DNA from: Jiangella alba
Lineage (GTDB): Bacteria; Actinomycetota; Actinomycetes; Jiangellales; Jiangellaceae
DNA: 64,000 nucleotides
Reading direction: 5' to 3'
Assembly: GCF_900106035.1 (NCBI RefSeq)
Contig: NZ_FNUC01000001.1
Location: 124,001 to 188,000 of the forward strand
Shown: piece by piece, positions 1 to 64,000 of the stretch
Layout of the letters: each line of letters opens with the position of its first letter
Numbering within the stretch: the stretch's first letter is position 1
The notes under the pieces: model-generated
What the model was told of the DNA's origin: nothing
What the model saw: the letters and a program-made list of their open reading frames with translations, nothing else
Database searches by the model: none
Position numbers and translations under genes: made by a program

Positions 1-2180
1 TGCTGCAGCCGCAGCGCATCATCGCCCGCCAGCAGCGCTTGCTCGGCGAGCAGGTCGGCCCGGATCCGCGGCCGGTCGCGCACGGCGTCGTCGGCGGCCA
101 GTCCGGTCAGCACGTCGGACGCCGCGGACACCGAACCCGCGGCCCGCAGCGCCGCCGCCAGCACCAGCCGGCTCTCCGGCAGCAACAGCGCCTCCCGCGG
201 CTCGGGCAGCCAACGCAGTTCGCGGCGGCTCCACTCGACGGCGTCGGCGGGCCGGCCCTGCCGCAGCGCGACGAGCGCGTGCGCACGCTCCCAGCCGGGC
301 AGGTACGGCGGCGGCTCGGCGCCGGCGGCGATCTCGTCGACCGGCGCCAGGACGGCGGCCGCGTCGTCCGGGCGGCCCTGAAGGGTACGCAGCTCGGCCA
401 GCCTGGTGGCGGCGATGGCGATGCGGTGGACGTCGTGCAGCGGCCGGGCGGTCTCGACGGCGCGCTCGGCCAGCTCGGCGGCCCGGGTGACGTCGCCGAG
501 CTGGGCGGTGGCGGCGGCCAGCCAGCTCAGCGCCGACGACGCCGTGGCGCGGTCGCCGCGGGCGAGCAGCCCGGCGACCGCCGGTTCGAGCTCGGCGACG
601 GCGTCGCGGTGCTGGTCGCGGAGCAGGTGGACGAGGCCGATCAGCGCCTGCGACGCGTCGGCGACGAACCCGGCGCCGGCCGCCCGCGCGTCGTCGCGAG
701 CGCGGACCGCCTCGGCCCGGGCCCGGCCGAGGTCGCTGCCGACCCAGCCGATCGCCACCAGCGACCGCGCCAGCGCCGCCGTCTCCGGGTCGGCGGGCAG
801 CTCCAGCGCCTCGTGCGCCGCGCGGTACCCGTCGCCGCCCGGCACGGCGGTGTCGGCGACCACCGCGAGCGCCGTCAGCACCCGCGCCTGCAGCGGCGTC
901 CGCTCACCGGTCTCGCGCCCGGCCCCGCGCCCGGCTCCGCGCTCGGCGGCGCGCCGCAGCAGCGTCAGCCCTTCGGCGCCGCGCGACTCCAGGTGCCACA
1001 GCCACGCCAGCCCGGCCGCCAGCCGCCGCCCGGCGGTCGCGTCGTCGCGGCTCAGTCCCCACTCGGCGGCCGCGCGCAGGTTCGGGTACTCGGCGCCGGC
1101 GGCTGCGCGCCAGGCGTCGCGATCGGTCTCCAGCAGCGGCGCCAGCGCGTCCACCCGGTCCAGGCACCAGGAGAGGTGCCGGTCGCTGACGGCAGCCGTC
1201 TCGCCCGCCTCGTCCAGCCGGGCCCGCGCGTACGTGCGGACGACGCCGAGCAGGCGGTACCGCGCCACCGGCCCGGTCGCGTCGGCGACCACCAGCGAGG
1301 TGTCGATCAGCCCGCGCAGCGCCTTCAGCGCCACCGGCGCGGGCAGCCCGGCCACGGCGACGACGGCGTCGGCGGCGAACCCCGGCTCGAACACGGCCAG
1401 CCGCCGGAACAGCACCCGTTCGTCGTCGTCGAGCAGCGAGTGGCTCCACCGCATCGACGCCTCGAGCGTGCGCTGCCGGAACGCCGCCGTCCGGGCGCCG
1501 CCGTCGAGCAGCGCGTACGGGTCGGACAGCGAGTCGGCGATCTGCGCCGGGGTCAGCGTGCCGGCCCAGCCGGCCGCCAGCTCCAGCGCGAGCGGCAGCC
1601 GGTCCAGCCGGTCGCAGACCCGGCGCGCGCCCGCCACGGCCGCGGGGTCGCCGGTCGCGCCGGCGCGGTCGAGGAACAGCTCCAGCGCGTCGGCCAGCTC
1701 CAGCGGCGGCACCCGGTGCACCCGCTCCCCCTCGAGGCCGAGCGACGCCCGTCCGGTGGCCAGCAGCGCGACCTCCGGGCAGCGCGCCAGCACCGCCGCA
1801 GCCAGCGCGGCGACCGAGGCGGCGACGTGCTCGCAGTTGTCCAGCGCCAGCAGCAGCCGCCGTCCGCGCAGCGCGTACGCCAGCGCCCCCGCGCGGTCCG
1901 GCCCGTCCGGCAACGCCAGGTCCAGCCGGTCCGCCACCCGCGCGACCACGCCGTCGCCGGCGCCGTCCGCCACGTCCTCCAGCCCGGCCCACACGACCTC
2001 CGGCCAGTCGCCGGCGAGGTCGCGGCAGACGCGGACCGCCAGCCGGGTCTTCCCGCAGCCGCCCGGCCCGGCCAGCGTGAGCAGCCGGCCCGCGCGGACC
2101 TCGGCAGCGACGGTGGCCAGTTCACCGTGCCGGCCGACGAACGACGACAGCTCGAGCGGCAGGTGGGCGACGTCGGACAT
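1..2180 (-). CDS. NB-ARC/AAA-type ATPase transcriptional regulator (LuxR/AfsR-like), 3' end outside window
   Basis: Open reading frame with no stop before the left edge. The N-terminus goes straight into a signal-transduction ATPase module: an FVGR motif, then the P-loop GPGGCGKTR near residue 40 and a hydrophobic Walker B-like LLLALDNCEH. The remainder is Ala/Leu-rich helical sequence typical of TPR repeats. Actinobacterial proteins of this build usually carry a C-terminal LuxR helix-turn-helix, which here would lie beyond position 1, so I infer rather than see DNA binding. ATG at 2180 is used; an in-frame ATG at 2198 is possible and neither has a strong Shine-Dalgarno. It is divergent from the RibD-like reductase gene, with about 100 bp between. 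Confidence 0.75.
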   Translation of the reverse strand, partial: MSDVAHLPLELSSFVGRHGELATVAAEVRAGRLLTLAGPGGCGKTRLAVRVCRDLAGDWPEVVWAGLEDVADGAGDGVVARVADRLDLALPDGPDRAGALAYALRGRRLLLALDNCEHVAASVAALAAAVLARCPEVALLATGRASLGLEGERVHRVPPLELADALELFLDRAGATGDPAAVAGARRVCDRLDRLPLALELAAGWAGTLTPAQIADSLSDPYALLDGGARTAAFRQRTLEASMRWSHSLLDDDERVLFRRLAVFEPGFAADAVVAVAGLPAPVALKALRGLIDTSLVVADATGPVARYRLLGVVRTYARARLDEAGETAAVSDRHLSWCLDRVDALAPLLETDRDAWRAAAGAEYPNLRAAAEWGLSRDDATAGRRLAAGLAWLWHLESRGAEGLTLLRRAAERGAGRGAGRETGERTPLQARVLTALAVVADTAVPGGDGYRAAHEALELPADPETAALARSLVAIGWVGSDLGRARAEAVRARDDARAAGAGFVADASQALIGLVHLLRDQHRDAVAELEPAVAGLLARGDRATASSALSWLAAATAQLGDVTRAAELAERAVETARPLHDVHRIAIAATRLAELRTLQGRPDDAAAVLAPVDEIAAGAEPPPYLPGWERAHALVALRQGRPADAVEWSRRELRWLPEPREALLLPESRLVLAAALRAAGSVSAASDVLTGLAADDAVRDRPRIRADLLAEQALLAGDDALRLQ

Positions 2181-2284
2181 CACCCAGGAGTGTCGCATCA
2201 GATCGGCCAGGTGGCAGATGTTCCGCGCTCCCAACGGCGACAGGATCGATCCGTCAGCCCGACACCGAACCGGAGGAACCGATC

Positions 2285-2884
2285 ATGACCGAGACCAGCA
2301 CCCGCCGCGTCGTCGCCAACCTGTCGCTCTCGCTGGACGGCCGCTACTACGGCCCCGGCGGCGAGCACGACATGAGCTGGGTGGCGCCGCACGCACTCAC
2401 CGACTCGCAGCGCGACCAGTCGGTCCGGATGACCACCACCGCCACCACGATCCTGCTCGGCCGGAAGAACTACCAGGGCTTCGGCGGCTTCTGGCCGTCC
2501 GTCGCGCGGGACGAGAACGCCGAGCCGCGCGACCGCGCGCTGGCCCGCTGGCTGGACGACGTCGAGAAGGTGGTGTTCTCGACGACCCTGACCGAGACGC
2601 CCTGGCAGAACTCCCGGCTGGCCCAGCACGACCCCGTCACGGAGGTACGCGCACTTCGCACGCGGCCCGGCGGCGACATCGTCATCCAGAACAGCGTGAG
2701 CCTCATCCGCACGCTGCTCGACGCCGGCGAGGTGGACCGGCTGACGCTGAACCTCTGCCCCGAGCTGGTCGGCGGCGGCGCCCGGCTGTTCGAGGACGGC
2801 GTACCGCGCAGCTCGTGGTCGCTGGCCGACCTGGCGACGTCGGAGTCCGGCGCCATCTACCTCACCTACGACCGCCTGCGCTGA
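2285..2884 (+). CDS. Dihydrofolate reductase family protein (RibD C-terminal domain)
   Basis: 199 residues with the beta-strand start VVANLSLSLDGRYYGPGG and the nucleotide-binding DIVIQNSVSLIRTLLDAGEVDRLTL region of the RibD C-terminal/DHFR-like fold. Members are NADPH-dependent reductases of unknown physiological substrate in actinobacteria. The start ATG follows GGAGGAACC at good spacing. It is divergent from the large NB-ARC regulator, which suggests but does not prove control by it. Genuine DHFR is unlikely because the folate-site signature is absent. Confidence 0.8.
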   Translation: MTETSTRRVVANLSLSLDGRYYGPGGEHDMSWVAPHALTDSQRDQSVRMTTTATTILLGRKNYQGFGGFWPSVARDENAEPRDRALARWLDDVEKVVFSTTLTETPWQNSRLAQHDPVTEVRALRTRPGGDIVIQNSVSLIRTLLDAGEVDRLTLNLCPELVGGGARLFEDGVPRSSWSLADLATSESGAIYLTYDRLR

Positions 2885-2896
2885 TAGCGTCGAGGC

Positions 2897-3115
2897 ATGA
2901 CCTCGACCCGGCGGTGGAGCGACCTCTCCACCGCGCAGCGCACCGCCATCGTCGCCCTGGGCGCCGCCGAACTGGTGCTCACGGCGGCCGCGGCGGCCGA
3001 CCTCGCGCGCCGTCCGTCCGCCCAGGTCCGTGGGCCGAAGGCGCTGTGGTGGCCGGCACTGGCCGTGCAGCCCACCGGCCCGGTCGCGTACCTCGTCTGG
3101 GGCCGCCGCGGCTGA
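2897..3115 (+). CDS. Small PLDc_N-type membrane protein
   Basis: 72 residues with two hydrophobic segments: an Ala-rich one at about 15-38, and the C-terminal [21 protein letters not shown]. The latter matches the aromatic-proline pattern ending in a GRR motif of the phospholipase D N-terminal membrane-anchor domain (PLDc_N). Such stand-alone genes are common in actinobacteria and have no known catalytic role. It follows the reductase gene by 12 bp and may be co-transcribed. A short C-rich stretch with a CTGCTG-C-CAGCAG palindrome separates it from clpP3. Confidence 0.6.
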
Positions 3116-3130
3116 TCCCGGCCGCCGCCT

Positions 3131-3143
3131 CTGCTGCCAGCAG
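3131..3143. promoter_or_regulatory. Short palindrome upstream of clpP3
   Basis: CTGCTGCCAGCAG is a perfect 6-1-6 inverted repeat 59 bp before the clpP3 start codon. Clp genes of actinobacteria are commonly controlled from this region by ClgR/PopR-type regulators, but the sequence does not match the GTTCGC-type box seen upstream of the regulator gene, so its role is only a suggestion. A GCGAA half-site occurs at 3171-3175. Confidence 0.25.
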
Positions 3144-3201
3144 ATTCTGTTGGAGCAGCACTCCCGCCCGGCGAATGATCGAGGGCAGAAGGGAGACACA
3201 C

Positions 3202-3816
3202 ATGACGAACGCGGGACCGCTCACCGGAACACTGGACGACCAGCTCGCCACCCGGCTGCTGCACCAACGGATCATCGTCCTGGGCACCGAGGTCGACGAC
3301 CCCATCGCCAACCGGCTGTGCGCGCAACTGCTGCTGTTGTCCGCGGAGGACCCGCGCAGCGACATCAGCCTCTACATCAACTCCCCCGGCGGCTCGGTCA
3401 GCGCCGGGCTGGCGATCTACGACACGATGCGGCTGATCCCGAACGACGTCAGCACGCTGGCCATGGGGCTGGCGGCGAGCATGGGCCAGTTCCTGCTCAC
3501 CGCCGGCACCCCGGGCAAGCGGTTCAGCCTGCCGCACGCGCAGGTGCTCATGCACCAGGGCTCGGCCGGGTTCGGCGGCACGGCGGCGGACATCGAGATC
3601 TACTCGCAGCAGCTGGCCTACACGTCGACGCTGATGACGAGGCTGACGGCGGAGCACACCGGCCAGACGCCGGAACGCATCGAGGCCGACAGCCAGCGCG
3701 ACCGCTGGTACACCGCCGACGAGGCGCTGGCCTACGGCTTCATCGACCACGTCGTCGAGCGCATGGACGACGTCCGGCCGGCGTCCGGGCGCCCGGTCGT
3801 GGGGGTGGGCGCATGA
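3202..3816 (+). CDS. clpP3: ATP-dependent Clp protease proteolytic subunit (ClpP3-like)
   Basis: 204-residue serine peptidase of family S14. The triad is intact: Ser93 in GLAASMGQ, His118 in [10 protein letters not shown] and Asp167 in [16 protein letters not shown]. The YINSPGG oxyanion-loop motif is at 58-64. ClpP forms tetradecamers that degrade proteins delivered by Clp ATPases. The start ATG follows AAGGGAGACACAC. Its stop overlaps the next clpP by ATGA, so the two subunits are translationally coupled. The arrangement with a convergent XRE regulator is that of the Streptomyces clpP3-clpP4-popR locus, the inducible second ClpP system, rather than the housekeeping clpP1P2-clpX locus. Confidence 0.93.
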
Positions 3817-4430
3817 GCCAGTACACGATCCCGACGGTGATCGAGAAGACGCCGACGGGCGAGCGCGCCTTCGACATCTACTCGCGGCTGCTGAACGAGC
3901 GCATCGTCTTCATCGGCACGCCCATCGACGACGGCGTCGCCAACGTCGTCATGGCCCAGCTGCTGCACCTCGAGTCGGTCAGCGCGGAGCTGGAGATCGG
4001 GCTGTACATCAACTCCCCCGGCGGGACGTACAGCGCGCTGACCGCGATCTACGACACCATGCAGTTCGTGACGCCGCCGGTCTCGACCACCTGCATGGGC
4101 CAGGCGTCGGAGACCGCGGCGGTGCTGCTGGCCGCCGGCGCGCCCGGGCGGCGGTTCGTGCTGCCGCACGCGAAGGTCATGCTGCACCAGCCGTCCAGCC
4201 AGGCCCGCGGCACCCTGCCCGACCTCGCCGTGCAGGCCAAGGAGGTGGCGAAGGTGCGCTCCGAGATGGACGCGGTGCTCAGCCGGCACACCGGCCACCC
4301 GGTGGAGAAGATCCGCGCCGACACCGACCGCCACAAGACGTTCGACGCGGCCGAGGCGGTCGCCTACGGCCTGGCCGACCGGATCATCGACAGCCGGAAG
4401 GCGGTGCCGGCCGGCGCGACGTACGGCTGA
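3813..4430 (+). CDS. clpP4: ClpP-family subunit with degenerate catalytic triad (ClpP4-like)
   Basis: 205-residue ClpP homologue with YINSPGG at 65-71 and His125 conserved in [10 protein letters not shown]. The nucleophile elbow reads [14 protein letters not shown]: aligned without gaps to the canonical GLAASMGAFLLAAG, the catalytic Ser position is Glu100 and a Ser (99) sits one residue earlier. The catalytic Asp of TERDRF is replaced by His174 (TDRHKTF). It may therefore be an inactive or altered partner that forms a mixed barrel with the intact upstream ClpP3. It is translationally coupled to clpP3 by a 4-bp overlap and followed by a strong hairpin. I infer the functional consequence; the family assignment is secure. 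Confidence 0.9.
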
Positions 4431-4447
4431 GGCTGAGGGCACACCCG

Positions 4448-4479
4448 ACGCGCCCGGCTGCTCACGCGGCCGGGCGCGT
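4448..4479. terminator. Bidirectional hairpin terminator between clpP4 and popR-like gene
   Basis: Perfect 11-bp stem: ACGCGCCCGGC at 4448-4458 pairs with GCCGGGCGCGT at 4469-4479 around a 10-nt loop. It lies 18 bp past the clpP4 stop and ends 3 bp before the stop of the convergent XRE gene, so it can end transcripts from both sides. There is no T-tract, as is usual for high-GC actinobacterial terminators. Confidence 0.75.
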
Positions 4480-4481
4480 TC

Positions 4482-4853
4482 TCACGCCGCGAGCAGGAGG
4501 ACGTCGCCGCCCCGGCCGGCCGACGGACGGCGGACGGGGTCGCGGCGGCGCAGCGCGCGGACGGTGTCGAGCCGGATGACTGTGGCGCGGTGCTCGACGA
4601 GGTCGTGCCGGACGGCGCCGAGCAGGTCGGACAGCTCGAGGCCGAGCGCGTCGCAGACCGCGGCGAGCACCTCGGACGAGCCCTCCTTGCGGCCGCGTTC
4701 GAGCTCGGACAGGTAGGGCATCGAGACCTTGGCGTCGGACGCGACGTCGGCCAGCGTGCGGCCCTGCTCCTGCCGCGTGCGCCGCAGGACGTCACCGACC
4801 ATCGTGCGCAGCAGCGGCGTCGGCCGCTCCTCGTGTTCCTCCGGGCCGCTCAT
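4482..4853 (-). CDS. popR: XRE-family regulator of clp genes (PopR/ClgR-like) with C-terminal Ala degron
   Basis: 123 residues. An XRE helix-turn-helix at about 16-78 contains [20 protein letters not shown] and [14 protein letters not shown], the pattern of the ClgR/PopR group. In Streptomyces lividans PopR activates clpP3-clpP4 and is itself destroyed by the housekeeping ClpP, dependent on C-terminal alanines. This protein ends ...VLLLAA, an ssrA-like tail that fits the same logic. The gene is convergent to clpP4 and shares its terminator. A ClgR-type palindrome lies at 4895-4911, about 40 bp upstream of its start, suggesting autoregulation. Assignment to PopR rather than ClgR rests on the neighbouring clpP3/clpP4. 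Confidence 0.82.
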
Positions 4854-4894
4854 GACGCCACGCTAACCGCGCCGACCCCGGTTCCGGGAGTCCG

Positions 4895-4911
4895 GTTCGC
4901 CGCCGGCGAAA
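4895..4911. promoter_or_regulatory. ClgR/PopR-type operator
   Basis: GTTCGC-CGCCG-GCGAAA, a palindrome 16/17 matching the GTTCGC-Y-N3-R-GCGAAC box known for actinobacterial ClgR. It is 42 bp from the start of the XRE regulator and within the divergent promoter region shared with the ArsR-like gene. Binding by the adjacent regulator is inferred. Confidence 0.55.
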
Positions 4912-4948
4912 GCCCTCTTGCGCCCAGGCCCCGTTTCAGCGTAGCGTG

Positions 4949-4977
4949 ACACCTGTCAGCATTTTCTTACACCTGTC
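4949..4977. promoter_or_regulatory. ACACCTGTC direct repeat before ArsR-like gene
   Basis: Two exact copies of ACACCTGTC (4949-4957 and 4969-4977), start-to-start distance 20 bp, about two helical turns. Each contains the small dyad ACA-CC-TGT. The second copy abuts the GGAGG ribosome-binding site of the downstream gene. The position suits a repressor site for the ArsR-like protein encoded next. Confidence 0.4.
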
Positions 4978-4988
4978 GGAGGGTTCTG

Positions 4989-5306
4989 ATGGCAGACGCG
5001 CCGAGCGGCGACCAGCTGGTCGAGATGCTCGCCGCGCTCGCCAACCCCATCCGGCTGCGCATCGTCGCGACGCTGGCCGGCGGGCGCGACTACGTCAGCC
5101 ACCTGGCCCGCGAGATCGGCGTCAGCCGCCCGCTGCTGCACATGCACCTGCAGAAGCTCGAGGCGGCCGGGCTGGTCGCCGGCCGGCTGGAGCTGTCCGA
5201 CGACGGCAAGGCGATGAAGTTCTACGAGGTCACCGCCTTCGACCTGCACCTCACCCCCGCGGCGCTGGCCGCCGCGGCCCAGACCCTCACTTCCAAGGAG
5301 TCCTGA
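4989..5306 (+). CDS. ArsR-type winged-helix transcriptional regulator
   Basis: 105 residues. The winged helix runs through LAALANPIRLRIVATLAGGRDYVSHLAREIGVSRPLLHMHLQKLEAAGLV (about 14-63), typical of ArsR-like regulators. No metal-binding cysteines are present, so it is not a classical metal sensor. GGAGGG lies just before the ATG. Its stop overlaps the start of the next small membrane gene (TGATG), so regulator and membrane protein form a two-gene unit; this pairing recurs in actinobacteria but its signal is unknown. Two ACACCTGTC copies upstream may be its operator. Confidence 0.82.
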   Translation: MADAPSGDQLVEMLAALANPIRLRIVATLAGGRDYVSHLAREIGVSRPLLHMHLQKLEAAGLVAGRLELSDDGKAMKFYEVTAFDLHLTPAALAAAAQTLTSKES

Positions 5307-5575
5307 TGGACGACATCACCTGGCCGGCGGCGATGATCTTCCTGGGCGTGGTCGCCCTGGTGATCTTCCTCGTCGGCGCGTCGATGGCGACGTTCCTCGA
5401 GATGCGCAAGACCCGGCTGGTCGCCGCCCAGGAGGACCAGCTGCGCCAGCTGGTGGGCCGATACGAGCAGCTCGCCGAGACCTCCCTCGACGCCCAGCAG
5501 CGCACCGCCTCCGACGTCGCGGAGCTGCGCTCGCGCACCACCTCGATCGAGCAGATCCTGCGCACCGTGGAATGA
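5306..5575 (+). CDS. Small single-pass membrane protein with cytoplasmic coiled coil
   Basis: 89 residues. One transmembrane helix at about 6-30 (rich in V/I/L/F) is followed by a charged, heptad-like helix (EDQLRQLVGRYEQLAETSLDAQQ...) to the C-terminus. No enzymatic motif. It is translationally coupled to the ArsR-type gene (the start ATG shares the A of the upstream TGA). I do not recognise a function; it could transmit membrane state to, or be repressed by, its regulator partner. Confidence 0.75.
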   Translation: MDDITWPAAMIFLGVVALVIFLVGASMATFLEMRKTRLVAAQEDQLRQLVGRYEQLAETSLDAQQRTASDVAELRSRTTSIEQILRTVE

Positions 5576-5611
5576 CCTCGCGACGGCGGCGGCGACCGCT
5601 ACGGTGTCCCG

Positions 5612-6424
5612 ATGACGCTGCGCTCGGGCCTGTGGCTGCCGCTGTTCGACGAGCTGTCCGACCCCGCCGTCGTGGTGCGGCTGGCGGCCGAGGCCGAGGA
5701 AGCCGGCTGGGACGGCCTGTTCGTCTGGGACCACCTGCGCTGGCGTGCACCGGTGCGCGCGGCGGCCGACCCGTGGATCACGCTCGCCGCCGCGGCGGCG
5801 GTGACCGAGCGGCTGCGGTTCGGGCCGATGGTGACGCCGCTGGCCCGCCGCCGGCCGGCCAAGCTGGCCCGCGAGACCGCGTCGCTGGACCGGCTCTCCG
5901 GCGGCCGGCTGATCCTCGGCGCCGGACTGGGCAGCGACCGGTTCGGCGAGGAGTTCTCCCGCACCGGCGAAGAGCTCGACGACCGCGTCCGGGCGGCCAT
6001 GCTGGACGAGTCGCTGGCCGTGCTGCGCGCCGCCTGGTCCGGCGCGCCCGTACGGCACCGCGGCGAGCACTACGTCGTCGACGACATCGCGTTCGAGCCG
6101 CCGCCCAGCGGCATTCCGGTGTGGATCGCCGGGTTCCCCGGCAACACCGCGCCGCTGCGCCGGGCCGCACGCCACGACGGCTTCTTCCCGGTCAACCTCG
6201 ACCACCCGGACCAGCTCGCGGAGGCCGTCGGGACGGTCCGGCGGCTGCGCGCCGAGGCCGGTGCGGACGGGCCGTACGACGTCGCCGTCGGGCTGCCGGC
6301 CGACGCCGACCTCGCCGCGTACGAGGCGGCCGGCGCCACGTGGTGGCTGACCGACTTCGACCCGCACACCATCACCGTCGACGAGGTGCGCGGGGTGCTG
6401 CGCGCCGGGCCGGTGCGGGCGTGA
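5612..6424 (+). CDS. LLM-class (luciferase-like) flavin-dependent oxidoreductase
   Basis: 270 residues with the TIM-barrel pattern of bacterial luciferase-like monooxygenases: early GLWLPLFDEL, WDGLFVWDHL at about 33-42, an ERLRFGPMVTPLARRRPAKLARETASLDRLSGGRLILGAG core (about 67-106) and a late VWIAGF strand. Such enzymes use FMN or F420; the substrate is unknown. The stop overlaps the next start (GTGA), giving a two-gene operon with an aminoglycoside-phosphotransferase-like protein. Confidence 0.85.
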   Translation: MTLRSGLWLPLFDELSDPAVVVRLAAEAEEAGWDGLFVWDHLRWRAPVRAAADPWITLAAAAAVTERLRFGPMVTPLARRRPAKLARETASLDRLSGGRLILGAGLGSDRFGEEFSRTGEELDDRVRAAMLDESLAVLRAAWSGAPVRHRGEHYVVDDIAFEPPPSGIPVWIAGFPGNTAPLRRAARHDGFFPVNLDHPDQLAEAVGTVRRLRAEAGADGPYDVAVGLPADADLAAYEAAGATWWLTDFDPHTITVDEVRGVLRAGPVRA

Positions 6425-7308
6425 CGCCGCGCATGCACGCCGGCCAGGTGGCGATCGACGTCGCGCTGGTGCGCCGCCTGGTCGACGCGCAGTTCCCGCG
6501 GTGGGCCGGGCTGCCGCTGTTCCCCGTCCGGTCGGCGGGGACGGTGAACGCGATCTACCGGCTCGGCGACGAGCACGCGGTGCGGCTGCCGCTGCTGCCG
6601 TCGTCGACCGCGGACCTCGAGGCCGAGCTGGAGTGGTTGCCGCGGCTGGCCACCGCCGGGCTGCCGCTGGCGATACCGGAGCCGGTCGTGACCGGCGCGC
6701 CGGTCGAGGAGTTCCCGCTCGTCTGGGCGGTGTACCGGTGGATCGACGGCGTGCCGGTGGCGCCCGGCGGCCCGGTGGACGACGTCGGAGCGGCGGCGCG
6801 GCTGGCCGGGTTCGTCCGGGCGCTGCGCTCGGTGCCCGTGAACGGCGTGCCGGACGGGCGCGGGGTGCGCCCGCTCGCCGATGACGACGACGCCGTGCGG
6901 TCCGCCGTCGCGACGCTGCTCGACCCCGGCCGCGCGGCCGCCGCGATCGCCGTTTGGGAGGCCGCGCTGGCCGCCGAGACGTGGGACGGCGAGCGGGTCT
7001 GGGTGCACGGCGACCTGCTGCCGGTGAACCTGCTGGCGTCCGGCGGCGCGCTGTCCGCGGTGCTCGACTTCGGTGCCGCCGGGGCCGGCGACGGCGCGTA
7101 CGACCTGCTGCCCGCGTGGTGCGTGTTCAGCGGCGCGGCCCGCGACGCGTTCCGCGCCGAGCTCGGTCCCGACGACGACGCGTGGGCGCGGGCCCGCGGC
7201 TACGCGCTGGTCAAGGGGCTGATGGCGGCGCCGTACTACCGCGAGACCAACCCGGCGTTCGCCGCGCTCGCCCAGCGGCTCATCGACGCCTCGCTCGCGT
7301 GGGTGTAG
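6421..7308 (+). CDS. Aminoglycoside phosphotransferase (APH) family protein
   Basis: 295 residues with the APH/choline-kinase fold: nucleotide-loop SAGTVNAIYRLGDEHAVRLP, the Brenner-type catalytic motif VWVHGDLLPVNLL and the metal-binding VLDFGAAGAGDGAYDLLPAW. These kinases phosphorylate small molecules; actinobacterial members with this context are usually not proven resistance genes. GTG at 6421 overlaps the oxidoreductase stop; an ATG 4 codons later is an alternative. Confidence 0.85.
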   Translation: MTPRMHAGQVAIDVALVRRLVDAQFPRWAGLPLFPVRSAGTVNAIYRLGDEHAVRLPLLPSSTADLEAELEWLPRLATAGLPLAIPEPVVTGAPVEEFPLVWAVYRWIDGVPVAPGGPVDDVGAAARLAGFVRALRSVPVNGVPDGRGVRPLADDDDAVRSAVATLLDPGRAAAAIAVWEAALAAETWDGERVWVHGDLLPVNLLASGGALSAVLDFGAAGAGDGAYDLLPAWCVFSGAARDAFRAELGPDDDAWARARGYALVKGLMAAPYYRETNPAFAALAQRLIDASLAWV

Positions 7309-7477
7309 GTTGACGTCGTGGCGCCGTCCCGCGCCCAACCCTCGGTTCCGGTGCTCACGCCACCGGCGGTAGCGAGGGCAAAGGGGGCTCGAGTCCTCGG
7401 GATGCCGGTTCGGTGTGTCCTTTCCGGCGGACGTCGCGAGCGTGAGTCGCGTCGGGCCGCCGACGAGAGGAACACCG

Positions 7478-8155
7478 ATGACCAGGCAACGATCCTTCAA
7501 GCAGCTCGTCCGCTCGCGCATGGCCAAGACCGGCGAGAGCTACACCGCGGCGCGGGCCGTCCTGCTGGCCGGAGCGGGTGACGCCTCCGCCGCGAAGCCC
7601 GTCCTCGCCACGTCCGACGAGACCATCCGCGAGCGCACCGGCCGCGGCTGGGAAGAGTGGTTCGACCTGCTCGACGAGTGGGGCGCCGCCGAGAAGCCGC
7701 ACCGCGAGACCGCCCGCTGGGTCGCCGACCAGCTCGGCGTCGTGCCGCTGGCGTGGAACGCGCAGGCCGTCGTCGGCAGCTACGAGCGGGCCCGGCTCGG
7801 CCGCGCCGTCGGGCAGCACGACGACGGCTTCACCGTCAGCGTCTCGCGCACCGTCGCGGTCAGCGCCGAACGCCTCTACGACGCCGTCGTCGACCCGTCG
7901 CAGCGGGCGGCCTGGCTGCCGGACGCCAAGCTGACCGAGCGCACCGCGACCCGCCCCGCGTCCGCGCGGTTCGACTGGGACGGCGGCCCGTCGCGCGTGC
8001 ACCTCGTCTTCGACGTCCGCGACGCCGGCCGCACCCGCGTCACCGTCTCGCACGTCCGGCTGGCCGACGCCGACGCCGCGGCGGCGACGAAGGCGTTCTG
8101 GCGCGAGCGGCTCGACGGCCTCAAGGCCGGGCTGGAGGGCGGTTCCGATGCCTGA
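7478..8155 (+). CDS. DUF4287/SRPBCC (AHSA1-like) two-domain protein
   Basis: 225 residues. The N-terminal helix KQLVRSRMAKTGESYTAARAVLL and TIRERTGRGWEEWFDLLDEWGAAEKPHRETARWV are the DUF4287-type region. From about residue 110 a START/SRPBCC fold (VSRTVAVSAERLYDAVVDPSQRAAWLP) follows, a small hydrophobic-ligand cavity fold. ATG at 7478 has GAGAGGAACACCG upstream, better than the GTG-type extension at 7415. It overlaps the next membrane gene by 8 bp. Physiological role unknown. Confidence 0.8.
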   Translation: MTRQRSFKQLVRSRMAKTGESYTAARAVLLAGAGDASAAKPVLATSDETIRERTGRGWEEWFDLLDEWGAAEKPHRETARWVADQLGVVPLAWNAQAVVGSYERARLGRAVGQHDDGFTVSVSRTVAVSAERLYDAVVDPSQRAAWLPDAKLTERTATRPASARFDWDGGPSRVHLVFDVRDAGRTRVTVSHVRLADADAAAATKAFWRERLDGLKAGLEGGSDA

Positions 8156-8531
8156 CGTGTCCCTCGCCGCCGTCGCGCTCGGTGGCGTCGCGGCGTTCCT
8201 GCTGGGGTTCGTCTACTACGGCGTGGTGGGCGCGCCGGCCGCCGCCGGAGGTCCGCCGCCGCGTCGGGCGGCCTGGCAGCTGCCGGTCGTCGAGGTGGCC
8301 CGCGCCCTCGTGCTGGCCGCCGTCGTCGTCGGCGTGGCGTCCGCCGCGGACGTCACCTCGGCGGGCGGCGGGCTGCTGCTCGGCCTGGCGCTGTGGATCG
8401 GGTTCCCGCTGGTGCTGTGGACCGGCGCCATGTTCCACGACGGCGTGCCGTGGCGCACCGCCGCCGTCCACGGCGGCGACTGGCTGCTGAAGCTGCTGGC
8501 GATCGGGCTGGTGGCGGGGCTGGCCGCCTAG
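8148..8531 (+). CDS. DUF1761-like membrane protein
   Basis: 127 residues with four hydrophobic segments (about 5-27, 48-70, 73-93, 108-127) and the pattern of DUF1761 proteins (FLLGFVYYGVV near the start, WTGAMFHDGVPW before the last helix). No known activity. It overlaps the SRPBCC gene by 8 bp and converges on the monooxygenase gene with a 4-bp tail overlap. Confidence 0.75.
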   Translation: MPDVSLAAVALGGVAAFLLGFVYYGVVGAPAAAGGPPPRRAAWQLPVVEVARALVLAAVVVGVASAADVTSAGGGLLLGLALWIGFPLVLWTGAMFHDGVPWRTAAVHGGDWLLKLLAIGLVAGLAA

Positions 8532-8812
8532 AGCCGGGTCTCGTCGCTCGCGGTGAACTCGCGGACGTCGGCGCCGGTGAGGAGCGCGACCTGCTCGTCG
8601 CCGGCGCCGTCGCCGCGGAACGCGTCCAGCGCCGCGCGCGACGCCCAGCGCTCGAACACGTTGATCCGCTCAGGGTCGACGACGTCGGCCGACAGCGCGT
8701 AGTCGAGGCAGCCCTCGGCAGCCCGGGCCAGCTCGACGACGGCGACGCAGGTGGCGAGGTAGGCCTCGCGGTCGGCCGCGGCGACGCGCAGGTGACCGGC
8801 GACGATGATCAC
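8528..8812 (-). CDS. Antibiotic biosynthesis monooxygenase (ABM) domain protein
   Basis: 94 residues with the dimeric alpha/beta-barrel ABM pattern: MIIVAGHLRV start, a mid helix and INVFERWASRAALDAF. Stand-alone ABM proteins are small cofactor-independent oxygenases or quinol monooxygenases. GTG at 8812 is chosen because GGAGGAACC sits 1-9 bases upstream; longer in-frame extensions lack a ribosome site. Confidence 0.8.
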   Translation of the reverse strand: MIIVAGHLRVAAADREAYLATCVAVVELARAAEGCLDYALSADVVDPERINVFERWASRAALDAFRGDGAGDEQVALLTGADVREFTASDETRL

Positions 8813-8927
8813 GGTTCCTCCAGGTTGGGCGGACTCCGACGATACGCGGGCCCGAACCGGTCGCGGGCGGGACGGCGCGGCGGCATACTCGTCGCAGACT
8901 CGCGACTCCTCGACCGAGAGGCACACC

Positions 8928-9485
8928 ATGGACATCGACGACCTGCTGGCCCAGCTCCCGATCGACCAGATCGCGGCCTCGCTCGGTGTCGACGAGGACA
9001 CCGCCGAGCAGGCGACCCGGCAGGCGCTGCCGGCGCTGATCGGCGGCATGCAGGCCAACGCGCAGGACGCCGACGGCGCCGCGTCGCTGGCCAAGGCCCT
9101 CGACGACCACGACGACGACCTCGTCGGCGGCGGCGTCGACCTCGGCCGCGTCAACACCGACGACGGCGAGAAGATCGTCAGCAACGTCTTCGGCGGCAAC
9201 CGCGACCAGGTCGTCAACCAGCTGGCCGGGTTCAACAGCAAGGGCGGCGGCTCCGACCTCATCGGCAAGCTGCTGCCGATGCTCGCGCCCATCGTGCTGT
9301 CCTACCTCGCCGGCAAGGTCAAGAGCGGCGGCAGCGCGGCCCCGTCCCAGCAGGCGTCGTCCGGCGGCGGGCTGGCCGACATCCTGGGCGGCCTGCTCGG
9401 CGGTGGCGGCGGCTCCGGTTCCGGCGGCGGCCTCGGCGACCTCCTCGGTTCCCTCGGCGGCCTGCTCGGCGGCGGCAAGCGCTGA
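8928..9485 (+). CDS. DUF937 family protein
   Basis: 185 residues. The region DIDDLLAQLPIDQIAASLGVDEDTAEQATRQALPALIGGM is the DUF937 repeat, followed by GGGxxDLIGKLLPMLAPIVLSYLAGK and a Gly/Leu-rich C-terminal tail (GGLLGGGGGSGSGGGLGDLLGSLGGLLGGGKR spread over about 153-185). Found widely in bacteria, function unknown. The start follows GAGAGGCACACC. The low-complexity tail may be flexible or self-associating. Confidence 0.8.
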   Translation: MDIDDLLAQLPIDQIAASLGVDEDTAEQATRQALPALIGGMQANAQDADGAASLAKALDDHDDDLVGGGVDLGRVNTDDGEKIVSNVFGGNRDQVVNQLAGFNSKGGGSDLIGKLLPMLAPIVLSYLAGKVKSGGSAAPSQQASSGGGLADILGGLLGGGGGSGSGGGLGDLLGSLGGLLGGGKR

Positions 9486-9530
9486 CACCGTCGTAACGAC
9501 GACGTCACGAGCCCGGCCGAGACTGGCCGG

Positions 9531-9977
9531 GTGAGTGGAGCACGAAGAGACATCGCCCTCGTGGCGCACGACAACAAGAAGGTCGAGCTGCTGAGCTGGG
9601 CCGCGTTCAACCGCGACACGCTGGCCCGGCATCAGCTGTACGCGACCGGCACCACCGGCACCATGCTCGCGTACGAGCTGGGCCTGCCGGTCACCCGGTT
9701 CCTGTCCGGCCCGGTCGGCGGCGACCAGCAGATCGGCGCGAAGATCGCCGAGGGCGTCATCGACCTGCTGATCTTCTTCTGGGATCCGCTCGAGCCGCAG
9801 CCGCACGACCCGGACGTCCGGGCGCTGCTGCGGCTCGCGGCGGTCTGGAACATCGGCGTGGCCTGCAACGTCATGAGCGCCGACCTGATGATCTCGTCGC
9901 CGCTGCTGTCCGGGTTCTACCAGCGGGCCCGGCCCGACTTCGGCGACCGCGACTGGCAGGCGGCGAAGGCCGGCTGA
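9531..9977 (+). CDS. mgsA: Methylglyoxal synthase
   Basis: 148 residues. Converts dihydroxyacetone phosphate to methylglyoxal and phosphate in the cytosol, a glycolytic bypass. Family signatures are all present: ALVAHDNKK (His13, Lys17), GTTGT phosphate loop (40-44), SGPVGGDQQ with the catalytic Asp65, and [15 protein letters not shown] (His92, Asp95) followed by WNIGVACNV. Length equals the E. coli enzyme. GTG start. Next to it on the other strand is a 2-hydroxyacid dehydrogenase that could act on downstream metabolites, but that gene belongs to a sugar operon. Confidence 0.93.
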
Positions 9978-9987
9978 CGCCGGCGGT

Positions 9988-10986
9988 TCACCCCAGCCGG
10001 GCCAGCTGGTCGCTGGTGACCTCGTGCTGCAGCGGCTCACCACCGAGGAACCGGCCGATCTCCGCCGCCACCAGCCGCCCGCCACGCGCCCGCGCCTCGA
10101 CCGTCCCGCCCGCCTCGTGCGGCGTGAGCAGCACGTTCGGCAGCGACCGCAACGGATGCCCCACCGGCAGCGGCTGCTCGTCGAACACGTCGATCGCCGC
10201 GTCGAGACGCCCGGACCGCAGCTCCGCCAGCAGCGCGTCGCCGTCGACCAGGGCGGCGCGTGCGGTGTTGACCAGCAGCGCGCCGTCGGGCAGCAGGGCC
10301 AGCTCGCGGGCGCCGATCATCCGCCGCGTCTCCGGCAGCACCGGCGCGTGCAGCGCCAGCACCCGCGAGCCGCGCAGGACGTCGTCCAGGCCGGCGACGC
10401 GCACGCCCAGCGAGGCGGCCTCCGACGCGGAGAGGTACGGGTCGGCGACGGTGACCACTCCCCCGAGCGACCGCACCAGCTCGATGTAGGCCCGCCCGGT
10501 CCGCGAAGCCCCGACGACGCCGACGGCGCTGCCGGCCAGCTCGTGCCGCGGCGGCGCCACCTTGGCCTGCGTCCACGGCGTGCCCGAGCGAAGGGCAGAG
10601 TCGAACCGGTGTACTCGATGCAGTAGGGCAAGTGTCAGGGCAACCGCCTGCTCGCCGACGGCGCGGGCCATCGCGGCGCCGGCCTGGGTGACGCGCACAC
10701 CCCGCTCGAACGCGTCGAGCCCCACGTACGGCTTCACCGACGCGCCGGTGTGCGCGACCAGCCGCAGCGACGGGGAGGCCGCCAGCACCGCCCCGGTGAC
10801 GGCCGCGCACGGCCAGCTGGTCACCAGCACGTCCGCCGGCCCGGCCAGCTCGGCCAGCACCTCCGGTGCGCCGAGGTCGGCGCCGTCGGCCGCCACCCGC
10901 GGCTCCCCCAGCCCGCTGAGCGCGTCGTCCGGGAAGAACAACGCCCGCAGGTCCGCGGGCACCGCCACGGCGACGACCGGGCTCAC
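9988..10986 (-). CDS. D-isomer-specific 2-hydroxyacid dehydrogenase
   Basis: 332 residues. NAD-dependent reduction/oxidation of a 2-oxo/2-hydroxy acid. The catalytic triad is visible: Arg in VNTARAALVD, Glu in DVFDEQPLP, His in LLTPHEAGGT. The nucleotide loop is VGVVGASRTGRAY, less canonical than GxGxxG. The GTG start overlaps the permease stop by GTGA, making it the last gene of the GntR-controlled sugar operon; it probably processes a sugar acid or hydroxypyruvate-like product. Substrate unknown. Confidence 0.85.
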   Translation of the reverse strand: MSPVVAVAVPADLRALFFPDDALSGLGEPRVAADGADLGAPEVLAELAGPADVLVTSWPCAAVTGAVLAASPSLRLVAHTGASVKPYVGLDAFERGVRVTQAGAAMARAVGEQAVALTLALLHRVHRFDSALRSGTPWTQAKVAPPRHELAGSAVGVVGASRTGRAYIELVRSLGGVVTVADPYLSASEAASLGVRVAGLDDVLRGSRVLALHAPVLPETRRMIGARELALLPDGALLVNTARAALVDGDALLAELRSGRLDAAIDVFDEQPLPVGHPLRSLPNVLLTPHEAGGTVEARARGGRLVAAEIGRFLGGEPLQHEVTSDQLARLG

Positions 10987-11876
10987 CCCTTCACCCCGGT
11001 CATCGTGACGCCCTCGGTGAAGTAGCGCTGCCCGACCAGGTAGGCCATGAAGATCGGCACGAACGCCACCACCGACCCGGCCAGCACGACGTTCAGCGGC
11101 GCGTTCTCCGCGTTCAGTGACGCCAGCCCGGTCGTCAGTGTCCGCATGTCACTGCTCTGCCCGACGATCAGCGGCCAGAGGAAGTCGTTCCAGTGCCACA
11201 GGAACACGAACACGCCGAGCGTCGCCAGGATCGGTTTGATCAGCGGCAGCACCATCGTCGTGTACATCCGCCACTCCGAGCAGCCGTCCAGCATGGCCGC
11301 CTCGAACAGCTCGTCCGGCAGCGACCTGATGAACTGCCGCATGAGGAAGACGGCCTGCGCGTTGGCCAGCGTGGGCAGGATCAGCCCCCAGTAGGTGTTC
11401 ACGCCGCCGGCCTCGGAGATGACGATGAAACTGGGGATCAGCGTCACGTGGTACGGGACCATGATCATCGCGATGAACGACCAGAACATCACCTCCTTGC
11501 CGGGGAACCGCTTGCGCGCGAACGCGTACCCGGCCAGCGACGCGAGGAACAGCACCGCGACCACCGACACGATCGAGTAGACGGCCGTGTTCAGCGTCCA
11601 GCGCAGCACCGACTCCGCGCCGAGCACCCGCTCGTACGCCTCGGTGGAGATCGGCCACGGCAGCAGGCTGTCCGGCATGACGATCGCGCCGGCCGGCTTC
11701 AGCGACAGCACGACCATCGCGTAGAACGGGAACAGCGTCACGACGGCGGCGAGGAACAGCAGCACCGCGCGTACCGCCCGGCCGCCGCGGCTGGGCTCCA
11801 GCGCCCGGTACGGCCGCCGTCCGGACGGGATGACAGGTTCGGTGTCCACCGCCGCCGGGGTGCTCAGCGCGGTCAT
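10983..11876 (-). CDS. Carbohydrate ABC transporter permease (MalG-like)
   Basis: 297 residues, six predicted transmembrane helices, with the EAA loop ELFEAAMLDGCSEWRMYTTMVLPLIKP that contacts the ATPase and a C-terminal TEGVTMTGVKG end typical of MalG/LacG permeases. Start ATG overlaps the stop of the partner permease. No ATPase gene is in the operon; actinobacterial importers of this kind commonly share one MsiK-type ATPase encoded elsewhere. Confidence 0.92.
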   Translation of the reverse strand: MTALSTPAAVDTEPVIPSGRRPYRALEPSRGGRAVRAVLLFLAAVVTLFPFYAMVVLSLKPAGAIVMPDSLLPWPISTEAYERVLGAESVLRWTLNTAVYSIVSVVAVLFLASLAGYAFARKRFPGKEVMFWSFIAMIMVPYHVTLIPSFIVISEAGGVNTYWGLILPTLANAQAVFLMRQFIRSLPDELFEAAMLDGCSEWRMYTTMVLPLIKPILATLGVFVFLWHWNDFLWPLIVGQSSDMRTLTTGLASLNAENAPLNVVLAGSVVAFVPIFMAYLVGQRYFTEGVTMTGVKG

Positions 11877-12766
11877 CGGTCCCTCCCCAGGGTCAGCCGC
11901 TGGATCAGCGCGACCACCAGCGTCATGACGAACAGCGCCAGCCCGATCGCGCTCGCGTACCCGAAGTCGAAGTAGCGGAACGCCTGGTCGTAGAGCTGGA
12001 ACACGAGCATGTAGCTGGACTGCGCCGGCCCGCCGCCGGTCATCACGTACACGGTGTCGAAGACCTGGAACGACATCGTCGTCTCGATGACGGCGAGGAA
12101 GAACAGCGCCGGCTTCAGCTCCGGCAGCACGATGTGCCGGAACCGGTGCCAGGGGCCGGCGCCGTCCGTCAGCGCCGCCTCCTCCAGCTCGCGCGGGATG
12201 TCCTGCAGCCGCGCCAGCAGGATCAGCATGCCGAAACCGAACCGCGTCCACACCGCGACGATCACCAGCGCCGGCACCACCAGCGTCGTGTCCGACAGCC
12301 AGGACCCGTCCGGCAGGCCGACGGCGCCGAGGAGCGACGACCACGGCCCGCCCGCGGAGAAGATCCAGGTGAAGACGATGCCGGCGAGCACCAGGCTGGT
12401 CACGACCGGCAGGAAGAAGATCGACCGGAACAGCCGGGAGCCGCGGAACGAGCGGCGCACCAGCAGCGCCATGCCGAGTGCGGCCAGGATCGACAGCGGC
12501 ACCGCGAGCACCGAGTAGACCAGGGTCGTGCGCAGCGCCCGCCAGAACAGCGGGTCGTCGACCATCCGGCGCAGGTTCTCCAGGCCGGTCCAGCTGGTCT
12601 CCGCGCCGATCGTGTAGTCGGTGAACGCGAGCACGCCGCCCGCGATCGCCGGCCCGAACCGGAACGCGAGGAAGAACAGGAAGACCGGCAGGACGAACAG
12701 CAGCCCGACGCGGGCCTCCCGCCGGCGCGAGGACCGGCGGGAGGCGACCGCGATGTCGGTCGTCAT
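11873..12766 (-). CDS. Carbohydrate ABC transporter permease (MalF-like)
   Basis: 297 residues with six predicted helices and the EAA loop ELEEAALTDGAGPWHRFRHIVLPELKP. Arg-rich cytoplasmic N-terminus (SRRSSRRREAR). Its ATG overlaps the stop of the substrate-binding protein gene (ATGA) and its stop overlaps the MalG-like start, so the three transporter genes are tightly coupled. Confidence 0.92.
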   Translation of the reverse strand: MTTDIAVASRRSSRRREARVGLLFVLPVFLFFLAFRFGPAIAGGVLAFTDYTIGAETSWTGLENLRRMVDDPLFWRALRTTLVYSVLAVPLSILAALGMALLVRRSFRGSRLFRSIFFLPVVTSLVLAGIVFTWIFSAGGPWSSLLGAVGLPDGSWLSDTTLVVPALVIVAVWTRFGFGMLILLARLQDIPRELEEAALTDGAGPWHRFRHIVLPELKPALFFLAVIETTMSFQVFDTVYVMTGGGPAQSSYMLVFQLYDQAFRYFDFGYASAIGLALFVMTLVVALIQRLTLGRDR

Positions 12767-14034
12767 CCGAGGAGCGCGTTCGCCGCGTCGGCGGCGTCGT
12801 CCAGGGCCTGCTGCGGGTCCTTGTCGCCGACGAGGACCGCCTGGATCTCCGGCGCCAGGACGCCCATGACCTCACGCGCGTGCTCGTTCAGCGGGCCGAC
12901 GGTGGTGAGCCCGGCGTACTGCTCCAGCTCGCCCAGGATCGGGTCGCCGTCGTAGAGCGTGCCGACGGACTCCTTCGTCGAGAAGAACCGGCCGGCCGTG
13001 TCGTACTCGGCGGCCCGCTCGGCGGACGTGACGAAGTCGATCCAGGCGCCCGCGGCGTCCTTGTTCTCCGACGTGCGCAGCATCGACAGCGAGCCGACGG
13101 TGCCGTACTGGATCTGCTCGGCGTCCTTCAGCGGCGGCCGGACGACGACGTTCTCGGCGCCCCAGAAGTCGACCAGGTACTGCGGCTCCATGTCCCAGAT
13201 GCAGGCGACCTGGTTCTGCGCGATGCGGGTCTGCTCCAGCGGCGGCTCGGTCGTCAGCGCGGCCGAGTCGACGAAGCCGTCCTCGACCAGCTGCTGGACG
13301 AACTCCAGCGCGTGCACGCCCTCCTCGCTGTTGAACGCGACCTCGCTGCCGTCGTCGGTGAAGACGTCGCCGCCGGCCTGCCAGAGCAACGGGTAGAACG
13401 ACAGGTTCAGCGAGTTGGCGACGTCGCCCCGGTAGGCGGTCATGTCGTAGCCGGCCGCCTGGAACGCCGGCGCCATCGCCAGCAGGTCGTCCCACGTCTC
13501 CGGGTACTCCGTCTGCCCGACGGCGTCGAAGACCTGCTTGTTGCAGACCAGCGCGAGGACGCTCTGAAGGATCGGCGCGCCCATCATCTGCCCGTCGATG
13601 CTGACCGAGTCGACGACGTTCTGCCGGTAGTCGGCCTTCTCGTCCTCGCTCAGGTAGTCGTCGATCGGCTCGATGTTGCGCGCGTACGCCGGCAGCTGGT
13701 CCGGGATCAGGTAGACGACGTCCGGCGCGCTGTTGCCGGCGATCGCCGTCGTCAGCGCCTGGTCGCGGTCGGCCCACGGGAAGATCTCGACCGTGACGTC
13801 GACGTCCGGGTACTCCGCGTTGAAAGCCGCGATGGTGTCGTCCCAGAACGCGCGGTGGGTGGGCTCGTCGGCGATCGCCGGGTAGGTCCACATGGTGACC
13901 TCGCCCTCGACGGCGCCGCCGCTGCCGCCGTCGCCGCCGGTGGTGCCGGTGTCGTCGTCGCCGCCGCAGGCGGTGGCGAGCAGGCCGATGCCCAGGGCGA
14001 GCACGGCCGCGGTCGAAGCGTTGCGGGTGCGCAT
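12763..14034 (-). CDS. Sugar ABC transporter substrate-binding lipoprotein
   Basis: 423 residues. Signal peptide with lipobox LLATAC (Cys23), then an acidic Gly/Thr linker and a family-1 extracellular solute-binding fold (EVTMWTYPAIAD..., SAPDVVYLIPDQLPAYA, CIWDMEPQY). Captures a sugar or oligosaccharide outside the membrane for the two permeases downstream. It follows the FAD oxidoreductase by 31 bp. Ligand unknown. Confidence 0.92.
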   Translation of the reverse strand: MRTRNASTAAVLALGIGLLATACGGDDDTGTTGGDGGSGGAVEGEVTMWTYPAIADEPTHRAFWDDTIAAFNAEYPDVDVTVEIFPWADRDQALTTAIAGNSAPDVVYLIPDQLPAYARNIEPIDDYLSEDEKADYRQNVVDSVSIDGQMMGAPILQSVLALVCNKQVFDAVGQTEYPETWDDLLAMAPAFQAAGYDMTAYRGDVANSLNLSFYPLLWQAGGDVFTDDGSEVAFNSEEGVHALEFVQQLVEDGFVDSAALTTEPPLEQTRIAQNQVACIWDMEPQYLVDFWGAENVVVRPPLKDAEQIQYGTVGSLSMLRTSENKDAAGAWIDFVTSAERAAEYDTAGRFFSTKESVGTLYDGDPILGELEQYAGLTTVGPLNEHAREVMGVLAPEIQAVLVGDKDPQQALDDAADAANALLG

Positions 14035-14065
14035 CTCTGCGTCTCCTTCTCTGTCGTGGTGGGGT

Positions 14066-15340
14066 TCAGAGGACGGCGGCGCCGGCCGCCAGCCGGTCCC
14101 GCAGGACCGTCGCGTCCAGGTCGCCGACGGCGCCGCCCGGTGCCAGTGCGGCCGCCGTCCCCGCCGCCTGTCCGAGCGCCATGCACTGGGCCATCGACCG
14201 CACCGAGGCGTGCGCGTCGTGCGTGGCGGACAGGCAGCGGCCGGCGACGGCCAGGTTGTCCAGCTCTCCAGGCAGCAGGCAGCGGTAGGGCACGCCGTAG
14301 CTGCGCCCGGACCGGTGCCCGCCGACGTACTCCCATACCGTGGACGTGCCGCCGTCGTGGTCCTCGACCGGGGCGCCGCAGCGGGCCACGGCGTCCGGGA
14401 ACTCGCGGGCGCCCAGGACGTCGTCGCGGGTGAGCACGTGCCGCCCGATCAGCCGGCGGGTCTCGCGCACGCCGATGCGCACCGAGGTCGACAGCAGGTA
14501 GGCGTCCTCGTACCCCGGCACCTCCTGGGTCAGGAAGCGGACGTACTCGGCCACCTGGGCCCGTCCCTCGGCCTCCGCCGCCGAGAGCTGCCACGGGTCG
14601 GTCGGATCCACGCCGCCGACCCGGGTCAGGTTCGTGTGCACGACGCCGGGCAGCACCGTCCGGTGCACCGATCCCTCGCGCCGCGGCAGCCGGTAGCGGC
14701 CCGACTCCGCCGCCTTCGCCAGCCGCTCGTGCAGGTCCTTCGTGCTGATGGCGTTCGTGTCGACGCCGCCGAGGCGGAACGTCGCGGTGAGCGGCTGCAG
14801 CCTCAGGTCCTTCGCCGGACGCTCGAGCGCGGCGCCGGCCCGCCACGCGACCTCGGCGTCGCCGCTCGCGTCGACCACGGTGTTCGCCCGGACGGTGTGG
14901 GTGCCGGCCTTGGTCACCACCGTGAGTTCGGTGATGCGCCTCGCCGTGGTCGTGACGTCGACCAGCACCGTGTGCAGCAGGGTGGCGACGCCGGCGCCGT
15001 GCGTCAGGCGGTCCCAGACACGCTTGAGCGCCTCCGGCTCGTACGTGACGCCGGTGCCGGCGCCGTAGCTGTTGGGCCGCTCGAACGCCTGGCCGTCCGC
15101 CAGCAGCGCCGCGGCCACCTCCCACCCGATGCCCCCGACCACCCGGGCGCCGTCGCCGCCGGGCGCGTAGAACCCGTAGAACGTGTCGAGGACGCCGGCG
15201 CCGGTGCCGCCGAGGAACCCGGCGGCCTCGACCAGCAGCGTCCGCGCGCCGTTCCGCGCCGCCGCGACGGCGGCCGCGCAGCCGGCCGACCCGCCGCCCA
15301 CCACGACGACGTCGCCGTCCCAGAGCACCGGCGCGGTCAT
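14066..15340 (-). CDS. FAD-dependent oxidoreductase (FAD_oxidored/PF12831 type)
   Basis: 424 residues. Rossmann FAD motif GDVVVVGGGSAGCAAAVAAA at about 9-28, glutamate of the second strand in LLVEAAGFLGGTGAG, and a C-terminal FAD-contacting NLAVAGRCLSATHDAHAS. Members of this family recur in polysaccharide and sugar-catabolic operons with unproven substrates. ATG overlaps the SDR stop (ATGA). Inferred to oxidise a sugar or cyclitol intermediate. Confidence 0.85.
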   Translation of the reverse strand: MTAPVLWDGDVVVVGGGSAGCAAAVAAARNGARTLLVEAAGFLGGTGAGVLDTFYGFYAPGGDGARVVGGIGWEVAAALLADGQAFERPNSYGAGTGVTYEPEALKRVWDRLTHGAGVATLLHTVLVDVTTTARRITELTVVTKAGTHTVRANTVVDASGDAEVAWRAGAALERPAKDLRLQPLTATFRLGGVDTNAISTKDLHERLAKAAESGRYRLPRREGSVHRTVLPGVVHTNLTRVGGVDPTDPWQLSAAEAEGRAQVAEYVRFLTQEVPGYEDAYLLSTSVRIGVRETRRLIGRHVLTRDDVLGAREFPDAVARCGAPVEDHDGGTSTVWEYVGGHRSGRSYGVPYRCLLPGELDNLAVAGRCLSATHDAHASVRSMAQCMALGQAAGTAAALAPGGAVGDLDATVLRDRLAAGAAVL

Positions 15341-16032
15341 CGCAGGCTCCAGCCACCGTCGGCGGGCAAGACAGCGCCCGTGACCTGCGCTGACGCGGGC
15401 GAGAGCAGCCATTCGACCGCCGCGGCGATGGCGTCCGGCGAGCTCGCGCTCCCCCGGCCCAGCGGCATCAGCTCGGGCAGCCGGCCGCTGACCGCGGGGT
15501 CGGTCAGCGCGCGGGCCGCCATCGGGGTGTCCACCAGGCCGGGCGCCACCACGTTGACGCGGACGCCGTCGGGGGCGCCCTCGAACGCGGCCGCCCGGGC
15601 CAGCGTCTCGACGGCGCTCTTGCTGGTCAGGTAGGCCGCGGTGAGGAAGTCGCGGTCGAGGGTGCGGGCCAGCGCCGACCCGACCACCACGACCGAGCCG
15701 CCGCCGTTGCCGCGCAGCACCGGCAGCGCGGCGCGGAGCAGCCAGAACACCGAGTCGAGGTTGACCCGGAGGACCTCGCGCCACGCCTCGTCGGTGCACG
15801 CGCTCACCGGGCCGTCGCCGAGCCGCCGCCCGGACCGTCCGACCGCGTGCACGACGCCGTCCAGCCCGCCGAGTGCGTCGGCCGCCGCGGAGACCGCTTT
15901 CTCGGCGCCGCCCGGCTGCGCGACGTCGGCGGTGTCACGGTCGACGGCGACGACGTCGTGGCCGCCGGCGGTCAGGGCGGCCGCGCAGGCCGATCCGATC
16001 CCGCCGGACCCGCCGCAGACCAGCACCCTCAT
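15337..16032 (-). CDS. Short-chain dehydrogenase/reductase (SDR)
   Basis: 231 residues of classical SDR: nucleotide motif CGGSGGIGSACA at about 6-17, and catalytic YLTSK (YxxxK) preceded by Ser in VVVVGSALA. ATG overlaps the SIS gene stop, so it is in the same operon. NAD(P)-dependent oxidation of a hydroxyl group of the imported sugar is likely; the exact substrate cannot be read from sequence. Confidence 0.9.
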   Translation of the reverse strand: MRVLVCGGSGGIGSACAAALTAGGHDVVAVDRDTADVAQPGGAEKAVSAAADALGGLDGVVHAVGRSGRRLGDGPVSACTDEAWREVLRVNLDSVFWLLRAALPVLRGNGGGSVVVVGSALARTLDRDFLTAAYLTSKSAVETLARAAAFEGAPDGVRVNVVAPGLVDTPMAARALTDPAVSGRLPELMPLGRGSASSPDAIAAAVEWLLSPASAQVTGAVLPADGGWSLR

Positions 16033-16802
16033 GGCGTCCCCCGCAGGACCGCGGCGGCGCGGCGCCCGTGGTCGAGGTAAGCGGCGTCGAACCGAGCAGC
16101 CGACTCCTCACCACCGACGAGCGCTTTGCTGGTGAGAACCGGCGGCATCGTCCCGGCGGCCGTCAGCAGCTCCGCGACCCGCACCTTGATCTCGTTGACG
16201 ATCGCGACGGCGGCCAGCGTGCTCCCCGGCCCCACCGGCACGTCCAGCCCGTCGACGGCACACAGGGCGTCGCCGGGCGGGGTGCACAGGTCGATGACGA
16301 CGTCGGCGTGGTCGGCCAGCCGGGTGCCGGAGCTGTGCCGGGCCGGCGCCGAGCGGGACTCCGCGAGCGCCGTCACGGCGACGACCTTGAGGCCGGACTT
16401 GCGGACCTGCTGGGCGATCTCGATCGGGACGGCGTTGAGGCCGCTCGCGCTGAACACGATCATCGCGTCGGTGTCGCGGAGCGTGAAGTTGGCCAGGATC
16501 TGCTCGGCGAGGCCCTCGACCCGCTCGATGAACATCGCCTGCCGCTGGCCGTTCGCGCCGACCACCTGGGTGTGGAACGTCATGGACAGTTCGACGATCG
16601 GGTGGAAGCCGGGATACGAGCCGTAGCGCGGGAAGAGCTCCTCGACCGGGATGCGCGAGTGACCGGTGCCGAACGTGTGCACCACCCCGCCGCCGCCGAT
16701 CGAGTCCGCGCAGAAGCGGCTGGCCGTCTCGATGGCCTCACCCTGCGTCCGCGCGATGGTGTCGAGCACCTCATGCGCTCGCCTGATCCAGCTCACGTCC
16801 AC
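16029..16802 (-). CDS. SIS-domain sugar isomerase-like protein (UPF0309/COG4821 group)
   Basis: 257 residues with the sugar-isomerase fold: HTFGTGHSRIPVEELFPRYG near the start, then IVFSASGLNAVPIEIAQQVRKSGLKVVAVTA. The GTGHS and SASG loops bind a phosphosugar in this group. It overlaps the ROK kinase gene by 32 bp and would act on the kinase product. The pairing of SIS protein, ROK kinase and HutC-type GntR suggests an amino sugar or similar hexose derivative, which is inference. Confidence 0.85.
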   Translation of the reverse strand: MDVSWIRRAHEVLDTIARTQGEAIETASRFCADSIGGGGVVHTFGTGHSRIPVEELFPRYGSYPGFHPIVELSMTFHTQVVGANGQRQAMFIERVEGLAEQILANFTLRDTDAMIVFSASGLNAVPIEIAQQVRKSGLKVVAVTALAESRSAPARHSSGTRLADHADVVIDLCTPPGDALCAVDGLDVPVGPGSTLAAVAIVNEIKVRVAELLTAAGTMPPVLTSKALVGGEESAARFDAAYLDHGRRAAAVLRGTP

Positions 16803-17823
16803 CTCCGTCCGTCGTCGTCAGTGCTGCCGCAAGTGCCGCGCCGACGGCTCCCGCGTCGGGTCCCAGCCCCGCCGCGACGACGTCGACCATGCCGATGAAC
16901 TCGCGTCGTCCGGCGAGTGCGGCCTCGATGGGCGGGCGCAGCCGAGGCAGCCCCGCCGCGACCCCGCCGCCGATGACCAGCAGGTCCGCGGGGAGGACGG
17001 CGCACAGGCTGGCGATCGTCTCGCCGATGGCCCGGCCCGCCCGCACGACCGCCGCATCGGCCCGCGGGTCGGCGGGCGCCAGGAACACGGCGGCGGCGGT
17101 GGCCCGGCCGGCGGCGCGGGCGATCGCGGTGGCGCTCGCATAGGTCTCGAGGCAGCCGCGGTGGCCGCAGCCGCACCGCGGGCCCTCGCGGTCGTAGGTC
17201 AGGTGGCCGATCTCGCCCAGCCGGTCGTCCGGGCCGGTCAGCAGCCTGCCGCCACTGACCACGCCGCCGCCGACCCCGGTGCCCAGCGTCAGGAACAGCA
17301 CGTCGTCGTGGCCGCGGGCCGCGCCGAGTCGCCATTCGGCCAGGCAGAACGCCCGCGCGTCGTTCAACACGGTGACGGGCCGCCCGGTGGCGGCGCGCAG
17401 GGTGCCGGCGAGCGGGTAGCCCGGCCAGGCTCCGGCGAGGTTCGGGACGAACAGCACCACCCCGCTCCGCCGGTCCACGTGACCCGGCACGCCGACGCCG
17501 ATCGCCGCGATCCGCCCGCCGCCGGACTCCGGGTGACGGCCCGCGCCGGCAGCCGTCCGGTCCGCCACGATCGTCCTCGCAGCCACTGTGCCCACGGCGA
17601 CCGGACGGCCCGAGGACGACCTGGACACACTCGCGCGGTCGGCGGCCGCATCGGCGGCGTCCACCAGCGCGGCCAGGTCGGCGGCGACGGCCACGGGCGA
17701 ACCGGCGGTCGGGAGCGCGCCGCGGGCGAGGACGCGACCGGCCGGCACGTCACGGCCGGCGGGCACGTCGAGGACGACCCACTTGACCGTGGTGCCGCCG
17801 ACGTCGATGCCGAGTACCCGCAC
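16771..17823 (-). CDS. ROK-family sugar kinase
   Basis: 350 residues. ATP-binding DxGGT motif (GIDVGGTTVKWVV) at the start, catalytic NDARAF and the ROK zinc site CGCGHRGCLETYAS. Phosphorylates a sugar, typically glucose, GlcNAc or ManNAc. I place the start at the GTG at 17823, preceded by GGTGGAGTGGC; the further upstream ATG lacks a site. First gene of the long minus-strand operon and divergent from the GntR gene, with the operator between them. No separate DNA-binding domain, so it is a kinase rather than a NagC-type repressor. Confidence 0.9.
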   Translation of the reverse strand: MRVLGIDVGGTTVKWVVLDVPAGRDVPAGRVLARGALPTAGSPVAVAADLAALVDAADAAADRASVSRSSSGRPVAVGTVAARTIVADRTAAGAGRHPESGGGRIAAIGVGVPGHVDRRSGVVLFVPNLAGAWPGYPLAGTLRAATGRPVTVLNDARAFCLAEWRLGAARGHDDVLFLTLGTGVGGGVVSGGRLLTGPDDRLGEIGHLTYDREGPRCGCGHRGCLETYASATAIARAAGRATAAAVFLAPADPRADAAVVRAGRAIGETIASLCAVLPADLLVIGGGVAAGLPRLRPPIEAALAGRREFIGMVDVVAAGLGPDAGAVGAALAAALTTTDGGGRELDQASA

Positions 17824-17859
17824 GCCACTCCACCTTCGGGGGAAATGCAACCTGACTGG

Positions 17860-17886
17860 CTGTCTAGATAGGCAGAGTATCTATAC
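17860..17886. promoter_or_regulatory. Operator of the GntR sugar regulon (divergent promoter)
   Basis: CTGTCTA-GA-TAGGCAG at 17860-17875 is a 7-2-7 inverted repeat with one mismatch, followed by GTATCTATAC at 17877-17886, a second small dyad that also supplies a TATACT-like -10. It lies between the ROK operon and the gntR gene. The same TGTCTA core recurs before the beta-helix operon at 24813-24839. AT-rich dyads of this type are typical HutC/GntR sites. Confidence 0.6.
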
Positions 17887-17925
17887 TGCTAGTGAGTTCG
17901 TCAACCACTGACTGACGGGGACCGG

Positions 17926-18642
17926 ATGAAGACGACCACACCGCCCGCGTACGTGATCATCGAGCGCGAGCTGCGCAAGCTGATCGCGAAGGCCCAGCCG
18001 GGCGACCCACTGCCGTCCGACGCGGAGTTGTGCCGGCGCTTCGGCGTCAGCCGCATGACCGCGCGCCAGGCCGTCCAGCGCCTCGCCGCCGACGGCCTGC
18101 TGTACCGGGTCTCCGGCCGCGGCACGTTCGTCGCGCAGACGCCCGTGCACCGGCGCATCAACACGCTGCTGTCGTTCACCGACGAGATGCGCCGCCGCGG
18201 GCTGAAGGCGGGGTCGCGCCTGCTCCAGTCGGGGGTCCGGGCGGGCACCGACCACGAGGTCGTCGCGCTGCAGTTGCCGGTCGGCGGGCTGGTGGTCGCG
18301 ATCCAGCGGCTCCGGCTGGCCGACGGTGTCCCGATGGCGGTCGAGAACGTCCGGCTGCCGGCCGTCTGCGCGGGCGTCCTCGAGGCGAACCTGGAGGAGA
18401 CGTCGCTGTTCGTGGCACTGGAGGCGATCGGACGGACGCCCACACGCGCGGTCGGCACGCTGACGGCGGCGGCCGCCGACGTGCAGGAGGCGCAGTGGCT
18501 GAACGTGCCCACCGGCGCGCCGCTGCTGATCGAGCAGCGCACCATCCACGACCAGGCCGACCAGCCGCTGGAGTTCACCGAGTCCCGCTATGTCGGCGGC
18601 CGCTACCTGTTCGACATCGAGCTGCTCCGCCAGCCCGGCTAG
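17926..18642 (+). CDS. GntR-family (HutC/UTRA) transcriptional regulator
   Basis: 238 residues. Winged helix at about 8-72 (LIAKAQPGDPLPSDAELCRRFGVSRMTARQAVQRLAADGLLYRVSGRGTFVA region) followed by a UTRA effector domain ending in the conserved TESRYVGGRYLFDIEL. HutC-type regulators sense phosphosugars or related small ligands. It is divergent from the ROK-led operon, and the palindrome at 17860-17875 is the obvious target. A similar motif before the 24.8-kb operon suggests it controls both. Confidence 0.92.
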   Translation: MKTTTPPAYVIIERELRKLIAKAQPGDPLPSDAELCRRFGVSRMTARQAVQRLAADGLLYRVSGRGTFVAQTPVHRRINTLLSFTDEMRRRGLKAGSRLLQSGVRAGTDHEVVALQLPVGGLVVAIQRLRLADGVPMAVENVRLPAVCAGVLEANLEETSLFVALEAIGRTPTRAVGTLTAAAADVQEAQWLNVPTGAPLLIEQRTIHDQADQPLEFTESRYVGGRYLFDIELLRQPG

Positions 18643-18660
18643 GGGTGCCCGGCCGCGCCA

Positions 18661-18729
18661 CCCCGGCCCTCGGCCCCGGCCCCCGGCCCTCGGCCCCGGC
18701 CCCCGGCCCTCGGCCCCGGCCCCCGGCCC
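18661..18729. repeat. GC-rich 20-bp tandem repeat
   Basis: Three perfect copies of a 20-bp unit (CCCCGGCCCTCGGCCCCGGC) at 18661-18720 plus 9 bases of a fourth, 18 bp after the gntR stop and ending directly at the CTAG flank of the IS element. Strand composition is strongly asymmetric. May be a slippage product or part of a gntR terminator; no coding potential. Confidence 0.85.
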
Positions 18730-18753
18730 CCTAGATGACCGATTCCAAGGTGG

Positions 18754-19671
18754 TCAGTGGTCGTAGGCCAGGAGGGATCGCTTGGTCGCCTGACCGGTGT
18801 GGTCGTTGTGCCAGATTGCCGCGGTGAGGGCCAGGATGCGTTGAGTGACGCGGACCCACACTCCGGCCGGGGTGTGTCCGCCATGCTGTTCGAGATCGAG
18901 CTGGCCCTTGAGGGTGTCGTTGATCGACTCGATGACCTGCCGCAACGGTTTGAAGAACTCGGTCCCGGCCCGCTGGGGTTCGCCTTTGCGGGCCGGGCGC
19001 AGCAGGTCCACGCCGGCGTCGGTGAGGGTGGTCTCGAACTCGCGGCCGTAGTAGTTCTTGTCCGCGATCACGATCTGCCCGGCCCGCCCGGGACCGGTGA
19101 GCTCGGGGTCGGCATCGAGCATCCCGAGCAGCGTCTGGCGTTCGTCGGCCTTCGCGCCGGTCAGGGCGAACCCGACCGGCAGGCCGTGCAGTGTGCACAG
19201 CAGGTGCAGCCGCAGTCCCCAGAAGAACCTCGAATGCGAGGCGCAGTAGCCGTACTCGGCCCACCCGGCCAGGTCCGAGCGCCGCGCCGTCTCCCGTGAT
19301 CGGGCACACTCGACCGGGGTGGAATCGGCCACCCAGACGTCATCGGTCCACATGCTCGTGTCCCGGGCCAGCACCCCGACCAGCTGGGCGATCGTGGCGC
19401 CGAGGCGCCGCAGCCGCTTGTTGTAGCCGGGCTGCTGGGGCAGGTATGGGAACAGATGCCGCAGGTGAGCGCGTCCGTAGCGCAGCCAGCGAGCCTCAGA
19501 GGTGAACCCCAGCAGGGCCTGCATCACCGCCAGCGTCACCAACTCCGCGTCGCTGATCCTCGGCTCGATCCCGACCCTGGGCCGCCACGGCGCCAGGTGC
19601 GGAGAATCGATCAACAGGTCATCGACCGTCACGTACAGTGCAGTCGCGAGGGTGTCCAGGTTTGTTCTCAC
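18754..19671 (-). CDS. IS982-family transposase
   Basis: About 305 residues of DDE transposase with WVADSTPVEC (first Asp), IVIADKNYYG (second Asp) and a late Glu in VIESINDTLKGQ, the IS982 layout. An alternative GTG at 19698 would add 9 residues; the 19671 GTG is chosen because IS982 proteins typically begin close to the TNLDTLATALYV sequence. The start region lies inside a nested hairpin (19646-19694) that could restrict translation. The gene is intact, so the element may be active. Confidence 0.9.
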   Translation of the reverse strand: MRTNLDTLATALYVTVDDLLIDSPHLAPWRPRVGIEPRISDAELVTLAVMQALLGFTSEARWLRYGRAHLRHLFPYLPQQPGYNKRLRRLGATIAQLVGVLARDTSMWTDDVWVADSTPVECARSRETARRSDLAGWAEYGYCASHSRFFWGLRLHLLCTLHGLPVGFALTGAKADERQTLLGMLDADPELTGPGRAGQIVIADKNYYGREFETTLTDAGVDLLRPARKGEPQRAGTEFFKPLRQVIESINDTLKGQLDLEQHGGHTPAGVWVRVTQRILALTAAIWHNDHTGQATKRSLLAYDH

Positions 19672-19694
19672 AAACTGATCTTGGACACCCTCGC
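19646..19694 (-). promoter_or_regulatory. Nested hairpin over the transposase start codon
   Basis: On the transcript an outer 13-bp perfect stem (GCGAGGGTGTCCA at one side, 19682-19694 and 19646-19658) encloses an inner 5-bp stem GTTTG/CAAAC (19671-19675 and 19660-19664), with the candidate GTG start at 19671 at the inner stem. External read-through transcripts would fold this way and hide the start, a strategy known from other insertion sequences. Confidence 0.5.
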
Positions 19695-19742
19695 CCACGT
19701 CACCGGCTCATGACACGCGCGCGACCACTTGGAATAGGTCAT

Positions 19743-20687
19743 CTAGTCGGTCCAGGTCAGGGCGGCAGCGGCGTTCGTGCGCAGGATCGCGTCCACCGCC
19801 TCCGTCCCCACCACGGACCGCAGCCGCGGCACGAACGTCTCCCCCAGCACGGCCATCCCCGGTCCGCCGCCGTAGGCACGCAGCTGCGACCGCCGCCCGA
19901 CGTCGGTGCCGAGCAGCAGGCGGTCGCCGAACCCGGCGGCGACCATCCGCTCGACGAGGTCCAGCAGCACGGAGTCCGGCCGGTACTTGATCCGCCCGAC
20001 GGTGTCGTAGAGCAGGTACGCGCCGCGCGCGGCCAGCTCGGCGTGCAACCCGGCGTCGGGATTGCGGTCCAGGTGCGCCAGCAGCACCCGCCCGGCCGGG
20101 ACGCCGTCCGCCGCCAGGAGGTCGAGCAGTTCCGGCCCCATGGTCCCGATCTCGCAGTGGACGGCGACCGGCGCGCCCGTCCGCCGCGCCGCCGACGCGC
20201 CGGCGGACAGCCGCACCCGTTCGGCCGGCGACAGGCGCTGGTAGGAGGCGCCGAGCTTGACGATCCCGGCCCGGTGCGACGACGGCGACGGGCGCGGTCC
20301 CTGCCAGTCGCGCTCGTCGATGCCGCTGGTCAGATCCGTGACCAGGACCTCCTCCAGCACCTGCGCCGGCTCGCGGTACACCCAGTGGCCGGACGGGTAG
20401 TGCGCGTCGCGGTGGTAGCCGGTCGCGGCGACGATGTGCACCCCGGTGGCCCGGCTGACCGACGCCAGCCCGGTGACCGACCGGCCGAGCCCGACCGGCG
20501 TCAGATCGACGATCGCGCCGATCCCGGCCGCCTGGACGGTCTCGACCTCGGCGGTCATCGCGTCGACGGCGCCGAAGTCGTCGCCCGGCAGCGCCGGCGA
20601 GCGCAGGAACAGGTGCTCGTGCGCGTCGACGGCGCCCAGCCCGGCCGGATCGGCCGGACCGAGCACCGTCATGACGAACCCGCTCAC
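19743..20687 (-). CDS. Phosphotriesterase-family metal-dependent hydrolase (lactonase-like)
   Basis: 314 residues of the amidohydrolase TIM barrel: metal motif DAHEHLF (HxH, about 21-27), the bridging Lys in GIVKLGAS, His in AVHCEIGTMG and HLDRNPDAG, and the final Asp in LLLGTDVGRR. PTE-like homologues near sugar genes usually hydrolyse sugar lactones or phosphorylated derivatives. GTG overlaps the propeller gene stop (GTGA). Its TAG stop is fused to the IS982 boundary but the reading frame appears complete. Confidence 0.88.
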   Translation of the reverse strand: MSGFVMTVLGPADPAGLGAVDAHEHLFLRSPALPGDDFGAVDAMTAEVETVQAAGIGAIVDLTPVGLGRSVTGLASVSRATGVHIVAATGYHRDAHYPSGHWVYREPAQVLEEVLVTDLTSGIDERDWQGPRPSPSSHRAGIVKLGASYQRLSPAERVRLSAGASAARRTGAPVAVHCEIGTMGPELLDLLAADGVPAGRVLLAHLDRNPDAGLHAELAARGAYLLYDTVGRIKYRPDSVLLDLVERMVAAGFGDRLLLGTDVGRRSQLRAYGGGPGMAVLGETFVPRLRSVVGTEAVDAILRTNAAAALTWTD

Positions 20688-22705
20688 GGCACCAGCCGGT
20701 GCAGCACCGCGCCCTTCGACAGGTACAGCGCGCCGTCGTCGCCCAGCACGACGGCCGACACGCCCGACGTCACCGTGGTGACGGCGCCGGTCGACGGGTC
20801 CGCGCGCAACAGTTGACCACCCACGACGGCATACACGGTGCCGTCCATCAACACGACGAGACGTTGACCCTCGGACCAGACATGATCAACGTTGATCCAG
20901 TCTTCGGCCGGCACCGCGATCTCCCGCACCACCTGCCGCGTCGACGGGTCCAGCTCGAACAGCCGGCCCAGGGTGAGGCCCCACAGCGTCCCGGACGGCG
21001 ACACCGCCAGCTCCGTGACCGCGGGCAGCCCGGGGTACGGCGTCACCTCCCACAGCTTCGTCCGCGTCACCGGGTCGTACGCGAACACCCGGCCGTCGTC
21101 GTCCGGCGGGACGATGCCCAGGCCGGCCCACTTGGACGTGCTCGCGTAGACGACGTCGCCGATCGCGACCGCGGACACGACGCTGCCGGTCCCGGCCACG
21201 CCGCGGTCCACCGAGACGGATCCCGTCGCCGGGTCGTAGACGCTGATCGCGCCGGTCAGCTGGCCGTAGTTCGGCACCGTCCCGATGACGACGCGGCCGG
21301 CCGCCGACGCCAGCGCCATCGGCCGGTCCTGCCCCTGCGCCGCCAGGTTCGCGACGGGGCCGGGGTTGCTGCCCCACGCGAACGGCTCGGACGGCCGGTA
21401 GCGCAGCACCGTCCCCGCCGGGTACGTCCCGAGGTACAGGTCGGAGCCGACCCGCAGCATCTCGTCGGTCTGCCCGACGGTGCCGCGCGGCACCTGCGCC
21501 AGCTCACCGGTCGCCGGGTCGTACGACGAGAGCCCGCCGGAGCCGAGCCCGCCGGCCCAGACCCGGCCGTCCGGCCCGACCCCGAGCGAACGGATGTGTA
21601 CCGGCTCGCCGGTGATCTCCAGCTGGTCGACGCGCGACTGGCCGGTGCGCGGGTTGTGCACCCAGAGCCGGCCGATGTAGTCGGTCATCACCAGCGACTC
21701 GCCCGGGTATCCGGGCTCGTCCAGGTCGATCCAGGCGAACCCGCGCGACGTGAACATCGACGGGAACGCCCCGGTCTCGCGGGTCCGTCCGGTCAGCGTG
21801 CTGAACGCGTTCAGCCGGCCGTTCGTACCGACGAAGTAGACCTCCTTGCGCATCGGCGCGACGGGTGACACGTCCAGACCGCCGGCCGGCCCGAGCGGCG
21901 CCAGCCACGTCCGAGCGCGCAGGTCGTAGCGGAGCATCGTCCGCGACGCCGTCAGGTGCACGTAGGCGATGTCGCTGCGGACGGTGACCTGGTTGACCTC
22001 GTGCTCGGCGTCGTAGGGCGGCGGCAGCGCGATGTCGGTGACGGCGCCGGAGCCGATGTCGACGCGGACCAGCCGCGCCTTCTGCGTGCCCAGTCCGGCG
22101 TAGACGGCGTCGCCCCAGACGACGACGCTGCGCAGGTACTGGGAGTCGGGCGAGAGGTTGCCGTAGTCGCGGAAGGTCCCGTCGTCCGGGTCGTACGCGA
22201 ACAGCTGGCCGGTCGGGTAGCCGCCGAAGAACACGGTCCCGTCCGGGTGGATGCCCAGCCCGTACAGGTACGTGACGGCGCTCGACGGGCGGCCGACGTC
22301 GGTCAGGGTGTCCGTCGCGTAGTCGTAGGAGTAGAGGCGGCCCTGCTGGAAGGTCGCGATGTACAGGGTGCCGTCGGGCGCGACCGCGAGGTCGCGCGAG
22401 CCGATCGCGCCGGGCAGCCGCACCGACCGGATGGATCGGCGTTCGCGCACGTCGATGACGTGCAGGCTGGTGGTGCCGGAGCCGAGCAGCACGGTGTAGA
22501 TCACCGGCGTGCCGTCGGGCAGTGTGCCGTAGGCGACCTTGTCGATGGCGACGTTGGTGATGGGGGTGCCGACCTCGGTGAGGCCGGCGGCGGGAGCGGC
22601 GGGAGCGGCGGGGGCGACCGGAGCGGCCGGGGCGCTCGCCGCGCCGCCGGCCACGAGGGCGACGGCGGCGGCGAACGTCAGGACCCGGCGGGCGAGACGT
22701 GGCAT
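20684..22705 (-). CDS. Secreted beta-propeller protein (NHL/PQQ-like repeats)
   Basis: 673 residues. Sec signal peptide (MPRLARRVLTFAAAVALVAGGAASAPAAPV..., cleavage near 30) with an Ala/Pro linker, then many WD/NHL-like blades containing GPDGRVWAGG-, PDGTLYIATF- and SPSGTLWGLT-type strands; at least seven blades. No catalytic residues recognised; such proteins bind or cleave extracellular polysaccharide or act as lyase-like streptogramin-type propellers. Start ATG at 22705, 20 bp after the beta-helix stop. Second gene of the GntR-controlled operon. Confidence 0.78.
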   Translation of the reverse strand: MPRLARRVLTFAAAVALVAGGAASAPAAPVAPAAPAAPAAGLTEVGTPITNVAIDKVAYGTLPDGTPVIYTVLLGSGTTSLHVIDVRERRSIRSVRLPGAIGSRDLAVAPDGTLYIATFQQGRLYSYDYATDTLTDVGRPSSAVTYLYGLGIHPDGTVFFGGYPTGQLFAYDPDDGTFRDYGNLSPDSQYLRSVVVWGDAVYAGLGTQKARLVRVDIGSGAVTDIALPPPYDAEHEVNQVTVRSDIAYVHLTASRTMLRYDLRARTWLAPLGPAGGLDVSPVAPMRKEVYFVGTNGRLNAFSTLTGRTRETGAFPSMFTSRGFAWIDLDEPGYPGESLVMTDYIGRLWVHNPRTGQSRVDQLEITGEPVHIRSLGVGPDGRVWAGGLGSGGLSSYDPATGELAQVPRGTVGQTDEMLRVGSDLYLGTYPAGTVLRYRPSEPFAWGSNPGPVANLAAQGQDRPMALASAAGRVVIGTVPNYGQLTGAISVYDPATGSVSVDRGVAGTGSVVSAVAIGDVVYASTSKWAGLGIVPPDDDGRVFAYDPVTRTKLWEVTPYPGLPAVTELAVSPSGTLWGLTLGRLFELDPSTRQVVREIAVPAEDWINVDHVWSEGQRLVVLMDGTVYAVVGGQLLRADPSTGAVTTVTSGVSAVVLGDDGALYLSKGAVLHRLVP

Positions 22706-22725
22706 GAGCGGGGTTCTCCTCGGAC

Positions 22726-24798
22726 TCAGGTGAAGACGAAGTGCCGGCCCTCGAGCGACTCCGAGACGCCGACCTGGGCGACCACGTCGTTGCTGATGAC
22801 CGCCTCGGCCGTGGTCTTGACGATGATCTGGGCGTTGCTGGGCAGCGCGGTCGCGCCGGTCGCGACTCCGGCGACGGTGGGCGCGCCGGAGCCGGCGGTG
22901 TCGCACTCGAGCAGCTTCACCGTGTAGCGCTGGTTGCCGGGCGATGTCGCGATCAGCACGATCTCGGCCTGCCAGGCGCCCTCGATGCCCGGTGTCAGCG
23001 ACTTCGTCATGACCGCGACCGGCCCGACGTACACCCGCAGCGTCTTCGGGTTCGCGCTGGGCGCCGTCGTGCCGGTGAACGTGGTGCGGACGGCGGCGCC
23101 GGCGGTGTTGAGGTTGTACGGGGGGATCGCGTGGGTGTGCAGGTTGTCCTCGCCGACCGTGATGTTGCCGACGTCGGTCGTGGTGACCAGCGGGCGCAGG
23201 TGGTGGCCCTGGTTCTGGTAGAGCGCGACGCCGGTGGCGCCGGTCCGCACGGGCGTGGTGCCGGCCGGCGCGCGGTTGTTGCGGGCGAACCCGGTCGCGG
23301 CCGCGTTGAGCAGGTCGATGAAGATCGTCGAGTGCTCGGTGTTCTCGGGGACGAGCACGTTGCCGGGGTCGATCCGCATCACCCGCAGCAGGGTGTTGTC
23401 GTAGATCTCGAGGTTGCCGAAGTTGTCGACCCGGGCGCAGCGCCCCTGCAGCGACAGCGCCCCAGGCGTGCGGGTGTAGACCTTGTTGCCAGACAGCTCC
23501 AGGAAGTCGCGGGCCAGCGAGCTGCCGCCCTGGAACCACAGCTCCGCCGGGTCCTCGACGGTGTTGCCGACCACGCGGTTGCGCTGACCCTGCACGACGA
23601 TGGCGCGGGAGAAGCCCTTGACGACGCAGTTGCGCAGCTCGCTCTCGTTCTCCGACGGCGCGGCGTAGAACCCCATCGTCAGCAGGTCCTGCGGGACCTC
23701 GGGCGCCTCCGGGTTGGTGCGGATCGCGTGCCTGCGCCCGCCGACGATCGTCGTGTGGTCGACGATCACCTTGCCGAGCGGGCCGATGGTGTGCGAGACG
23801 CCGACGACGTACCCCGTCGCGTCGATGAAGCTGCCGGACAGCCGGACGGTGCCGCCCATCGAGCCGGCGAAGTCGACGCAGTTGAGGTTCTGCTCGCCCA
23901 CGTCGGTGTCCGGGCCGACGGCGACGAAGTCGGGCCCCGGGTAGCAGTGGATGTCGCGCAGGCTCCAGTTGCCGCCCTGGAACTTCATGCACCGGCGGGT
24001 CTGCCCGTTGTAGGCGAAGTGGCAGCTCTCGAACGTGCCGTGCATGGTGGGCGTGGCCCGCTGGTCCAGCAGGTGCACGAAGTCGTTGTCCTCGCCCGAG
24101 CCGCCCGACGCGGTGACGTTGCGCACCGTCACCCGCTCGCACTCGTAGACGAACAGGTGGTTCACCTTGCCGGCCTGGTTGGCGAAGGTCCCGTCCTTGC
24201 GGCCGACGAAGTCGCGCCCCACGTAGCCGTCGACGATCAGCTCGGCGACGCCCTTGGCGGTGACGCCGAACGTGCCCAGCGACGTCGAGTTGCCGGCGAG
24301 GTCGAGGAAGCCGAGGTTCGCCAGGCGGGTGTCGTACATGCGCAGCTCGCCGCCGTCGGAGCGCCAGCAGCCCTCGGGGATGTTCTGAGCGTCGACGACC
24401 AGCCCGTACAGCCGGGTGTCGCAGTTCGTGGCCTGGAACCACTTCCCGGCCGGGCCGACGGCGTGCAGGCTCGCGTCCGGGACCAGCAGCGTTCCCGGCA
24501 TGAACCGGACGTTGATCGTCTCGCCGGTGACGGCGACCTGGCCGACCGTGTACGTGCCGGGCGGCACCACGATCTGCCGCCCGTCCGCGGCGGCGACGTC
24601 GGCCATGAACGCGCTCGCGTTGGCCGCGCCGGTGCCGGCCGGGCTCATCGTGCTCTCGAACTCCCCGACGGCGAAGACGCTCCTGGGGCTCGGCCGTGCG
24701 GCCGCGGCCGCCGGGGCGGTGGCGACCACGCCGGCCGCGGCGCCGGCGGTGGCGGCGCTCGCCGCGGTGACCAGGGCGCGGCGGGTGAAGGTGCTCAT
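22726..24798 (-). CDS. Tat-exported right-handed parallel beta-helix protein (pectate-lyase-superfamily)
   Basis: 690 residues. Twin-arginine signal (TRRALVTAASAATAGAAAG) and cleavage near ARPSP, then a pectate_lyase_3-type start (GTGAANASAFMADVAAADGRQIVVPPGTYTVG pattern around 55-90) and repeated short beta-strand coils with Asn ladders. Family members are polysaccharide lyases, epimerases or glycosidases, so it probably attacks an extracellular polymer that the neighbouring transporter takes up. The active site cannot be assigned. Lead gene of its operon, behind TGTCTA operators. Confidence 0.8.
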   Translation of the reverse strand: MSTFTRRALVTAASAATAGAAAGVVATAPAAAAARPSPRSVFAVGEFESTMSPAGTGAANASAFMADVAAADGRQIVVPPGTYTVGQVAVTGETINVRFMPGTLLVPDASLHAVGPAGKWFQATNCDTRLYGLVVDAQNIPEGCWRSDGGELRMYDTRLANLGFLDLAGNSTSLGTFGVTAKGVAELIVDGYVGRDFVGRKDGTFANQAGKVNHLFVYECERVTVRNVTASGGSGEDNDFVHLLDQRATPTMHGTFESCHFAYNGQTRRCMKFQGGNWSLRDIHCYPGPDFVAVGPDTDVGEQNLNCVDFAGSMGGTVRLSGSFIDATGYVVGVSHTIGPLGKVIVDHTTIVGGRRHAIRTNPEAPEVPQDLLTMGFYAAPSENESELRNCVVKGFSRAIVVQGQRNRVVGNTVEDPAELWFQGGSSLARDFLELSGNKVYTRTPGALSLQGRCARVDNFGNLEIYDNTLLRVMRIDPGNVLVPENTEHSTIFIDLLNAAATGFARNNRAPAGTTPVRTGATGVALYQNQGHHLRPLVTTTDVGNITVGEDNLHTHAIPPYNLNTAGAAVRTTFTGTTAPSANPKTLRVYVGPVAVMTKSLTPGIEGAWQAEIVLIATSPGNQRYTVKLLECDTAGSGAPTVAGVATGATALPSNAQIIVKTTAEAVISNDVVAQVGVSESLEGRHFVFT

Positions 24799-24812
24799 CG
24801 TGCCTCCCAGTT

Positions 24813-24839
24813 GTCTAGCGGTATAGACAGATAGACACT
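24813..24839. promoter_or_regulatory. GntR-type operator before the beta-helix operon
   Basis: GTCTA (24813-24817) and TAGAC (24824-24828) form an inverted repeat, and a further TAGACA lies at 24832-24837; on the minus strand this reads as tandem TGTCTA units. The core matches the operator at 17860-17875 next to gntR. It starts 15 bp upstream of the beta-helix start codon, a repressing position. Confidence 0.5.
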
Positions 24840-24918
24840 TGTGGCGGCACAGTAGCGGCGTGCACGGAGACAGGTCAATGTCCGATTCGTCCCGCGATCC
24901 GCCGCGCGCGGGCGCTCC

Positions 24919-25881
24919 TCAGCGGTAGAGCGGCGCCCGGCCGGCCTGGCCGAACAGCACCATGCGCTCCTCCAGCAGCCGCTGCGCCGACTCGCGGCCG
25001 GCGGCGAGGTAGACCGCCGGGTCGACGCAGGCGGGATCGGCGGCGAGCGCCTCGCGGACGCCGGCGGTGTAGGCGAGGTAGTGGTCCATGCCCTGGTTGA
25101 TCTTGCGGACGCCCAGCTCGATCGCCCGCACCTTCTCCTCGTCCGCCACGCCCCACGACGACGGCACGGTGCCCCCGGCCGCGTTCACCCGGGACCGCAG
25201 CGGCGACGGCAGCGACGACGACCCGTGCAGGACGAGGTGGGTGGCGGGGACGACGGCGGCGATGGCGGCGACGAGGTCCAGCCGCAGCATCGGCCCGTCC
25301 GGCGGGGCGGAGAACTTGTACGCGCCGTGCGACGTGCCGACGGCGACGGCGAGCGCGTCGACCCCCGTCGCCGCGACGAACGCCGCCGCCTCGGACGGGT
25401 CGGCCAGCACGATCTCCGCGCGCGCCGTCCCGTCCTTGGAGCCGCCGATGGTGCCCAGCTCCCCCTCGACGGAGACGCCGCGCGCGTGCGCGTACGCCAC
25501 CACCTCCCGCGTCACCGCGACGTTCGCGGCGAACGACGCCGGACGGCCGGCCGCGTCCAGCGACCCGTCGATCATCACGCTGGTGAACCCCGCCGAGATC
25601 GCCCGCGCGCAGGTCTCGAACGTCGGCCCGTGGTCGAGGTGCAGCGCGACCGGCACCTCCGGGTACTCGTCGATCAGCCGGAGCAGCAGCCCCCAGAACA
25701 CCGTGTCGGACCCGGACGGGTGCGAGCCGGCCAGGGTCTCGACGATCACCGGCGAGTCGGTCGCGCGGGCCGCGTCCAGCACGGCCTGCGCCATGGTCAG
25801 GTCGGCGACGTTGAAGGCGCCCACGCCGAATCCGGCACCGGCGGCGACGTCGAGCAGGGTACGGTTCGTGACGAGCGTCAT
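24919..25881 (-). CDS. Class II fructose/tagatose-bisphosphate aldolase family protein (GatY/KbaY-like)
   Basis: 320 residues. Zinc-dependent aldolase with HLDHG (catalytic Asp and zinc His), VEGELGTIGG, LHGSSS and the phosphate-site KINQGMDHYL in place of the usual KINxxTD. It would cleave a ketose phosphate to DHAP plus an aldehyde. It is divergent from the LacI gene, 44 bp apart, and the sugar-import operon lies beyond LacI, so it is likely part of the same regulon. Exact substrate (tagatose-, fructose- or another phosphate) unknown. Confidence 0.85.
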   Translation of the reverse strand: MTLVTNRTLLDVAAGAGFGVGAFNVADLTMAQAVLDAARATDSPVIVETLAGSHPSGSDTVFWGLLLRLIDEYPEVPVALHLDHGPTFETCARAISAGFTSVMIDGSLDAAGRPASFAANVAVTREVVAYAHARGVSVEGELGTIGGSKDGTARAEIVLADPSEAAAFVAATGVDALAVAVGTSHGAYKFSAPPDGPMLRLDLVAAIAAVVPATHLVLHGSSSLPSPLRSRVNAAGGTVPSSWGVADEEKVRAIELGVRKINQGMDHYLAYTAGVREALAADPACVDPAVYLAAGRESAQRLLEERMVLFGQAGRAPLYR

Positions 25882-25925
25882 GGCAGCTCCGGGGACGTGA
25901 ATCGGGAGAAGACGGGGGCGGTGCA

Positions 25926-26978
25926 GTGGACGGTCCGCACGTGACGGGAGCCGGCGGGCGCACCCTGCGCCTGGCCGACATCGCGACCCGCGCGGGCGTG
26001 TCCGTCAAGACGGTGTCGCGGGTCATCAACGCCGAGCCGCACGTCGCCGCGGCCACCCGGCAGGCGGTCGAGGCCGCCATCGAGGAGCTCGGCGCCGGCG
26101 GCGAGGGCCGCCCGCGCGGGCGCAAGCGGCGCACGGGTGTCGTCGGGCTGATCTTCCCGGACGTGCGCAACGACTACTTCGCGGCGGTCAGCCGGGCGTT
26201 GCAGGAGCGGCTGGCCACCGTCAGCCCCACGCTGGTGTCCAGCGACTCCGACGACGACCTGCACATCGAGGAGGAGATCCTGCTGGCGTACCGCCGGCTC
26301 GAGGTCGACGGCCTGGTGATCTTCCCGACCGGCGCGCCGGGCCTGCCGGACTTCGCCCAGCAGATCCCGACCGTCGTCGTCGACCGCACGGTGCCGTCGG
26401 TGCGCGGGCTGGTCGACCACGTGCTGCCCGACAGCCGCCGGGCGGCGGAGTCGCTGACGCTGCACATGATCGAGCAGCACCACGTGCAGCGGGTCTGCCT
26501 GGTGGCCGGCAACCTCGGCGTGTCGACGCTGCGCAACCGGCACACCGCGTTCCACCGGGTGGTGGGCCGCACGGGGACGGAGAACCACGTGCTGGCCGGC
26601 CTGACGACGGCCGAGGAGGCCGAGACCGCCGCGTACGCGCTGTTCCGGACGCTGGAGCCGCCGTTCGGGGTGCTGTCGACGAACAGCCTGATGTTCTGGG
26701 GCGTGCTGTCGGCGGCGGTCCGGCTCGGGCTGAAGATCCCGTCCGACATCGTGCTGACGACGTTCGACCAGATCCCGGGCGTCGGCACCACCGGCATCGT
26801 CCCGACCAACGCGGTGGCGCCGGCGACGACGCTGGCGGCGCGGGTGGTGCAGCTGCTCACCGAGCGCATCAACAACCCGGGGCTGCCGCCGCGGCTGCTG
26901 GAGATCGACTACGACATCGCCTACGGCACCACCTGCGGCTGTATCCCGCTCGACGCCGCCCGCAACGTGCTCGGCTGA
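25926..26978 (+). CDS. LacI-family transcriptional regulator
   Basis: 350 residues. N-terminal HTH LADIATRAGVSVKTVSRVINAE (about 15-36), then a periplasmic-binding-protein-like sugar sensor (VVGLIFPDVRNDYFAAVSRAL). GTG start at 25926; a GTG at 25941 would remove five residues. It sits between a GatY-like aldolase gene (divergent) and an ABC/kinase/aldolase operon (convergent) and is their likely regulator. Confidence 0.9.
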   Translation: MDGPHVTGAGGRTLRLADIATRAGVSVKTVSRVINAEPHVAAATRQAVEAAIEELGAGGEGRPRGRKRRTGVVGLIFPDVRNDYFAAVSRALQERLATVSPTLVSSDSDDDLHIEEEILLAYRRLEVDGLVIFPTGAPGLPDFAQQIPTVVVDRTVPSVRGLVDHVLPDSRRAAESLTLHMIEQHHVQRVCLVAGNLGVSTLRNRHTAFHRVVGRTGTENHVLAGLTTAEEAETAAYALFRTLEPPFGVLSTNSLMFWGVLSAAVRLGLKIPSDIVLTTFDQIPGVGTTGIVPTNAVAPATTLAARVVQLLTERINNPGLPPRLLEIDYDIAYGTTCGCIPLDAARNVLG

Positions 26979-26989
26979 CGGCGCCGGCG

Positions 26990-27634
26990 TCACAGCGTGT
27001 GCGTGATGCCGAGCGAGGCGTAGTCGAGGACGATCGGGTCGGACGTGATCGCGCGGGCGTGCGTGAGCACCTTCGCCGCGCTCTCCACCGCGACCGTCGT
27101 CTTGAACGCGTCGCGCAGGTTCGGCCCGACGGTGAGCAGCCCGTGGTTGGCCCACACGACGGCGTTGCGGTCCTTCAGGTACTCGGCCATCTGGACGCCG
27201 AACTCGGTGGAGTTGCTCAGCGCGAACGGCATGATCGGCACGTCACCCTTGGTGTAGATGACCATGTTCACGAGAGCGCCGCGGATCGGCTCGCCGAGCA
27301 CGCCGAACACGTTGGCGAAGGTCGGCTCGGTGTGCACGATCGCCTGCACGTCCGGCCGCGCCGCGTACACCGCCAGGTGCACCGTCACCTCCGACGACGG
27401 CTGCAGCGGCCCGTCGACGACGTTGGCGTCCTCGTCGACGACGACGAGGTCGTCCGGGCTCATCCGGTCGTACTCGAGGTCGGTCGGGGTGATGAGGAAC
27501 GTCTCCGTGCCGGGGATGCGGACGCTGATGTTGCCCTGCGTGTTGAAGTTCAGGCCCAGTGCGACCGACTCCAGGCAGTAGGCGAGCACGCTCTCCCGGG
27601 CGGCCTGCAGGTCGAAGGTGTCGAGCGTGGTCAT
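26990..27634 (-). CDS. Class II aldolase/adducin family protein (L-fuculose-phosphate aldolase-like)
   Basis: 214 residues. FucA/AraD fold: GNISVR, SSEVTVHLAVY (active-site Glu), WANHGLLTVG (zinc His). The usual HxH zinc pair reads VHTEPTF, so the second His is Glu here. It would cleave a ketose-1-phosphate, the product of the FGGY kinase just upstream, whose stop overlaps its ATG. Last gene of the ABC operon; ends 12 bp from the convergent lacI stop. Confidence 0.85.
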   Translation of the reverse strand: MTTLDTFDLQAARESVLAYCLESVALGLNFNTQGNISVRIPGTETFLITPTDLEYDRMSPDDLVVVDEDANVVDGPLQPSSEVTVHLAVYAARPDVQAIVHTEPTFANVFGVLGEPIRGALVNMVIYTKGDVPIMPFALSNSTEFGVQMAEYLKDRNAVVWANHGLLTVGPNLRDAFKTTVAVESAAKVLTHARAITSDPIVLDYASLGITHTL

Positions 27635-29109
27635 GCGGTCTCCTCGAGAGCGGTGAACGAATCGTTGACGGTCCGCAGCAGCGGGTAGAGGCTGCCGAAG
27701 GTCTCGCGCTGGCGCGTGTACCAGGCGGTGTGCTCGGGTTCGGGCCGGGCGTCGTGCAGGACGGGGGGCGCGGGCAGTGCGCCGACGCCGTCGTGCACAC
27801 CGACGCCGACGGCGGCCAGCAGCGCGGCCCCGCGGCTGGACGCCTCCTTCGTGACGGCACGCAGCCGCAGCCCGGCGGCGTCGGCCCGGGCCTGCAGGGC
27901 GCTGTGGTTGGCCGACCCGCCGCCGACGGCGTACACGTCCGTGCCGGCGATGCCGCGCTCGGCCAGCGCGGCCCGGATCTTCGCCAGCTCGTACCCGGAT
28001 GCCTCGACGAACGCCCGCGCGACCTGCGCCGTCGTCGTCTCCAGCGTGAGCCCGAGCAGCGCGCCGCGGGCCTTCGGGTCGTTGTCGAGCGTGCCGGACC
28101 CGGCGAGGTACGGCAGGACGAGCAGCGCGGGCGGCGGCGTCGCCGTCAGGTCGAACAGCGACGCCCACGGGTCGACGCGGTCGTGGTGCACGAGCGAGGC
28201 GAACCAGTCCAGTGCCCACCCGCCCGCCGCGGTCCCGGCCAGCGTCACCCACAGGTCCGGCCCGACGGGGTACGTCGCCAGGCCGGTGCCCAGCAGCGTC
28301 GCCGGCCGCCGCGCCGTCCCGGCGGTGAGGCAGTCGCTGGAGCCGAAGGAGAACACCGACCGCTCCCCCGCCCGCCCACCGCCACCGAGGAACGCGGCGG
28401 CCTGGTCGTGCACCCCGGCGACGACCGGAGTGCCCGGACGCAGCCCGGTCGCCGCGGCCGCGTCCGCCGTCACCGCGCCGATCACCGTGCCGGCCGGGAC
28501 CGGCTCGGACAGCAGCGCCGCCGGGACGTCCAGCGCGCCGAGGATCTCGTCGGACCAGCGCCCGGCGCCCACGTCGTACGCGCCGGTCCGCGCGGCCATC
28601 GTCAGGTCGATCGCCGGGGCCGCGCCGAACCAGCCGGCCACGTGGTCGTCGACCGTCCGCACGGCCGCCGGGAGCGCGCCGCCGGGCAGCAGCTCGTGGA
28701 TCTTGTGCACCGAGAACATCGGGTGCAGCGGCTGGCCGGTGAGCCGCTGGACGTGCTCGTCGCCGAGCGCGGCCGCCAGCTTCTCCGCCGACGCCGCGCC
28801 GCGCTGGTCCATGCTCAGCGGCGCCGGCCCGAGCGCGGCGCCGTCCGGCCCGACCGGCACGATCGCCTCGCCGAGCGTCGCGAACGACAGCGCCTCGACC
28901 GGGTCCGCGACGACGGCCGGGTCCGCGACGACCTCGCCGACCAGCCGGACCACCGCGGCCCGGACGGCGTCGGCGTCGATCTCCGCGCGGCCGTGCGCCG
29001 GGCGGACGACCGCCGTGCGCTGCGAGCGCGCCGCCAGCTCGTGGCCGTCGGCGTCGTACGCCGCGACCCGCGAACCCGTCGTGCCGAGGTCGATGCCCAG
29101 GAAGCTCAC
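27631..29109 (-). CDS. FGGY-family carbohydrate kinase
   Basis: 492 residues of the FGGY (xylulokinase/fuculokinase-like) fold: N-terminal GIDLGTTGSRVAAY, SMDQRG, and C-terminal nucleotide region YAVGGGSANHSALQARADA with EASSRGAAL. Phosphorylates a ketose or polyol taken up by the adjacent transporter. GTG at 29109 overlaps the permease stop. With the class II aldolase it forms a kinase-aldolase route giving DHAP and an aldehyde; the sugar is not determined. Confidence 0.9.
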   Translation of the reverse strand: MSFLGIDLGTTGSRVAAYDADGHELAARSQRTAVVRPAHGRAEIDADAVRAAVVRLVGEVVADPAVVADPVEALSFATLGEAIVPVGPDGAALGPAPLSMDQRGAASAEKLAAALGDEHVQRLTGQPLHPMFSVHKIHELLPGGALPAAVRTVDDHVAGWFGAAPAIDLTMAARTGAYDVGAGRWSDEILGALDVPAALLSEPVPAGTVIGAVTADAAAATGLRPGTPVVAGVHDQAAAFLGGGGRAGERSVFSFGSSDCLTAGTARRPATLLGTGLATYPVGPDLWVTLAGTAAGGWALDWFASLVHHDRVDPWASLFDLTATPPPALLVLPYLAGSGTLDNDPKARGALLGLTLETTTAQVARAFVEASGYELAKIRAALAERGIAGTDVYAVGGGSANHSALQARADAAGLRLRAVTKEASSRGAALLAAVGVGVHDGVGALPAPPVLHDARPEPEHTAWYTRQRETFGSLYPLLRTVNDSFTALEETA

Positions 29110-29942
29110 TTGACCGACCCCGCCAGCCCGTTGACCAGATAGCGCTGCACCGACAGGTACACCACCACGATGGGCACGGAGATCAGCACCAGCACGGCGA
29201 ACAGCGCGCCCGGCTGGCTCAGGTAGATGCCGCGGTAGGCCAGCGGCACCAGCGTGAGCGGCTTGAGGTCGTTGTCGCCGATCGCGACCAGCGGCAGCAG
29301 GAAGTCGTTCCAGCTCATCATCAGCTGCCACACCACGACGACGGCGGCGGCCGCCTTGCCGAGCGGGAAGTAGATGCGCCAGAAGATCGTCCATGTCGAC
29401 GAGCCGTCCACCAGCGCCGCCTCGTACGTCTCGTCCGGGATGGCGAGGTAGGTGGTGCGGATCATGATGACGGCGAACGGCAGCCCCAGCGCGGTGTAGG
29501 CGAGCACGAGGCCGAGCAGGTTGTCGTACAGGCCGAGCCCCTGCAGGATCTTGAACATCGCCGTCACGACGCCGGCCATCGGCAGCACCAGCGCCAGGAT
29601 CAGGCCGACGAACACCACGCCCTTGAACGGCACCCGCAGCCGGGCCAGCGCGAACGCCGTCATCGACCCCAGCAGCAGCACCAGCACGATCGACGGCACC
29701 GACACCAGCAGGCTGTTCACCAGGTGCCGGCCGATCGGGTTGGTCTCGAAGATCGTCACGTAGTTGCGCAGCGTCGGCTCCTCGGGCACCAGCCCGAGCC
29801 CCGTCGTCGACGGGTTCGACGTCGGCAGCAGCGAGATGCCGATGACCATGACGACCGGGATCATCCACAGCACCACGAGCGGGCCGAGCACCCAGTGCGC
29901 CCAGCGCGGCGGCGCGTCCACGTCACGTATGCGGCGCCTCAT
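29106..29942 (-). CDS. Carbohydrate ABC transporter permease (MalG-like)
   Basis: 278 residues, six predicted helices, with the EAA loop ETYEAALVDGSSTWTIFWRIYFPLGKA. The ATG at 29942 overlaps the stop of the upstream permease and its stop overlaps the kinase start (GTGA). No ATPase in this operon, as with the other MalFG set. Confidence 0.92.
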   Translation of the reverse strand: MRRRIRDVDAPPRWAHWVLGPLVVLWMIPVVMVIGISLLPTSNPSTTGLGLVPEEPTLRNYVTIFETNPIGRHLVNSLLVSVPSIVLVLLLGSMTAFALARLRVPFKGVVFVGLILALVLPMAGVVTAMFKILQGLGLYDNLLGLVLAYTALGLPFAVIMIRTTYLAIPDETYEAALVDGSSTWTIFWRIYFPLGKAAAAVVVVWQLMMSWNDFLLPLVAIGDNDLKPLTLVPLAYRGIYLSQPGALFAVLVLISVPIVVVYLSVQRYLVNGLAGSVK

Positions 29943-30901
29943 GAGCGGTCTCCCGTGATGAAGCCGGAGCCGAACGTGCGCAGCATCGCCAGCGACGAGC
30001 CGACCGCGACGACCAGCAGGACGACCGCGATGGTGGCGCCGTAGCCGAACGACTGCAGCTGGAACGCCTGCTTGAACAGGTACGTCGGCATCAGCTCGGA
30101 CGCGTGGTTCGGGCCGCCCTCGGTGAGCACCCACACCAGCTCGAAGGTCTTCAGCGAGCCGATGATGCCGAGCAACAGCAGCGCCAGGTGCGTCGGCTTG
30201 AGCAGCGGCAGCACGATGCGGCGGATCAGCTGCCAGCCGGTCGCGCCGTCGATGCGGGCCGCCTCGACGACGCTGTGGTCGACCAACTGCAGCCCGGCGA
30301 GGTAGAAGAGCATCGAGAACCCCGTCCACATCCAGACGTTCACCACGATCACCGCGAAGATCGCCGTCGACGGGTCCGACAGGTACGACCGTGTCAGCAG
30401 GTCGATCCCGGTGGCGCGGCCGAGTTGCGCGAGCACGCCGTTGAACGGGTCCAGCAGCCGCTGCCACACGATGCCGACGACCACCGGCGACAGCACCGCC
30501 GGCAGGAAGAACAGCGTCCGGTACACCGTCCGGCCGCGCAGCCGGGTGTTCAGCAGCCAGGCCAGCGCGAAGCCGAGCACGGCCTGCGGGACGATCGTCA
30601 GCACGATCCAGAACGCCGAGTTCCGCAGCGTCGTGTGGAACGTCGGGTCGGCGAACAGGTCGCGGTAGTTGGCCAGGCCCACCGGGGTGCCGGTGCTGAC
30701 GCCGTCCCAGTCGAGCAGGCTGGACTGGACGTTGAAGGCGATCGGGTACACCACGAACACGGCGAACAGCACGACCGCCGGCGCGATGAAGCCCAGCGCC
30801 ACCAGGCGTTCGCGGGTGAGCCGGCCGGCCGGGTGGCGCCGGCCGGCCCCGGCGACCCGGGGGGTTCGGGTCGCCGGGACGTGGGACGTCGACGCGGCCA
30901 T
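29939..30901 (-). CDS. Carbohydrate ABC transporter permease (MalF-like)
   Basis: 320 residues with a basic N-terminal extension and six predicted helices; EAA loop SVVEAARIDGATGWQLIRRIVLPLLKP. The start ATG is shared with the TGA of the binding-protein gene (ATGA). Forms the translocation pore with the downstream permease. Confidence 0.92.
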   Translation of the reverse strand: MAASTSHVPATRTPRVAGAGRRHPAGRLTRERLVALGFIAPAVVLFAVFVVYPIAFNVQSSLLDWDGVSTGTPVGLANYRDLFADPTFHTTLRNSAFWIVLTIVPQAVLGFALAWLLNTRLRGRTVYRTLFFLPAVLSPVVVGIVWQRLLDPFNGVLAQLGRATGIDLLTRSYLSDPSTAIFAVIVVNVWMWTGFSMLFYLAGLQLVDHSVVEAARIDGATGWQLIRRIVLPLLKPTHLALLLLGIIGSLKTFELVWVLTEGGPNHASELMPTYLFKQAFQLQSFGYGATIAVVLLVVAVGSSLAMLRTFGSGFITGDRS

Positions 30902-32259
30902 CAGCCCTGCTGGTCCTGCACGGCCTGCACCGACTCGGCGGCCTGCTGCGGGGTCAGCTGACCGGCGGCGACGCCGGCGAGCGCGTCGGCGACGGCGGTG
31001 TCGATCTCCGGGCTCTCGAAGTACCGCGACCACTGCACGTTCGGCATCCAGTCCTGGGTGAGCTGGTTCCAGATCTGCTCCTGCTTGTCGCTGGTGAACT
31101 CCTCCGGGTCCAGTCCGGTCACCGCGGGCAGGTCGTTGAACGTGTTGATCAGCACCTGGCCGCCGTCGCCGGCGATCCAGTCGGTGAGCACCTCGCAGGC
31201 GAGGTCCGGGTTGGCCGCGTCGGCGGAGATGCCCAGCGCGACGTCGATGCCGCCGACCAGCTGCGACTCCGGTGCGCCGCCGGGCAGCGTCGGGAACAGG
31301 AACGGCTCGTAGCCGGACATGCCCTCGGACAGCGGCGCGATCTCCGTCTTCGACGGGTCGGACTGCTGGATCCACCAGGCGCCGAGCGGGATCATCGCCG
31401 CGTTGCCGGCCTCGAACTGGTTGACGCCGTTGGGGTACGAGTCGAGCGCGAGCGCGCCGTCCTGCGCGATGCCCTCGGTGAACAGCTTGCCCCAGTAGTC
31501 GAACGCCTCGACGATGCGCGCGTCCGTCCACGCGACCTCGCCGTTCTCGGCCTGGTAGACGCGGCCCGGCTCGAGGTTGTTGGCGATCTGCAGGAACACG
31601 ACGTTGCGCAGCCAGGCGTCCTTCGCCGGCAGCAGGAACGGCGCCGCCTCGCCGGCGTCACCGAGGGTCGCGACGGCCGCCTTCAGGTCGTCCCACGTCG
31701 CCGGCGGCTCGACCCCGGCAGCGTCGAGCAGCTCCGAGTTCGCCCACAGGTTCACCGTCTGCACCAGCAGCGGCAGCGCGTAGTAGTGCTCGTCGCCGTC
31801 GGGGTTGCCCATGCGGGCCTGCTCGAGGCCGACCGGGTGGAACCTGCTCTCCCAGTCGTCGCCCCAGGTGTCGGCCGCGCACTGCTCCAGCGGCATCAGC
31901 TTCTCGCGGTACTGCTGCGTCAGCGCGCCCGGCTGCAACCCGACGATGTCCGGCATCGTCCCCGACGACGCCCGCGTCTGCAGGTCGACGATGTACTCCG
32001 GGTAGTTGAAGATCGTCGAGTCGATGGTGACGTCCGGGTTCGCCTCGGTGAAGGTGTCGATCATCTGCCGCGTCGTCTGCTCGATCGGGCTCCAGGAGCG
32101 GAACGACACCGTCTGCGCGTCGCCGCCGCCGTCGGCGGACTCCTCGGGGTCGGCGCTGCCGGCGCAGGCCACCAGGGTGGCGCCCACGCAGAGCGCGATG
32201 CCGGCCTGGATGCCGCGGCGGCCTGCTCTCGGACGGCCTGCCATGGGTGGGAGCGTCAT
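30901..32259 (-). CDS. Sugar ABC transporter substrate-binding lipoprotein
   Basis: 452 residues. Signal peptide with lipobox LVAC (VGATLVACAGS, Cys about 30) and an acidic linker; family-1 extracellular solute-binding fold (TVSFRSWSPIEQTTRQMIDTF, MPDIVGLQPGAL). ATG at 32259 has GAGAGGACGGAAGCA upstream; the longer in-frame extension is only intergenic sequence. First gene of the kinase/aldolase sugar operon, preceded by a long TGTC/GACA-rich region. Confidence 0.9.
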   Translation of the reverse strand: MTLPPMAGRPRAGRRGIQAGIALCVGATLVACAGSADPEESADGGGDAQTVSFRSWSPIEQTTRQMIDTFTEANPDVTIDSTIFNYPEYIVDLQTRASSGTMPDIVGLQPGALTQQYREKLMPLEQCAADTWGDDWESRFHPVGLEQARMGNPDGDEHYYALPLLVQTVNLWANSELLDAAGVEPPATWDDLKAAVATLGDAGEAAPFLLPAKDAWLRNVVFLQIANNLEPGRVYQAENGEVAWTDARIVEAFDYWGKLFTEGIAQDGALALDSYPNGVNQFEAGNAAMIPLGAWWIQQSDPSKTEIAPLSEGMSGYEPFLFPTLPGGAPESQLVGGIDVALGISADAANPDLACEVLTDWIAGDGGQVLINTFNDLPAVTGLDPEEFTSDKQEQIWNQLTQDWMPNVQWSRYFESPEIDTAVADALAGVAAGQLTPQQAAESVQAVQDQQG

Positions 32260-32658
32260 TGCTTCCGTCCTCTCTGTGGGTCGGCTGCTGTGCTGCGAGG
32301 GCTGGCTGCTGCGGGCTGCCTGTCGTGGGCGGACCGGGGCTGGCCGCCAGTAGAGGCCGGGCCGCTGACCAGTGTCAACGCCGCGCCTCGCCGCTCGGGG
32401 CGGCGTCCTCATCGATGTCGGCCGATGCGGCTCCGGGCCGGGCGGACAGCGACTGTCCGCTGTCGCCGGGCTCGTTGTCCGGTCTCTGACAACGCGGCGG
32501 CCCGTGTCTGACACGCCCGGCCCGTCGTCCAGCGGCGGCACCGCTGCGCCGGGGCGGCGGCGGGTCGCTGACACCGGGCGTGCGGGTCGCTGTCCGAGAC
32601 CACCTCTCGTCCACCGTCGCACCGCCGGCCGGTCCGGAACGGCCCGGTTACAGTTTCG
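32260..32658. promoter_or_regulatory. 400-bp gene-free upstream region with repeated TGTC/GACA dyads
   Basis: No plausible gene. Between 32370 and 32610 TGTC or GACA occurs about ten times. Clear palindromes are GTTGTC (32474-32479) with GACAAC (32488-32493), and GTGTC-T-GACAC at 32504-32514. It probably holds the promoter of the sugar-binding-protein operon and several regulator sites, plausibly for the LacI protein at 25926. Confidence 0.45.
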
Positions 32659-33258
32659 TTAACGTGACCCGGCTCTCACCATGCGAGACGTTCTGCCCGG
32701 CAGCAGAATCCGCTCGAACAGCCGCGCCAGCCGGTCGGCGTCGAGCGGGGCGTCCGTGAGCAGCGCCAGCAGGCCGGCGCCGTCGAGGGTGGCGACGAAG
32801 GCGTCGACGGCGGCCGGGTCGTCGGTGTAGCGGCGGGCCAGCCGCGCCGTCCACGCGGGCCAGGCCAGCGCCGCCTCGCGCAAGGCCGGCCGGCGGGCGG
32901 CGTGGAGGAGCAGTTCGTACGAGCCGAGCCACGCCTCGCGGTCGGCGTTGAACGACGCGGCGAAGTAGTGGGCCAGCCCGGCCGGGGTGGAGGTGGCGGG
33001 CAGCGACTCGGCCAGCTCGTGGGCGAACTCCTCGGTGCACTCGACCAACGCGGCCACCAGCAGCTCCTCGATGGTGGCGAAATGGTAGGTGGCCAGCGAC
33101 TTCGATACGCCCGCCTCGGCCGCGACGGCGCGATGGGTCACGCCCTGCGGGCCGTCGCGGCTGACGACGCGCATGGCGGCGTCGAGGAGTCGCCGCCGGG
33201 TCTGGGCTCCGCGCGTGCGCCGGCCGTCCGCCGCCGCACGCGCGGGGTCAGTGGGCAC
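32659..33258 (-). CDS. TetR-family transcriptional regulator
   Basis: 199 residues. HTH with GVTHRAVAAEAGVSKSLATYHFATIEELL at about 39-67 preceded by a basic start. Its GTG start lies within the last codons of the SMR gene (11-bp overlap), giving an efflux pump-regulator operon. The palindrome TGGAC-AAAA-GTCCA upstream of the SMR gene is its likely operator, so it would repress its own operon. Confidence 0.9.
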   Translation of the reverse strand: MPTDPARAAADGRRTRGAQTRRRLLDAAMRVVSRDGPQGVTHRAVAAEAGVSKSLATYHFATIEELLVAALVECTEEFAHELAESLPATSTPAGLAHYFAASFNADREAWLGSYELLLHAARRPALREAALAWPAWTARLARRYTDDPAAVDAFVATLDGAGLLALLTDAPLDADRLARLFERILLPGRTSRMVRAGSR

Positions 33259-33571
33259 CGCCCAGCTCCAGCGCCAGGACCCCGCCGATGATCAGCGCGA
33301 TGCCGCCCACCTGCACCGTCGTCAACGACTCGCCGAGGAATGCCGCCCCGATCAGCGCCAGCAGCGCCACTCCGGCCGCCGCCCACACGCCGTACGCGAT
33401 GCCGACGCGCATGCCGCGGTCGAGCGCGAACGACAGCATGGCGAACGCCGTGAGATAGCCGACCACCAGCACGATGCTCGGCACCAGCTTGGTGAACCCT
33501 TCCGACGCCCGCAGCGCGAGCGTCGCCGTCACCTCCGCCACGATGGCGATCGCCAGGAACACCCAGGTCAT
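33248..33571 (-). CDS. Small multidrug resistance (SMR) family transporter
   Basis: 107 residues, four predicted transmembrane helices, with the conserved membrane Glu13 in AIVAEVTATLALRASEGF and the C-terminal GVALLALIGAAFLGESL helix. Proton-coupled export of cationic compounds or guanidinium-type molecules. ATG at 33571 chosen (GAGGACGTGGGT upstream). Co-transcribed with the TetR regulator. Confidence 0.93.
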   Translation of the reverse strand: MTWVFLAIAIVAEVTATLALRASEGFTKLVPSIVLVVGYLTAFAMLSFALDRGMRVGIAYGVWAAAGVALLALIGAAFLGESLTTVQVGGIALIIGGVLALELGGAH

Positions 33572-33598
33572 ACCCACGTCCTCACTCAAAAAACTTCC

Positions 33599-33612
33599 TG
33601 GACTTTTGTCCA
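33599..33612. promoter_or_regulatory. Palindromic TetR operator before SMR gene
   Basis: TGGAC-TTTT-GTCCA, a perfect 5-4-5 inverted repeat, 27 bp upstream of the SMR start and within an unusually AT-rich stretch (AAAAAACTT nearby). Position and symmetry fit the TetR regulator encoded in the same operon. Confidence 0.55.
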
Positions 33613-33643
33613 AGAACCAACATAGCGCACTACACTCGTCGGC

Positions 33644-34090
33644 ATGGCGCTCCGGACGCCCGCCGCCGTCGTCGCGGTCGTGCTGGTCGCCGGCTGCACC
33701 GGCGCCGATCCGGACGAGCCCGGCGCCACGCCGACGGCTGCCACCTCCGACTCCGCCGAGCTGTCCGAACCGGTCGCCGTGCGCGGCGTGATCACCCGCG
33801 CCGACGGCACGCCGGTCGCGGACGCGCTGGTCCAGCTGGTCGCCGAGCCGGCGGACGGGCCGACGGCCACCGGCGGGCCGGTCGCCGCGGCCCGGACCGG
33901 TGCGGACGGGGCGTACGAGCTGCGCATCGCGGCCGACCTGCGGGCGGCGCTGCCGGTGGACGACGCCGGGCTGGTCCGGTTCGCCGTCGTCGTCGACTCG
34001 CCGGACGGCATCGCCCGGACGTCCTGGACCGGGCCGGGCGCGCTGACCCACCCGCACACCGCCGACCTCGAGGTCCATCCGGCCGGCTGA
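33644..34090 (+). CDS. Lipoprotein with carboxypeptidase-regulatory-like domain
   Basis: 148 residues. Lipobox VLVAGC (Cys18) after a short hydrophobic signal; then VRGVITRADGTPVADALVQLVAEP...GADGAYELRIAA, the pattern of a transthyretin-like/CarboxypepD_reg beta-sandwich. Surface exposed; function unknown. Divergent from the SMR-tetR operon. Confidence 0.75.
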   Translation: MALRTPAAVVAVVLVAGCTGADPDEPGATPTAATSDSAELSEPVAVRGVITRADGTPVADALVQLVAEPADGPTATGGPVAAARTGADGAYELRIAADLRAALPVDDAGLVRFAVVVDSPDGIARTSWTGPGALTHPHTADLEVHPAG

Positions 34091-34094
34091 CCGG

Positions 34095-34121
34095 TGTCGG
34101 GAACGGCGCCGCCCGTTCGAC
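34095..34121 (+). promoter_or_regulatory. Candidate ECF42-type promoter
   Basis: TGTCGG at 34095-34100, a 17-bp spacer and CGAC at 34118-34121, located 36 bp before the DGPF gene start. The second DGPF/ECF42 module in this window has TGTCGA-N17-CGTC in the same relative place with a very similar spacer (both begin GAACG). ECF42 sigma factors are known to recognise a TGTCGA-type -35, so both modules look autoregulated. Confidence 0.55.
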
Positions 34122-34156
34122 GACAGCACAAGAGCATGACGACGAAGGGAGTCACG

Positions 34157-34546
34157 ATGCGCTTCATGTCGCTCATCCGGTCCGAGGAGCCCAACCCGGC
34201 GGGCCCGCCGCCGCCGGAGCTGTTCGAAGCGGTCGGCGAGCTCGCGCAGGACCTGAGCGTGTCCGGCGCGCTGGTCGACATGGGCGGGCTGCTGCCCAGC
34301 TCGGCCGGCGCCATCGTGTCGTTGGTCGACGGCCGCATCAGCGCGGTCGACGGGCCGTTCACCGAGGCCAAGGAGCTGATCGGCGGGTACGCGGTGCTCG
34401 AGGTGCGGTCCCGCGAGGAGGCGGTCGAGCTGAGTCGGCGGCTGCTGCGGGCGCACCAGCGGCACTGGCCCGGCTGGCAGGGATCATGCGAGCTGCGCCA
34501 GATCGAGGACGCCGACCACCCGCATCCGGACCTCCCGCGGGCGTAG
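34157..34546 (+). CDS. YCII-related (DGPF) domain protein
   Basis: 129 residues. Ferredoxin-like YCII fold with the signature ISAVDGPFTEAKELIGGYAVL (DGPF motif at about 66-69). DGPF proteins are the standard genetic partner of ECF42 sigma factors and probably their targets; biochemical role unknown. ATG at 34157 preceded by AAGGGAG. The sigma gene follows after 46 bp. Confidence 0.88.
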   Translation: MRFMSLIRSEEPNPAGPPPPELFEAVGELAQDLSVSGALVDMGGLLPSSAGAIVSLVDGRISAVDGPFTEAKELIGGYAVLEVRSREEAVELSRRLLRAHQRHWPGWQGSCELRQIEDADHPHPDLPRA

Positions 34547-34592
34547 CACCCGCGAGGTTGCCCGCCGTCGCCGCCGGTGGTCTCATCGACGG

Positions 34593-35846
34593 GTGAGCGA
34601 CGAGACCACCCGGGCCGCCGTCGAGGCCGTCTGGCGGCTGGAGTCGACGCGGCTGGTGGCGGGGCTGGTGCGGATCGTCCGCGACGTCGGGCTGGCGGAG
34701 GATCTCGCGCAGGACGCGCTGGTCGCGGCGCTGGACTCGTGGCCGCGGTCGGGCATCCCGGACCGGCCGGCGGCCTGGCTGATGACGATCGCCAAGCGCC
34801 GCGCCGTCGACCTCTACCGGCGGCACGAGCGCCGCGACGTCCTCTATGCGGCGATCGCCCGCGACCGCGGCGCGGACGTCGTCGAGCCCGACTTCGCGGC
34901 CGCCGTCGACCACGTCGAGGACGACGTGCTGCGGCTGATGTTCGTCTGCTGCCACCCGTCGCTGACCCCCGAGGCGCAGACGACGCTGACGCTCAAGCTG
35001 GTCGGCGGGCTGAGCAGCCGCGAGATCGCCCGCGCCTACCTGACGTCGGAGGCGACCATCACGCAGCGGGTCGGCCGGGCCAAGCGGACGCTCACCGAGG
35101 CCGGCGCCGCCCTGGACGAGCCGGCCGGCGCCGACCGCGCGGCGCGGCTCACCACCGTCCTCGGCGTGGTGTACCTGCTGTTCAACGAGGGGTACTCGGC
35201 CACGGAGGGCGGCGACTGGACCCGGCCCGACCTGTGCGCCGAGGCGGTCCGGCTGGGCCGCATCATGGCGACGCTGGTGCCGGACGATCCCGAGGTGCAC
35301 GGCCTGTCCGCGCTGATGGAGCTGCAGTCGTCGCGGCTGCGCGCCCGGGTCGGGCCCGACGGCGAGCCGGTGCTGCTGCGCGACCAGGACCGCGGCCGCT
35401 GGGACCACGTCCGCATCGGCCGCGGCCTCGCCGCCCTGGACCGGTCGGCGGCGCTGGCCCAGCAGCCCGGGCCGTACGCGCTGCAGGCCGAGATCGCCGC
35501 CTGCCACGCCCGCGCCGCCCGCGCCGAGGACACCGACTGGGCCGCCATCGCCGCGCTGTACGAGCGGCTCGGCCGGGTCAGCGGCACCGCCGTCGTCGAG
35601 CTGAACCGCGCCGTCGCCCTGAGCATGGCGTACGGGCCGCAGGCGGGACTGGAGCTGCTCGACCAGATCGCCGGCGCCCCGGCGCTGCGCGGCTACCACC
35701 TGCTGCCGAGCGTCCGCGGCGACCTGCTGGAACGCCTCGGCCGGCCCGAGGAGGCGCGCGCGGAGTTCGAGCGGGCGGCCGAGCTGACCCGCAACGACCG
35801 CGAGCGCCGGCTGCTGCTCGACCGCGCCCGCCGGCTCGCGCCCTGA
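34593..35846 (+). CDS. ECF42-type RNA polymerase sigma factor with C-terminal TPR-like domain
   Basis: 417 residues. Region 2 in the first 75 residues (VWRLESTRLVAGLVRIVRDVGLAEDLAQDALVAALDSWP), region 4 around 125-165 (LTLKLVGGLSSREIARAYLTSEATITQRVGRAKR), then a long helical extension with VVYLLFNEGYSAT characteristic of the group. ECF42 has no anti-sigma factor; the extension is thought to regulate it. GTG start. Its stop directly abuts the fructokinase stop (TGATCA). Confidence 0.92.
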   Translation: MSDETTRAAVEAVWRLESTRLVAGLVRIVRDVGLAEDLAQDALVAALDSWPRSGIPDRPAAWLMTIAKRRAVDLYRRHERRDVLYAAIARDRGADVVEPDFAAAVDHVEDDVLRLMFVCCHPSLTPEAQTTLTLKLVGGLSSREIARAYLTSEATITQRVGRAKRTLTEAGAALDEPAGADRAARLTTVLGVVYLLFNEGYSATEGGDWTRPDLCAEAVRLGRIMATLVPDDPEVHGLSALMELQSSRLRARVGPDGEPVLLRDQDRGRWDHVRIGRGLAALDRSAALAQQPGPYALQAEIAACHARAARAEDTDWAAIAALYERLGRVSGTAVVELNRAVALSMAYGPQAGLELLDQIAGAPALRGYHLLPSVRGDLLERLGRPEEARAEFERAAELTRNDRERRLLLDRARRLAP

Positions 35847-36773
35847 TCAGGCCGGGCTGACGGCGTCCAGCTCCGCGCGCGTGGGCGGGTTGGCGCCGGC
35901 CCGGGAGACGGTGACGGCGGCGGCGAGCGTGGCCCGGCGCACCACGCGTTCGACGACGGCGGCGGGAACGGCGCGCAGCAGCGGCCGGGCGGCGCCGCCG
36001 AGCAGGCCCTCGTCCCAGAGGCCGTCGAGCAGGCCGGCGGTGAACGAGTCGCCGGCGCCGACGGTGTCCGCGACGGTGACCGAGGCCGCGGGCACGTGCA
36101 CCTCTCCCCCGGCGGTGACGGCGACCGCGCCGTCGCCGCCCAGCGTGACGACGACGAGCGCCGGGCCGAGCCGCAGCCAGTCGCGGGCGACGTCGATCGC
36201 GGCGCGGCCGGGCGCGAGGTACGCGGTGTCCTGGTCGCTGGCCTTGACGACGTCGCTGCCGGCCACCAGGCGCTCGACCCGGTCGCGCAGGTCGCCGGCG
36301 CCGCCCATGAGGTCCGGCCGGATGTTCGGGTCGTAGCTGACGGTGCTGCCCGCCCGCACGTCGCGGGCCAGCCGCTCGACCGCCGCCGCGCCGGGCTGGA
36401 CCGTCGTCGCCAGCGAGCCGGTGTGCAGCACCAGCGGCGGCTCCGCGACGGCGACCGGCCCGAGGTCCCAGGTCAGCTCGAACCGGTACTCCGCCGACCC
36501 GTCGGCGCCCAGGCGGGCGACGGCCGACGACGTCCGCGCGGCGGCGCCCTGGGTGCGGACCTCGACGCCGGCCGAGGCGAGGTGCGCGCGGATGGCGGCG
36601 CCGTCGGCGTCGTCGCCCAGCTCGGTGACCAGCGCCGTCCGCCGGCCCAGCCGCCCGAGCCCGTACGCCACGTTCGCCGGGCTGCCGCCGGGGTGCCGGG
36701 CCTCGGTGCCGTCGCGCTCGACGATGACGTCGGTCAGCGCCTCGCCGACGACGACCGCCAGGCCCGCCGTCAC
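35847..36773 (-). CDS. PfkB-family carbohydrate kinase (fructokinase)
   Basis: 308 residues with HPGGSPANVAYGLGRLG near the start and the PfkB signature ADTVGAGDSFTAGLLDGL (catalytic Asp in GAGD). Phosphorylates fructose to fructose-6-phosphate. GTG overlaps the LacI stop. The fructan hydrolase and fructose-type importer on the other side of LacI support fructokinase specificity. Confidence 0.88.
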   Translation of the reverse strand: MTAGLAVVVGEALTDVIVERDGTEARHPGGSPANVAYGLGRLGRRTALVTELGDDADGAAIRAHLASAGVEVRTQGAAARTSSAVARLGADGSAEYRFELTWDLGPVAVAEPPLVLHTGSLATTVQPGAAAVERLARDVRAGSTVSYDPNIRPDLMGGAGDLRDRVERLVAGSDVVKASDQDTAYLAPGRAAIDVARDWLRLGPALVVVTLGGDGAVAVTAGGEVHVPAASVTVADTVGAGDSFTAGLLDGLWDEGLLGGAARPLLRAVPAAVVERVVRRATLAAAVTVSRAGANPPTRAELDAVSPA

Positions 36774-37828
36774 CGGGCCTCCGGCGCGATCTCGCCCGAC
36801 CCGCGCGGCACCGTCGTCGTCGGCAACAGCAGCCGCCGCGACCGGCCGCGGTCGCCGTCGAGCCGCTGGAACAGCAGTTCGGCGGCGGCCCGGCCCATGG
36901 CTGCGGGATCCTGCGCGATGACGCTGACCCGCGGCTGGAGGAGGTCGGCCAGCGGGAAGTCGTCGAAGCCGATGAGGGCGACGCGGTGTTCCAGCCCGAG
37001 CTCCTGCAGGGCCGTGATGGCGCCGATGGTGACGAGGTTCTGGCTGGCGAACAGCGCGGTCGGGGCGTCGTCGCCCGGACGGCGCAGCAGCGCGGTTGTC
37101 GCGCGCGCGGCGTCGTCGACGGTGTGGAGGTCGTGGACGACGTGCGCGGGGGCGGACGCCAGCCCGCGCTCGAGCAGCGCCCGCTGGTAGCCGGCGAAGC
37201 GCTGCTGGGCGGTCGGGATGAGCTCGAGGTCGCCGAGGTAGGCGATGCGGCGGTGACCGGCGTCGGCCAGGTGGTGCACGGCGTCGCGGGCGCCGGCCTC
37301 GTTGTCGGAGAGGACGCAGTCGGCGAGCAGGCCCTGCGGCTGGCGGTCGACGAACACCAGCGGGGTGCCGGCCTCCATCTCCGCGCGCAGGTAGCCCTGG
37401 TCCTCGCCGACCGGCGCGATGATGAGGCCGTCGACACGGCGCTCGGTGAACGCGCGGACGAGGGCCCGCTCGCGCTGCTGGTCCTCGTCGACGCTGCCGG
37501 CGAGGATGAGCACCCGGCGCTCGTTGGCGACGTCCTCGACGGCGCGCAGCAGCACGCTGGAGAACGGGTTCGCGAGGTCTTCGAGCACGGTGCCGATGGC
37601 CGCGGTGCGCCCGCTGGACCGGCGCAGCGCGCTGGCCGACACGTTCGGCCGGTAGTCGAGCCGGCTGACGGCCAGCCGGACGGCGTCGACCTTCTGCGGC
37701 GTGACCCCGGACTCGCCGTTGACCACCCGCGAGACCGTCTTCATGCTGACACCGGCCATGGCGGCGACGTCGCGCAGCGTGGCACGCGGCCGGTACGGCG
37801 TGGTCGCCGGATCGGCGTGTTCGGTCAT
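36770..37828 (-). CDS. LacI-family regulator of the fructan locus
   Basis: 352 residues. HTH LRDVAAMAGVSMKTVSRVVNGESGVTPQKV at about 15-44, then a LacI sugar-sensing domain. ATG at 37828 follows GGAGGGG; the apparent upstream extension is intergenic. Divergent from the GH32 gene; two perfect TGACAA-N2-TTGTCA palindromes lie between them. Expected to release DNA on binding fructose or a fructo-oligosaccharide. Confidence 0.93.
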   Translation of the reverse strand: MTEHADPATTPYRPRATLRDVAAMAGVSMKTVSRVVNGESGVTPQKVDAVRLAVSRLDYRPNVSASALRRSSGRTAAIGTVLEDLANPFSSVLLRAVEDVANERRVLILAGSVDEDQQRERALVRAFTERRVDGLIIAPVGEDQGYLRAEMEAGTPLVFVDRQPQGLLADCVLSDNEAGARDAVHHLADAGHRRIAYLGDLELIPTAQQRFAGYQRALLERGLASAPAHVVHDLHTVDDAARATTALLRRPGDDAPTALFASQNLVTIGAITALQELGLEHRVALIGFDDFPLADLLQPRVSVIAQDPAAMGRAAAELLFQRLDGDRGRSRRLLLPTTTVPRGSGEIAPEAR

Positions 37829-37891
37829 GGACCCCTCCGATCGAGAACAGTACCGGCCGGCCCCGGCGGAACCCGCGCCGCAACCCTCCTT

Positions 37892-37905
37892 TGACAACAT
37901 TGTCA
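37892..37905. promoter_or_regulatory. LacI operator 1
   Basis: TGACAA-CA-TTGTCA, a perfect 6-2-6 inverted repeat 64 bp upstream of the lacI start. Identical arms recur at 37991-38004. LacI-family sites have this even-spaced symmetry. Confidence 0.75.
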
Positions 37906-37957
37906 GACCGATTCGCCGGCCCGCATCATCGCCCCGTAACACCGCAGAAAGCAAGTA

Positions 37958-37986
37958 TTGACACGCCCGGCACGAACCTCCACACT
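37958..37986 (+). promoter_or_regulatory. Candidate promoter of the fructan operon
   Basis: TTGACA at 37958-37963, 17-bp spacer, CACACT at 37981-37986. The -35 is perfect, the -10 weak. Operator 2 starts 5 bp after the -10, so bound LacI would cover the transcription start. Confidence 0.45.
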
Positions 37987-37990
37987 CCCC

Positions 37991-38004
37991 TGACAAGGTT
38001 GTCA
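37991..38004. promoter_or_regulatory. LacI operator 2
   Basis: TGACAA-GG-TTGTCA, perfect 6-2-6 palindrome with the same arms as operator 1, 99 bp away and 41 bp before the GH32 start codon. Two sites allow DNA looping. Confidence 0.78.
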
Positions 38005-38045
38005 GAGCGCATCCACGACGATCACTGGCAAGGGAGCTGGGACGT

Positions 38046-40001
38046 ATGCGCAGGAGAGTGCGGACCGCCGTGGCGACACTCGCCGCGGCCGCCGGCATCG
38101 CGGGCGTGATGGTGCAGTCCGGTTCGGCCGGGACGGTGCAGGACTACCCGGAGTTCCCCTACCCCGTCACCAACTACCAGGAGGACAACCGCGGCCAGTT
38201 CCACTTCAGCTCGCGCGGCGGCTGGATCAACGACGTCAACGCGCCGCTCTACTACGACGGCGAGTACCACCTCTACTACCAGCACAACCCGCACGGCCTG
38301 CAGTGGGACACCATGCACTGGGGGCACGCGACCAGCACCGACCTCGTGCACTGGAAGCAGCAGCCGATCGCGCTGGAGCCCGGCGTGCACCCCGGCAACC
38401 TGTTCTCGGGCGGCGGCGTGGTCGACACCGAGAACGTCAGCGGGCTGAAGGACGGCGAGGACGACCCGATCGTCGTCTACTCCGGGACCGACGGCGTCAC
38501 GGTGTTCTACTCCACCGATGGCGGGTCCACGTTCCAGACCTACGACGGCGGCACCCCGGTGGCGAAGCCCGCCGGCACCAGCCGCGACCCGAAGGTGTTC
38601 CGGGACGAGGCGACCGGCACGTGGGGCATGGTCGTCTGGTCCGACGAGGGCGGCAACGGCGTCAACTTCTACACCTCCGACGACCTGCTGACCTGGACGT
38701 TCGCCTCGCGCTACCAGGCCGGCTGGCTGTTCGAGTGCCCCGACTTCGTCGCCATGCCGCTCGACGGCGACCCGGGCAACGTCCAGTGGGTGCTCAGCGA
38801 CGCGAGCGGCGAGTACGTCACCGGCGCGTGGGACGGCACGACGTTCAGCACCGACCAGACCACGCCGCTGCGGTTCAACCAGGGCAACAGCCAGTTCGGC
38901 GGCTCGTACTACGCCGGGCTGACGTTCATGAACCTGCCCGACGACCGCGTGGTGTCGATGGCCTGGCAGCCCGGCAACGCCGGCACGATCTGGACCGGCA
39001 ACATGACGTTCCCGGTGCAGATGCGGCTGGAGACGGTGGACGGGCGGCCGACGGTGCTCAGCACGCCGGTCGGCGAGATCGAGGGCCTGCGCACGGACAC
39101 GCAGACGTGGAAGCCGCGCATGCTCGACGGCCCCCGCGCGGCCGAGCTGCTCGACGGGGTCGACATGGACACCGTCGAGATCGAGGCCGAGTTCGAGGTC
39201 ATCGGGCGGACGGAGTCGCGGTTCGGGTTCCGCCTCGGCACCGGCGAGGACGGCTGGTTCGACCACGAGGTGGTCTACGACTCCGCGACGCAGACGCTGG
39301 ACGGCGTCCCGCTGCCGCTGGAGGACGGCAAGGTGCGGCTGCGGCTGCTGGTCGACCGCGGCCAGCTGGAGATCTTCGGCAACGACGGCCGGCTCTACCG
39401 CAGCCTCAACGTCAACTTCGACAGCATGCCCGGCGACGACGCCATGGAGCTGTTCGTCGACGGCCGGGTCCGGCTGACGAACCTCGCCGTGCACCAGCTC
39501 GGCTCGATCTGGGGCGGCGAGTCGACGCTGACCTCGAACCTCGGCGGCAAGTGGTACACCGACTCCGGCGTCTGGTCCGACGTGTCCGGCGGCAAGCAGG
39601 GCACCAGCGGCGGCGACGCGTTCTACCTCAACACCACAACCGGCACCGACTTCACCTACGAGGCCGACGTCACGCTGAACTCCGGCACCGCGGCGGCCCT
39701 GACGTTCCGCTCCAACCGCGACGCCAGCCGGCACTACACCGCCAACGTCGACTCGCGCGCGAACGTGATCAAGCTGTGGCGGCCCGGCCGCGACATCGCC
39801 ACCTACCCGCTCGCCGTCGAGCTCGGGCGCACGTATCACCTGAAAGTGGTGGCCGTGGGTCCGCGCCTCCGGGTATACCTCGACGACGCCGCGGAGCCCG
39901 TCATCGACGCCGTCGACGACACCATCACCAGCGGCCAGTTCGGCCTGAACGTGTTCAACGGCACCGCCGTGATCGACGACGTGCAGGTGAGCGAACCGTG
40001 A
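38046..40001 (+). CDS. Secreted GH32 fructan hydrolase (levanase/inulinase type) with C-terminal sandwich domain
   Basis: 651 residues. Sec signal peptide (cleavage near 29), five-bladed GH32 propeller and beta-sandwich, then a further sandwich domain from about 490 (TLTSNLGGKWYTDSGVW...) of the type often used for polysaccharide binding. Catalytic residues: nucleophile Asp63 in WINDVNAP (consensus WMNDPNG, slightly divergent), SRDPK transition-state Asp181, and acid/base Glu230 in FECPD. Releases fructose or fructo-oligosaccharides from levan or inulin outside the cell. AGGGAG precedes the ATG. A fructose importer follows by 26 bp. Confidence 0.9.
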   Translation: MRRRVRTAVATLAAAAGIAGVMVQSGSAGTVQDYPEFPYPVTNYQEDNRGQFHFSSRGGWINDVNAPLYYDGEYHLYYQHNPHGLQWDTMHWGHATSTDLVHWKQQPIALEPGVHPGNLFSGGGVVDTENVSGLKDGEDDPIVVYSGTDGVTVFYSTDGGSTFQTYDGGTPVAKPAGTSRDPKVFRDEATGTWGMVVWSDEGGNGVNFYTSDDLLTWTFASRYQAGWLFECPDFVAMPLDGDPGNVQWVLSDASGEYVTGAWDGTTFSTDQTTPLRFNQGNSQFGGSYYAGLTFMNLPDDRVVSMAWQPGNAGTIWTGNMTFPVQMRLETVDGRPTVLSTPVGEIEGLRTDTQTWKPRMLDGPRAAELLDGVDMDTVEIEAEFEVIGRTESRFGFRLGTGEDGWFDHEVVYDSATQTLDGVPLPLEDGKVRLRLLVDRGQLEIFGNDGRLYRSLNVNFDSMPGDDAMELFVDGRVRLTNLAVHQLGSIWGGESTLTSNLGGKWYTDSGVWSDVSGGKQGTSGGDAFYLNTTTGTDFTYEADVTLNSGTAAALTFRSNRDASRHYTANVDSRANVIKLWRPGRDIATYPLAVELGRTYHLKVVAVGPRLRVYLDDAAEPVIDAVDDTITSGQFGLNVFNGTAVIDDVQVSEP

Positions 40002-40026
40002 GCCGCGCCATTCAGGAGGAATCGTC

Positions 40027-41121
40027 ATGACCACATCCCGGCCGCGCCGGACCCGGTTCGCCGGTGTCGTCGCCGTCACCGCCGCCACCGTGCTCACGGC
40101 GGGCGCGTGTGGCGGGGACGACGACGGCGGGGGCACGACGTCCGGCGACGGCGAGACCGTCGCCGTCACCCTCATCACCAAGGACTCGATCAACCCGTTC
40201 TTCGTCGCCATGCAGGACGGCGCGAAGGAGGTCGCCGAGCAGGAGAACGTCGACCTCACCATCGCCGCGGGCGCCGAGGACGGCGACGAGGAGGGCCAGA
40301 TCCAGGCCATCGAGAACGCCATCGCCGCAGGTGAGCAGGGCATTCTCATCGTGCCGAACGGCCCGGGCGTGAACCCGGCGATCGAGCGGGCCCGCGACGC
40401 CGGCCTGTTCGTCATCGCGCTGGACACCCCGCCCGACCCCACCGACATCGTCGACATCACCTTCGCCACGGACAACTTCGAGGCCGGCGAGCTGATCGGC
40501 CAGTGGGCGGCGGCGCAGCTGGGCGGGCAGCCGGCGACCATCGCGCTGCTGGACCTGTTCAACGACAAGATCGTCTCGGTCGACTACAACCGCGACCAGG
40601 GGTTCCTGTCGGGCATGGGCATCGAGCTCGGCGACGACAAGCGCAACGGCGACGAGGCGGCCACCGGGAACTACTCCGGCGGCACGTACGAGATCGTCTG
40701 CAACGAGCCGACCGGCGGCGCCGAGGACGGCGGCCGCACGGCCATGGAGAACTGCCTGACCCGCAACCCGGACATCAACGTCGTCTACACGATCAACGAG
40801 CCGTCCGCGGCCGGCGCGCACGCGGCGCTGGAGGCGGCCGGCGTCGCCGAGAACGTGCTGATCGTCTCCGTCGACGGCGGCTGCGACGGCGTCCAGGCGG
40901 TGCAGGAGGGCCGCATCGGCGCCACGTCGCAGCAGTACCCGCTGCTCATGGCGTCCGAGGGGGTCAAGGCCATCGCCGACATCGCCCGCGGCGGCGAGCC
41001 GCCGACGCCCAGCGACGGCCTCGACTTCTTCAACACCGGGGTCGCGCTGGTGACGGACACGCCGGCCGACGGCGTCGAGAGCATCGACACGACCGAGGGC
41101 GCGGACAAGTGCTGGGGCTGA
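40027..41121 (+). CDS. Fructose-type ABC transporter substrate-binding lipoprotein (FrcB/RbsB-like)
   Basis: 364 residues. Lipobox TAGAC (Cys28), acidic linker, then a ribose/fructose-type binding protein (VTLITKDSINPFFVAMQDGAKEVAEQ, IVPNGPGVNPAIERARDAGLFVIALDT, VSVDGGCDGVQAVQEG). Delivers fructose or oligofructose to the CUT2 permease. AGGAGGAATCGTC precedes ATG. Overlaps the permease gene start by 13 bp. Confidence 0.92.
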   Translation: MTTSRPRRTRFAGVVAVTAATVLTAGACGGDDDGGGTTSGDGETVAVTLITKDSINPFFVAMQDGAKEVAEQENVDLTIAAGAEDGDEEGQIQAIENAIAAGEQGILIVPNGPGVNPAIERARDAGLFVIALDTPPDPTDIVDITFATDNFEAGELIGQWAAAQLGGQPATIALLDLFNDKIVSVDYNRDQGFLSGMGIELGDDKRNGDEAATGNYSGGTYEIVCNEPTGGAEDGGRTAMENCLTRNPDINVVYTINEPSAAGAHAALEAAGVAENVLIVSVDGGCDGVQAVQEGRIGATSQQYPLLMASEGVKAIADIARGGEPPTPSDGLDFFNTGVALVTDTPADGVESIDTTEGADKCWG

Positions 41122-42136
41122 GCACCGAACCGGGCGGGGCGGCGGCGGAGCTGGAGCGCCGCCGCCGCGCCCCCGCCCAGCGCGTCCAGCACCTGCTGCA
41201 CACCCACCCCGCACTCAGCCCGGCGATCATCCTACTGCTGACGTGCGTCGCGTTCACCCTGCTCAACGACCGGTTCGCCGCGCCGGCCGCGCTGTCGCTG
41301 CTGATCCAGCAGACGGCGGTCGTGGCGGCGCTGGCGATCGGCCAGACGCTGATCATCCTGACCGCCGGCATCGACCTGTCCGTCGGGGCCATCGCGGTGC
41401 TGTCGTCGATGCTGGCCGCCATGCTCGCCGCCGAGCACGGCGTGCCGGCGCCGCTCGCGCTGGTCGTCGGCGTCGCGACGGGCATGGCGGCGGGCAGCCT
41501 CAACGGGCTGCTGGTGACCCGGGTCGGGCTGCCGCCGTTCATCGTCACGCTCGGCACGCTCAGTGTGTTCACCGCGATCGTGCTGATCTACACCGGCGGG
41601 CAGAGTGTGCCGGGCGCCGACCTCCCCGACTGGCTGACCTGGACCGGGACGACGTTCCCGCTGGGCGACTTCCGGCTCACCTACGGCGTCGTGCTGGTGG
41701 CGCTGATGTACCTGGTGGTCGGCTGGGCGCTGAGCCAGACCGCCTGGGGCCGGCACGTGTACGCCGTCGGCGACGACTCCGACGCGGCGCGGCTGGCCGG
41801 CATCCGGGTCAGCCGGGTGCTGTTCAGCGTCTACGCCGTGGCCGGGCTGATCTACGGGCTGGCGGCGTGGGTGCTGATCGGGCGGGCCGGCGCGGCCAGC
41901 CCGAACGCCATCGCCGACGCCAACCTCGAGTCGATCACGGCGGTCGTGATCGGCGGGACCAGCCTGTTCGGCGGCCGCGGCGGCATCCTCGGGACGCTGC
42001 TCGGCGCGCTGATCGTCCAGTCGTTCGCCGTCGGGCTGTCGCTGGCCGGCGTCGACGACCAGTACCGGCTGCTCGCCGTCGGCATCCTCGTCATCGCGGC
42101 GGTGTCGGTGGACCAGTGGATCAGGAGGGTGCGGGC

Positions 42137-42140
<4 letters not shown>
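41109..42140 (+). CDS. CUT2-type sugar ABC transporter permease (FrcC-like)
   Basis: 343 residues with 8-10 predicted helices and the conserved LIILTAGIDLSVGAIAVLSSM, LNGLLVTRVGLPPFIVTLGTL and GGTSLFGGRGGILGTLLGALI motifs of ribose/fructose permeases. GTG at 41109 chosen as the most upstream start consistent with the binding-protein end; a methionine-free N-terminus makes later starts less likely. ATGA overlap with the ATPase gene. Confidence 0.9.
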
Positions 42141-42904
<764 letters not shown>

Positions 42905-42937
42905 GGAAGGCGCGCCGGGGCCTTACACTCTGGTGCC

Positions 42938-43567
42938 GTGATGACGGAGTCGGGGGGCCGGCTGCGGCGCCTGGGCTCGCGTGCCCCGCGCCAGCACCTG
43001 CCACTGGCGGGCAGCGCGGCCGGCGCGATCGTGCTGGCCGTGCTGGTCGCCGGCGGCTTCGACCCGATGGAGAAGCCGGCCGCCGAGATCGAGCCGCTGG
43101 CCGTCGGCGAGGCCGTCGACCTCGGGCCGTTCGTCGTCACGGCCGACCGGCTGCGGGTGGTCGACGAGCTGCCGGGCGTGTCCGAGGGCGACGACGACAC
43201 CCGCGTGCTGGCGCTGGTCGCGACCGTCACCGCGACCGGCACGACGACGCAGTACGGCGCGATGCTGTCCGAGAGCGTCGCGCTCGACGGGGTGCCCGGC
43301 CTGGCCGGCGACGACCTCGTGCCCGCCGACGACGTCTACGTCATGGCCGACGGCACCCGCCTCGACGCCGTCCAGCCGGGGCTGGAGTACGAGGTCGCGC
43401 TGGTGTGGGAGCAGGACGCGCGCGCCGACGCCCCGTCCGAGGCGCGGCTGGTGCTGGTCGGGCGGACGCTGCGGGAGAGCTCGATCGACCGGTCGATGGA
43501 GTGGCTGGACCCCGCGCCCGCCGTCGCCGGCCCCATCGACGTCACCGTGCCCGAGGACGAGTCGTGA
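42938..43567 (+). CDS. Membrane-anchored extracytoplasmic protein of unknown function (1 of 3)
   Basis: 209 residues. Basic N-terminus, one hydrophobic helix at about 24-40 (LAGSAAGAIVLAVLVAGGF), then a soluble extracellular beta-rich region (FVVTADRLRVVDELPGVSEGDDDTRVLALVATVT). No family recognised; resembles DUF4352-like sandwich proteins in general pattern only. GTG start (ATG follows at once). Stop overlaps the next gene (GTGA), first of three similar genes. Confidence 0.7.
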   Translation: MMTESGGRLRRLGSRAPRQHLPLAGSAAGAIVLAVLVAGGFDPMEKPAAEIEPLAVGEAVDLGPFVVTADRLRVVDELPGVSEGDDDTRVLALVATVTATGTTTQYGAMLSESVALDGVPGLAGDDLVPADDVYVMADGTRLDAVQPGLEYEVALVWEQDARADAPSEARLVLVGRTLRESSIDRSMEWLDPAPAVAGPIDVTVPEDES

Positions 43568-44205
43568 CGACTGGCCGCGGCGGCCGCCGCGTCTCGCGTC
43601 CGCCGTCCCGCCGGCTGCCGCGGCAGGCCGCGTTCGGCGTCCTGCTGGTCGCCGCGCTGGCCACCGGGCGCGCCGTCGAAGGCCTGATGCCGATCGACGA
43701 CGAGACGGCCGCGCCGTTCGAGCGGACCGGCGGCGTCGGCGACCGCGTCGAGACCCGCTGGGGCGACGTCGAGGTGACCTCCGTCGCCGGGTCGACGCGG
43801 ATCGAGGACCCGTCCGGCACCATCCACGTGACCGGCGGCGTGTACGTCGTCGTCGACTGGACCTACACCGCCGCCGGCGAGCCGCAGCTGCCCGCGTACG
43901 TGGCGATCCGCGACACCGAGGGCCGCCAGTTCCGCACCAGCGTCGAGCGCAACCCGTACAGCTCCGGCGGCGCGGCGCAGCCGGGCATCCCGCGCCGGGT
44001 CTCCGCCGCGATCGAGCTGCCCGCCGACGCCGTCGACGGCGCCCGGCTGATCGTCACCCTGCAGCCGAACCCCGAGGACCACCGCCGCGACGACATCGCC
44101 GTCATCGACCTCGGCCTGACCGGCGACGACGCCGACGCCTGGGCCGCGTCGGAGGAGCCGGTCGAGGTGGCCGAGGCCGCCGACGGGCGCGGGGACGCGC
44201 CGTGA
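43564..44205 (+). CDS. Membrane-anchored extracytoplasmic protein of unknown function (2 of 3)
   Basis: 213 residues. Arg-rich start (RGGRRVSRPPSRRLPRQ), one membrane helix (about 22-36), then WGDVEVTSVAGSTRIEDPSGTIHVTGGVYVVVDWTYTAAG and an acidic C-terminus. The layout copies the preceding gene. GTG start overlaps its stop, and its own stop overlaps the third gene. Function unknown. Confidence 0.7.
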   Translation: MTTGRGGRRVSRPPSRRLPRQAAFGVLLVAALATGRAVEGLMPIDDETAAPFERTGGVGDRVETRWGDVEVTSVAGSTRIEDPSGTIHVTGGVYVVVDWTYTAAGEPQLPAYVAIRDTEGRQFRTSVERNPYSSGGAAQPGIPRRVSAAIELPADAVDGARLIVTLQPNPEDHRRDDIAVIDLGLTGDDADAWAASEEPVEVAEAADGRGDAP

Positions 44206-44816
44206 CGCCGGCCGGGTGGTGGCGGCGCAACCGCTGGGGGCTGGTCGCGCTGCCGGTGGCGATGGCCGCGGCGCTCGCGGCCAGCTCGTACCGCGTCGAG
44301 ACGTACTGGTGGCTGGAGAAGCCGCGCGACCTCGTGCACGGCGAGCGCGGCGAGTGGGTGACGTTCACGGCCAGCCAGTACGACCGCGGCGGCGACCGGC
44401 CGTTCACCGTGCGGGTGCGGCTGGACGACGTCCGGCCCGCCGAGGCGGCGTTCGGCGAGGACGACCCGCTCGAGCCGCCCGCGGGCGTCCAGGCCGTCGC
44501 CGTCGACCTCACCCTGGCCGCTCCCCCGGACGTGCCGCTGACGGGCTGCGACCTCGTCGTCCGCGACGCGTCCGGCACCGAGTACGCCTACCAGTCCACG
44601 TCGCCGTCGATCAGCCAGGCGACGTCGCCGTGCGTGCCGCCCGACGCCCGCGGACCGGACCTCGACCTGTTCGAGGGGATCGACCCCGACACCGGCCCGC
44701 GCCGCCCCGACGAGTGGACCGTCAGCCCCGTCGTCCTCCTCCCCGACGGTGTCGAGGTCGCCGAGGTCGTGCTCAGCTGGGGGCCGCCGGACGGGCTGCT
44801 GATCAGCGCAGACTGA
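44202..44816 (+). CDS. Membrane-anchored extracytoplasmic protein of unknown function (3 of 3)
   Basis: 204 residues. MTPAGWWRRNRWGLVALPVAMAAALAASS is a signal-anchor; the rest is an extracellular domain with two cysteines (TGCDLV and TSPCVPP) that may pair. The C-terminus (VVLLPDGVEVAEVVLSWGPPDGLLIS) overlaps by 14 bp the end of the convergent membrane gene. Last of a three-gene set, all single-pass and about 200 residues. Confidence 0.7.
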   Translation: MTPAGWWRRNRWGLVALPVAMAAALAASSYRVETYWWLEKPRDLVHGERGEWVTFTASQYDRGGDRPFTVRVRLDDVRPAEAAFGEDDPLEPPAGVQAVAVDLTLAAPPDVPLTGCDLVVRDASGTEYAYQSTSPSISQATSPCVPPDARGPDLDLFEGIDPDTGPRRPDEWTVSPVVLLPDGVEVAEVVLSWGPPDGLLISAD

Positions 44817-46104
44817 CCGACTCGCGGGTCGCGCGGGCGAGGACGCGGTCGATCGCGGCGCCGAGCAGGCACACCACCGCGACGGTGCCGACGACGTGCG
44901 ACACCATGCCGGTGTGCGGGACGAAGGCGAGGTAGGCGCCGAGCGGCAGCGGGCCGAGCAGCTCGCGCCAGATCAGCTCGACCGCGTACTCCAGCCGCTG
45001 CGCGATGACGAACGCCAGCGCGAACAGCAGCATCGGCGCCAGCCCCGCCACCGCGAGCCGGCGCAGGCCGCTGGCCAGCGCGCCGAACCGTTCGCCGAGG
45101 CCGCCGGTGAGCTCGTTGCCGACCTGCCGGGCGGGTGCGTGCATGCGCCCGGCCAGCCCGCCGCGCTGCCGCCGGTGCGACGCCTGCCGGCGCCGCTCCG
45201 GCTCCCTCAGCTGCTGCCCGTACACGACCGCGCCCACCGTCAGCCAGGCGACCGGGATCACCAGCAGCGAGTCGGCGTCGCCGAGCAGGTCGAGCAGCCA
45301 CCGACTGCCGGTGTCGACGGCGTCGCCGACCGGGCCGAAGAACGACACCACCGACCGCCACCCGTCCGCCACCGCCTGCGTGACGGCCCGCTCCTCCAGC
45401 CACGCGAACGCCGCCTCCTGGTGGCTGGCGAGCATGCGGGCCAGCGTGACCAGCCACAACACCTCGACGTACGCGGCGACCCACGGGATCCACCGCATCG
45501 GGCGGCGCTGCGCCAGGATGCCCAGCCCGTACCGCAGCACGATCGCGATGGCCACCAGCGCCATGGCCAGCCAGCCGGTCGCCAGCGCCGTCCGGTTCTG
45601 GTCGACCTCGCCGGTGCCCAGCAGCAGGTCGGGGTTGTTGAACAGCTCGTCGGCGACGGCCGTGTTCACGAACCGGAACACGTCCTCGGACAGGTAGCCG
45701 TAGGACGCGTAGATGGCGAGGAACGGGATCATCACGCTGCCCAGCACGGAGACGACGCTCGCGTGCTGCCGCCCGTCCTCCCCACTCGCCGCGTCGGCCG
45801 ACACCTGCAGGGACGGCAGCGAATGGCGCAGCGCGTAGAGGGCCGCGATGAGGGCGCTCACCGCCGCCAGCGGGCCCAGGACCAGCACGAGGACACCCAG
45901 CGTGCCGCTGAACTCGCTCAGCTCGACCGCCGCCCACAGCGCCGCGTACCGGCCCGCCTCGCCGGCGAACAGGATGGCCAGCAGCACCGGCCAGTGCCGC
46001 GCCAGCAGCCGGCCGGCCCGCCCCAACACCGCGAACAGGTCGGCAGCGGCAGCGCGCAGCGTGCCGCCCAGGCCCCGCCGGGCCGGCGTCTCGGTCAAGG
46101 TCAT
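44803..46104 (-). CDS. Multi-pass membrane protein, unknown function
   Basis: 433 residues with about eight hydrophobic segments (for example LLAILFAGEAGRYAALWAAVEL, TLGVLVLVLGPLAAVSALIAALYAL, ATGWLAMALVAIAIVL, and two near the C-terminus). A basic cytoplasmic loop (REPERRRQASHRRQRGG) splits the last third. No known family recognised; convergent to the three anchored proteins, which may or may not be partners. Confidence 0.75.
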   Translation of the reverse strand: MTLTETPARRGLGGTLRAAAADLFAVLGRAGRLLARHWPVLLAILFAGEAGRYAALWAAVELSEFSGTLGVLVLVLGPLAAVSALIAALYALRHSLPSLQVSADAASGEDGRQHASVVSVLGSVMIPFLAIYASYGYLSEDVFRFVNTAVADELFNNPDLLLGTGEVDQNRTALATGWLAMALVAIAIVLRYGLGILAQRRPMRWIPWVAAYVEVLWLVTLARMLASHQEAAFAWLEERAVTQAVADGWRSVVSFFGPVGDAVDTGSRWLLDLLGDADSLLVIPVAWLTVGAVVYGQQLREPERRRQASHRRQRGGLAGRMHAPARQVGNELTGGLGERFGALASGLRRLAVAGLAPMLLFALAFVIAQRLEYAVELIWRELLGPLPLGAYLAFVPHTGMVSHVVGTVAVVCLLGAAIDRVLARATRESVSLR

Positions 46105-46191
46105 CGCAGGTCATCCTGGGTCAGAGCGGACGACTCAGGATAGTGGTTGCGCGTCGATTGCCCAGCCCTGCTCGAACGAACGGCCCGCCGG

Positions 46192-46899
46192 TCAGCAGGT
46201 GACCGTGGCGATGAGGGGCAGGTGGTCGGAGCCGGCGCGGTCGAGGATCTCGGCCTCGACGGTGAGCGACGGCGCGGCGACGATGTAGTCGATCGGTTCC
46301 GCGGGGGCCGACGCCGGGTAGGAGGGGACGGGCGACGGCGGGGCGAGCAGGACCGAACCGTCCGCCGGCAGCCACGTGGACGCCGCCGTGTTGAAGTCGC
46401 CGCACACCAGCCACGGCGCGTCCAGGCCGCCGGTCAGCGTCAGCAGGCGCTCCAGGGCGGCCGACCGCGCCGCCGCCGACCGGCGCGGCAGGTGGGTGCT
46501 GCCCACCCACAGCGCCGCGCCGCCCACGTCCAGCCGCACGAGCAGCACCGTCCGCGCCTCCGACGACTCCGACCCGTCGTAGAGGCGGGGCGGCCAGCGC
46601 AGCTGCCACTGCTGCACGGCCCGGATCGGCGCCTTCACCAGCAGCGCGTTGCCGTAGCCCCCGTGCGGCACGTCGGCGTCGCCGTGGTGGACGGTGGGCG
46701 GGAAGACCCAGGCGTAGCCGAACCGGCCGGCCAGATCGGCCAGCACCGGCGCGCCGCCCCAGGGCTCGTCGACCTCGACCAGCGAGACGACGTCGGGCGC
46801 GGTCGCCGCGAGCAGCGAGGCCACCGCGTCGACGTTCGGGGCGCCGGCGTCGTCGCGCCAGGAGTGGATGTTCCAGTGCAGGATCCGGATCTCCGGCAT
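46192..46899 (-). CDS. Endonuclease/exonuclease/phosphatase (EEP) family protein
   Basis: 235 residues with EEP motifs: ILHWNIHSW start, VVSLVEVDEPWGG (metal-binding Glu), VGSTHLP, VCGDFNTAAS (GDFN) and SDHLPLIATV (SDH). Mg-dependent phosphodiesterase; could be a nuclease or lipid/sugar phosphatase. ATG at 46899 chosen; extension upstream is intergenic. Confidence 0.85.
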   Translation of the reverse strand: MPEIRILHWNIHSWRDDAGAPNVDAVASLLAATAPDVVSLVEVDEPWGGAPVLADLAGRFGYAWVFPPTVHHGDADVPHGGYGNALLVKAPIRAVQQWQLRWPPRLYDGSESSEARTVLLVRLDVGGAALWVGSTHLPRRSAAARSAALERLLTLTGGLDAPWLVCGDFNTAASTWLPADGSVLLAPPSPVPSYPASAPAEPIDYIVAAPSLTVEAEILDRAGSDHLPLIATVTC

Positions 46900-46939
46900 G
46901 GCCCGCCACGCTAGCCCAGGCGCGCCGTAGATTGGCGCC

Positions 46940-47493
46940 GTGACGCCCGACGGCCGCCTGATCCGCCCGGACGAACTACGCGCATGGGACGGACCGGGCC
47001 GGCCGGGCTGGACGCTGCGCGGCGTCGACCTCCCGCCGTCGTCACCAGCCACAAGCTGCGGCTCTACCGGGCCGGCGCGGGCCCGGCCCATACGGACGTC
47101 CTCGCCGAGCTGACGCACGAGGTGAACACGCTGGTCCGCACGCCGGACGGGGTCGACGGGCACGCGCACGACCCGCTGGCACTCTCGGCCGTCCCGCACG
47201 GGGACGCGGCCGACGTCGTCATCTACGGACGGCGCCGCGCACCATCACCGTCCTCGACACCGACGACGCCGCGCTCGTGGCACTGCGCGCGACGGCCGAG
47301 CGGTGCGGCGTCCGGCCCCGGCTGCTCGACGCCCGCCGGCCGGTGCCCGTCCCCGAGCACGCGCTCGTCGTCAACGCGACCGGCCTCGGCAAGGACCGGC
47401 GCGGCGCTGACGGCGATCACCGGCCGGCCGCTCACCGGCGACCTGCTGGCGGAGCTGACGGCGGCCGCGGCGCCGTTCCGGCCGGCGGGGTGA
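46940..47493 (+). pseudogene. Frameshifted hypothetical gene
   Basis: Coding-like sequence is split over three frames. MTPDGRLIRPDELRAWDGPG starts at the GTG at 46940; about 47035 coding switches to the frame holding SHKLRLYRAGAGPAHTDVLAELTHEVNTLV; about 47230 to TITVLDTDDAALVALRATAERCGV; and about 47400 back to TAITGRPLTGDLLAELTAAAAPFRPAG. Three frame changes argue for a decaying gene rather than one sequencing error. Product family not recognised. Confidence 0.65.
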
Positions 47494-47497
47494 GCGC

Positions 47498-48643
47498 TCA
47501 GCCCCGCAGCCGGGCGTTGAGCCGCGCGGCCTGACGGGTCAGGTGGTCGCGCTCGGCGAGGTCGTGCGCCTGGCCGGCCGCCTCGCCGTACAGCCGCGCC
47601 GCCGTCGCGAGGTCGCCGTCGCGCTCGTGCAGGTACGCCGCCACCGCGGCGTGCCGGGGCAGCGTGTCATCCAGTTCGGCGAGCGCCGCCAGGCCGGCCC
47701 GCGGCCCGTCCGCCTCGCCCACGGCCACCGCGCGGTTGAGCCGGACCACCGGGCTGTCGGTCAGCCGGGCGAGTTCGTCGTACCACTCGACGATCTGCAC
47801 CCAGTCGGTCTCCTCGGCGGTGAGCGCGTCGGCGTGCAGCGCGGCGATGGCGGCCTGCGCCTGGAACTCCCCCAGCCGGTCGCGGGCCAGCGCCGCCTGC
47901 AGGATCTCGACGCCCTCGGCGATGGTCGTGGTGTCCCACCGGGACCGGTCCTGCTCCGCCAGCGGCACCAGCGAGCCGTCGGGGGCCGTGCGGGCCGGCC
48001 GGCGGGCGTGGTGCAGCAGCATGAGCGCGAGCAGCCCGGCCACCTCCGGGTGATCGATCGCGGCCGCGAGCTGCCGGGTGAGCCTGATGGCCTCGGCGGC
48101 GAGGTCGACGTCGCCGGAGTAGCCCTCGTTGAACACCAGGTAGAGGACGCGCAGGACGGTCGCGACGTCGCCGGGCTGGTCCAGCCGCACGCCCGCGACG
48201 GTGCGCTTGGCCCGGCTGATGCGCTGCGCCATCGTCGCCTCGGGCACCAGGTAGGCCTGGGCGATCTGCCGGGTCGTCAGCCCACCGACGGCACGCAGCG
48301 TCAGCGCGACGGCCGACGACGGCGTCAGCGACGGGTGGGCGCAGCGGAAGTACAGCTGCAGGGTGTCGTCGACCCCGGAGACCGGCCCCGGCGACGGCTG
48401 CTCCTCGACGAGGTCCTCGCGCCGACGGCGGGCGGTCTCGGACCGCGTCGCGTCGAGGAACCGGCGCCACGCGGCCGCGACGAGCCACGCCTTCGGGTCC
48501 CGCGGCAGGTCGTCCGGCCACGTCTCCAGCGCCCGGATCAGCGCCTCCTGCACGGCGTCCTCGGCCGACGCGAAGTCCGCGCCGCGCCGGACGAGCACGC
48601 CGATGACCGCGGGCACCAGCTCCCGCAGCAGGGCCTCGTTCAC
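47498..48643 (-). CDS. ECF42-type RNA polymerase sigma factor (second copy)
   Basis: 381 residues. Region 2 in FASAEDAVQEALIRALETWPDDLPRDPKAWLVAAAWRRFLD, region 4 in AVALTLRAVGGLTTRQIAQAYLVPEATMAQRISRAKR, and the C-terminal extension with YLVFNEGYSG. Paralogue of the factor at 34593. GTG overlaps the DGPF gene stop by 4 bp, so the two are coupled. Likely directs transcription of its own operon via the promoter at 49100-49126. Confidence 0.92.
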   Translation of the reverse strand: MNEALLRELVPAVIGVLVRRGADFASAEDAVQEALIRALETWPDDLPRDPKAWLVAAAWRRFLDATRSETARRRREDLVEEQPSPGPVSGVDDTLQLYFRCAHPSLTPSSAVALTLRAVGGLTTRQIAQAYLVPEATMAQRISRAKRTVAGVRLDQPGDVATVLRVLYLVFNEGYSGDVDLAAEAIRLTRQLAAAIDHPEVAGLLALMLLHHARRPARTAPDGSLVPLAEQDRSRWDTTTIAEGVEILQAALARDRLGEFQAQAAIAALHADALTAEETDWVQIVEWYDELARLTDSPVVRLNRAVAVGEADGPRAGLAALAELDDTLPRHAAVAAYLHERDGDLATAARLYGEAAGQAHDLAERDHLTRQAARLNARLRG

Positions 48644-49047
48644 TCGGTGCCCGGAAGGAGCGGGCTCAGGAACGGGCGCAGCTCCAGCCACTCGTGGATC
48701 GGCCGGCCGCCCTTCCCGGGCGCCGCCGACAGCTCCGCGGCCAGCTCGAGCGCGCGGTCGTAGTCGTCGACGTCGATGATCATCCAGCCGGCGATGAGAT
48801 CCTTCGTCTCGGCGAACGGGCCGTCGGTGACCGGCGACCGGCTCTCGCCGTCGTAGCGGACGAAGGTGCCCTCGGGGGCCAGCGCCCGCTCCTCGACGAA
48901 CTCGCCGGAGGCCACCAGGCGCGCGGCGAAGTCGCGCATGTACTGCACGTGCGCCGAGATCTCCTCCGGCGTCCACTGCTCCATCGGCACGTCGTTGACG
49001 GCCGCCGGAGCGCCGCGGTAGTGCTTGAGCAGCAGGTACTTGGCCAT
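48640..49047 (-). CDS. YCII-related (DGPF) domain protein (second copy)
   Basis: 135 residues with SPVTDGPFAETKDLIAGWMIIDVDD, the DGPF signature, and the YCII ferredoxin-like fold. Start ATG preceded by GGAGGAGAACACC. First gene of a DGPF-ECF42 operon; the other module in this window has the same order. Confidence 0.88.
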   Translation of the reverse strand: MAKYLLLKHYRGAPAAVNDVPMEQWTPEEISAHVQYMRDFAARLVASGEFVEERALAPEGTFVRYDGESRSPVTDGPFAETKDLIAGWMIIDVDDYDRALELAAELSAAPGKGGRPIHEWLELRPFLSPLLPGTE

Positions 49048-49099
49048 GGTGTTCTCCTCCGTGCGCTTCGGCCACCCATTCTGGTGGCTCCACCCCTGG

Positions 49100-49126
49100 G
49101 ACGGAGCCGGCGGCGCGTTCTCGACA
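49100..49126 (-). promoter_or_regulatory. Candidate ECF42-type promoter of the second module
   Basis: On the minus strand TGTCGA (49126-49121), 17-bp spacer, CGTC (49103-49100), about 53 bp before the DGPF start. It shares -35, spacer length and spacer start (GAACG...CGCC) with 34095-34121. Confidence 0.6.
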
Positions 49127-49132
49127 TCACCG

Positions 49133-49750
49133 TCAGGGCAACCCGGCCAGCAGCCCGAACGCCTCGCGGGCGGCCGCGAGCACCCGCGGGCCGTACACCT
49201 CCGGCGGCGCTCCGGACAGCGTCGCCCGCCGGAACGCCGCGATGACGACGCCGTGCGCGGCCACCAGCGCCTCGGCGATCAGCTGCGGCCGCAGGTCGTC
49301 CTCGTCGCCGCCGGCGCCCAGTTCGCGGGCGATGTGCCCGCGCAGCGTCGCGGCGTAGCGGGCCAGCAGCTGCCGCTCGCGGGCCTGCAGCGCCGGGCTC
49401 GCCGTGACCAGCCGGGCGAGGACGGCCTGCCGCTCGCGCCGCGCCGGGTCGTCGCCGAACCGCGCGTACCGGTCCAGCAGGAACGCGCCGACGGCGCCCG
49501 CCACCGGCGTCCCCGCCGCCCGCGCGTCGATCGCCTCGACGAGCGCGGCCTCGAACCGCTGGTCGCCGCTGTAGACGAGATCCTCCTTGGTGGCGAAATG
49601 GTTGAACACCGTCTTCTCCGTGACCCCGGCCGCCCGCGCGACCTCGGCGACGGAGACCGCCTCGAAGCCGCGCTCGTCGAACAGCCGCAGCGCCGTCGCC
49701 GCCAGCTGCTCGCGGGTCTGCCGCTTGCGCTGCTCGCGCACACCGGTCAC
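49133..49750 (-). CDS. TetR-family transcriptional regulator
   Basis: 205 residues. HTH FEAVSVAEVARAAGVTEKTVFNHFATKEDLVYSG. GTG at 49750 has GGGGGTGGAGC upstream; the longer reading would begin inside the operator. Divergent from an esterase gene; the perfect palindrome TTACAGT-C-ACTGTAA lies 20 bp from its start and surely within both promoters. Confidence 0.88.
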   Translation of the reverse strand: MTGVREQRKRQTREQLAATALRLFDERGFEAVSVAEVARAAGVTEKTVFNHFATKEDLVYSGDQRFEAALVEAIDARAAGTPVAGAVGAFLLDRYARFGDDPARRERQAVLARLVTASPALQARERQLLARYAATLRGHIARELGAGGDEDDLRPQLIAEALVAAHGVVIAAFRRATLSGAPPEVYGPRVLAAAREAFGLLAGLP

Positions 49751-49770
49751 GCTCCACCCCCAGGAACTCG

Positions 49771-49785
49771 TTACAGTCACTGTAA
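49771..49785. promoter_or_regulatory. TetR operator
   Basis: TTACAGT-C-ACTGTAA, a perfect 7-1-7 palindrome in a GC-rich background, between the divergent tetR and hydrolase genes (18 bp before the hydrolase ATG). Textbook TetR-type site. Confidence 0.8.
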
Positions 49786-49803
49786 CCACGAGAGGAGCCG
49801 ACG

Positions 49804-50772
49804 ATGCCCGTCCTCCCCGAGCTGGGTCCGATGCTGGCCCGCGTCGCCCAGGCCCGCCAGCACCCCGCCGACCCCACGCAGAGTGTCGCCGACCGCCGCG
49901 CCGCCATCCACCGCGGCATGGACCACCGCGCCGCCACCGTCGCCCTGCCCGCCCCGCCGCACGTCGCCCGGCGCGACCACACCGTCCCGCTTCCGGACGG
50001 CGACCACCTCACCGTCCGCAGCTACCACCCCGGCGACGGCGCCGGTCCGCGGCCGGCGCACGTCTACGTGCACGGCGGCGGCTGGTGGCTCGGCACGCTG
50101 GACCACCGCGACGCGCTGTGCGCGCACCGGGCCGCGAACACCGGCGCCGTCGTCGTGTCGGTCGCGCACCGGCCGGCGCCGGAGCACCGCTACCCGGCGC
50201 CGGTCGCGGACGTCCACGCCGCGCTCGCCTGGACCGCCGCCGAGGCCGGCGCGCTCGGCGTCGACCCCGGGCTGCTGACGATCGGCGGCGACTCGTCCGG
50301 CGCGAACCTCGCCGCGGCGGCCGCTCTGCTGGCCCGCGACCGTGGCGGGCCGAGGCCGGCGGCGCAGGTGCTGGAGATCCCGGCGCTCGACCTCACCCTG
50401 GACATCGCGCGGGCCCACGCGGAGTCCGACCCGGGCGCCGTCGTGCTCACCTTCGACGAGCTGGCCGCGAACGTCGAGCGGTACTGCGACCCGGACCGCC
50501 GCGCCGAGCCGTACGCGTCTCCCGCGCTCGCCGCCGACCTCGCCGGCCTGCCGCCGGCGCTGATCATGACCGCCGAGCACGACGTCCTCCGCGGCGACGG
50601 CCGGGCCTACGCCGACCGCCTGGCCGCCGCCGGGGTGCCCGTCACGCTGCACGAATGGCCCGGGCACGTGCACGGCTCGCACGACATGACCGCCGCCGTG
50701 CCGTCGGCCCTCGACTGGCAGGCCGAGGTCGACGCGTTCCTGCGCGCGGCCGTCAGCGGAACCAGGCGGTGA
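49804..50772 (+). CDS. Alpha/beta-hydrolase of the hormone-sensitive-lipase type
   Basis: 322 residues. Oxyanion motif HGGGWW at about 81-86, nucleophile GDSSGAN, Asp in MTAEHDVLRGD and His in GHVHGSHD. Cytosolic esterase acting on short-chain esters. AGGAGCCGACG precedes the ATG. Controlled by the divergent TetR via the TTACAGT palindrome. Tail overlaps the next convergent hydrolase by 20 bp. Confidence 0.9.
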   Translation: MPVLPELGPMLARVAQARQHPADPTQSVADRRAAIHRGMDHRAATVALPAPPHVARRDHTVPLPDGDHLTVRSYHPGDGAGPRPAHVYVHGGGWWLGTLDHRDALCAHRAANTGAVVVSVAHRPAPEHRYPAPVADVHAALAWTAAEAGALGVDPGLLTIGGDSSGANLAAAAALLARDRGGPRPAAQVLEIPALDLTLDIARAHAESDPGAVVLTFDELAANVERYCDPDRRAEPYASPALAADLAGLPPALIMTAEHDVLRGDGRAYADRLAAAGVPVTLHEWPGHVHGSHDMTAAVPSALDWQAEVDAFLRAAVSGTRR

Positions 50773-51514
50773 GCTGCGCGGCGAGGTCGGCGTCGGCGAC
50801 GCCGTGCCAGTCGCCGGGGAGCTCGCGGTGCTCGCCGGCCGGCAGCCGGGACGCGACGTCGCGAGCGGCGCCGCGCAGGTAGTCGTCGCTGCCGGTGCTG
50901 CTGAGCACCAGCGCCGGCGTGCGCACGGCGGCGAGCAGCTCGGCGGTCATCGTCGCGGTCTGCTCGGCGTCGTAGAGCAGGGTGGGCGCCAGCGCCTCGA
51001 GGCCGGGCCAGGCCGGGTGGACGTGCAGCTCCTCGATCCACTCGTCCGGGACGCCGACGGCGCGGTTGAAGAAGTCGACGGCGCCGCCGTGGTCGCCGCG
51101 GACGACCAGCTCCCGCAACTGCGCGACGAACGCCTCGTCGGCCGGTTGCCCGACGACGAACGGCGGCTCGAGCAGCGCGACCTTCCGGATCGGCGCCCCG
51201 GCGGCGGCCGCCCGCAGCGCCACGGCGGCGCCGGAACTGAACCCGTAGACGTCCGCCTCGCCGCCGGCCAGCCCGATCACCGCGGCAAGATCGTCGACCT
51301 CCCGCTCCGGCGCGAACGGCGCGGTGTCGCCGCTGTCGCCCCGGCCGCGGCGGTCGTAGGTGTGGACGGCGAACCGCTCGGCCAGCGGTGCGACGGCGCC
51401 GGCCATCGGCCGCAGCCCGTGGAACGCGCCCGCGGGATCGATCAGAACCAGCGCCGGACCCTCCCCGGTACGGCTGACGGCGATCGGCGTCCCGTCGGCG
51501 GATCGAGCCTGCAT
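50753..51514 (-). CDS. Alpha/beta-hydrolase fold protein
   Basis: 253 residues. YDRRGRGDSGD loop, nucleophile elbow YGFSSGAAVAL, catalytic His in GDWHGVAD. ATG at 51514 chosen: GAGGAG lies 10 bp upstream, while the GTG at 51523 would be too close. Divergent from a TetR gene with two matching palindromes between, so likely repressed by it. Substrate unknown. Confidence 0.85.
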   Translation of the reverse strand: MQARSADGTPIAVSRTGEGPALVLIDPAGAFHGLRPMAGAVAPLAERFAVHTYDRRGRGDSGDTAPFAPEREVDDLAAVIGLAGGEADVYGFSSGAAVALRAAAAGAPIRKVALLEPPFVVGQPADEAFVAQLRELVVRGDHGGAVDFFNRAVGVPDEWIEELHVHPAWPGLEALAPTLLYDAEQTATMTAELLAAVRTPALVLSSTGSDDYLRGAARDVASRLPAGEHRELPGDWHGVADADLAAQLTAWFR

Positions 51515-51534
51515 GACGACCACGCTCCTCGGAT

Positions 51535-51549
51535 ACTGAACTGTTCAGT
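51535..51549. promoter_or_regulatory. TetR operator A
   Basis: ACTGAA-CTG-TTCAGT, perfect 6-3-6 palindrome, 21 bp before the hydrolase start. A 14/15 copy is at 51567-51581. Confidence 0.75.
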
Positions 51550-51566
51550 ACATCGGATCGTTGAGT

Positions 51567-51581
51567 ACTGTACTGTTCAGT
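51567..51581. promoter_or_regulatory. TetR operator B
   Basis: ACTGTACTGTTCAGT, differing from operator A at one base, 32 bp downstream (three helical turns) and 2 bp before the tetR ATG. Binding here would block the regulator's own translation start region. Confidence 0.7.
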
Positions 51582-51583
51582 TC

Positions 51584-52204
51584 ATGGATCGGGCAAGGGG
51601 TCGCGGGGCGCCGAAGGAGCCGCTCATCCTCGACGCCGCCCGCACGGTGTTCCTGCGCCGCGGCTTCGGCGCGGCCGGCGTCGACGAGATCGCCGCCATC
51701 GCCGCCGTCTCGAAGGTGACGCTCTACAAGTACTTCCCCAGCAAGGAGACGCTGTTCAGCGCCGTGATCCAGCGCGACATCGAGGCGGCGGAACGTCGCT
51801 CCGAGGACCACCTCGACGCGCTCGCGACGACGACCGACCTCCCCGCCGACCTGCGGGCGTTCGCGCGCGAGTTCGTCACGACGGTCACGGCGCCGGACCT
51901 GCTGCGGATGCGCCGCCTGATCGCCACCGAGGCCGAGCGGTTCCCCGACCTCGCCCGCGCCTGGGACGAGCGCAGCCGGATGCGGGGACTGCGGACGCTG
52001 CGCCAGCTGTTCGGCGCGCTGGCCATGCGCGGACTGCTGACCGGCGACCTGGACGTCGCGGCCGAGCAGTTCCTCTGGCTGCTGCTGGCCGGGCCGTTCA
52101 ACGAGTCGCTGTTCAGCCCGGCGGGGACGCCGGCGCCGCGCGACCTCGACGCGCACGCCGACGCCGCCGTCGCGACATTCCTCGCCGCGTTCGGCCGGAA
52201 GTAG
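51584..52204 (+). CDS. TetR-family transcriptional regulator
   Basis: 206 residues. HTH FGAAGVDEIAAIAAVSKVTLYKYFPSKETLFSAVI at about 26-60, TetR_C-type C-terminal domain. ATG at 51584; upstream in-frame sequence contains the operators and is not coding. Divergent from the hydrolase gene, sharing two operators. Confidence 0.9.
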   Translation: MDRARGRGAPKEPLILDAARTVFLRRGFGAAGVDEIAAIAAVSKVTLYKYFPSKETLFSAVIQRDIEAAERRSEDHLDALATTTDLPADLRAFAREFVTTVTAPDLLRMRRLIATEAERFPDLARAWDERSRMRGLRTLRQLFGALAMRGLLTGDLDVAAEQFLWLLLAGPFNESLFSPAGTPAPRDLDAHADAAVATFLAAFGRK

Positions 52205-52295
52205 TCGATTTCGTCCCGATGTGAGGGATTCGATGGCGAGTCAGGGCGGTTGTCACATACGGTCGAGGTGAATCTGCCCTGACGAGAGGACGACG

Positions 52296-52481
52296 ATGTC
52301 CGACCGCCACGCTCTGGCGCCGCTGCGCCGCCGGCTCCTCGAGGCCGGCACCCCGGCGAAACTGGCCGTCCTGCTGCTCGTGGCGGTGCTGATGATCGCC
52401 ACCTCGGTCGTCCTGCTCAACAGCACCTCCGGTGGCGGCGACTCCAGCCTGATCGAGATCGAGACCCCCGCGGCCGGCTAG
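52296..52481 (+). CDS. Short single-pass membrane protein
   Basis: 61 residues: basic N-terminus, one hydrophobic helix (AKLAVLLLVAVLMIATSVVLL, about 21-41) and a short acidic tail. ACGAGAGGACGACG precedes the ATG. Tail overlaps the SMP-30 gene by 4 bp. No family or function recognised. Confidence 0.55.
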   Translation: MSDRHALAPLRRRLLEAGTPAKLAVLLLVAVLMIATSVVLLNSTSGGGDSSLIEIETPAAG

Positions 52482-53359
52482 CCTCGGCGCGCCGTCGCCG
52501 ATCGCGTCGTGGTGCGGATCCGGTAAAGACTCGTGGTGGCCACGACGAACAGCTCCGTGCCGTCGTCGCCGCCGAAGCAGACGTTGGCCACGACCTCCGG
52601 CACCGGCAGCACCGCGACCCGCTCACCGTCCGGCGCGAACACCTGCACGGAGTCGGCGCTCGACGCCCAGACCCGGCCCTCCTCGTCGACCCTGATGCCG
52701 TCGGCCGCGCCCGGGCGCACCGTCGCGAACACCCGGCCGTTCCCGCACCGGCCGCCGGCCACGTCGTAGGCGCGGATCGACCGCTCCGCCGGGTCGCCCG
52801 GCCGCGCGCCGGTGTCGGCGACGTAGAGCACCGACTCGTCCGGCGCGAAGGCCAGTCCGTTGGGGTGCTCCATGTCGGTGACGACGGAAGTCAGCGCGCC
52901 GCTCGCCTCGTCGTAGCGGAACACGTGGCAGCCGCCGTACTCCTGCTCCCCCGGGTGCCCTTCGCGGCCGCCCTCCTCGATGCCGTACGGCGGGTCGGTG
53001 AACCAGATGGCGCCGTCGCCGGCCACGACGACGTCGTTGGGCGAGTTGAACCGGCGCCCCTCGTAGGAGTCGACGATCGGGGTGACGACGCCGCCGACGT
53101 CGCGCTCGACCCGGCGGCGGCCGTGCGAGCACTGGACGACGTGGCCGTCGAGGTCGAGGACGCGGCCGTTGGTGTACTCGACGCCGTCGCCGTAGACGGT
53201 GGTCGCGCCGGTCGCGGCGTCCCATTCGAGGATGCGGTCGTTCGGGATGTCGCTCCAGCGGACGCGCCGGGTGCGGGGCAGCCAGACCGGACCCTCGGCC
53301 CACTCGGTCCCGGTGTACAGCCGCTCCGGAGCGGCGCCGTCGGTGAGGGGGCTCGTCAC
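52478..53359 (-). CDS. SMP-30/gluconolactonase-type propeller protein
   Basis: 293 residues of six-bladed SMP-30 propeller: WAEGPVWLPRTRRVRWSDIPNDRILEWD, RFNSPNDVVVAGDGAIWFTDPPYGIEEG (metal-binding Asn/Asp), MEHPNGLAFAPDESVLYVADTG. Calcium-dependent lactonase acting on sugar lactones. GTG start. Confidence 0.88.
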   Translation of the reverse strand: MTSPLTDGAAPERLYTGTEWAEGPVWLPRTRRVRWSDIPNDRILEWDAATGATTVYGDGVEYTNGRVLDLDGHVVQCSHGRRRVERDVGGVVTPIVDSYEGRRFNSPNDVVVAGDGAIWFTDPPYGIEEGGREGHPGEQEYGGCHVFRYDEASGALTSVVTDMEHPNGLAFAPDESVLYVADTGARPGDPAERSIRAYDVAGGRCGNGRVFATVRPGAADGIRVDEEGRVWASSADSVQVFAPDGERVAVLPVPEVVANVCFGGDDGTELFVVATTSLYRIRTTTRSATARRG

Positions 53360-53387
53360 GCGGTTCAGGATGCCACGCTCGCGCCCC

Positions 53388-53816
53388 TCAGTAACCGCGC
53401 ACCCGGGTGGGCGTGACGCGGACGATGGCGGAGTAGTCGCCGAGGAACTCGTCGCGGGTGATGCCGACCAGCTCCATGGTGGCGTGGTACTTGGCGACGT
53501 AGCGGTCGGCCTCGGCGCCGGTCAGCGGCCCCGCCTCGACGACGGCGTCGCCCTCGACGGTGACCACGCCGCCGGAGGTCTGCGCGGTGCGGTCGAGCTC
53601 GAGGTGCAGCGAGACCCGGGCGTTGCCGGCCAGATTGCGGACCTTCCCCGCGCCGGGCCGGCTGAGCAGGGTGAACCGGACGCCGTCCCAGAGGAACCCG
53701 ACCGGCGACGTCTGCGGCTGCCCGTCGGCGCGCACCGTCGTGATCCAGATCTCCTCCTCGGCGCCGAAGCGGCGCAGCGCGGTCTCGGTGGCGGCGTCGT
53801 CCAGTCCCGGCAGCAT
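53388..53816 (-). CDS. Pyridoxamine 5'-phosphate oxidase-like flavoprotein (Rv3369 type)
   Basis: 142 residues of split-barrel flavin reductase: EEIWITTVRADGQPQTSPVGFLWDG and FTLLSRPGAGKVRNLAGNARVSLHL. Such actinobacterial proteins often bind F420 or FMN. Length matches the TIGR03667-type group. Followed (upstream) by the metQNI leader region. Confidence 0.85.
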   Translation of the reverse strand: MLPGLDDAATETALRRFGAEEEIWITTVRADGQPQTSPVGFLWDGVRFTLLSRPGAGKVRNLAGNARVSLHLELDRTAQTSGGVVTVEGDAVVEAGPLTGAEADRYVAKYHATMELVGITRDEFLGDYSAIVRVTPTRVRGY

Positions 53817-53892
53817 CGCGATCCCTTCGTCGAGTGATGGCGATCACAGCGCAGCATCGGCGCAACGTATTCCGCGTGGGACGACACGTGGC

Positions 53893-53935
53893 CCGTCTCA
53901 CATTCTGGCTGAATTGTGACCACGATGCGAGACGG
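53893..53935. promoter_or_regulatory. Dyad element in the metQNI upstream region
   Basis: CCGTCTCACA (53893-53902) and TGCGAGACGG (53926-53935) form an inverted repeat with one mismatch around a 23-nt centre that itself contains TTCTGGCTGAA. It lies in the 400-bp region before metQ and upstream of the short leader ORF, so it may be the operator or promoter region of the methionine-import operon. Confidence 0.35.
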
Positions 53936-53983
53936 CAGCGTTCTCGGTTTGGAGACCGCTGGCCCGATCGGGAAGATGGACGC

Positions 53984-54079
53984 ATGTCTCGCGCTTCGTC
54001 CGACACCGCCCGGATCGTGACCACGGCCACCGGCCGCGGCATGTCCCTGTGTCCGATGCGAATGCGCTGCTGCCGCTGA
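53984..54079 (+). CDS. Candidate Met/Cys-rich leader peptide of metQNI
   Basis: 31 codons ending GRGMSLCPMRMRCCR-stop: three Met and three Cys in the last 12 residues. It stops 147 nt before metQ. Short ORFs with runs of the regulated amino acid next to transport or biosynthesis genes usually mediate ribosome-dependent attenuation. Start ATG has only a weak GGGAAG site; an internal GTG or ATG could serve. I see no clear terminator hairpin, so the mechanism is uncertain. An alternative larger ORF from 53834 in the same frame is less convincing. Confidence 0.45.
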   Translation: MSRASSDTARIVTTATGRGMSLCPMRMRCCR

Positions 54080-54225
54080 CGCGCTTCTGACGTCACCTTC
54101 GCGGCACCTCCCCCACCGGAGCCGGCCCGGCCACCCAGCCGCGCCCATCCGGCGGCCTCCACGCGCCACCCCGCGCCCATCCCGCGCCCGACCCGGGCCA
54201 CCCGCACCAAGGAGACACGCACGCC

Positions 54226-55110
54226 ATGAACCGCCGCATCGCCCTGCCCGTCGCGTTCGCCGCAGCCGCCGCCGTCCTGGCCGCCTGCGGCGGGGGCGAC
54301 TCCGAGACCGCGTCCGGTGAGTCCGGCGACCCGATCCGCATCGGCGTGGTCGGCGCCAGCGAGGACTACTGGACCGCCTTCACCGAGCTGACCGAGGAGG
54401 AGGGCATCGACGTCGAGCTGGTGAACTTCACCGACTACACGCAGCCCAACCCGGCGCTGTCGCAGGGCCAGCTCGACCTCAACCAGTTCCAGCACCTGCA
54501 GTACCTGGCCGCCTACAACGTGGCGAACGACGACGACCTGGCGCCGATCGGTGCGACGGCGATCTACCCGCTCGGCCTGTACTCCCAGAAGCACCAGTCG
54601 CTGGAGGACATCCCCGAGGGCGGCGAGGTCGCGATCCCGAACGACGAGACCAACCAGGCCCGCGCGCTGCTCGTCCTGCAGGACGCCGGCCTGATCACGC
54701 TCGAGGGCGGCGGCAGCTCGACGTCGCTGCCGTCGGACGTCGTCGAGGCGGAGTCGCGGGTCAGCGTCACGCCGGTCGCGGCCGAGCAGACGGCGACGGC
54801 GCTGAACAGCGTCGACGCGTCCGTGATCAACAACGACTTCGTCGCCGACGCGGGGCTGGAGCCCACGGACGCGCTGTACCAGGACCAGGCCGACAGCCCG
54901 GGCGCCCGCCCGTACATCAACGTGTGGGTCGCGCGGTCCGACGAGGTCGACAACGAGACCTTCCAGCGGCTGGTGGAGCTGTACCACTCGCCGGAGGTGG
55001 AGGCGGCGTCGTCGGAGGCGTCCGGCGGGACGGCGGTGTTCACCGACAACCCGTCCGACGAGCTGTCGGAGATCCTCGGCGGCATCCAGACGGACCTCGC
55101 CGCGCACTGA
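54226..55110 (+). CDS. metQ: Methionine ABC transporter substrate-binding lipoprotein MetQ
   Basis: 294 residues. Lipobox LAAC (Cys21), then NlpA/MetQ fold: IRIGVVGASEDYWTAFTELTEEEGIDVELVNFTDY, ALSQGQLDLNQFQH, YPLGLYSQKHQSLEDIPEGGEVAIPND. Captures D/L-methionine. AAGGAGACACGCACGCC precedes the ATG. Operon metQ-metN-metI with 1-4 bp overlaps. Confidence 0.95.
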   Translation: MNRRIALPVAFAAAAAVLAACGGGDSETASGESGDPIRIGVVGASEDYWTAFTELTEEEGIDVELVNFTDYTQPNPALSQGQLDLNQFQHLQYLAAYNVANDDDLAPIGATAIYPLGLYSQKHQSLEDIPEGGEVAIPNDETNQARALLVLQDAGLITLEGGGSSTSLPSDVVEAESRVSVTPVAAEQTATALNSVDASVINNDFVADAGLEPTDALYQDQADSPGARPYINVWVARSDEVDNETFQRLVELYHSPEVEAASSEASGGTAVFTDNPSDELSEILGGIQTDLAAH

Positions 55111-56141
55111 TGGCACCGCTGATCAGCTTCCAGGACGTCAGCAAGGTCTTCGGCGCCGGAGACCGGGCCGTCCGCGCCGTCGACGGCGTGACGCTGGACA
55201 TCGAGGCCGGCGAGATCTTCGGCGTCATCGGCTACTCCGGCGCCGGCAAGAGCACGCTGGTCCGGCTGGTCAACGCGCTGGAGACGGTGACGTCCGGCCG
55301 CCTGCTCGTCGACGGGCAGGACGTCACCGCGCTCCGCGAGGCCGAGCTGCGGCGGGTGCGGGCCGGCATCGGGATGGTGTTCCAGCAGTTCAATCTGCTG
55401 AACTCGCGCACCGTCGCCGGCAACGTCGGGTACCCGCTGAAAGTGGCCGGCTGGCCGCGCGACAAGCGGGCGGCCCGCGTCGCCGAACTGCTCGACTACG
55501 TCGGCATCGCCGACAAGGCGAAGTCGTACCCGCGGCAGCTGTCCGGCGGCCAGAAGCAGCGCGTGGGCATCGCCCGGGCGCTGGCGACGTCGCCGCGGAT
55601 CCTGCTCGCCGACGAGGCCACCAGCGCGCTCGACCCCGACACCACGCAGGACGTGCTCGCCCTGCTGCGCCGGGTGAACCGCGAGCTGGGCGTCACCGTC
55701 GTCGTCATCACGCACGAGATGGACGTGATCCGCTCGCTCGCCCACCGGGTCGCCGTCATGGAGGCCGGGAAGGTGATCGAGCACGGCCCGGTCTACGACG
55801 TGTTCGCCGCGCCGCGCGAGCGGGCCACCCGCCGGTTCGTCGCGACGACGCTGAAGGACCGCCCGACGCCGGAGGCGGTGGAGCGGCTGCGGCACCGGCA
55901 CCCGGGCCGCATCGTCAGCGTCGGCATCCGTGAGTCCGGCGTCGACGTCACCGCGGCGCTGCGGGCGCACGGCGTCGACGGCACCATCGTGTTCGGCGGC
56001 ATCACCGAGATCGACGAGCGGCCGTTCGGCTCGCTGACGCTGGAGCTGACCGGCGCCGACGCGGCGATCGAGGCGCTGCTCGCCGACCTGCGCTCCCGGA
56101 CCGACGTGGACGACCTGGGCACGGCGGGGGTGCGGGCGTGA
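55110..56141 (+). CDS. metN: Methionine ABC transporter ATP-binding protein MetN
   Basis: 343 residues. Walker A GYSGAGKST, signature LSGGQKQR, Walker B ILLADEATSALD, switch His ITHEMD; then a C-terminal NIL domain (from about 265: GRIVSVGIRESGVDVTAALRAHGVDGTIVFGGITEI), the methionine-sensing regulatory domain that inhibits transport when methionine is high. ATG shares the last base of the metQ TGA. Confidence 0.96.
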   Translation: MAPLISFQDVSKVFGAGDRAVRAVDGVTLDIEAGEIFGVIGYSGAGKSTLVRLVNALETVTSGRLLVDGQDVTALREAELRRVRAGIGMVFQQFNLLNSRTVAGNVGYPLKVAGWPRDKRAARVAELLDYVGIADKAKSYPRQLSGGQKQRVGIARALATSPRILLADEATSALDPDTTQDVLALLRRVNRELGVTVVVITHEMDVIRSLAHRVAVMEAGKVIEHGPVYDVFAAPRERATRRFVATTLKDRPTPEAVERLRHRHPGRIVSVGIRESGVDVTAALRAHGVDGTIVFGGITEIDERPFGSLTLELTGADAAIEALLADLRSRTDVDDLGTAGVRA

Positions 56142-56800
56142 ACCGCGACTGGTCGGAGCTGTCGCCGATCCTGTGGGAGTCGGTGCGCGAGACGCTGTAC
56201 ATCGTCGGCGTGACGGTGGGCGTCGGCGGCGCGCTGGGGCTGGTGCTGGGCGTGCTGCTGTACGCGACGCGGCGCGGCAACCTGCTGCAGAACGTCGTCG
56301 TCTTCACGGTGCTGAACGTCGCCGTCAATGTGGTGCGGCCGATCCCGTTCATCATCTTCATCACCGCGGTCGGCCCCGTGACGCTGGCCGTCGTCGGCAC
56401 CACCATCGGCAACGACGCCGTCATCTTCGCGATGGCGATCATGGCGACGTTCGTGACCGCGCGCATCGTCGAGCAGAACCTCGTGGCCACCGACCCGGGC
56501 GTCATCGAGGCGGCCCGCGCGATGGGCGCGTCGCGGCTGCGGATCCTGGTGACGGTGCTGGTGCCGGAGGCGCTCGCGCCGCTGATCCTCGGCTACACCT
56601 TCCTCCTCATCGGCATCGTCGACATGTCGGCCCTGGCCGGCTACGTGGGCGGCGGCGGGCTGGGCAACTTCGCCATCGTGTACGGCTACCAGCGGTTCAA
56701 CTGGGAGGTCACGCTGGTGACCGTGCTGGTGATCATCGGGATGGTGCAGCTGGCGCAGTTGCTGGGGAACTGGCTGGCGCGCAAGGCGCTGCACCGCTGA
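56138..56800 (+). CDS. metI: Methionine ABC transporter permease MetI
   Basis: 220 residues with five or six predicted helices and the EAA loop GVIEAARAMGASRLRILVTVLVPEA. GTG start overlaps metN by ATGA-type coupling (GTGA). Ends 1 bp before the convergent ViuB gene. Confidence 0.95.
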   Translation: MNRDWSELSPILWESVRETLYIVGVTVGVGGALGLVLGVLLYATRRGNLLQNVVVFTVLNVAVNVVRPIPFIIFITAVGPVTLAVVGTTIGNDAVIFAMAIMATFVTARIVEQNLVATDPGVIEAARAMGASRLRILVTVLVPEALAPLILGYTFLLIGIVDMSALAGYVGGGGLGNFAIVYGYQRFNWEVTLVTVLVIIGMVQLAQLLGNWLARKALHR

Positions 56801-56801
56801 G

Positions 56802-57671
56802 TCAGCCGGCGGCGGCCTCCTCGGCATGGTCGGCCAGCTCGTCCGCCGTCGGCGCGTCGTCGTGGGTGAGCTGCACCCGCCAGTACCCGGCGAAGGCGAC
56901 CGCCCGCCGGTCCAGGCCGCGCTCGTTCACCAGGTGCCGCCGGACGGTCCGCACGACGGAGGCCTCGCCGGCGACCCAGGCGAACGGTTCCCCACCGGGG
57001 AAGGCCAGCGACCGGACCGCGTCGGCCAGCAGGGACGAGCGGCCCGCGGGCGAGCCGCCGCGGTGGCTCCACAGCACCGTCACGTCCGCCGCCGACTCCA
57101 GCGGCTGCTCCTCCTCCGGCCCGGCCACCTCCGCGACCACGACGGCGCGCTCGTGCGGCCCGAGCGTCTCCAGCCACGCCCCGATCGCCGGCAACGCGGT
57201 CTCGTCGCCGGCGAACAGCTTCCAGTCGTGCCGGCCGGGCGTGCGCAGGTGGCTCACCGACGGCCCGTACAGCCCGACGACGTCGCCCGGCCGAGCGGCC
57301 GCCGCCCACCGCGCCGCCGGGCCGGAGTGCGCGCCGTCGCCGTGCAGGACGAAGTCGACGTCCACCTCGCGGGCCGCGGGCCGGTGCCGCCGGATCGAGT
57401 ACGTCCGCATCCACGGCCGCCGCTCGTCGGGCATCGCGAGGTAGCGCTGGTACCAGCCGGCGACGTCGTCGAGCCCGGCCGGCGGGTCGGGCACCTCCGG
57501 CACCCCGCCGTCGCGGGCGAAGAACAGCTTGACCTGCTGGTCCGGCGCGACCGGCGTGAACCCGGCCAGGCCGTCGCCGGCCAGGGTGACGCGGCGCATC
57601 CGCGGCGTCACCCGCTCGCACCCGACGACGCGCAGCTCGCTGTAGGTGAGCCGCGGCCGCGCGGCCGTCAC
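56802..57671 (-). CDS. Siderophore-interacting protein (ViuB-type NADPH-dependent ferric-siderophore reductase)
   Basis: 289 residues. FAD-binding RTYSIRR, then NAD(P) domain with FAGDETALPAI and AWVAGEASVVRTVRRHL. Releases iron from ferric siderophores in the cytosol. GTG overlaps the stop of the iron-siderophore binding protein (GTGA), forming a two-gene iron operon behind an iron box. Confidence 0.93.
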   Translation of the reverse strand: MTAARPRLTYSELRVVGCERVTPRMRRVTLAGDGLAGFTPVAPDQQVKLFFARDGGVPEVPDPPAGLDDVAGWYQRYLAMPDERRPWMRTYSIRRHRPAAREVDVDFVLHGDGAHSGPAARWAAAARPGDVVGLYGPSVSHLRTPGRHDWKLFAGDETALPAIGAWLETLGPHERAVVVAEVAGPEEEQPLESAADVTVLWSHRGGSPAGRSSLLADAVRSLAFPGGEPFAWVAGEASVVRTVRRHLVNERGLDRRAVAFAGYWRVQLTHDDAPTADELADHAEEAAAG

Positions 57672-58621
57672 GACGCCGCCGCTTCGAGGTACGGCCGCAG
57701 CTGCTCCAGCGAGTACGGGATGGACAGCGGCGACGGCGTGTTCAGGCCGACGATCGTCGGGTAGTCGAGGACCGCGACGGTGCCGGGGAGCTGGTCGAAG
57801 CCGGGGATGTCGGCGAGGTCGCTCTCGTCGCCGCCGTTGACGAGGAACGCCAGCAGGTCGGCACGCAGCAGGTCCGAGCGCTCCGGGCTGACCATGATCC
57901 GGGTGTCACCGGTCGCCCCGCCCTCGTCGCGGACCGGCGCGTACATCGTCATGCCGAGCTGCTGGAAGAACACGCTGGACCCGTCCTGCTCGTCGGCCAC
58001 GACGTAGATCGAGTCGCCGACGACGTACTGGGCCAGCGAGAACGTCTTGCCGGCCAGCCCGGGCAGCGCGCCGGCAACCTCGGCCACCGCACCGTCCACG
58101 CCGGCGACGACCTCCTCGGCCCGGTCCGGCTCGCCGAGGATCTCCCCCGCCGTCCGCACGAGGTCCTGCCACGGCGTCACCTGCAGCGCGTCCTCGCCGG
58201 CGATGGTCGGAGCGATGCCGGACAGTTGGTCGTACACGCCCTGGTCGGCGATCGAGTAGCTGCCGAGGATGAGGTCGGGCTGCAGCTCGGCGATGCGCTC
58301 GATCGGCGGGCCGTCGTCCAGCGGCAACGGCTCGGCGTCGGCGGGCAGCTGCTGCCACGGCACGCCGGACTCCGGCATGAACGCGTCGACGGAGTACCCG
58401 ACCGGCTCGGCGCCCAGCGCCAGCATGACGTCGGTCCACTGCAGGTCGATGGTGACGATGCGCTCGGGCACGCCGGTGATCTGCGTGCTGCCGAACCGGT
58501 GCTCGACGGTGACCGTGCCGGTGCCGGTCGACGCGGCCGGTTCGGCGTCGTCGTCGCCTCCGCAGGCGGCCAGGACGACGGCCACACCGACCGCAACGGG
58601 GACCCATCGGGACAAATTCAT
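57668..58621 (-). CDS. Iron-siderophore ABC transporter substrate-binding lipoprotein (FecB/FepB-like)
   Basis: 317 residues. Lipobox LAAC (Cys20) then the class III periplasmic binding fold (TQITGVPERIVTIDLQWTDVMLALGAEPVGYS, IAELQPDLILGS). Binds a ferric siderophore outside the cell. The ATG lies directly at the end of the iron box with no room for a Shine-Dalgarno, suggesting a leaderless transcript. No permease or ATPase gene is adjacent, so it must pair with components elsewhere. Confidence 0.92.
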   Translation of the reverse strand: MNLSRWVPVAVGVAVVLAACGGDDDAEPAASTGTGTVTVEHRFGSTQITGVPERIVTIDLQWTDVMLALGAEPVGYSVDAFMPESGVPWQQLPADAEPLPLDDGPPIERIAELQPDLILGSYSIADQGVYDQLSGIAPTIAGEDALQVTPWQDLVRTAGEILGEPDRAEEVVAGVDGAVAEVAGALPGLAGKTFSLAQYVVGDSIYVVADEQDGSSVFFQQLGMTMYAPVRDEGGATGDTRIMVSPERSDLLRADLLAFLVNGGDESDLADIPGFDQLPGTVAVLDYPTIVGLNTPSPLSIPYSLEQLRPYLEAAAS

Positions 58622-58649
58622 GAGGCGACCCTAACTTAGGATCGCCTCA
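58621..58649. promoter_or_regulatory. IdeR/DmdR-type iron box overlapping a start codon
   Basis: Inverted repeat with arms TGAGGCGACCCTAA and TTAGGATCGCCTCA around one base; the inner CCTAA-N-TTAGG matches the TTAGG-containing iron box of actinobacterial IdeR/DmdR. Its end touches the ATG of the siderophore-binding-protein gene. Iron-loaded regulator would block transcription start. Confidence 0.75.
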
Positions 58650-58659
58650 CCAAACCATC

Positions 58660-59046
58660 GTGGCGGCCCCGATTCCCGCTGCTCGCGCTCTTCTTCGCCC
58701 GCGCGGCCGGCCACCGCGGCGCGGGCACGCGCGTCGTCGCCGGGCAGTACCTCGGGTTCGGCGCCATCCTGGCCGCCTCGGTCGCGAGCGCCGCCGGCGC
58801 GTCGCTGCTGCCGGAGCGGGCGCTGCCGATCGCCCTCGGCCTGCGCGCCGCGCCCCGACGATCGCCGCCGTCACGTTCGCCAACGGCGGCGACAACGTCG
58901 GCGTCTACGTGCCGGTGTTCGGCGCCTCCGGCGCGGCCGCGACCGCCGTCTACGTCGTCGTGTTCCTGCTGCTGGTCGCGGTCTGGTGCGCGCTCGGACA
59001 CTGGTTGACGACGCGACCACCGGTGGCCCGGGCGGGGTGCGCCTAG
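58660..59046 (+). pseudogene. Remnant of a CadD-type cadmium resistance transporter
   Basis: Two frames contain pieces of a CadD-family membrane protein: FPLLALFFARAAGH...VVAGQYLGFGAILAASVASAAGASLLPERALPIALGLRA, then after about 58855 a different frame with TIAAVTFANGGDNVGVYVPVFG and a last helix. The N-terminal start is missing and the loop between the halves is deleted. It abuts the iron box, so it has probably lost its own promoter. Confidence 0.75.
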
Positions 59047-59687
59047 CCGCGCGGCGGGCCGAACGCCGTCAGGAAGATCCGCACCGCCGCGGCGACGTGC
59101 CGGCGCAGTTCGTCGTCGCCCGGGACGGCGGCGTCGCCGAGCATCATGGCCCGGTTCAGCGGCGCGGCCATGACCAGCCAGTTGAACCACTCGGCGGCCT
59201 CGGCCGGTTCGGCGCCGGTGAGCAGCCCGCGCTCGTGCAGCACCTCGAACATCGCCGTCAGCTCGCCGATGGCCCGCTGCGGGCCGCGCTCGTAGAGCAC
59301 CTTCGCCAGCTCCGGGAACCGGCCCACCTCGCCGATGACCAGGCGGCGCAGCTGCAGCAGCTCGGGCTCGGTGACGATGCGCAGCTGCCGCTCGGCGAAC
59401 CCGCGCAGGTACGCCTCGAGCTCGGCGTCGTCGCCCAGCTCGGGGCGCTCGTGGTGGACGCGGTCGCCGGCGTCGCCGGTCATCGAGCCGACGATCTCGA
59501 CGAACAGCGCCTCCTTGCTGCCGAAGTGCGTGTAGACGGTCTGCTTCGACACCCCGGACCGGGACGCGATGAGGTCCATGTTCGTGCCGAGGTAGCCGTT
59601 GCTGAGGAACACCTCGCGGGCGGCACGGACGATGGCCTGGTGCTTCTCGTCGGACCTCGCCCACGGCCGGGCGCCGGTCTGCGCCAT
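59043..59687 (-). CDS. TetR-family transcriptional regulator
   Basis: 214 residues. HTH LGTNMDLIASRSGVSKQTVYTHFGSKEALFVEIV at about 33-66; TetR_C_33-type helical C-terminus. ATG at 59687 with GGGAGAGGGC upstream. Divergent from a DUF1905-hydrolase pair; two palindromes at 59727-59764 lie between. Confidence 0.9.
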   Translation of the reverse strand: MAQTGARPWARSDEKHQAIVRAAREVFLSNGYLGTNMDLIASRSGVSKQTVYTHFGSKEALFVEIVGSMTGDAGDRVHHERPELGDDAELEAYLRGFAERQLRIVTEPELLQLRRLVIGEVGRFPELAKVLYERGPQRAIGELTAMFEVLHERGLLTGAEPAEAAEWFNWLVMAAPLNRAMMLGDAAVPGDDELRRHVAAAVRIFLTAFGPPRG

Positions 59688-59726
59688 GCCCTCTCCCTTC
59701 GCCGATCCCGGTGTTGACGTCATCAT

Positions 59727-59741
59727 ACTGGACAGTCTAGT
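59727..59741. promoter_or_regulatory. TetR operator, imperfect copy
   Basis: ACTGGAC-A-GTCTAGT, 7-1-7 inverted repeat with one mismatch, 23 bp from the copy at 59750. Confidence 0.65.
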
Positions 59742-59749
59742 CTGACCAC

Positions 59750-59764
59750 ACTGGACGGTCCAGT
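59750..59764. promoter_or_regulatory. TetR operator, perfect copy
   Basis: ACTGGAC-G-GTCCAGT, perfect 7-1-7 palindrome, 25 bp before the DUF1905 start codon. Confidence 0.8.
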
Positions 59765-59789
59765 TTGAACGAAACCGGAGGTGAGAGCG

Positions 59790-60089
59790 GTGTCCGCTAC
59801 CGCTACCGAGGCCGGCCCGATCGACGTCAGGTTCGCCGCCACGCTCACGCAGGGCGGCGTCAACGCGCCGGGCAGCTGGACGGTCGTCGTCATGGCCGGC
59901 TCCGCGGAGGTGTTCGGCACCCGGCAGCCGGTGAAGGTGGCCGGCACCATGGACGGCCACCCGTTCGAGGCCACGCTGCTGCCGCTGGGCGACGGGACGC
60001 ACATCGTCCCGGTCAAGGCGGCCGTGCGGAAGGCCATCGGCAAGGGCGCCGGCGACGACGTCACCATCCACCTCCAGCACCGCCGCTGA
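59790..60089 (+). CDS. DUF1905 domain protein
   Basis: 99 residues matching the DUF1905 beta-barrel: IDVRFAATLTQGG, WTVVVM, KVAGTMDGHPFEATLLPLGDGTHIVPVKAAVRKAIGKGAGDDVTIHL. GTG at 59790 is preferred because GGAGG lies 8 bp upstream; the GTG at 59781 is too close to it. Function unknown. The hydrolase gene follows by 17 bp. Confidence 0.8.
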   Translation: MSATATEAGPIDVRFAATLTQGGVNAPGSWTVVVMAGSAEVFGTRQPVKVAGTMDGHPFEATLLPLGDGTHIVPVKAAVRKAIGKGAGDDVTIHLQHRR

Positions 60090-60106
60090 CCTCGAAGGAG
60101 CACGTC

Positions 60107-60898
60107 ATGACCGAGTACGTCACCACCGCCCTGGGCGACCGCGTCGCCTACGACCGCTACGGCGACGGCGGCCCCGGGCTGATCTTCGTCGCCGGCGCCG
60201 GCCCGTTCCGCGCCATCGACCCGGTCACCACCGCGACCGCGGAGCTCGCGGCCGAGCAGGGCCTGGCCACGATCGTCTACGACCGCCTCGGCCGCGGCGA
60301 CAGCGAGGCCACCGGCCGCATCGGCCTCGACCGCGAGTTCGCCGCGCTGCGCGCGCTGATGGACCTCCTCGGCGGCGAGGCGGCGCTGTGCGGACACTCG
60401 TCCGGCTGCTCCATCTCGCTCGCCGCGGCCGCGAACGGGCTGCCGGTGACGGCGCTGGCGCTGTGGGAGGCACCCATCGCGCCGGTCGGCACCGTCGCCG
60501 AGTGGATCGGCGAGGTCGAGCGGCGCATGGACGCCGGCGACTTCGACGGCGCGCTCACCCACTACATGAAGGACATGCCGCCGGAGTGGCTCGAGCAGGC
60601 CAAGCAGGACCCGATGTACGAGATGCTCGCCGCCCAGGTGGTCAGCTACCGCGCCGACGGCGAGTCGCTGGTGTGGGCCGACTCCGGGCCGCAGGCCGAG
60701 CTGTTCGCGAACGTCCGGGTGCCGACCGAGTTCCTGCTCGGCGAGAAGACGTTCGACGAGATGCACGCGGCCGCCGCGGCGGTGCTGGCCACCATCCCGG
60801 GCAGCGTCAAGAAGGAGCTGCCCGGCGCCGATCACACCTGGGACGTCGCGCCGATGGCGGCCGAGCTGGCCCGCTTCATTCGCGGTGCAGGTTCCTGA
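60107..60898 (+). CDS. Alpha/beta-hydrolase fold protein
   Basis: 263 residues. DRLGRGDSEAT loop, nucleophile elbow CGHSSGCSISLA, catalytic His in GADHTWDVAP. GAAGGAGCACGTC precedes the ATG. Co-transcribed with DUF1905 under the divergent TetR. A close analogue of the 50753-51514 hydrolase in the same regulator arrangement. Tail overlaps the next gene by 23 bp. Confidence 0.87.
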   Translation: MTEYVTTALGDRVAYDRYGDGGPGLIFVAGAGPFRAIDPVTTATAELAAEQGLATIVYDRLGRGDSEATGRIGLDREFAALRALMDLLGGEAALCGHSSGCSISLAAAANGLPVTALALWEAPIAPVGTVAEWIGEVERRMDAGDFDGALTHYMKDMPPEWLEQAKQDPMYEMLAAQVVSYRADGESLVWADSGPQAELFANVRVPTEFLLGEKTFDEMHAAAAAVLATIPGSVKKELPGADHTWDVAPMAAELARFIRGAGS

Positions 60899-61223
60899 CC
60901 AGCTTGGCGAAGACGAGGTTGAGCAGCACGATCCCGAACCACATGGCGAAGACGGCGTCGGCCTCGGCCTGCGCGCCGGCCGCCAGCCAGATCGAGCCGC
61001 CGACGCCGAAGAGCAGCGAGAAGACCGGCACCGCGACGTAGGAGTTGTCGGGCTGCTGCTCACTCCGGGCCGGCCGCGCCAGCCGGGCGTCGACCCGCTG
61101 GTCGATGGCGTCGGCGGCGCGGGCGACGAAGGAGTCCAGCACCGCCCGCTCGTACTCCGGGCCCAGCTCCTTGCGGGTCTCGTACGCGACGGACAGGTCG
61201 TCGCGGAAGTCGGCGGTCACCAT
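60876..61223 (-). CDS. Small two-helix membrane protein
   Basis: 115 residues: soluble helical N-terminal half (charged, EYERAVLDSFVARAADAIDQRV) and two hydrophobic segments (VPVFSLLFGVGGSIWLAAGA, AVFAMWFGIVLLNLVFA). ATG at 61223 with GGAGGGCGAGCC upstream. Divergent from a TetR gene whose operator palindromes lie between, so it is likely that regulator's target. Function unknown. Confidence 0.7.
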   Translation of the reverse strand: MVTADFRDDLSVAYETRKELGPEYERAVLDSFVARAADAIDQRVDARLARPARSEQQPDNSYVAVPVFSLLFGVGGSIWLAAGAQAEADAVFAMWFGIVLLNLVFAKLVRNLHRE

Positions 61224-61245
61224 GGCTCGCCCTCCATGCTCCTGG

Positions 61246-61290
61246 CAGGTGTACGGTGTACACCCACGGTAGGTGGACGCCGTACACCTG
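61246..61290. promoter_or_regulatory. TetR operators in a divergent promoter
   Basis: CAGGTGTACGG (61246-61256) and CCGTACACCTG (61280-61290) are perfect complements. GGTGTAC-GGT-GTACACC at 61248-61264 is a perfect 7-3-7 palindrome. The GTACAC unit therefore occurs in several orientations between the membrane gene and the tetR gene. Confidence 0.7.
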
Positions 61291-61308
61291 TCAAGGGAGG
61301 ATGGTGCG

Positions 61309-62016
61309 ATGACCACCCAGGAGCGGCCCCGGGCGCCGTTGAGCAAGGAGCGCGTCCTCGCCGCCGCCGTCGCCCTGGCCGACGCCGGCGGCGTCGAGGC
61401 GCTCAGCATGCGCAAGCTCGCGCACACGCTGGGCGTCGTGCCCATGGCCCTGTACAAGCACGTGCGGAACAAGGACGAGCTGCTGGACGGCGTGGTCGAC
61501 GCTGTCGTCGGCGAGATCGACCCGCCGGACGGCGGGGCCGGCTGGAAGGACATCGTCCGGCGCCGGGTGCTGTCGGCGCGCCAGGTGCTGCTGCGCCACC
61601 CGTGGGCGTCCCGGGTGATCGAGGAGCGCACCAGGGCGCGCCCCGATCCGACGCCCGCCGTCATGACCTACATGGACTCGATGATCGGGATCTTCCGGGC
61701 CGGTGGCTTCTCCATCGACCTGACCCACCACGCCATGCACGTCATGGGCAGCCGGCTGCTGGGCTTCTCGCAGGAGCTGTTCGAGGACTCCGGCCCCGCG
61801 CAGCCGGCCGAACCGCCCCCGCCCGAGTTCGCCGAGCGGTTCCCGCACATCGCCGAGCTGGTCATGGGGATCAGCCACGACGCCGGCACCGTGGTCGGCC
61901 CGGGCTGCGACGACCAGTTCGAGTTCGAGTTCGCCCTCGACCTCGTGCTGGACGGCCTCGACCGGCTGCGGCGTCAGGCCGGGCGGGTCGCCTCCTCCAG
62001 CAGTTCCAGCACGTGA
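61309..62016 (+). CDS. TetR-family regulator (TetR_C tetracycline-type C-terminal domain)
   Basis: 235 residues. HTH EALSMRKLAHTLGVVPMALYKHVRNKDELLDGVVDAV, then a C-terminal domain of the tetracycline-repressor kind. ATG at 61309 (GGGAGGATGGTGCG upstream); the ORF could start earlier but the operator occupies that region. Ends 43 bp inside the convergent Fe-S oxidoreductase gene; Ser/Thr-rich tail (VASSSSSST). Confidence 0.88.
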   Translation: MTTQERPRAPLSKERVLAAAVALADAGGVEALSMRKLAHTLGVVPMALYKHVRNKDELLDGVVDAVVGEIDPPDGGAGWKDIVRRRVLSARQVLLRHPWASRVIEERTRARPDPTPAVMTYMDSMIGIFRAGGFSIDLTHHAMHVMGSRLLGFSQELFEDSGPAQPAEPPPPEFAERFPHIAELVMGISHDAGTVVGPGCDDQFEFEFALDLVLDGLDRLRRQAGRVASSSSSST

Positions 62017-64000
62017 CGGTACGGCTTGCCGGTGGCGCGGGTCATGCCCAGCTCGCAGGTGCGGTTGCAGGACGCGTACCCGCCGGCCTCCCCCAGCGCG
62101 GCGACGGTGGCCGCCTCGGCCTCGGTCGCGCCGCGGGTCAGCTCGGGATGCAGCAGCCCGCGGTCGCCGGCGAAGCCGCAACAGCCCCAGTTCGACGGCA
62201 CGACGGCCTCGCGGGCCACGGCCGCGCCCAGTGCGGTGAGGTCGTCGACGTCGCCGAGGTGGACGCTGGCGCAGGTCGGGTGCAGGACGACGCGGTCCAG
62301 CCGGCGGTCGTCGGCGACCGGCGCGAGCCGCGGCAGCACCGACGACCGGACGAACGCCACGGCGTCGACGACCGTCACCCGCTCCCACTTCGCCGCGTCC
62401 GGCTCCGGCAGCGCTGACGCCAGCCCGGCCAGCCCGTGCGAGCAGGACGACGCGTCGGCGACGACCGGCAGCCGGCCGTCGTCGGTGAGCGGCCAGAGCG
62501 CGGCGAACACCTGCTGCGCCATGACCGCGGCGCCCGCCTTCAGCCCCTTCGACGCCCACGGGGTGCCGCAGCACAGCGACGGCGTCCGCTCGGCGATCGC
62601 CACCGGCACGCCGGCCCGCGCCGTGAGCGCCAGGAACGCCGCGGTGACGCCGTCGCCGTCACCCTCGGGGGCGAACAACGCGCCGATGCAGGCCGGGAAG
62701 AACACCGCCTCGGCCGCGTGCGGCACCGGCCACCCCGACGACGGCCGCGGCCGGCCGGGGCCGGGCAGCGAGCCGTCCGCCGCCGGAATCCACTCCGTGC
62801 CGAGCACGGCCCTGGCCAGCGACGACGCACCCGACACGACGGGACCGGGCAGTGCCGACGCGACCCGCAGGCCGGCCCGGGCCGCGGTGACGCCGGCGCC
62901 CCAGTGCCGCGCCGCGGTCTTGCCGGCGCGCTGCGCGAGCGGGCCCAGCGACTCCGCGCGGCGGGCCTTCATCGCCTGGCCGGTGTCGATCTGCACCGGG
63001 CAGGCCATGACGCAGAGCGAGTCGGCGGCGCACGTCTGCACGGCGTCGTAGCGGTAGGTCTGCTCCAGTTCGGCCCGCACCTCGGGGGTGGCGACGGCGA
63101 TCTCGCGCAGCAGCGCGATGCGCTGCCGGGGCGTCGTCGTGACCCCGCGCGACGGGCAGACCGGCTCGCAGTAGCCGCAGTCGACGCAGGCGTCGAGCGC
63201 GGGGTCGACCGGCGGGACGGTCTTGAGGTGGCGCAGGTGCGCCCGCGGGTCCTCGTCCAGCACGACACCGGGCGCCAGCACGCCGCGCGGGTCGCACAGC
63301 GCCTTCACCTCGCGCATGACGGCGTACAGCTCGTCGCCGTACTGGCGGCGCACGTACGGCGCCATGATGCGGCCGGTGCCGTGCTCGGCCTTGAGCGAGC
63401 CGTCGGCGCCGAGCACGAGGTCGACGAGGTCCTCGGTGAACGCGGCGTAGGCGTCCAGCTCGCGCGGGTCGTCGAGGCGCGGGGTGATCATGAAGTGCAG
63501 GTTGGCGTCGCGGGCGTGCCCGAAGATGACGGCGTCGCCGTACTCGTACCGGTCGAACAGCCCCTGCAGGTCGCGCACGGCCGGCCCGAGCGCGGGCGCC
63601 GGGACGACGATGTCCTCCAGCAGCGCCGTCGTCCCCTGCGGCCGCGCGCCGGCGACCGTCGCGTAGAGGCCCTTGCGGACGTGCCAGGCGGCGGCGCGCT
63701 GCCCCGGGTCGGTGGACAGCCCGCCGGGCGTGGTCAGCGGCAGCCGCTGGATGACGGCGCCGACGTCACCGGCCAGCGCGACCAGCTCGGCCGCCGTCTC
63801 GGCCGCCACCTCGACCAGCAGCGCCGTGTGCTGCTCGATCGGCAGCGACCGGATCGCCTCCGGCGCCCGCGGGTCGATCGCGGCGACCCGCAGCGACGTG
63901 GAGTCCATCAGCTCGACGGCGCCCGCGCCGGCCCCGACCAGCGCGGGCAGCGCGGCGATGGCGGCGTCCAGGCGGTCGAACACCAGCAGCGCGGTCGCGA
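61974..64000 (-). CDS. FAD/4Fe-4S D-lactate dehydrogenase-type oxidoreductase, 5' end outside window
   Basis: About 675 residues visible of a longer protein. FAD-linked oxidase C-terminal part (TTALLEDIVVPAPALGPAVRDLQGLF, FGHARDANLHFMITPR), then two 4Fe-4S motifs CVDCGYCEPVCP and CAADSLCVMACPVQIDTG, and two CCG domains (SLCCGTPWASKG; NWGCCGFAGDRGLLHPEL). Membrane-associated quinone-dependent oxidation of D-lactate or another 2-hydroxyacid. The frame is open through 64000, so the FAD-binding N-terminus lies beyond. Confidence 0.9.
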   Translation of the reverse strand, partial: ATALLVFDRLDAAIAALPALVGAGAGAVELMDSTSLRVAAIDPRAPEAIRSLPIEQHTALLVEVAAETAAELVALAGDVGAVIQRLPLTTPGGLSTDPGQRAAAWHVRKGLYATVAGARPQGTTALLEDIVVPAPALGPAVRDLQGLFDRYEYGDAVIFGHARDANLHFMITPRLDDPRELDAYAAFTEDLVDLVLGADGSLKAEHGTGRIMAPYVRRQYGDELYAVMREVKALCDPRGVLAPGVVLDEDPRAHLRHLKTVPPVDPALDACVDCGYCEPVCPSRGVTTTPRQRIALLREIAVATPEVRAELEQTYRYDAVQTCAADSLCVMACPVQIDTGQAMKARRAESLGPLAQRAGKTAARHWGAGVTAARAGLRVASALPGPVVSGASSLARAVLGTEWIPAADGSLPGPGRPRPSSGWPVPHAAEAVFFPACIGALFAPEGDGDGVTAAFLALTARAGVPVAIAERTPSLCCGTPWASKGLKAGAAVMAQQVFAALWPLTDDGRLPVVADASSCSHGLAGLASALPEPDAAKWERVTVVDAVAFVRSSVLPRLAPVADDRRLDRVVLHPTCASVHLGDVDDLTALGAAVAREAVVPSNWGCCGFAGDRGLLHPELTRGATEAEAATVAALGEAGGYASCNRTCELGMTRATGKPYRHVLELLEEATRPA

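Follow-up and report, generated by a model that had tools for sequence, protein, structure and literature searches.

SAM riboswitches control methionine genes, and poly-Cys attenuators of mycobacteria are reportedly the subject of work by Canestrari et al. in 2020. The described system closest to the locus reported here is metL of Streptomyces lividans TK24, a 29-residue leader peptide (MSTTSDRTPATEATTTPGARCMCRRMCAF) that ends in CMCRRMCAF and lies upstream of metNIQ. It is listed in Table 4 of the source as a leaderless attenuator annotated from RNA-seq, with termination unclear, and the entry records no typical Rho-independent terminator (PMC8079986). Cys leaders have been predicted in mycobacteria, with no conserved RNA structures seen before methionine operons (PMC1262725), and Cys-rich mycobacterial small ORFs are reported to show ribosome occupancy (PMC4633059). 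The first of these papers also recounts that changes to the regulatory codons of the Streptomyces coelicolor ilvB leader had no effect; actinobacterial leaders therefore need not act classically (PMC1262725). Among the open-licence literature matches listed, no title concerned a Jiangella met leader or the CGA-AUG feature described below.

The window analysed here, a stretch of 64,000 nucleotides, is part of a 7.68 Mb Jiangella genome. As the original prediction had described, it contains a 31-codon ORF on the plus strand (53984-54079, ATG to TGA) encoding the 31-residue peptide MSRASSDTARIVTTATGRGMSLCPMRMRCCR. The ORF lies between metQ and a divergent PPOX-class F420-dependent oxidoreductase gene (53388-53816, minus strand), the product of which scores under the cut-offs of its family. 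The last nucleotide of the leader stop is 54079 and the first of metQ is 54226, which leaves 146 nt between the two. The operon itself lies on the plus strand in the order metQ-metN-metI with overlapping stop and start codons: metQ (54226-55110) encodes a MetQ/NlpA-type substrate-binding lipoprotein (PF03180 NlpA lipoprotein, E 3e-68), metN (55110-56141) an ABC ATPase with ABC_tran and NIL domain matches, and metI (56138-56800) a permease by domain search. MetQ is up to 96% identical to its counterparts in named relatives. These matches support the proposed methionine transport operon in part, but each of the three products scores under the cut-off of its NCBIfam model (MetQ, MetN or MetI); methionine import is thus the likely, not the certain, function.

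The last codons of the ORF and its stop (54041-54079, plus strand) make up a Met/Cys-rich tail containing the putative regulatory codons. Six of the last 12 residues are Met or Cys, a number unique among the 426 ORFs of 8-60 codons on both strands of the window (the runner-up has four), and the concentration of these codons to which attention had been drawn is therefore the most extreme among the small ORFs surveyed. A convincing second copy of the leader was not found in the same genome, where the next profile match (E 0.03) fell inside a 388-codon open frame. By its sequence, this leader is a real and conserved member of the kind already known from S. lividans metL. As with metL, a Met/Cys tail precedes a met importer and no intrinsic terminator was found (PMC8079986). 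The importer genes are ordered metNIQ in S. lividans and metQNI in Jiangella, and neither the peptide nor the RNA fold of metL can be confidently aligned with the Jiangella leader. Mycobacterial Cys leaders, as published, share with it a short ORF, sulfur amino acid codons near the stop and the lack of an obvious terminator; those leaders have Cys runs before sulfur genes, whereas the Jiangella tail mixes Met and Cys before a Met importer (PMC1262725, PMC4633059). At most two Cys codons are adjacent in Jiangella leaders, with no poly-Cys run.

Twelve Jiangella genomes yielded ten usable loci, the eleventh locus being cut by a contig end and the twelfth genome lacking a full-length MetQ. That genome (G006, 5.6 Mb, locus L012) is the only one of the 12 without a full-length MetQ of the metQNI type, its best match covering 50 residues at E 6e-4. 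The leader ORF stood in frame before metQ in 10/10 loci having upstream DNA. The peptides begin MSRASSD and end with the Met/Cys tail in the pattern M..CxMRMRxC[RH], with one exception (L007, MSMCPRMRRCRCC). Their lengths of 31, 32 and 34 residues reflect in-frame differences only, unlike the stretch after the stop, which carries gaps of any length. At six other Jiangellaceae loci the leader has diverged further, one peptide ending GMSMCGTSMRRCCM, and five of these six peptides recur in contigs named Phytoactinopolyspora. The comparison of peptide ends that the original prediction called for thus came out in its favour, as the Met/Cys tail is kept in frame and similar tails precede the same operon in other lineages.

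The wider distribution was examined in three samples. A class-wide sample gave a MetQ match in 106/296 genomes; about 115 non-Jiangella matches were listed, and 79 loci were examined (19 returned directly and 60 fetched). At these loci a small ORF was counted if it lay no more than 700 nt before the first met gene and had at least four Met/Cys, both kinds being present, in its last 12 residues; such tails occurred at 29/79 on the sense strand against 1/79 antisense (Fisher p 3e-9). Among 80 named MetQ loci the counts were 20/80 and 0/80, with 11 of the 20 being Jiangellaceae already counted; the remaining nine comprised two Cellulomonas, four Sanguibacter, one Oerskovia, one Antribacter and one Isoptericola MAG. 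A later sample from family f17 (MetI in 77 of 150 genomes, 59 of the 77 not sampled earlier; 43 loci taken and one dropped for want of metN) gave 17/42 sense and 0/42 antisense. No such leader was found, at the thresholds used, at 50/79, 60/80 and 25/42 loci, respectively, including every Bifidobacterium locus among the named ones. All 21 Streptomycetaceae metNIQ loci examined have a leader of the type M..TS..T.ATEA..TPGARC.., of which 16 pass the Met/Cys threshold. Streptomyces species differ in the stop codon that ends the leader, TAG or TGA, but not in its position. Judged from these comparisons, Met/Cys leaders are a recurrent class before met importers in several actinobacterial families.

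These observations bear on the idea that the ORF is a chance reading frame, devoid of leader function, in a conserved promoter region. The DNA upstream of the ATG is likewise strongly conserved in Jiangella, and the silent-site test confined to that genus is not decisive (3/12 fourfold sites vary in the leader vs 76/141 in the comparison, p 0.07). However, the in-frame length differences, the recurrence in other families and the near absence of such ORFs from the antisense strand make a chance frame very improbable. We favour instead, with a probability of roughly 0.72, the reading in which the ORF would be a translated regulatory leader peptide of metQNI, with ribosomes that stall at the Met and Cys codons of the tail sensing sulfur amino acids.

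A regularity at the codon level emerged when the tail codons were tabulated, as the Arg codon preceding a tail ATG is often CGA (CGA-ATG at 54059-54064, plus strand, in the window). CGA accounts for 0/56 Arg codons in metQNI. Across 148 loci, counting in-frame dicodons with a stop no more than 16 codons on and no more than 450 nt from the operon, CGA-ATG was found near the leader end at 40/148 on the sense strand and 0/148 antisense, two of the 40 (L138 and L184, Bifidobacterium) having no Met/Cys tail and looking like chance. Corresponding sense/antisense counts were 10/4 for CGC-ATG, 0/12 for CGG-ATG, 3/2 for CGT-ATG, 0/2 for AGG-ATG and 1/3 for AGA-ATG. Within 62 tabulated leaders CGA made up 48/69 Arg codons before ATG vs 5/246 other Arg codons, a figure with some circularity, since CGAATG itself had led to the detection or retention of 15 of the 62. 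Restricting the count to lineages that were found independently of the motif and whose tail includes Arg-Met left CGA in 9/11, where the lineages are our own grouping and tails without Arg-Met, such as those of Cellulomonas and three Sanguibacter loci, are excluded. In the later f17 sample of 42 loci, sense and antisense counts were 12 and 0 for CGA-ATG, 7 and 0 for CGC-ATG, and 2 and 0 for CGG-ATG; of the 17 leaders that Met/Cys content picked out in this sample, 8 contain CGA-ATG. The dicodon is shared by the Jiangella leader and the Streptomyces relatives examined, and is absent from the six other Jiangellaceae loci, Cellulomonas, three of four Sanguibacter loci and the group L079/L080/L107.

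Decoding offers one account of this preference. The tRNA-Arg anticodons among the 46 tRNA genes read in this genome are ACG, CCG, CCT and TCT; a TCG anticodon was not present among the 46, and a 47th Rfam match yielded no tRNA. The ACG anticodon carries inosine and is the reader of the Arg codon CGA. In a published his-leader assay, CGA caused stalling and was poorly read (PMC4046918). We infer that CGA could sensitise the reading of the AUG that follows it. A stronger version, in which CGA-AUG is a dedicated sensing dicodon of actinobacterial met-importer leaders, with inosine-read CGA in the P site slowing AUG and the leader thereby registering a fall in elongator Met-tRNA, is tentative and on balance doubtful. 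Alternatively, CGA-ATG may be kept for RNA pairing or some other reason at the nucleotide level and not for decoding speed, a view to which we give somewhat under even odds. In the predicted fold of most Jiangella leaders CGAA does pair with UUCG of the 5' arm, but elsewhere the hexamer has other pairing partners, pairs weakly or does not pair, depending on the lineage, and all 48 of its occurrences in the 62 tabulated leaders, which were partly selected by frame, were in frame. Because the pairing partner is not common to the lineages, retention of CGA solely for pairing is disfavoured, and a constraint on the codon is preferred, if not proven.

The predicted fold is a hairpin inside the ORF (53991-54067, plus strand), obtained with RNAalifold from 16 Jiangellaceae leaders, in which the tail codons lie in the 3' arm. 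Paired cells amounted to 93.8% vs 88.7% in shuffles, compensatory cells to 14 vs 4.2 +/- 1.5 and the covariation score to 0.200 vs 0.118, each value being reached by 0/500 shuffles; the score was at most 0.065 when the structure was slid. The five double-change pairs were matched by 50/500 shuffles and the further pair types by 16/500. All of these values come from the alignment on which the hairpin was predicted, and relatedness among the sequences can inflate compensatory counts. Most leaders folded unremarkably as single sequences (z -0.7 to -3.0, 10 sequences). Compared with random synonymous recodings that follow Jiangella codon usage, the leaders were in most cases the less stable, and when the synonymous codons of each ORF were permuted among themselves the fractions were 0.013-0.457. 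As the evidence from folding energy is weak, the claim of structure rests on covariation. A further possible hairpin, spanning the end of the leader ORF with its stop codon (54071-54106, plus strand), was predicted in most of the ten Jiangella sequences, in which its covariation was not above shuffles (72/500).

In 21 Streptomyces-type leaders a different fold was obtained, comprising three stems and a hairpin after the stop (CTCGCGCCCCGAAGCGAG), with 98.5% of cells paired. Its four double-change pairs and its covariation score (0.037 vs 0.025) were each reached by 0/500 shuffles, while the number of pair types was not above shuffles in these 21 leaders. The metL leader ORF of Streptomyces (L058:2264-2393 and relatives) thus has the features of a structured RNA with near-fixed silent sites, 1/11 fourfold sites varying in the leaders vs 40/47 in metN (p 4e-6; 14 of 17 Streptomyces metN starts used). 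A covariance model of this fold (R1) matched 36/296 genomes at E<=0.05, of which 27 Streptomycetaceae and one genome of f17 (G241) scored at E 4e-5 or better and eight were weak. It gave no match in the genome of the window (G000), and the weak matches in two other Jiangella genomes lay away from metQ.

Such structures raise the question of whether the RNA, and not the ribosome, is the switch. An undescribed riboswitch that merely contains an ORF and responds to a metabolite would account for the hairpins with compensatory changes in both Jiangellaceae and Streptomyces-type leaders, for the near-fixed fourfold sites of the latter, and for one Streptomycetaceae leader (L224) in which, by inspection, Arg replaces a tail Cys while pairing is kept. 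We nevertheless regard it as improbable: frame and stop survive indels and changes of stop codon, the folds differ among lineages while the Met/Cys codons recur, and Rfam families are not represented. The window had no Rfam match at gathering scores and the region 53820-54300 none at E<=5, in agreement with the original view that a SAM riboswitch is lacking, and ten loci that were also scanned gave nothing except two matches in another part of L134, a tRNA and a small SRP RNA; the Streptomyces metL leader RNA likewise had no Rfam family match in the loci scanned. In this respect the Jiangella leader region differs from those governed by SAM riboswitches. An ARAGORN call of a 93-nt tRNA-Gln at 21504-21596 (minus strand) is probably a false positive, as it has no support from the Rfam scan or the genome tRNA search.

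A second possibility is that ribosomes are arrested by the nascent peptide in the exit tunnel, and not by the reading of its codons, with SAM, Met or a metal as the conceivable signal. The peptide is strongly conserved within Jiangella and within Streptomyces, and metals could bind tails rich in Met and Cys. However, what the lineages have in common is Met/Cys content and often CGA-ATG but no spacing of residues, and the conservation in Streptomyces largely extends to silent sites, so that a peptide sensor, too, has little probability. The reading of Met and Cys codons by the ribosome remains our preferred explanation of the tail.

How ribosome position might be passed on to metQNI was considered from the flanking sequences. 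Promoter-like boxes, TTGGAG-17-GAAGAT (53949-53977, plus strand), end 6 nt before the leader ATG; GAAGAT-6-ATG is present in 10/10 Jiangella loci and TTGGAG 17 nt further upstream in 9/10, and by inspection CATGAT lies 7 nt ahead of the ATG in three of the six other Jiangellaceae loci. metL is listed as leaderless (PMC8079986). In Jiangella the transcript would probably be leaderless too, starting at the ATG, although a consensus promoter scanner made no call on these boxes. Between the -35 and -10 boxes a palindrome-like GACC-NNN-GGYC (53954-53964) is, by inspection, kept in several Jiangellaceae loci. Upstream of the promoter, the Jiangella alignment contains a recognisable inverted repeat, TCTCACAT-N21-ATGYGAGA (53896-53932), a possible operator for some regulator. 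It was dropped as a regulon marker, as every other site in the genome has 3 mismatches or more. In Streptomyces loci (L058 and most of those aligned), a palindrome CTGTCCG..CGGACAG lies upstream of the metL promoter region, about 100 nt before the leader.

Downstream of the leader, no intrinsic terminator (hairpin and U run) was found in 53800-54300. Like classical his/trp-type attenuators, the Jiangella leader has regulatory codons in a leader ORF and RNA hairpins; unlike them, it lacks an intrinsic terminator, and the 3' arm of its ORF hairpin is built from the tail codons. Past the stop comes a tract (54080-54210, plus strand) that is C-rich and G-poor and resembles a Rho site. Its C minus G is at or above the 99.9th percentile of the window's 130-nt windows in 10/10 Jiangella loci, at the 96th-99.8th percentile in 17 Streptomyces loci and at the 40th-92nd in the six other Jiangellaceae loci, where the tract is not present. 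Because only some lineages have it, the tract would fit Rho loading in those lineages only. The metQ Shine-Dalgarno sequence AAGGAG (54209-54214, plus strand) is invariant across the Jiangella alignment, and its modelled accessibility was 0.29-0.50 in every state in 10/10 Jiangella loci; blocking of this site by the leader RNA is thus not supported. RNAalifold also suggested that the tail pairs at long range with the start of metQ, which was rejected because 82-100% of coding-region windows paired at least as well with the tail in the ten Jiangella loci. The proposal of ribosome-mediated attenuation therefore stands as regards the conserved Met/Cys tail and the lack of a riboswitch, and falls short at the output, for which no intrinsic terminator was predicted and the modelled switches at the metQ ribosome-binding site found no support.

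Taken together, a working model can be outlined. Transcription would start at the leader ATG. With ample charged Met-tRNA and Cys-tRNA, ribosomes would traverse the tail, the hairpins would re-form and metQNI expression would be low. When sulfur amino acids are scarce, ribosomes would stall within the tail, possibly at the point where the slowly read CGA occupies the P site and AUG the A site, so that the hairpins would stay open and metQNI would be expressed. For the output step, altered Rho access to the C-rich tract is our first guess and control of metQ translation our second.

In summary, one annotated case, S. lividans metL, is extended to a recurrent class of leaders in several actinobacterial families, and the regularity of CGA-ATG at the codon level, along with hairpins inside the ORF that show compensatory changes, is what is added beyond the metL kind already known. 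CGA-AUG amounts to a prediction at the level of codons that can be tested with reporters. If it is true, these leaders would be a natural and recurrent case in which a poor codon pair determines how sensitive an attenuator is, and the effect of CGA, if real, would mean that evolution has employed a slow codon pair to tune the amino acid sensing of a leader.
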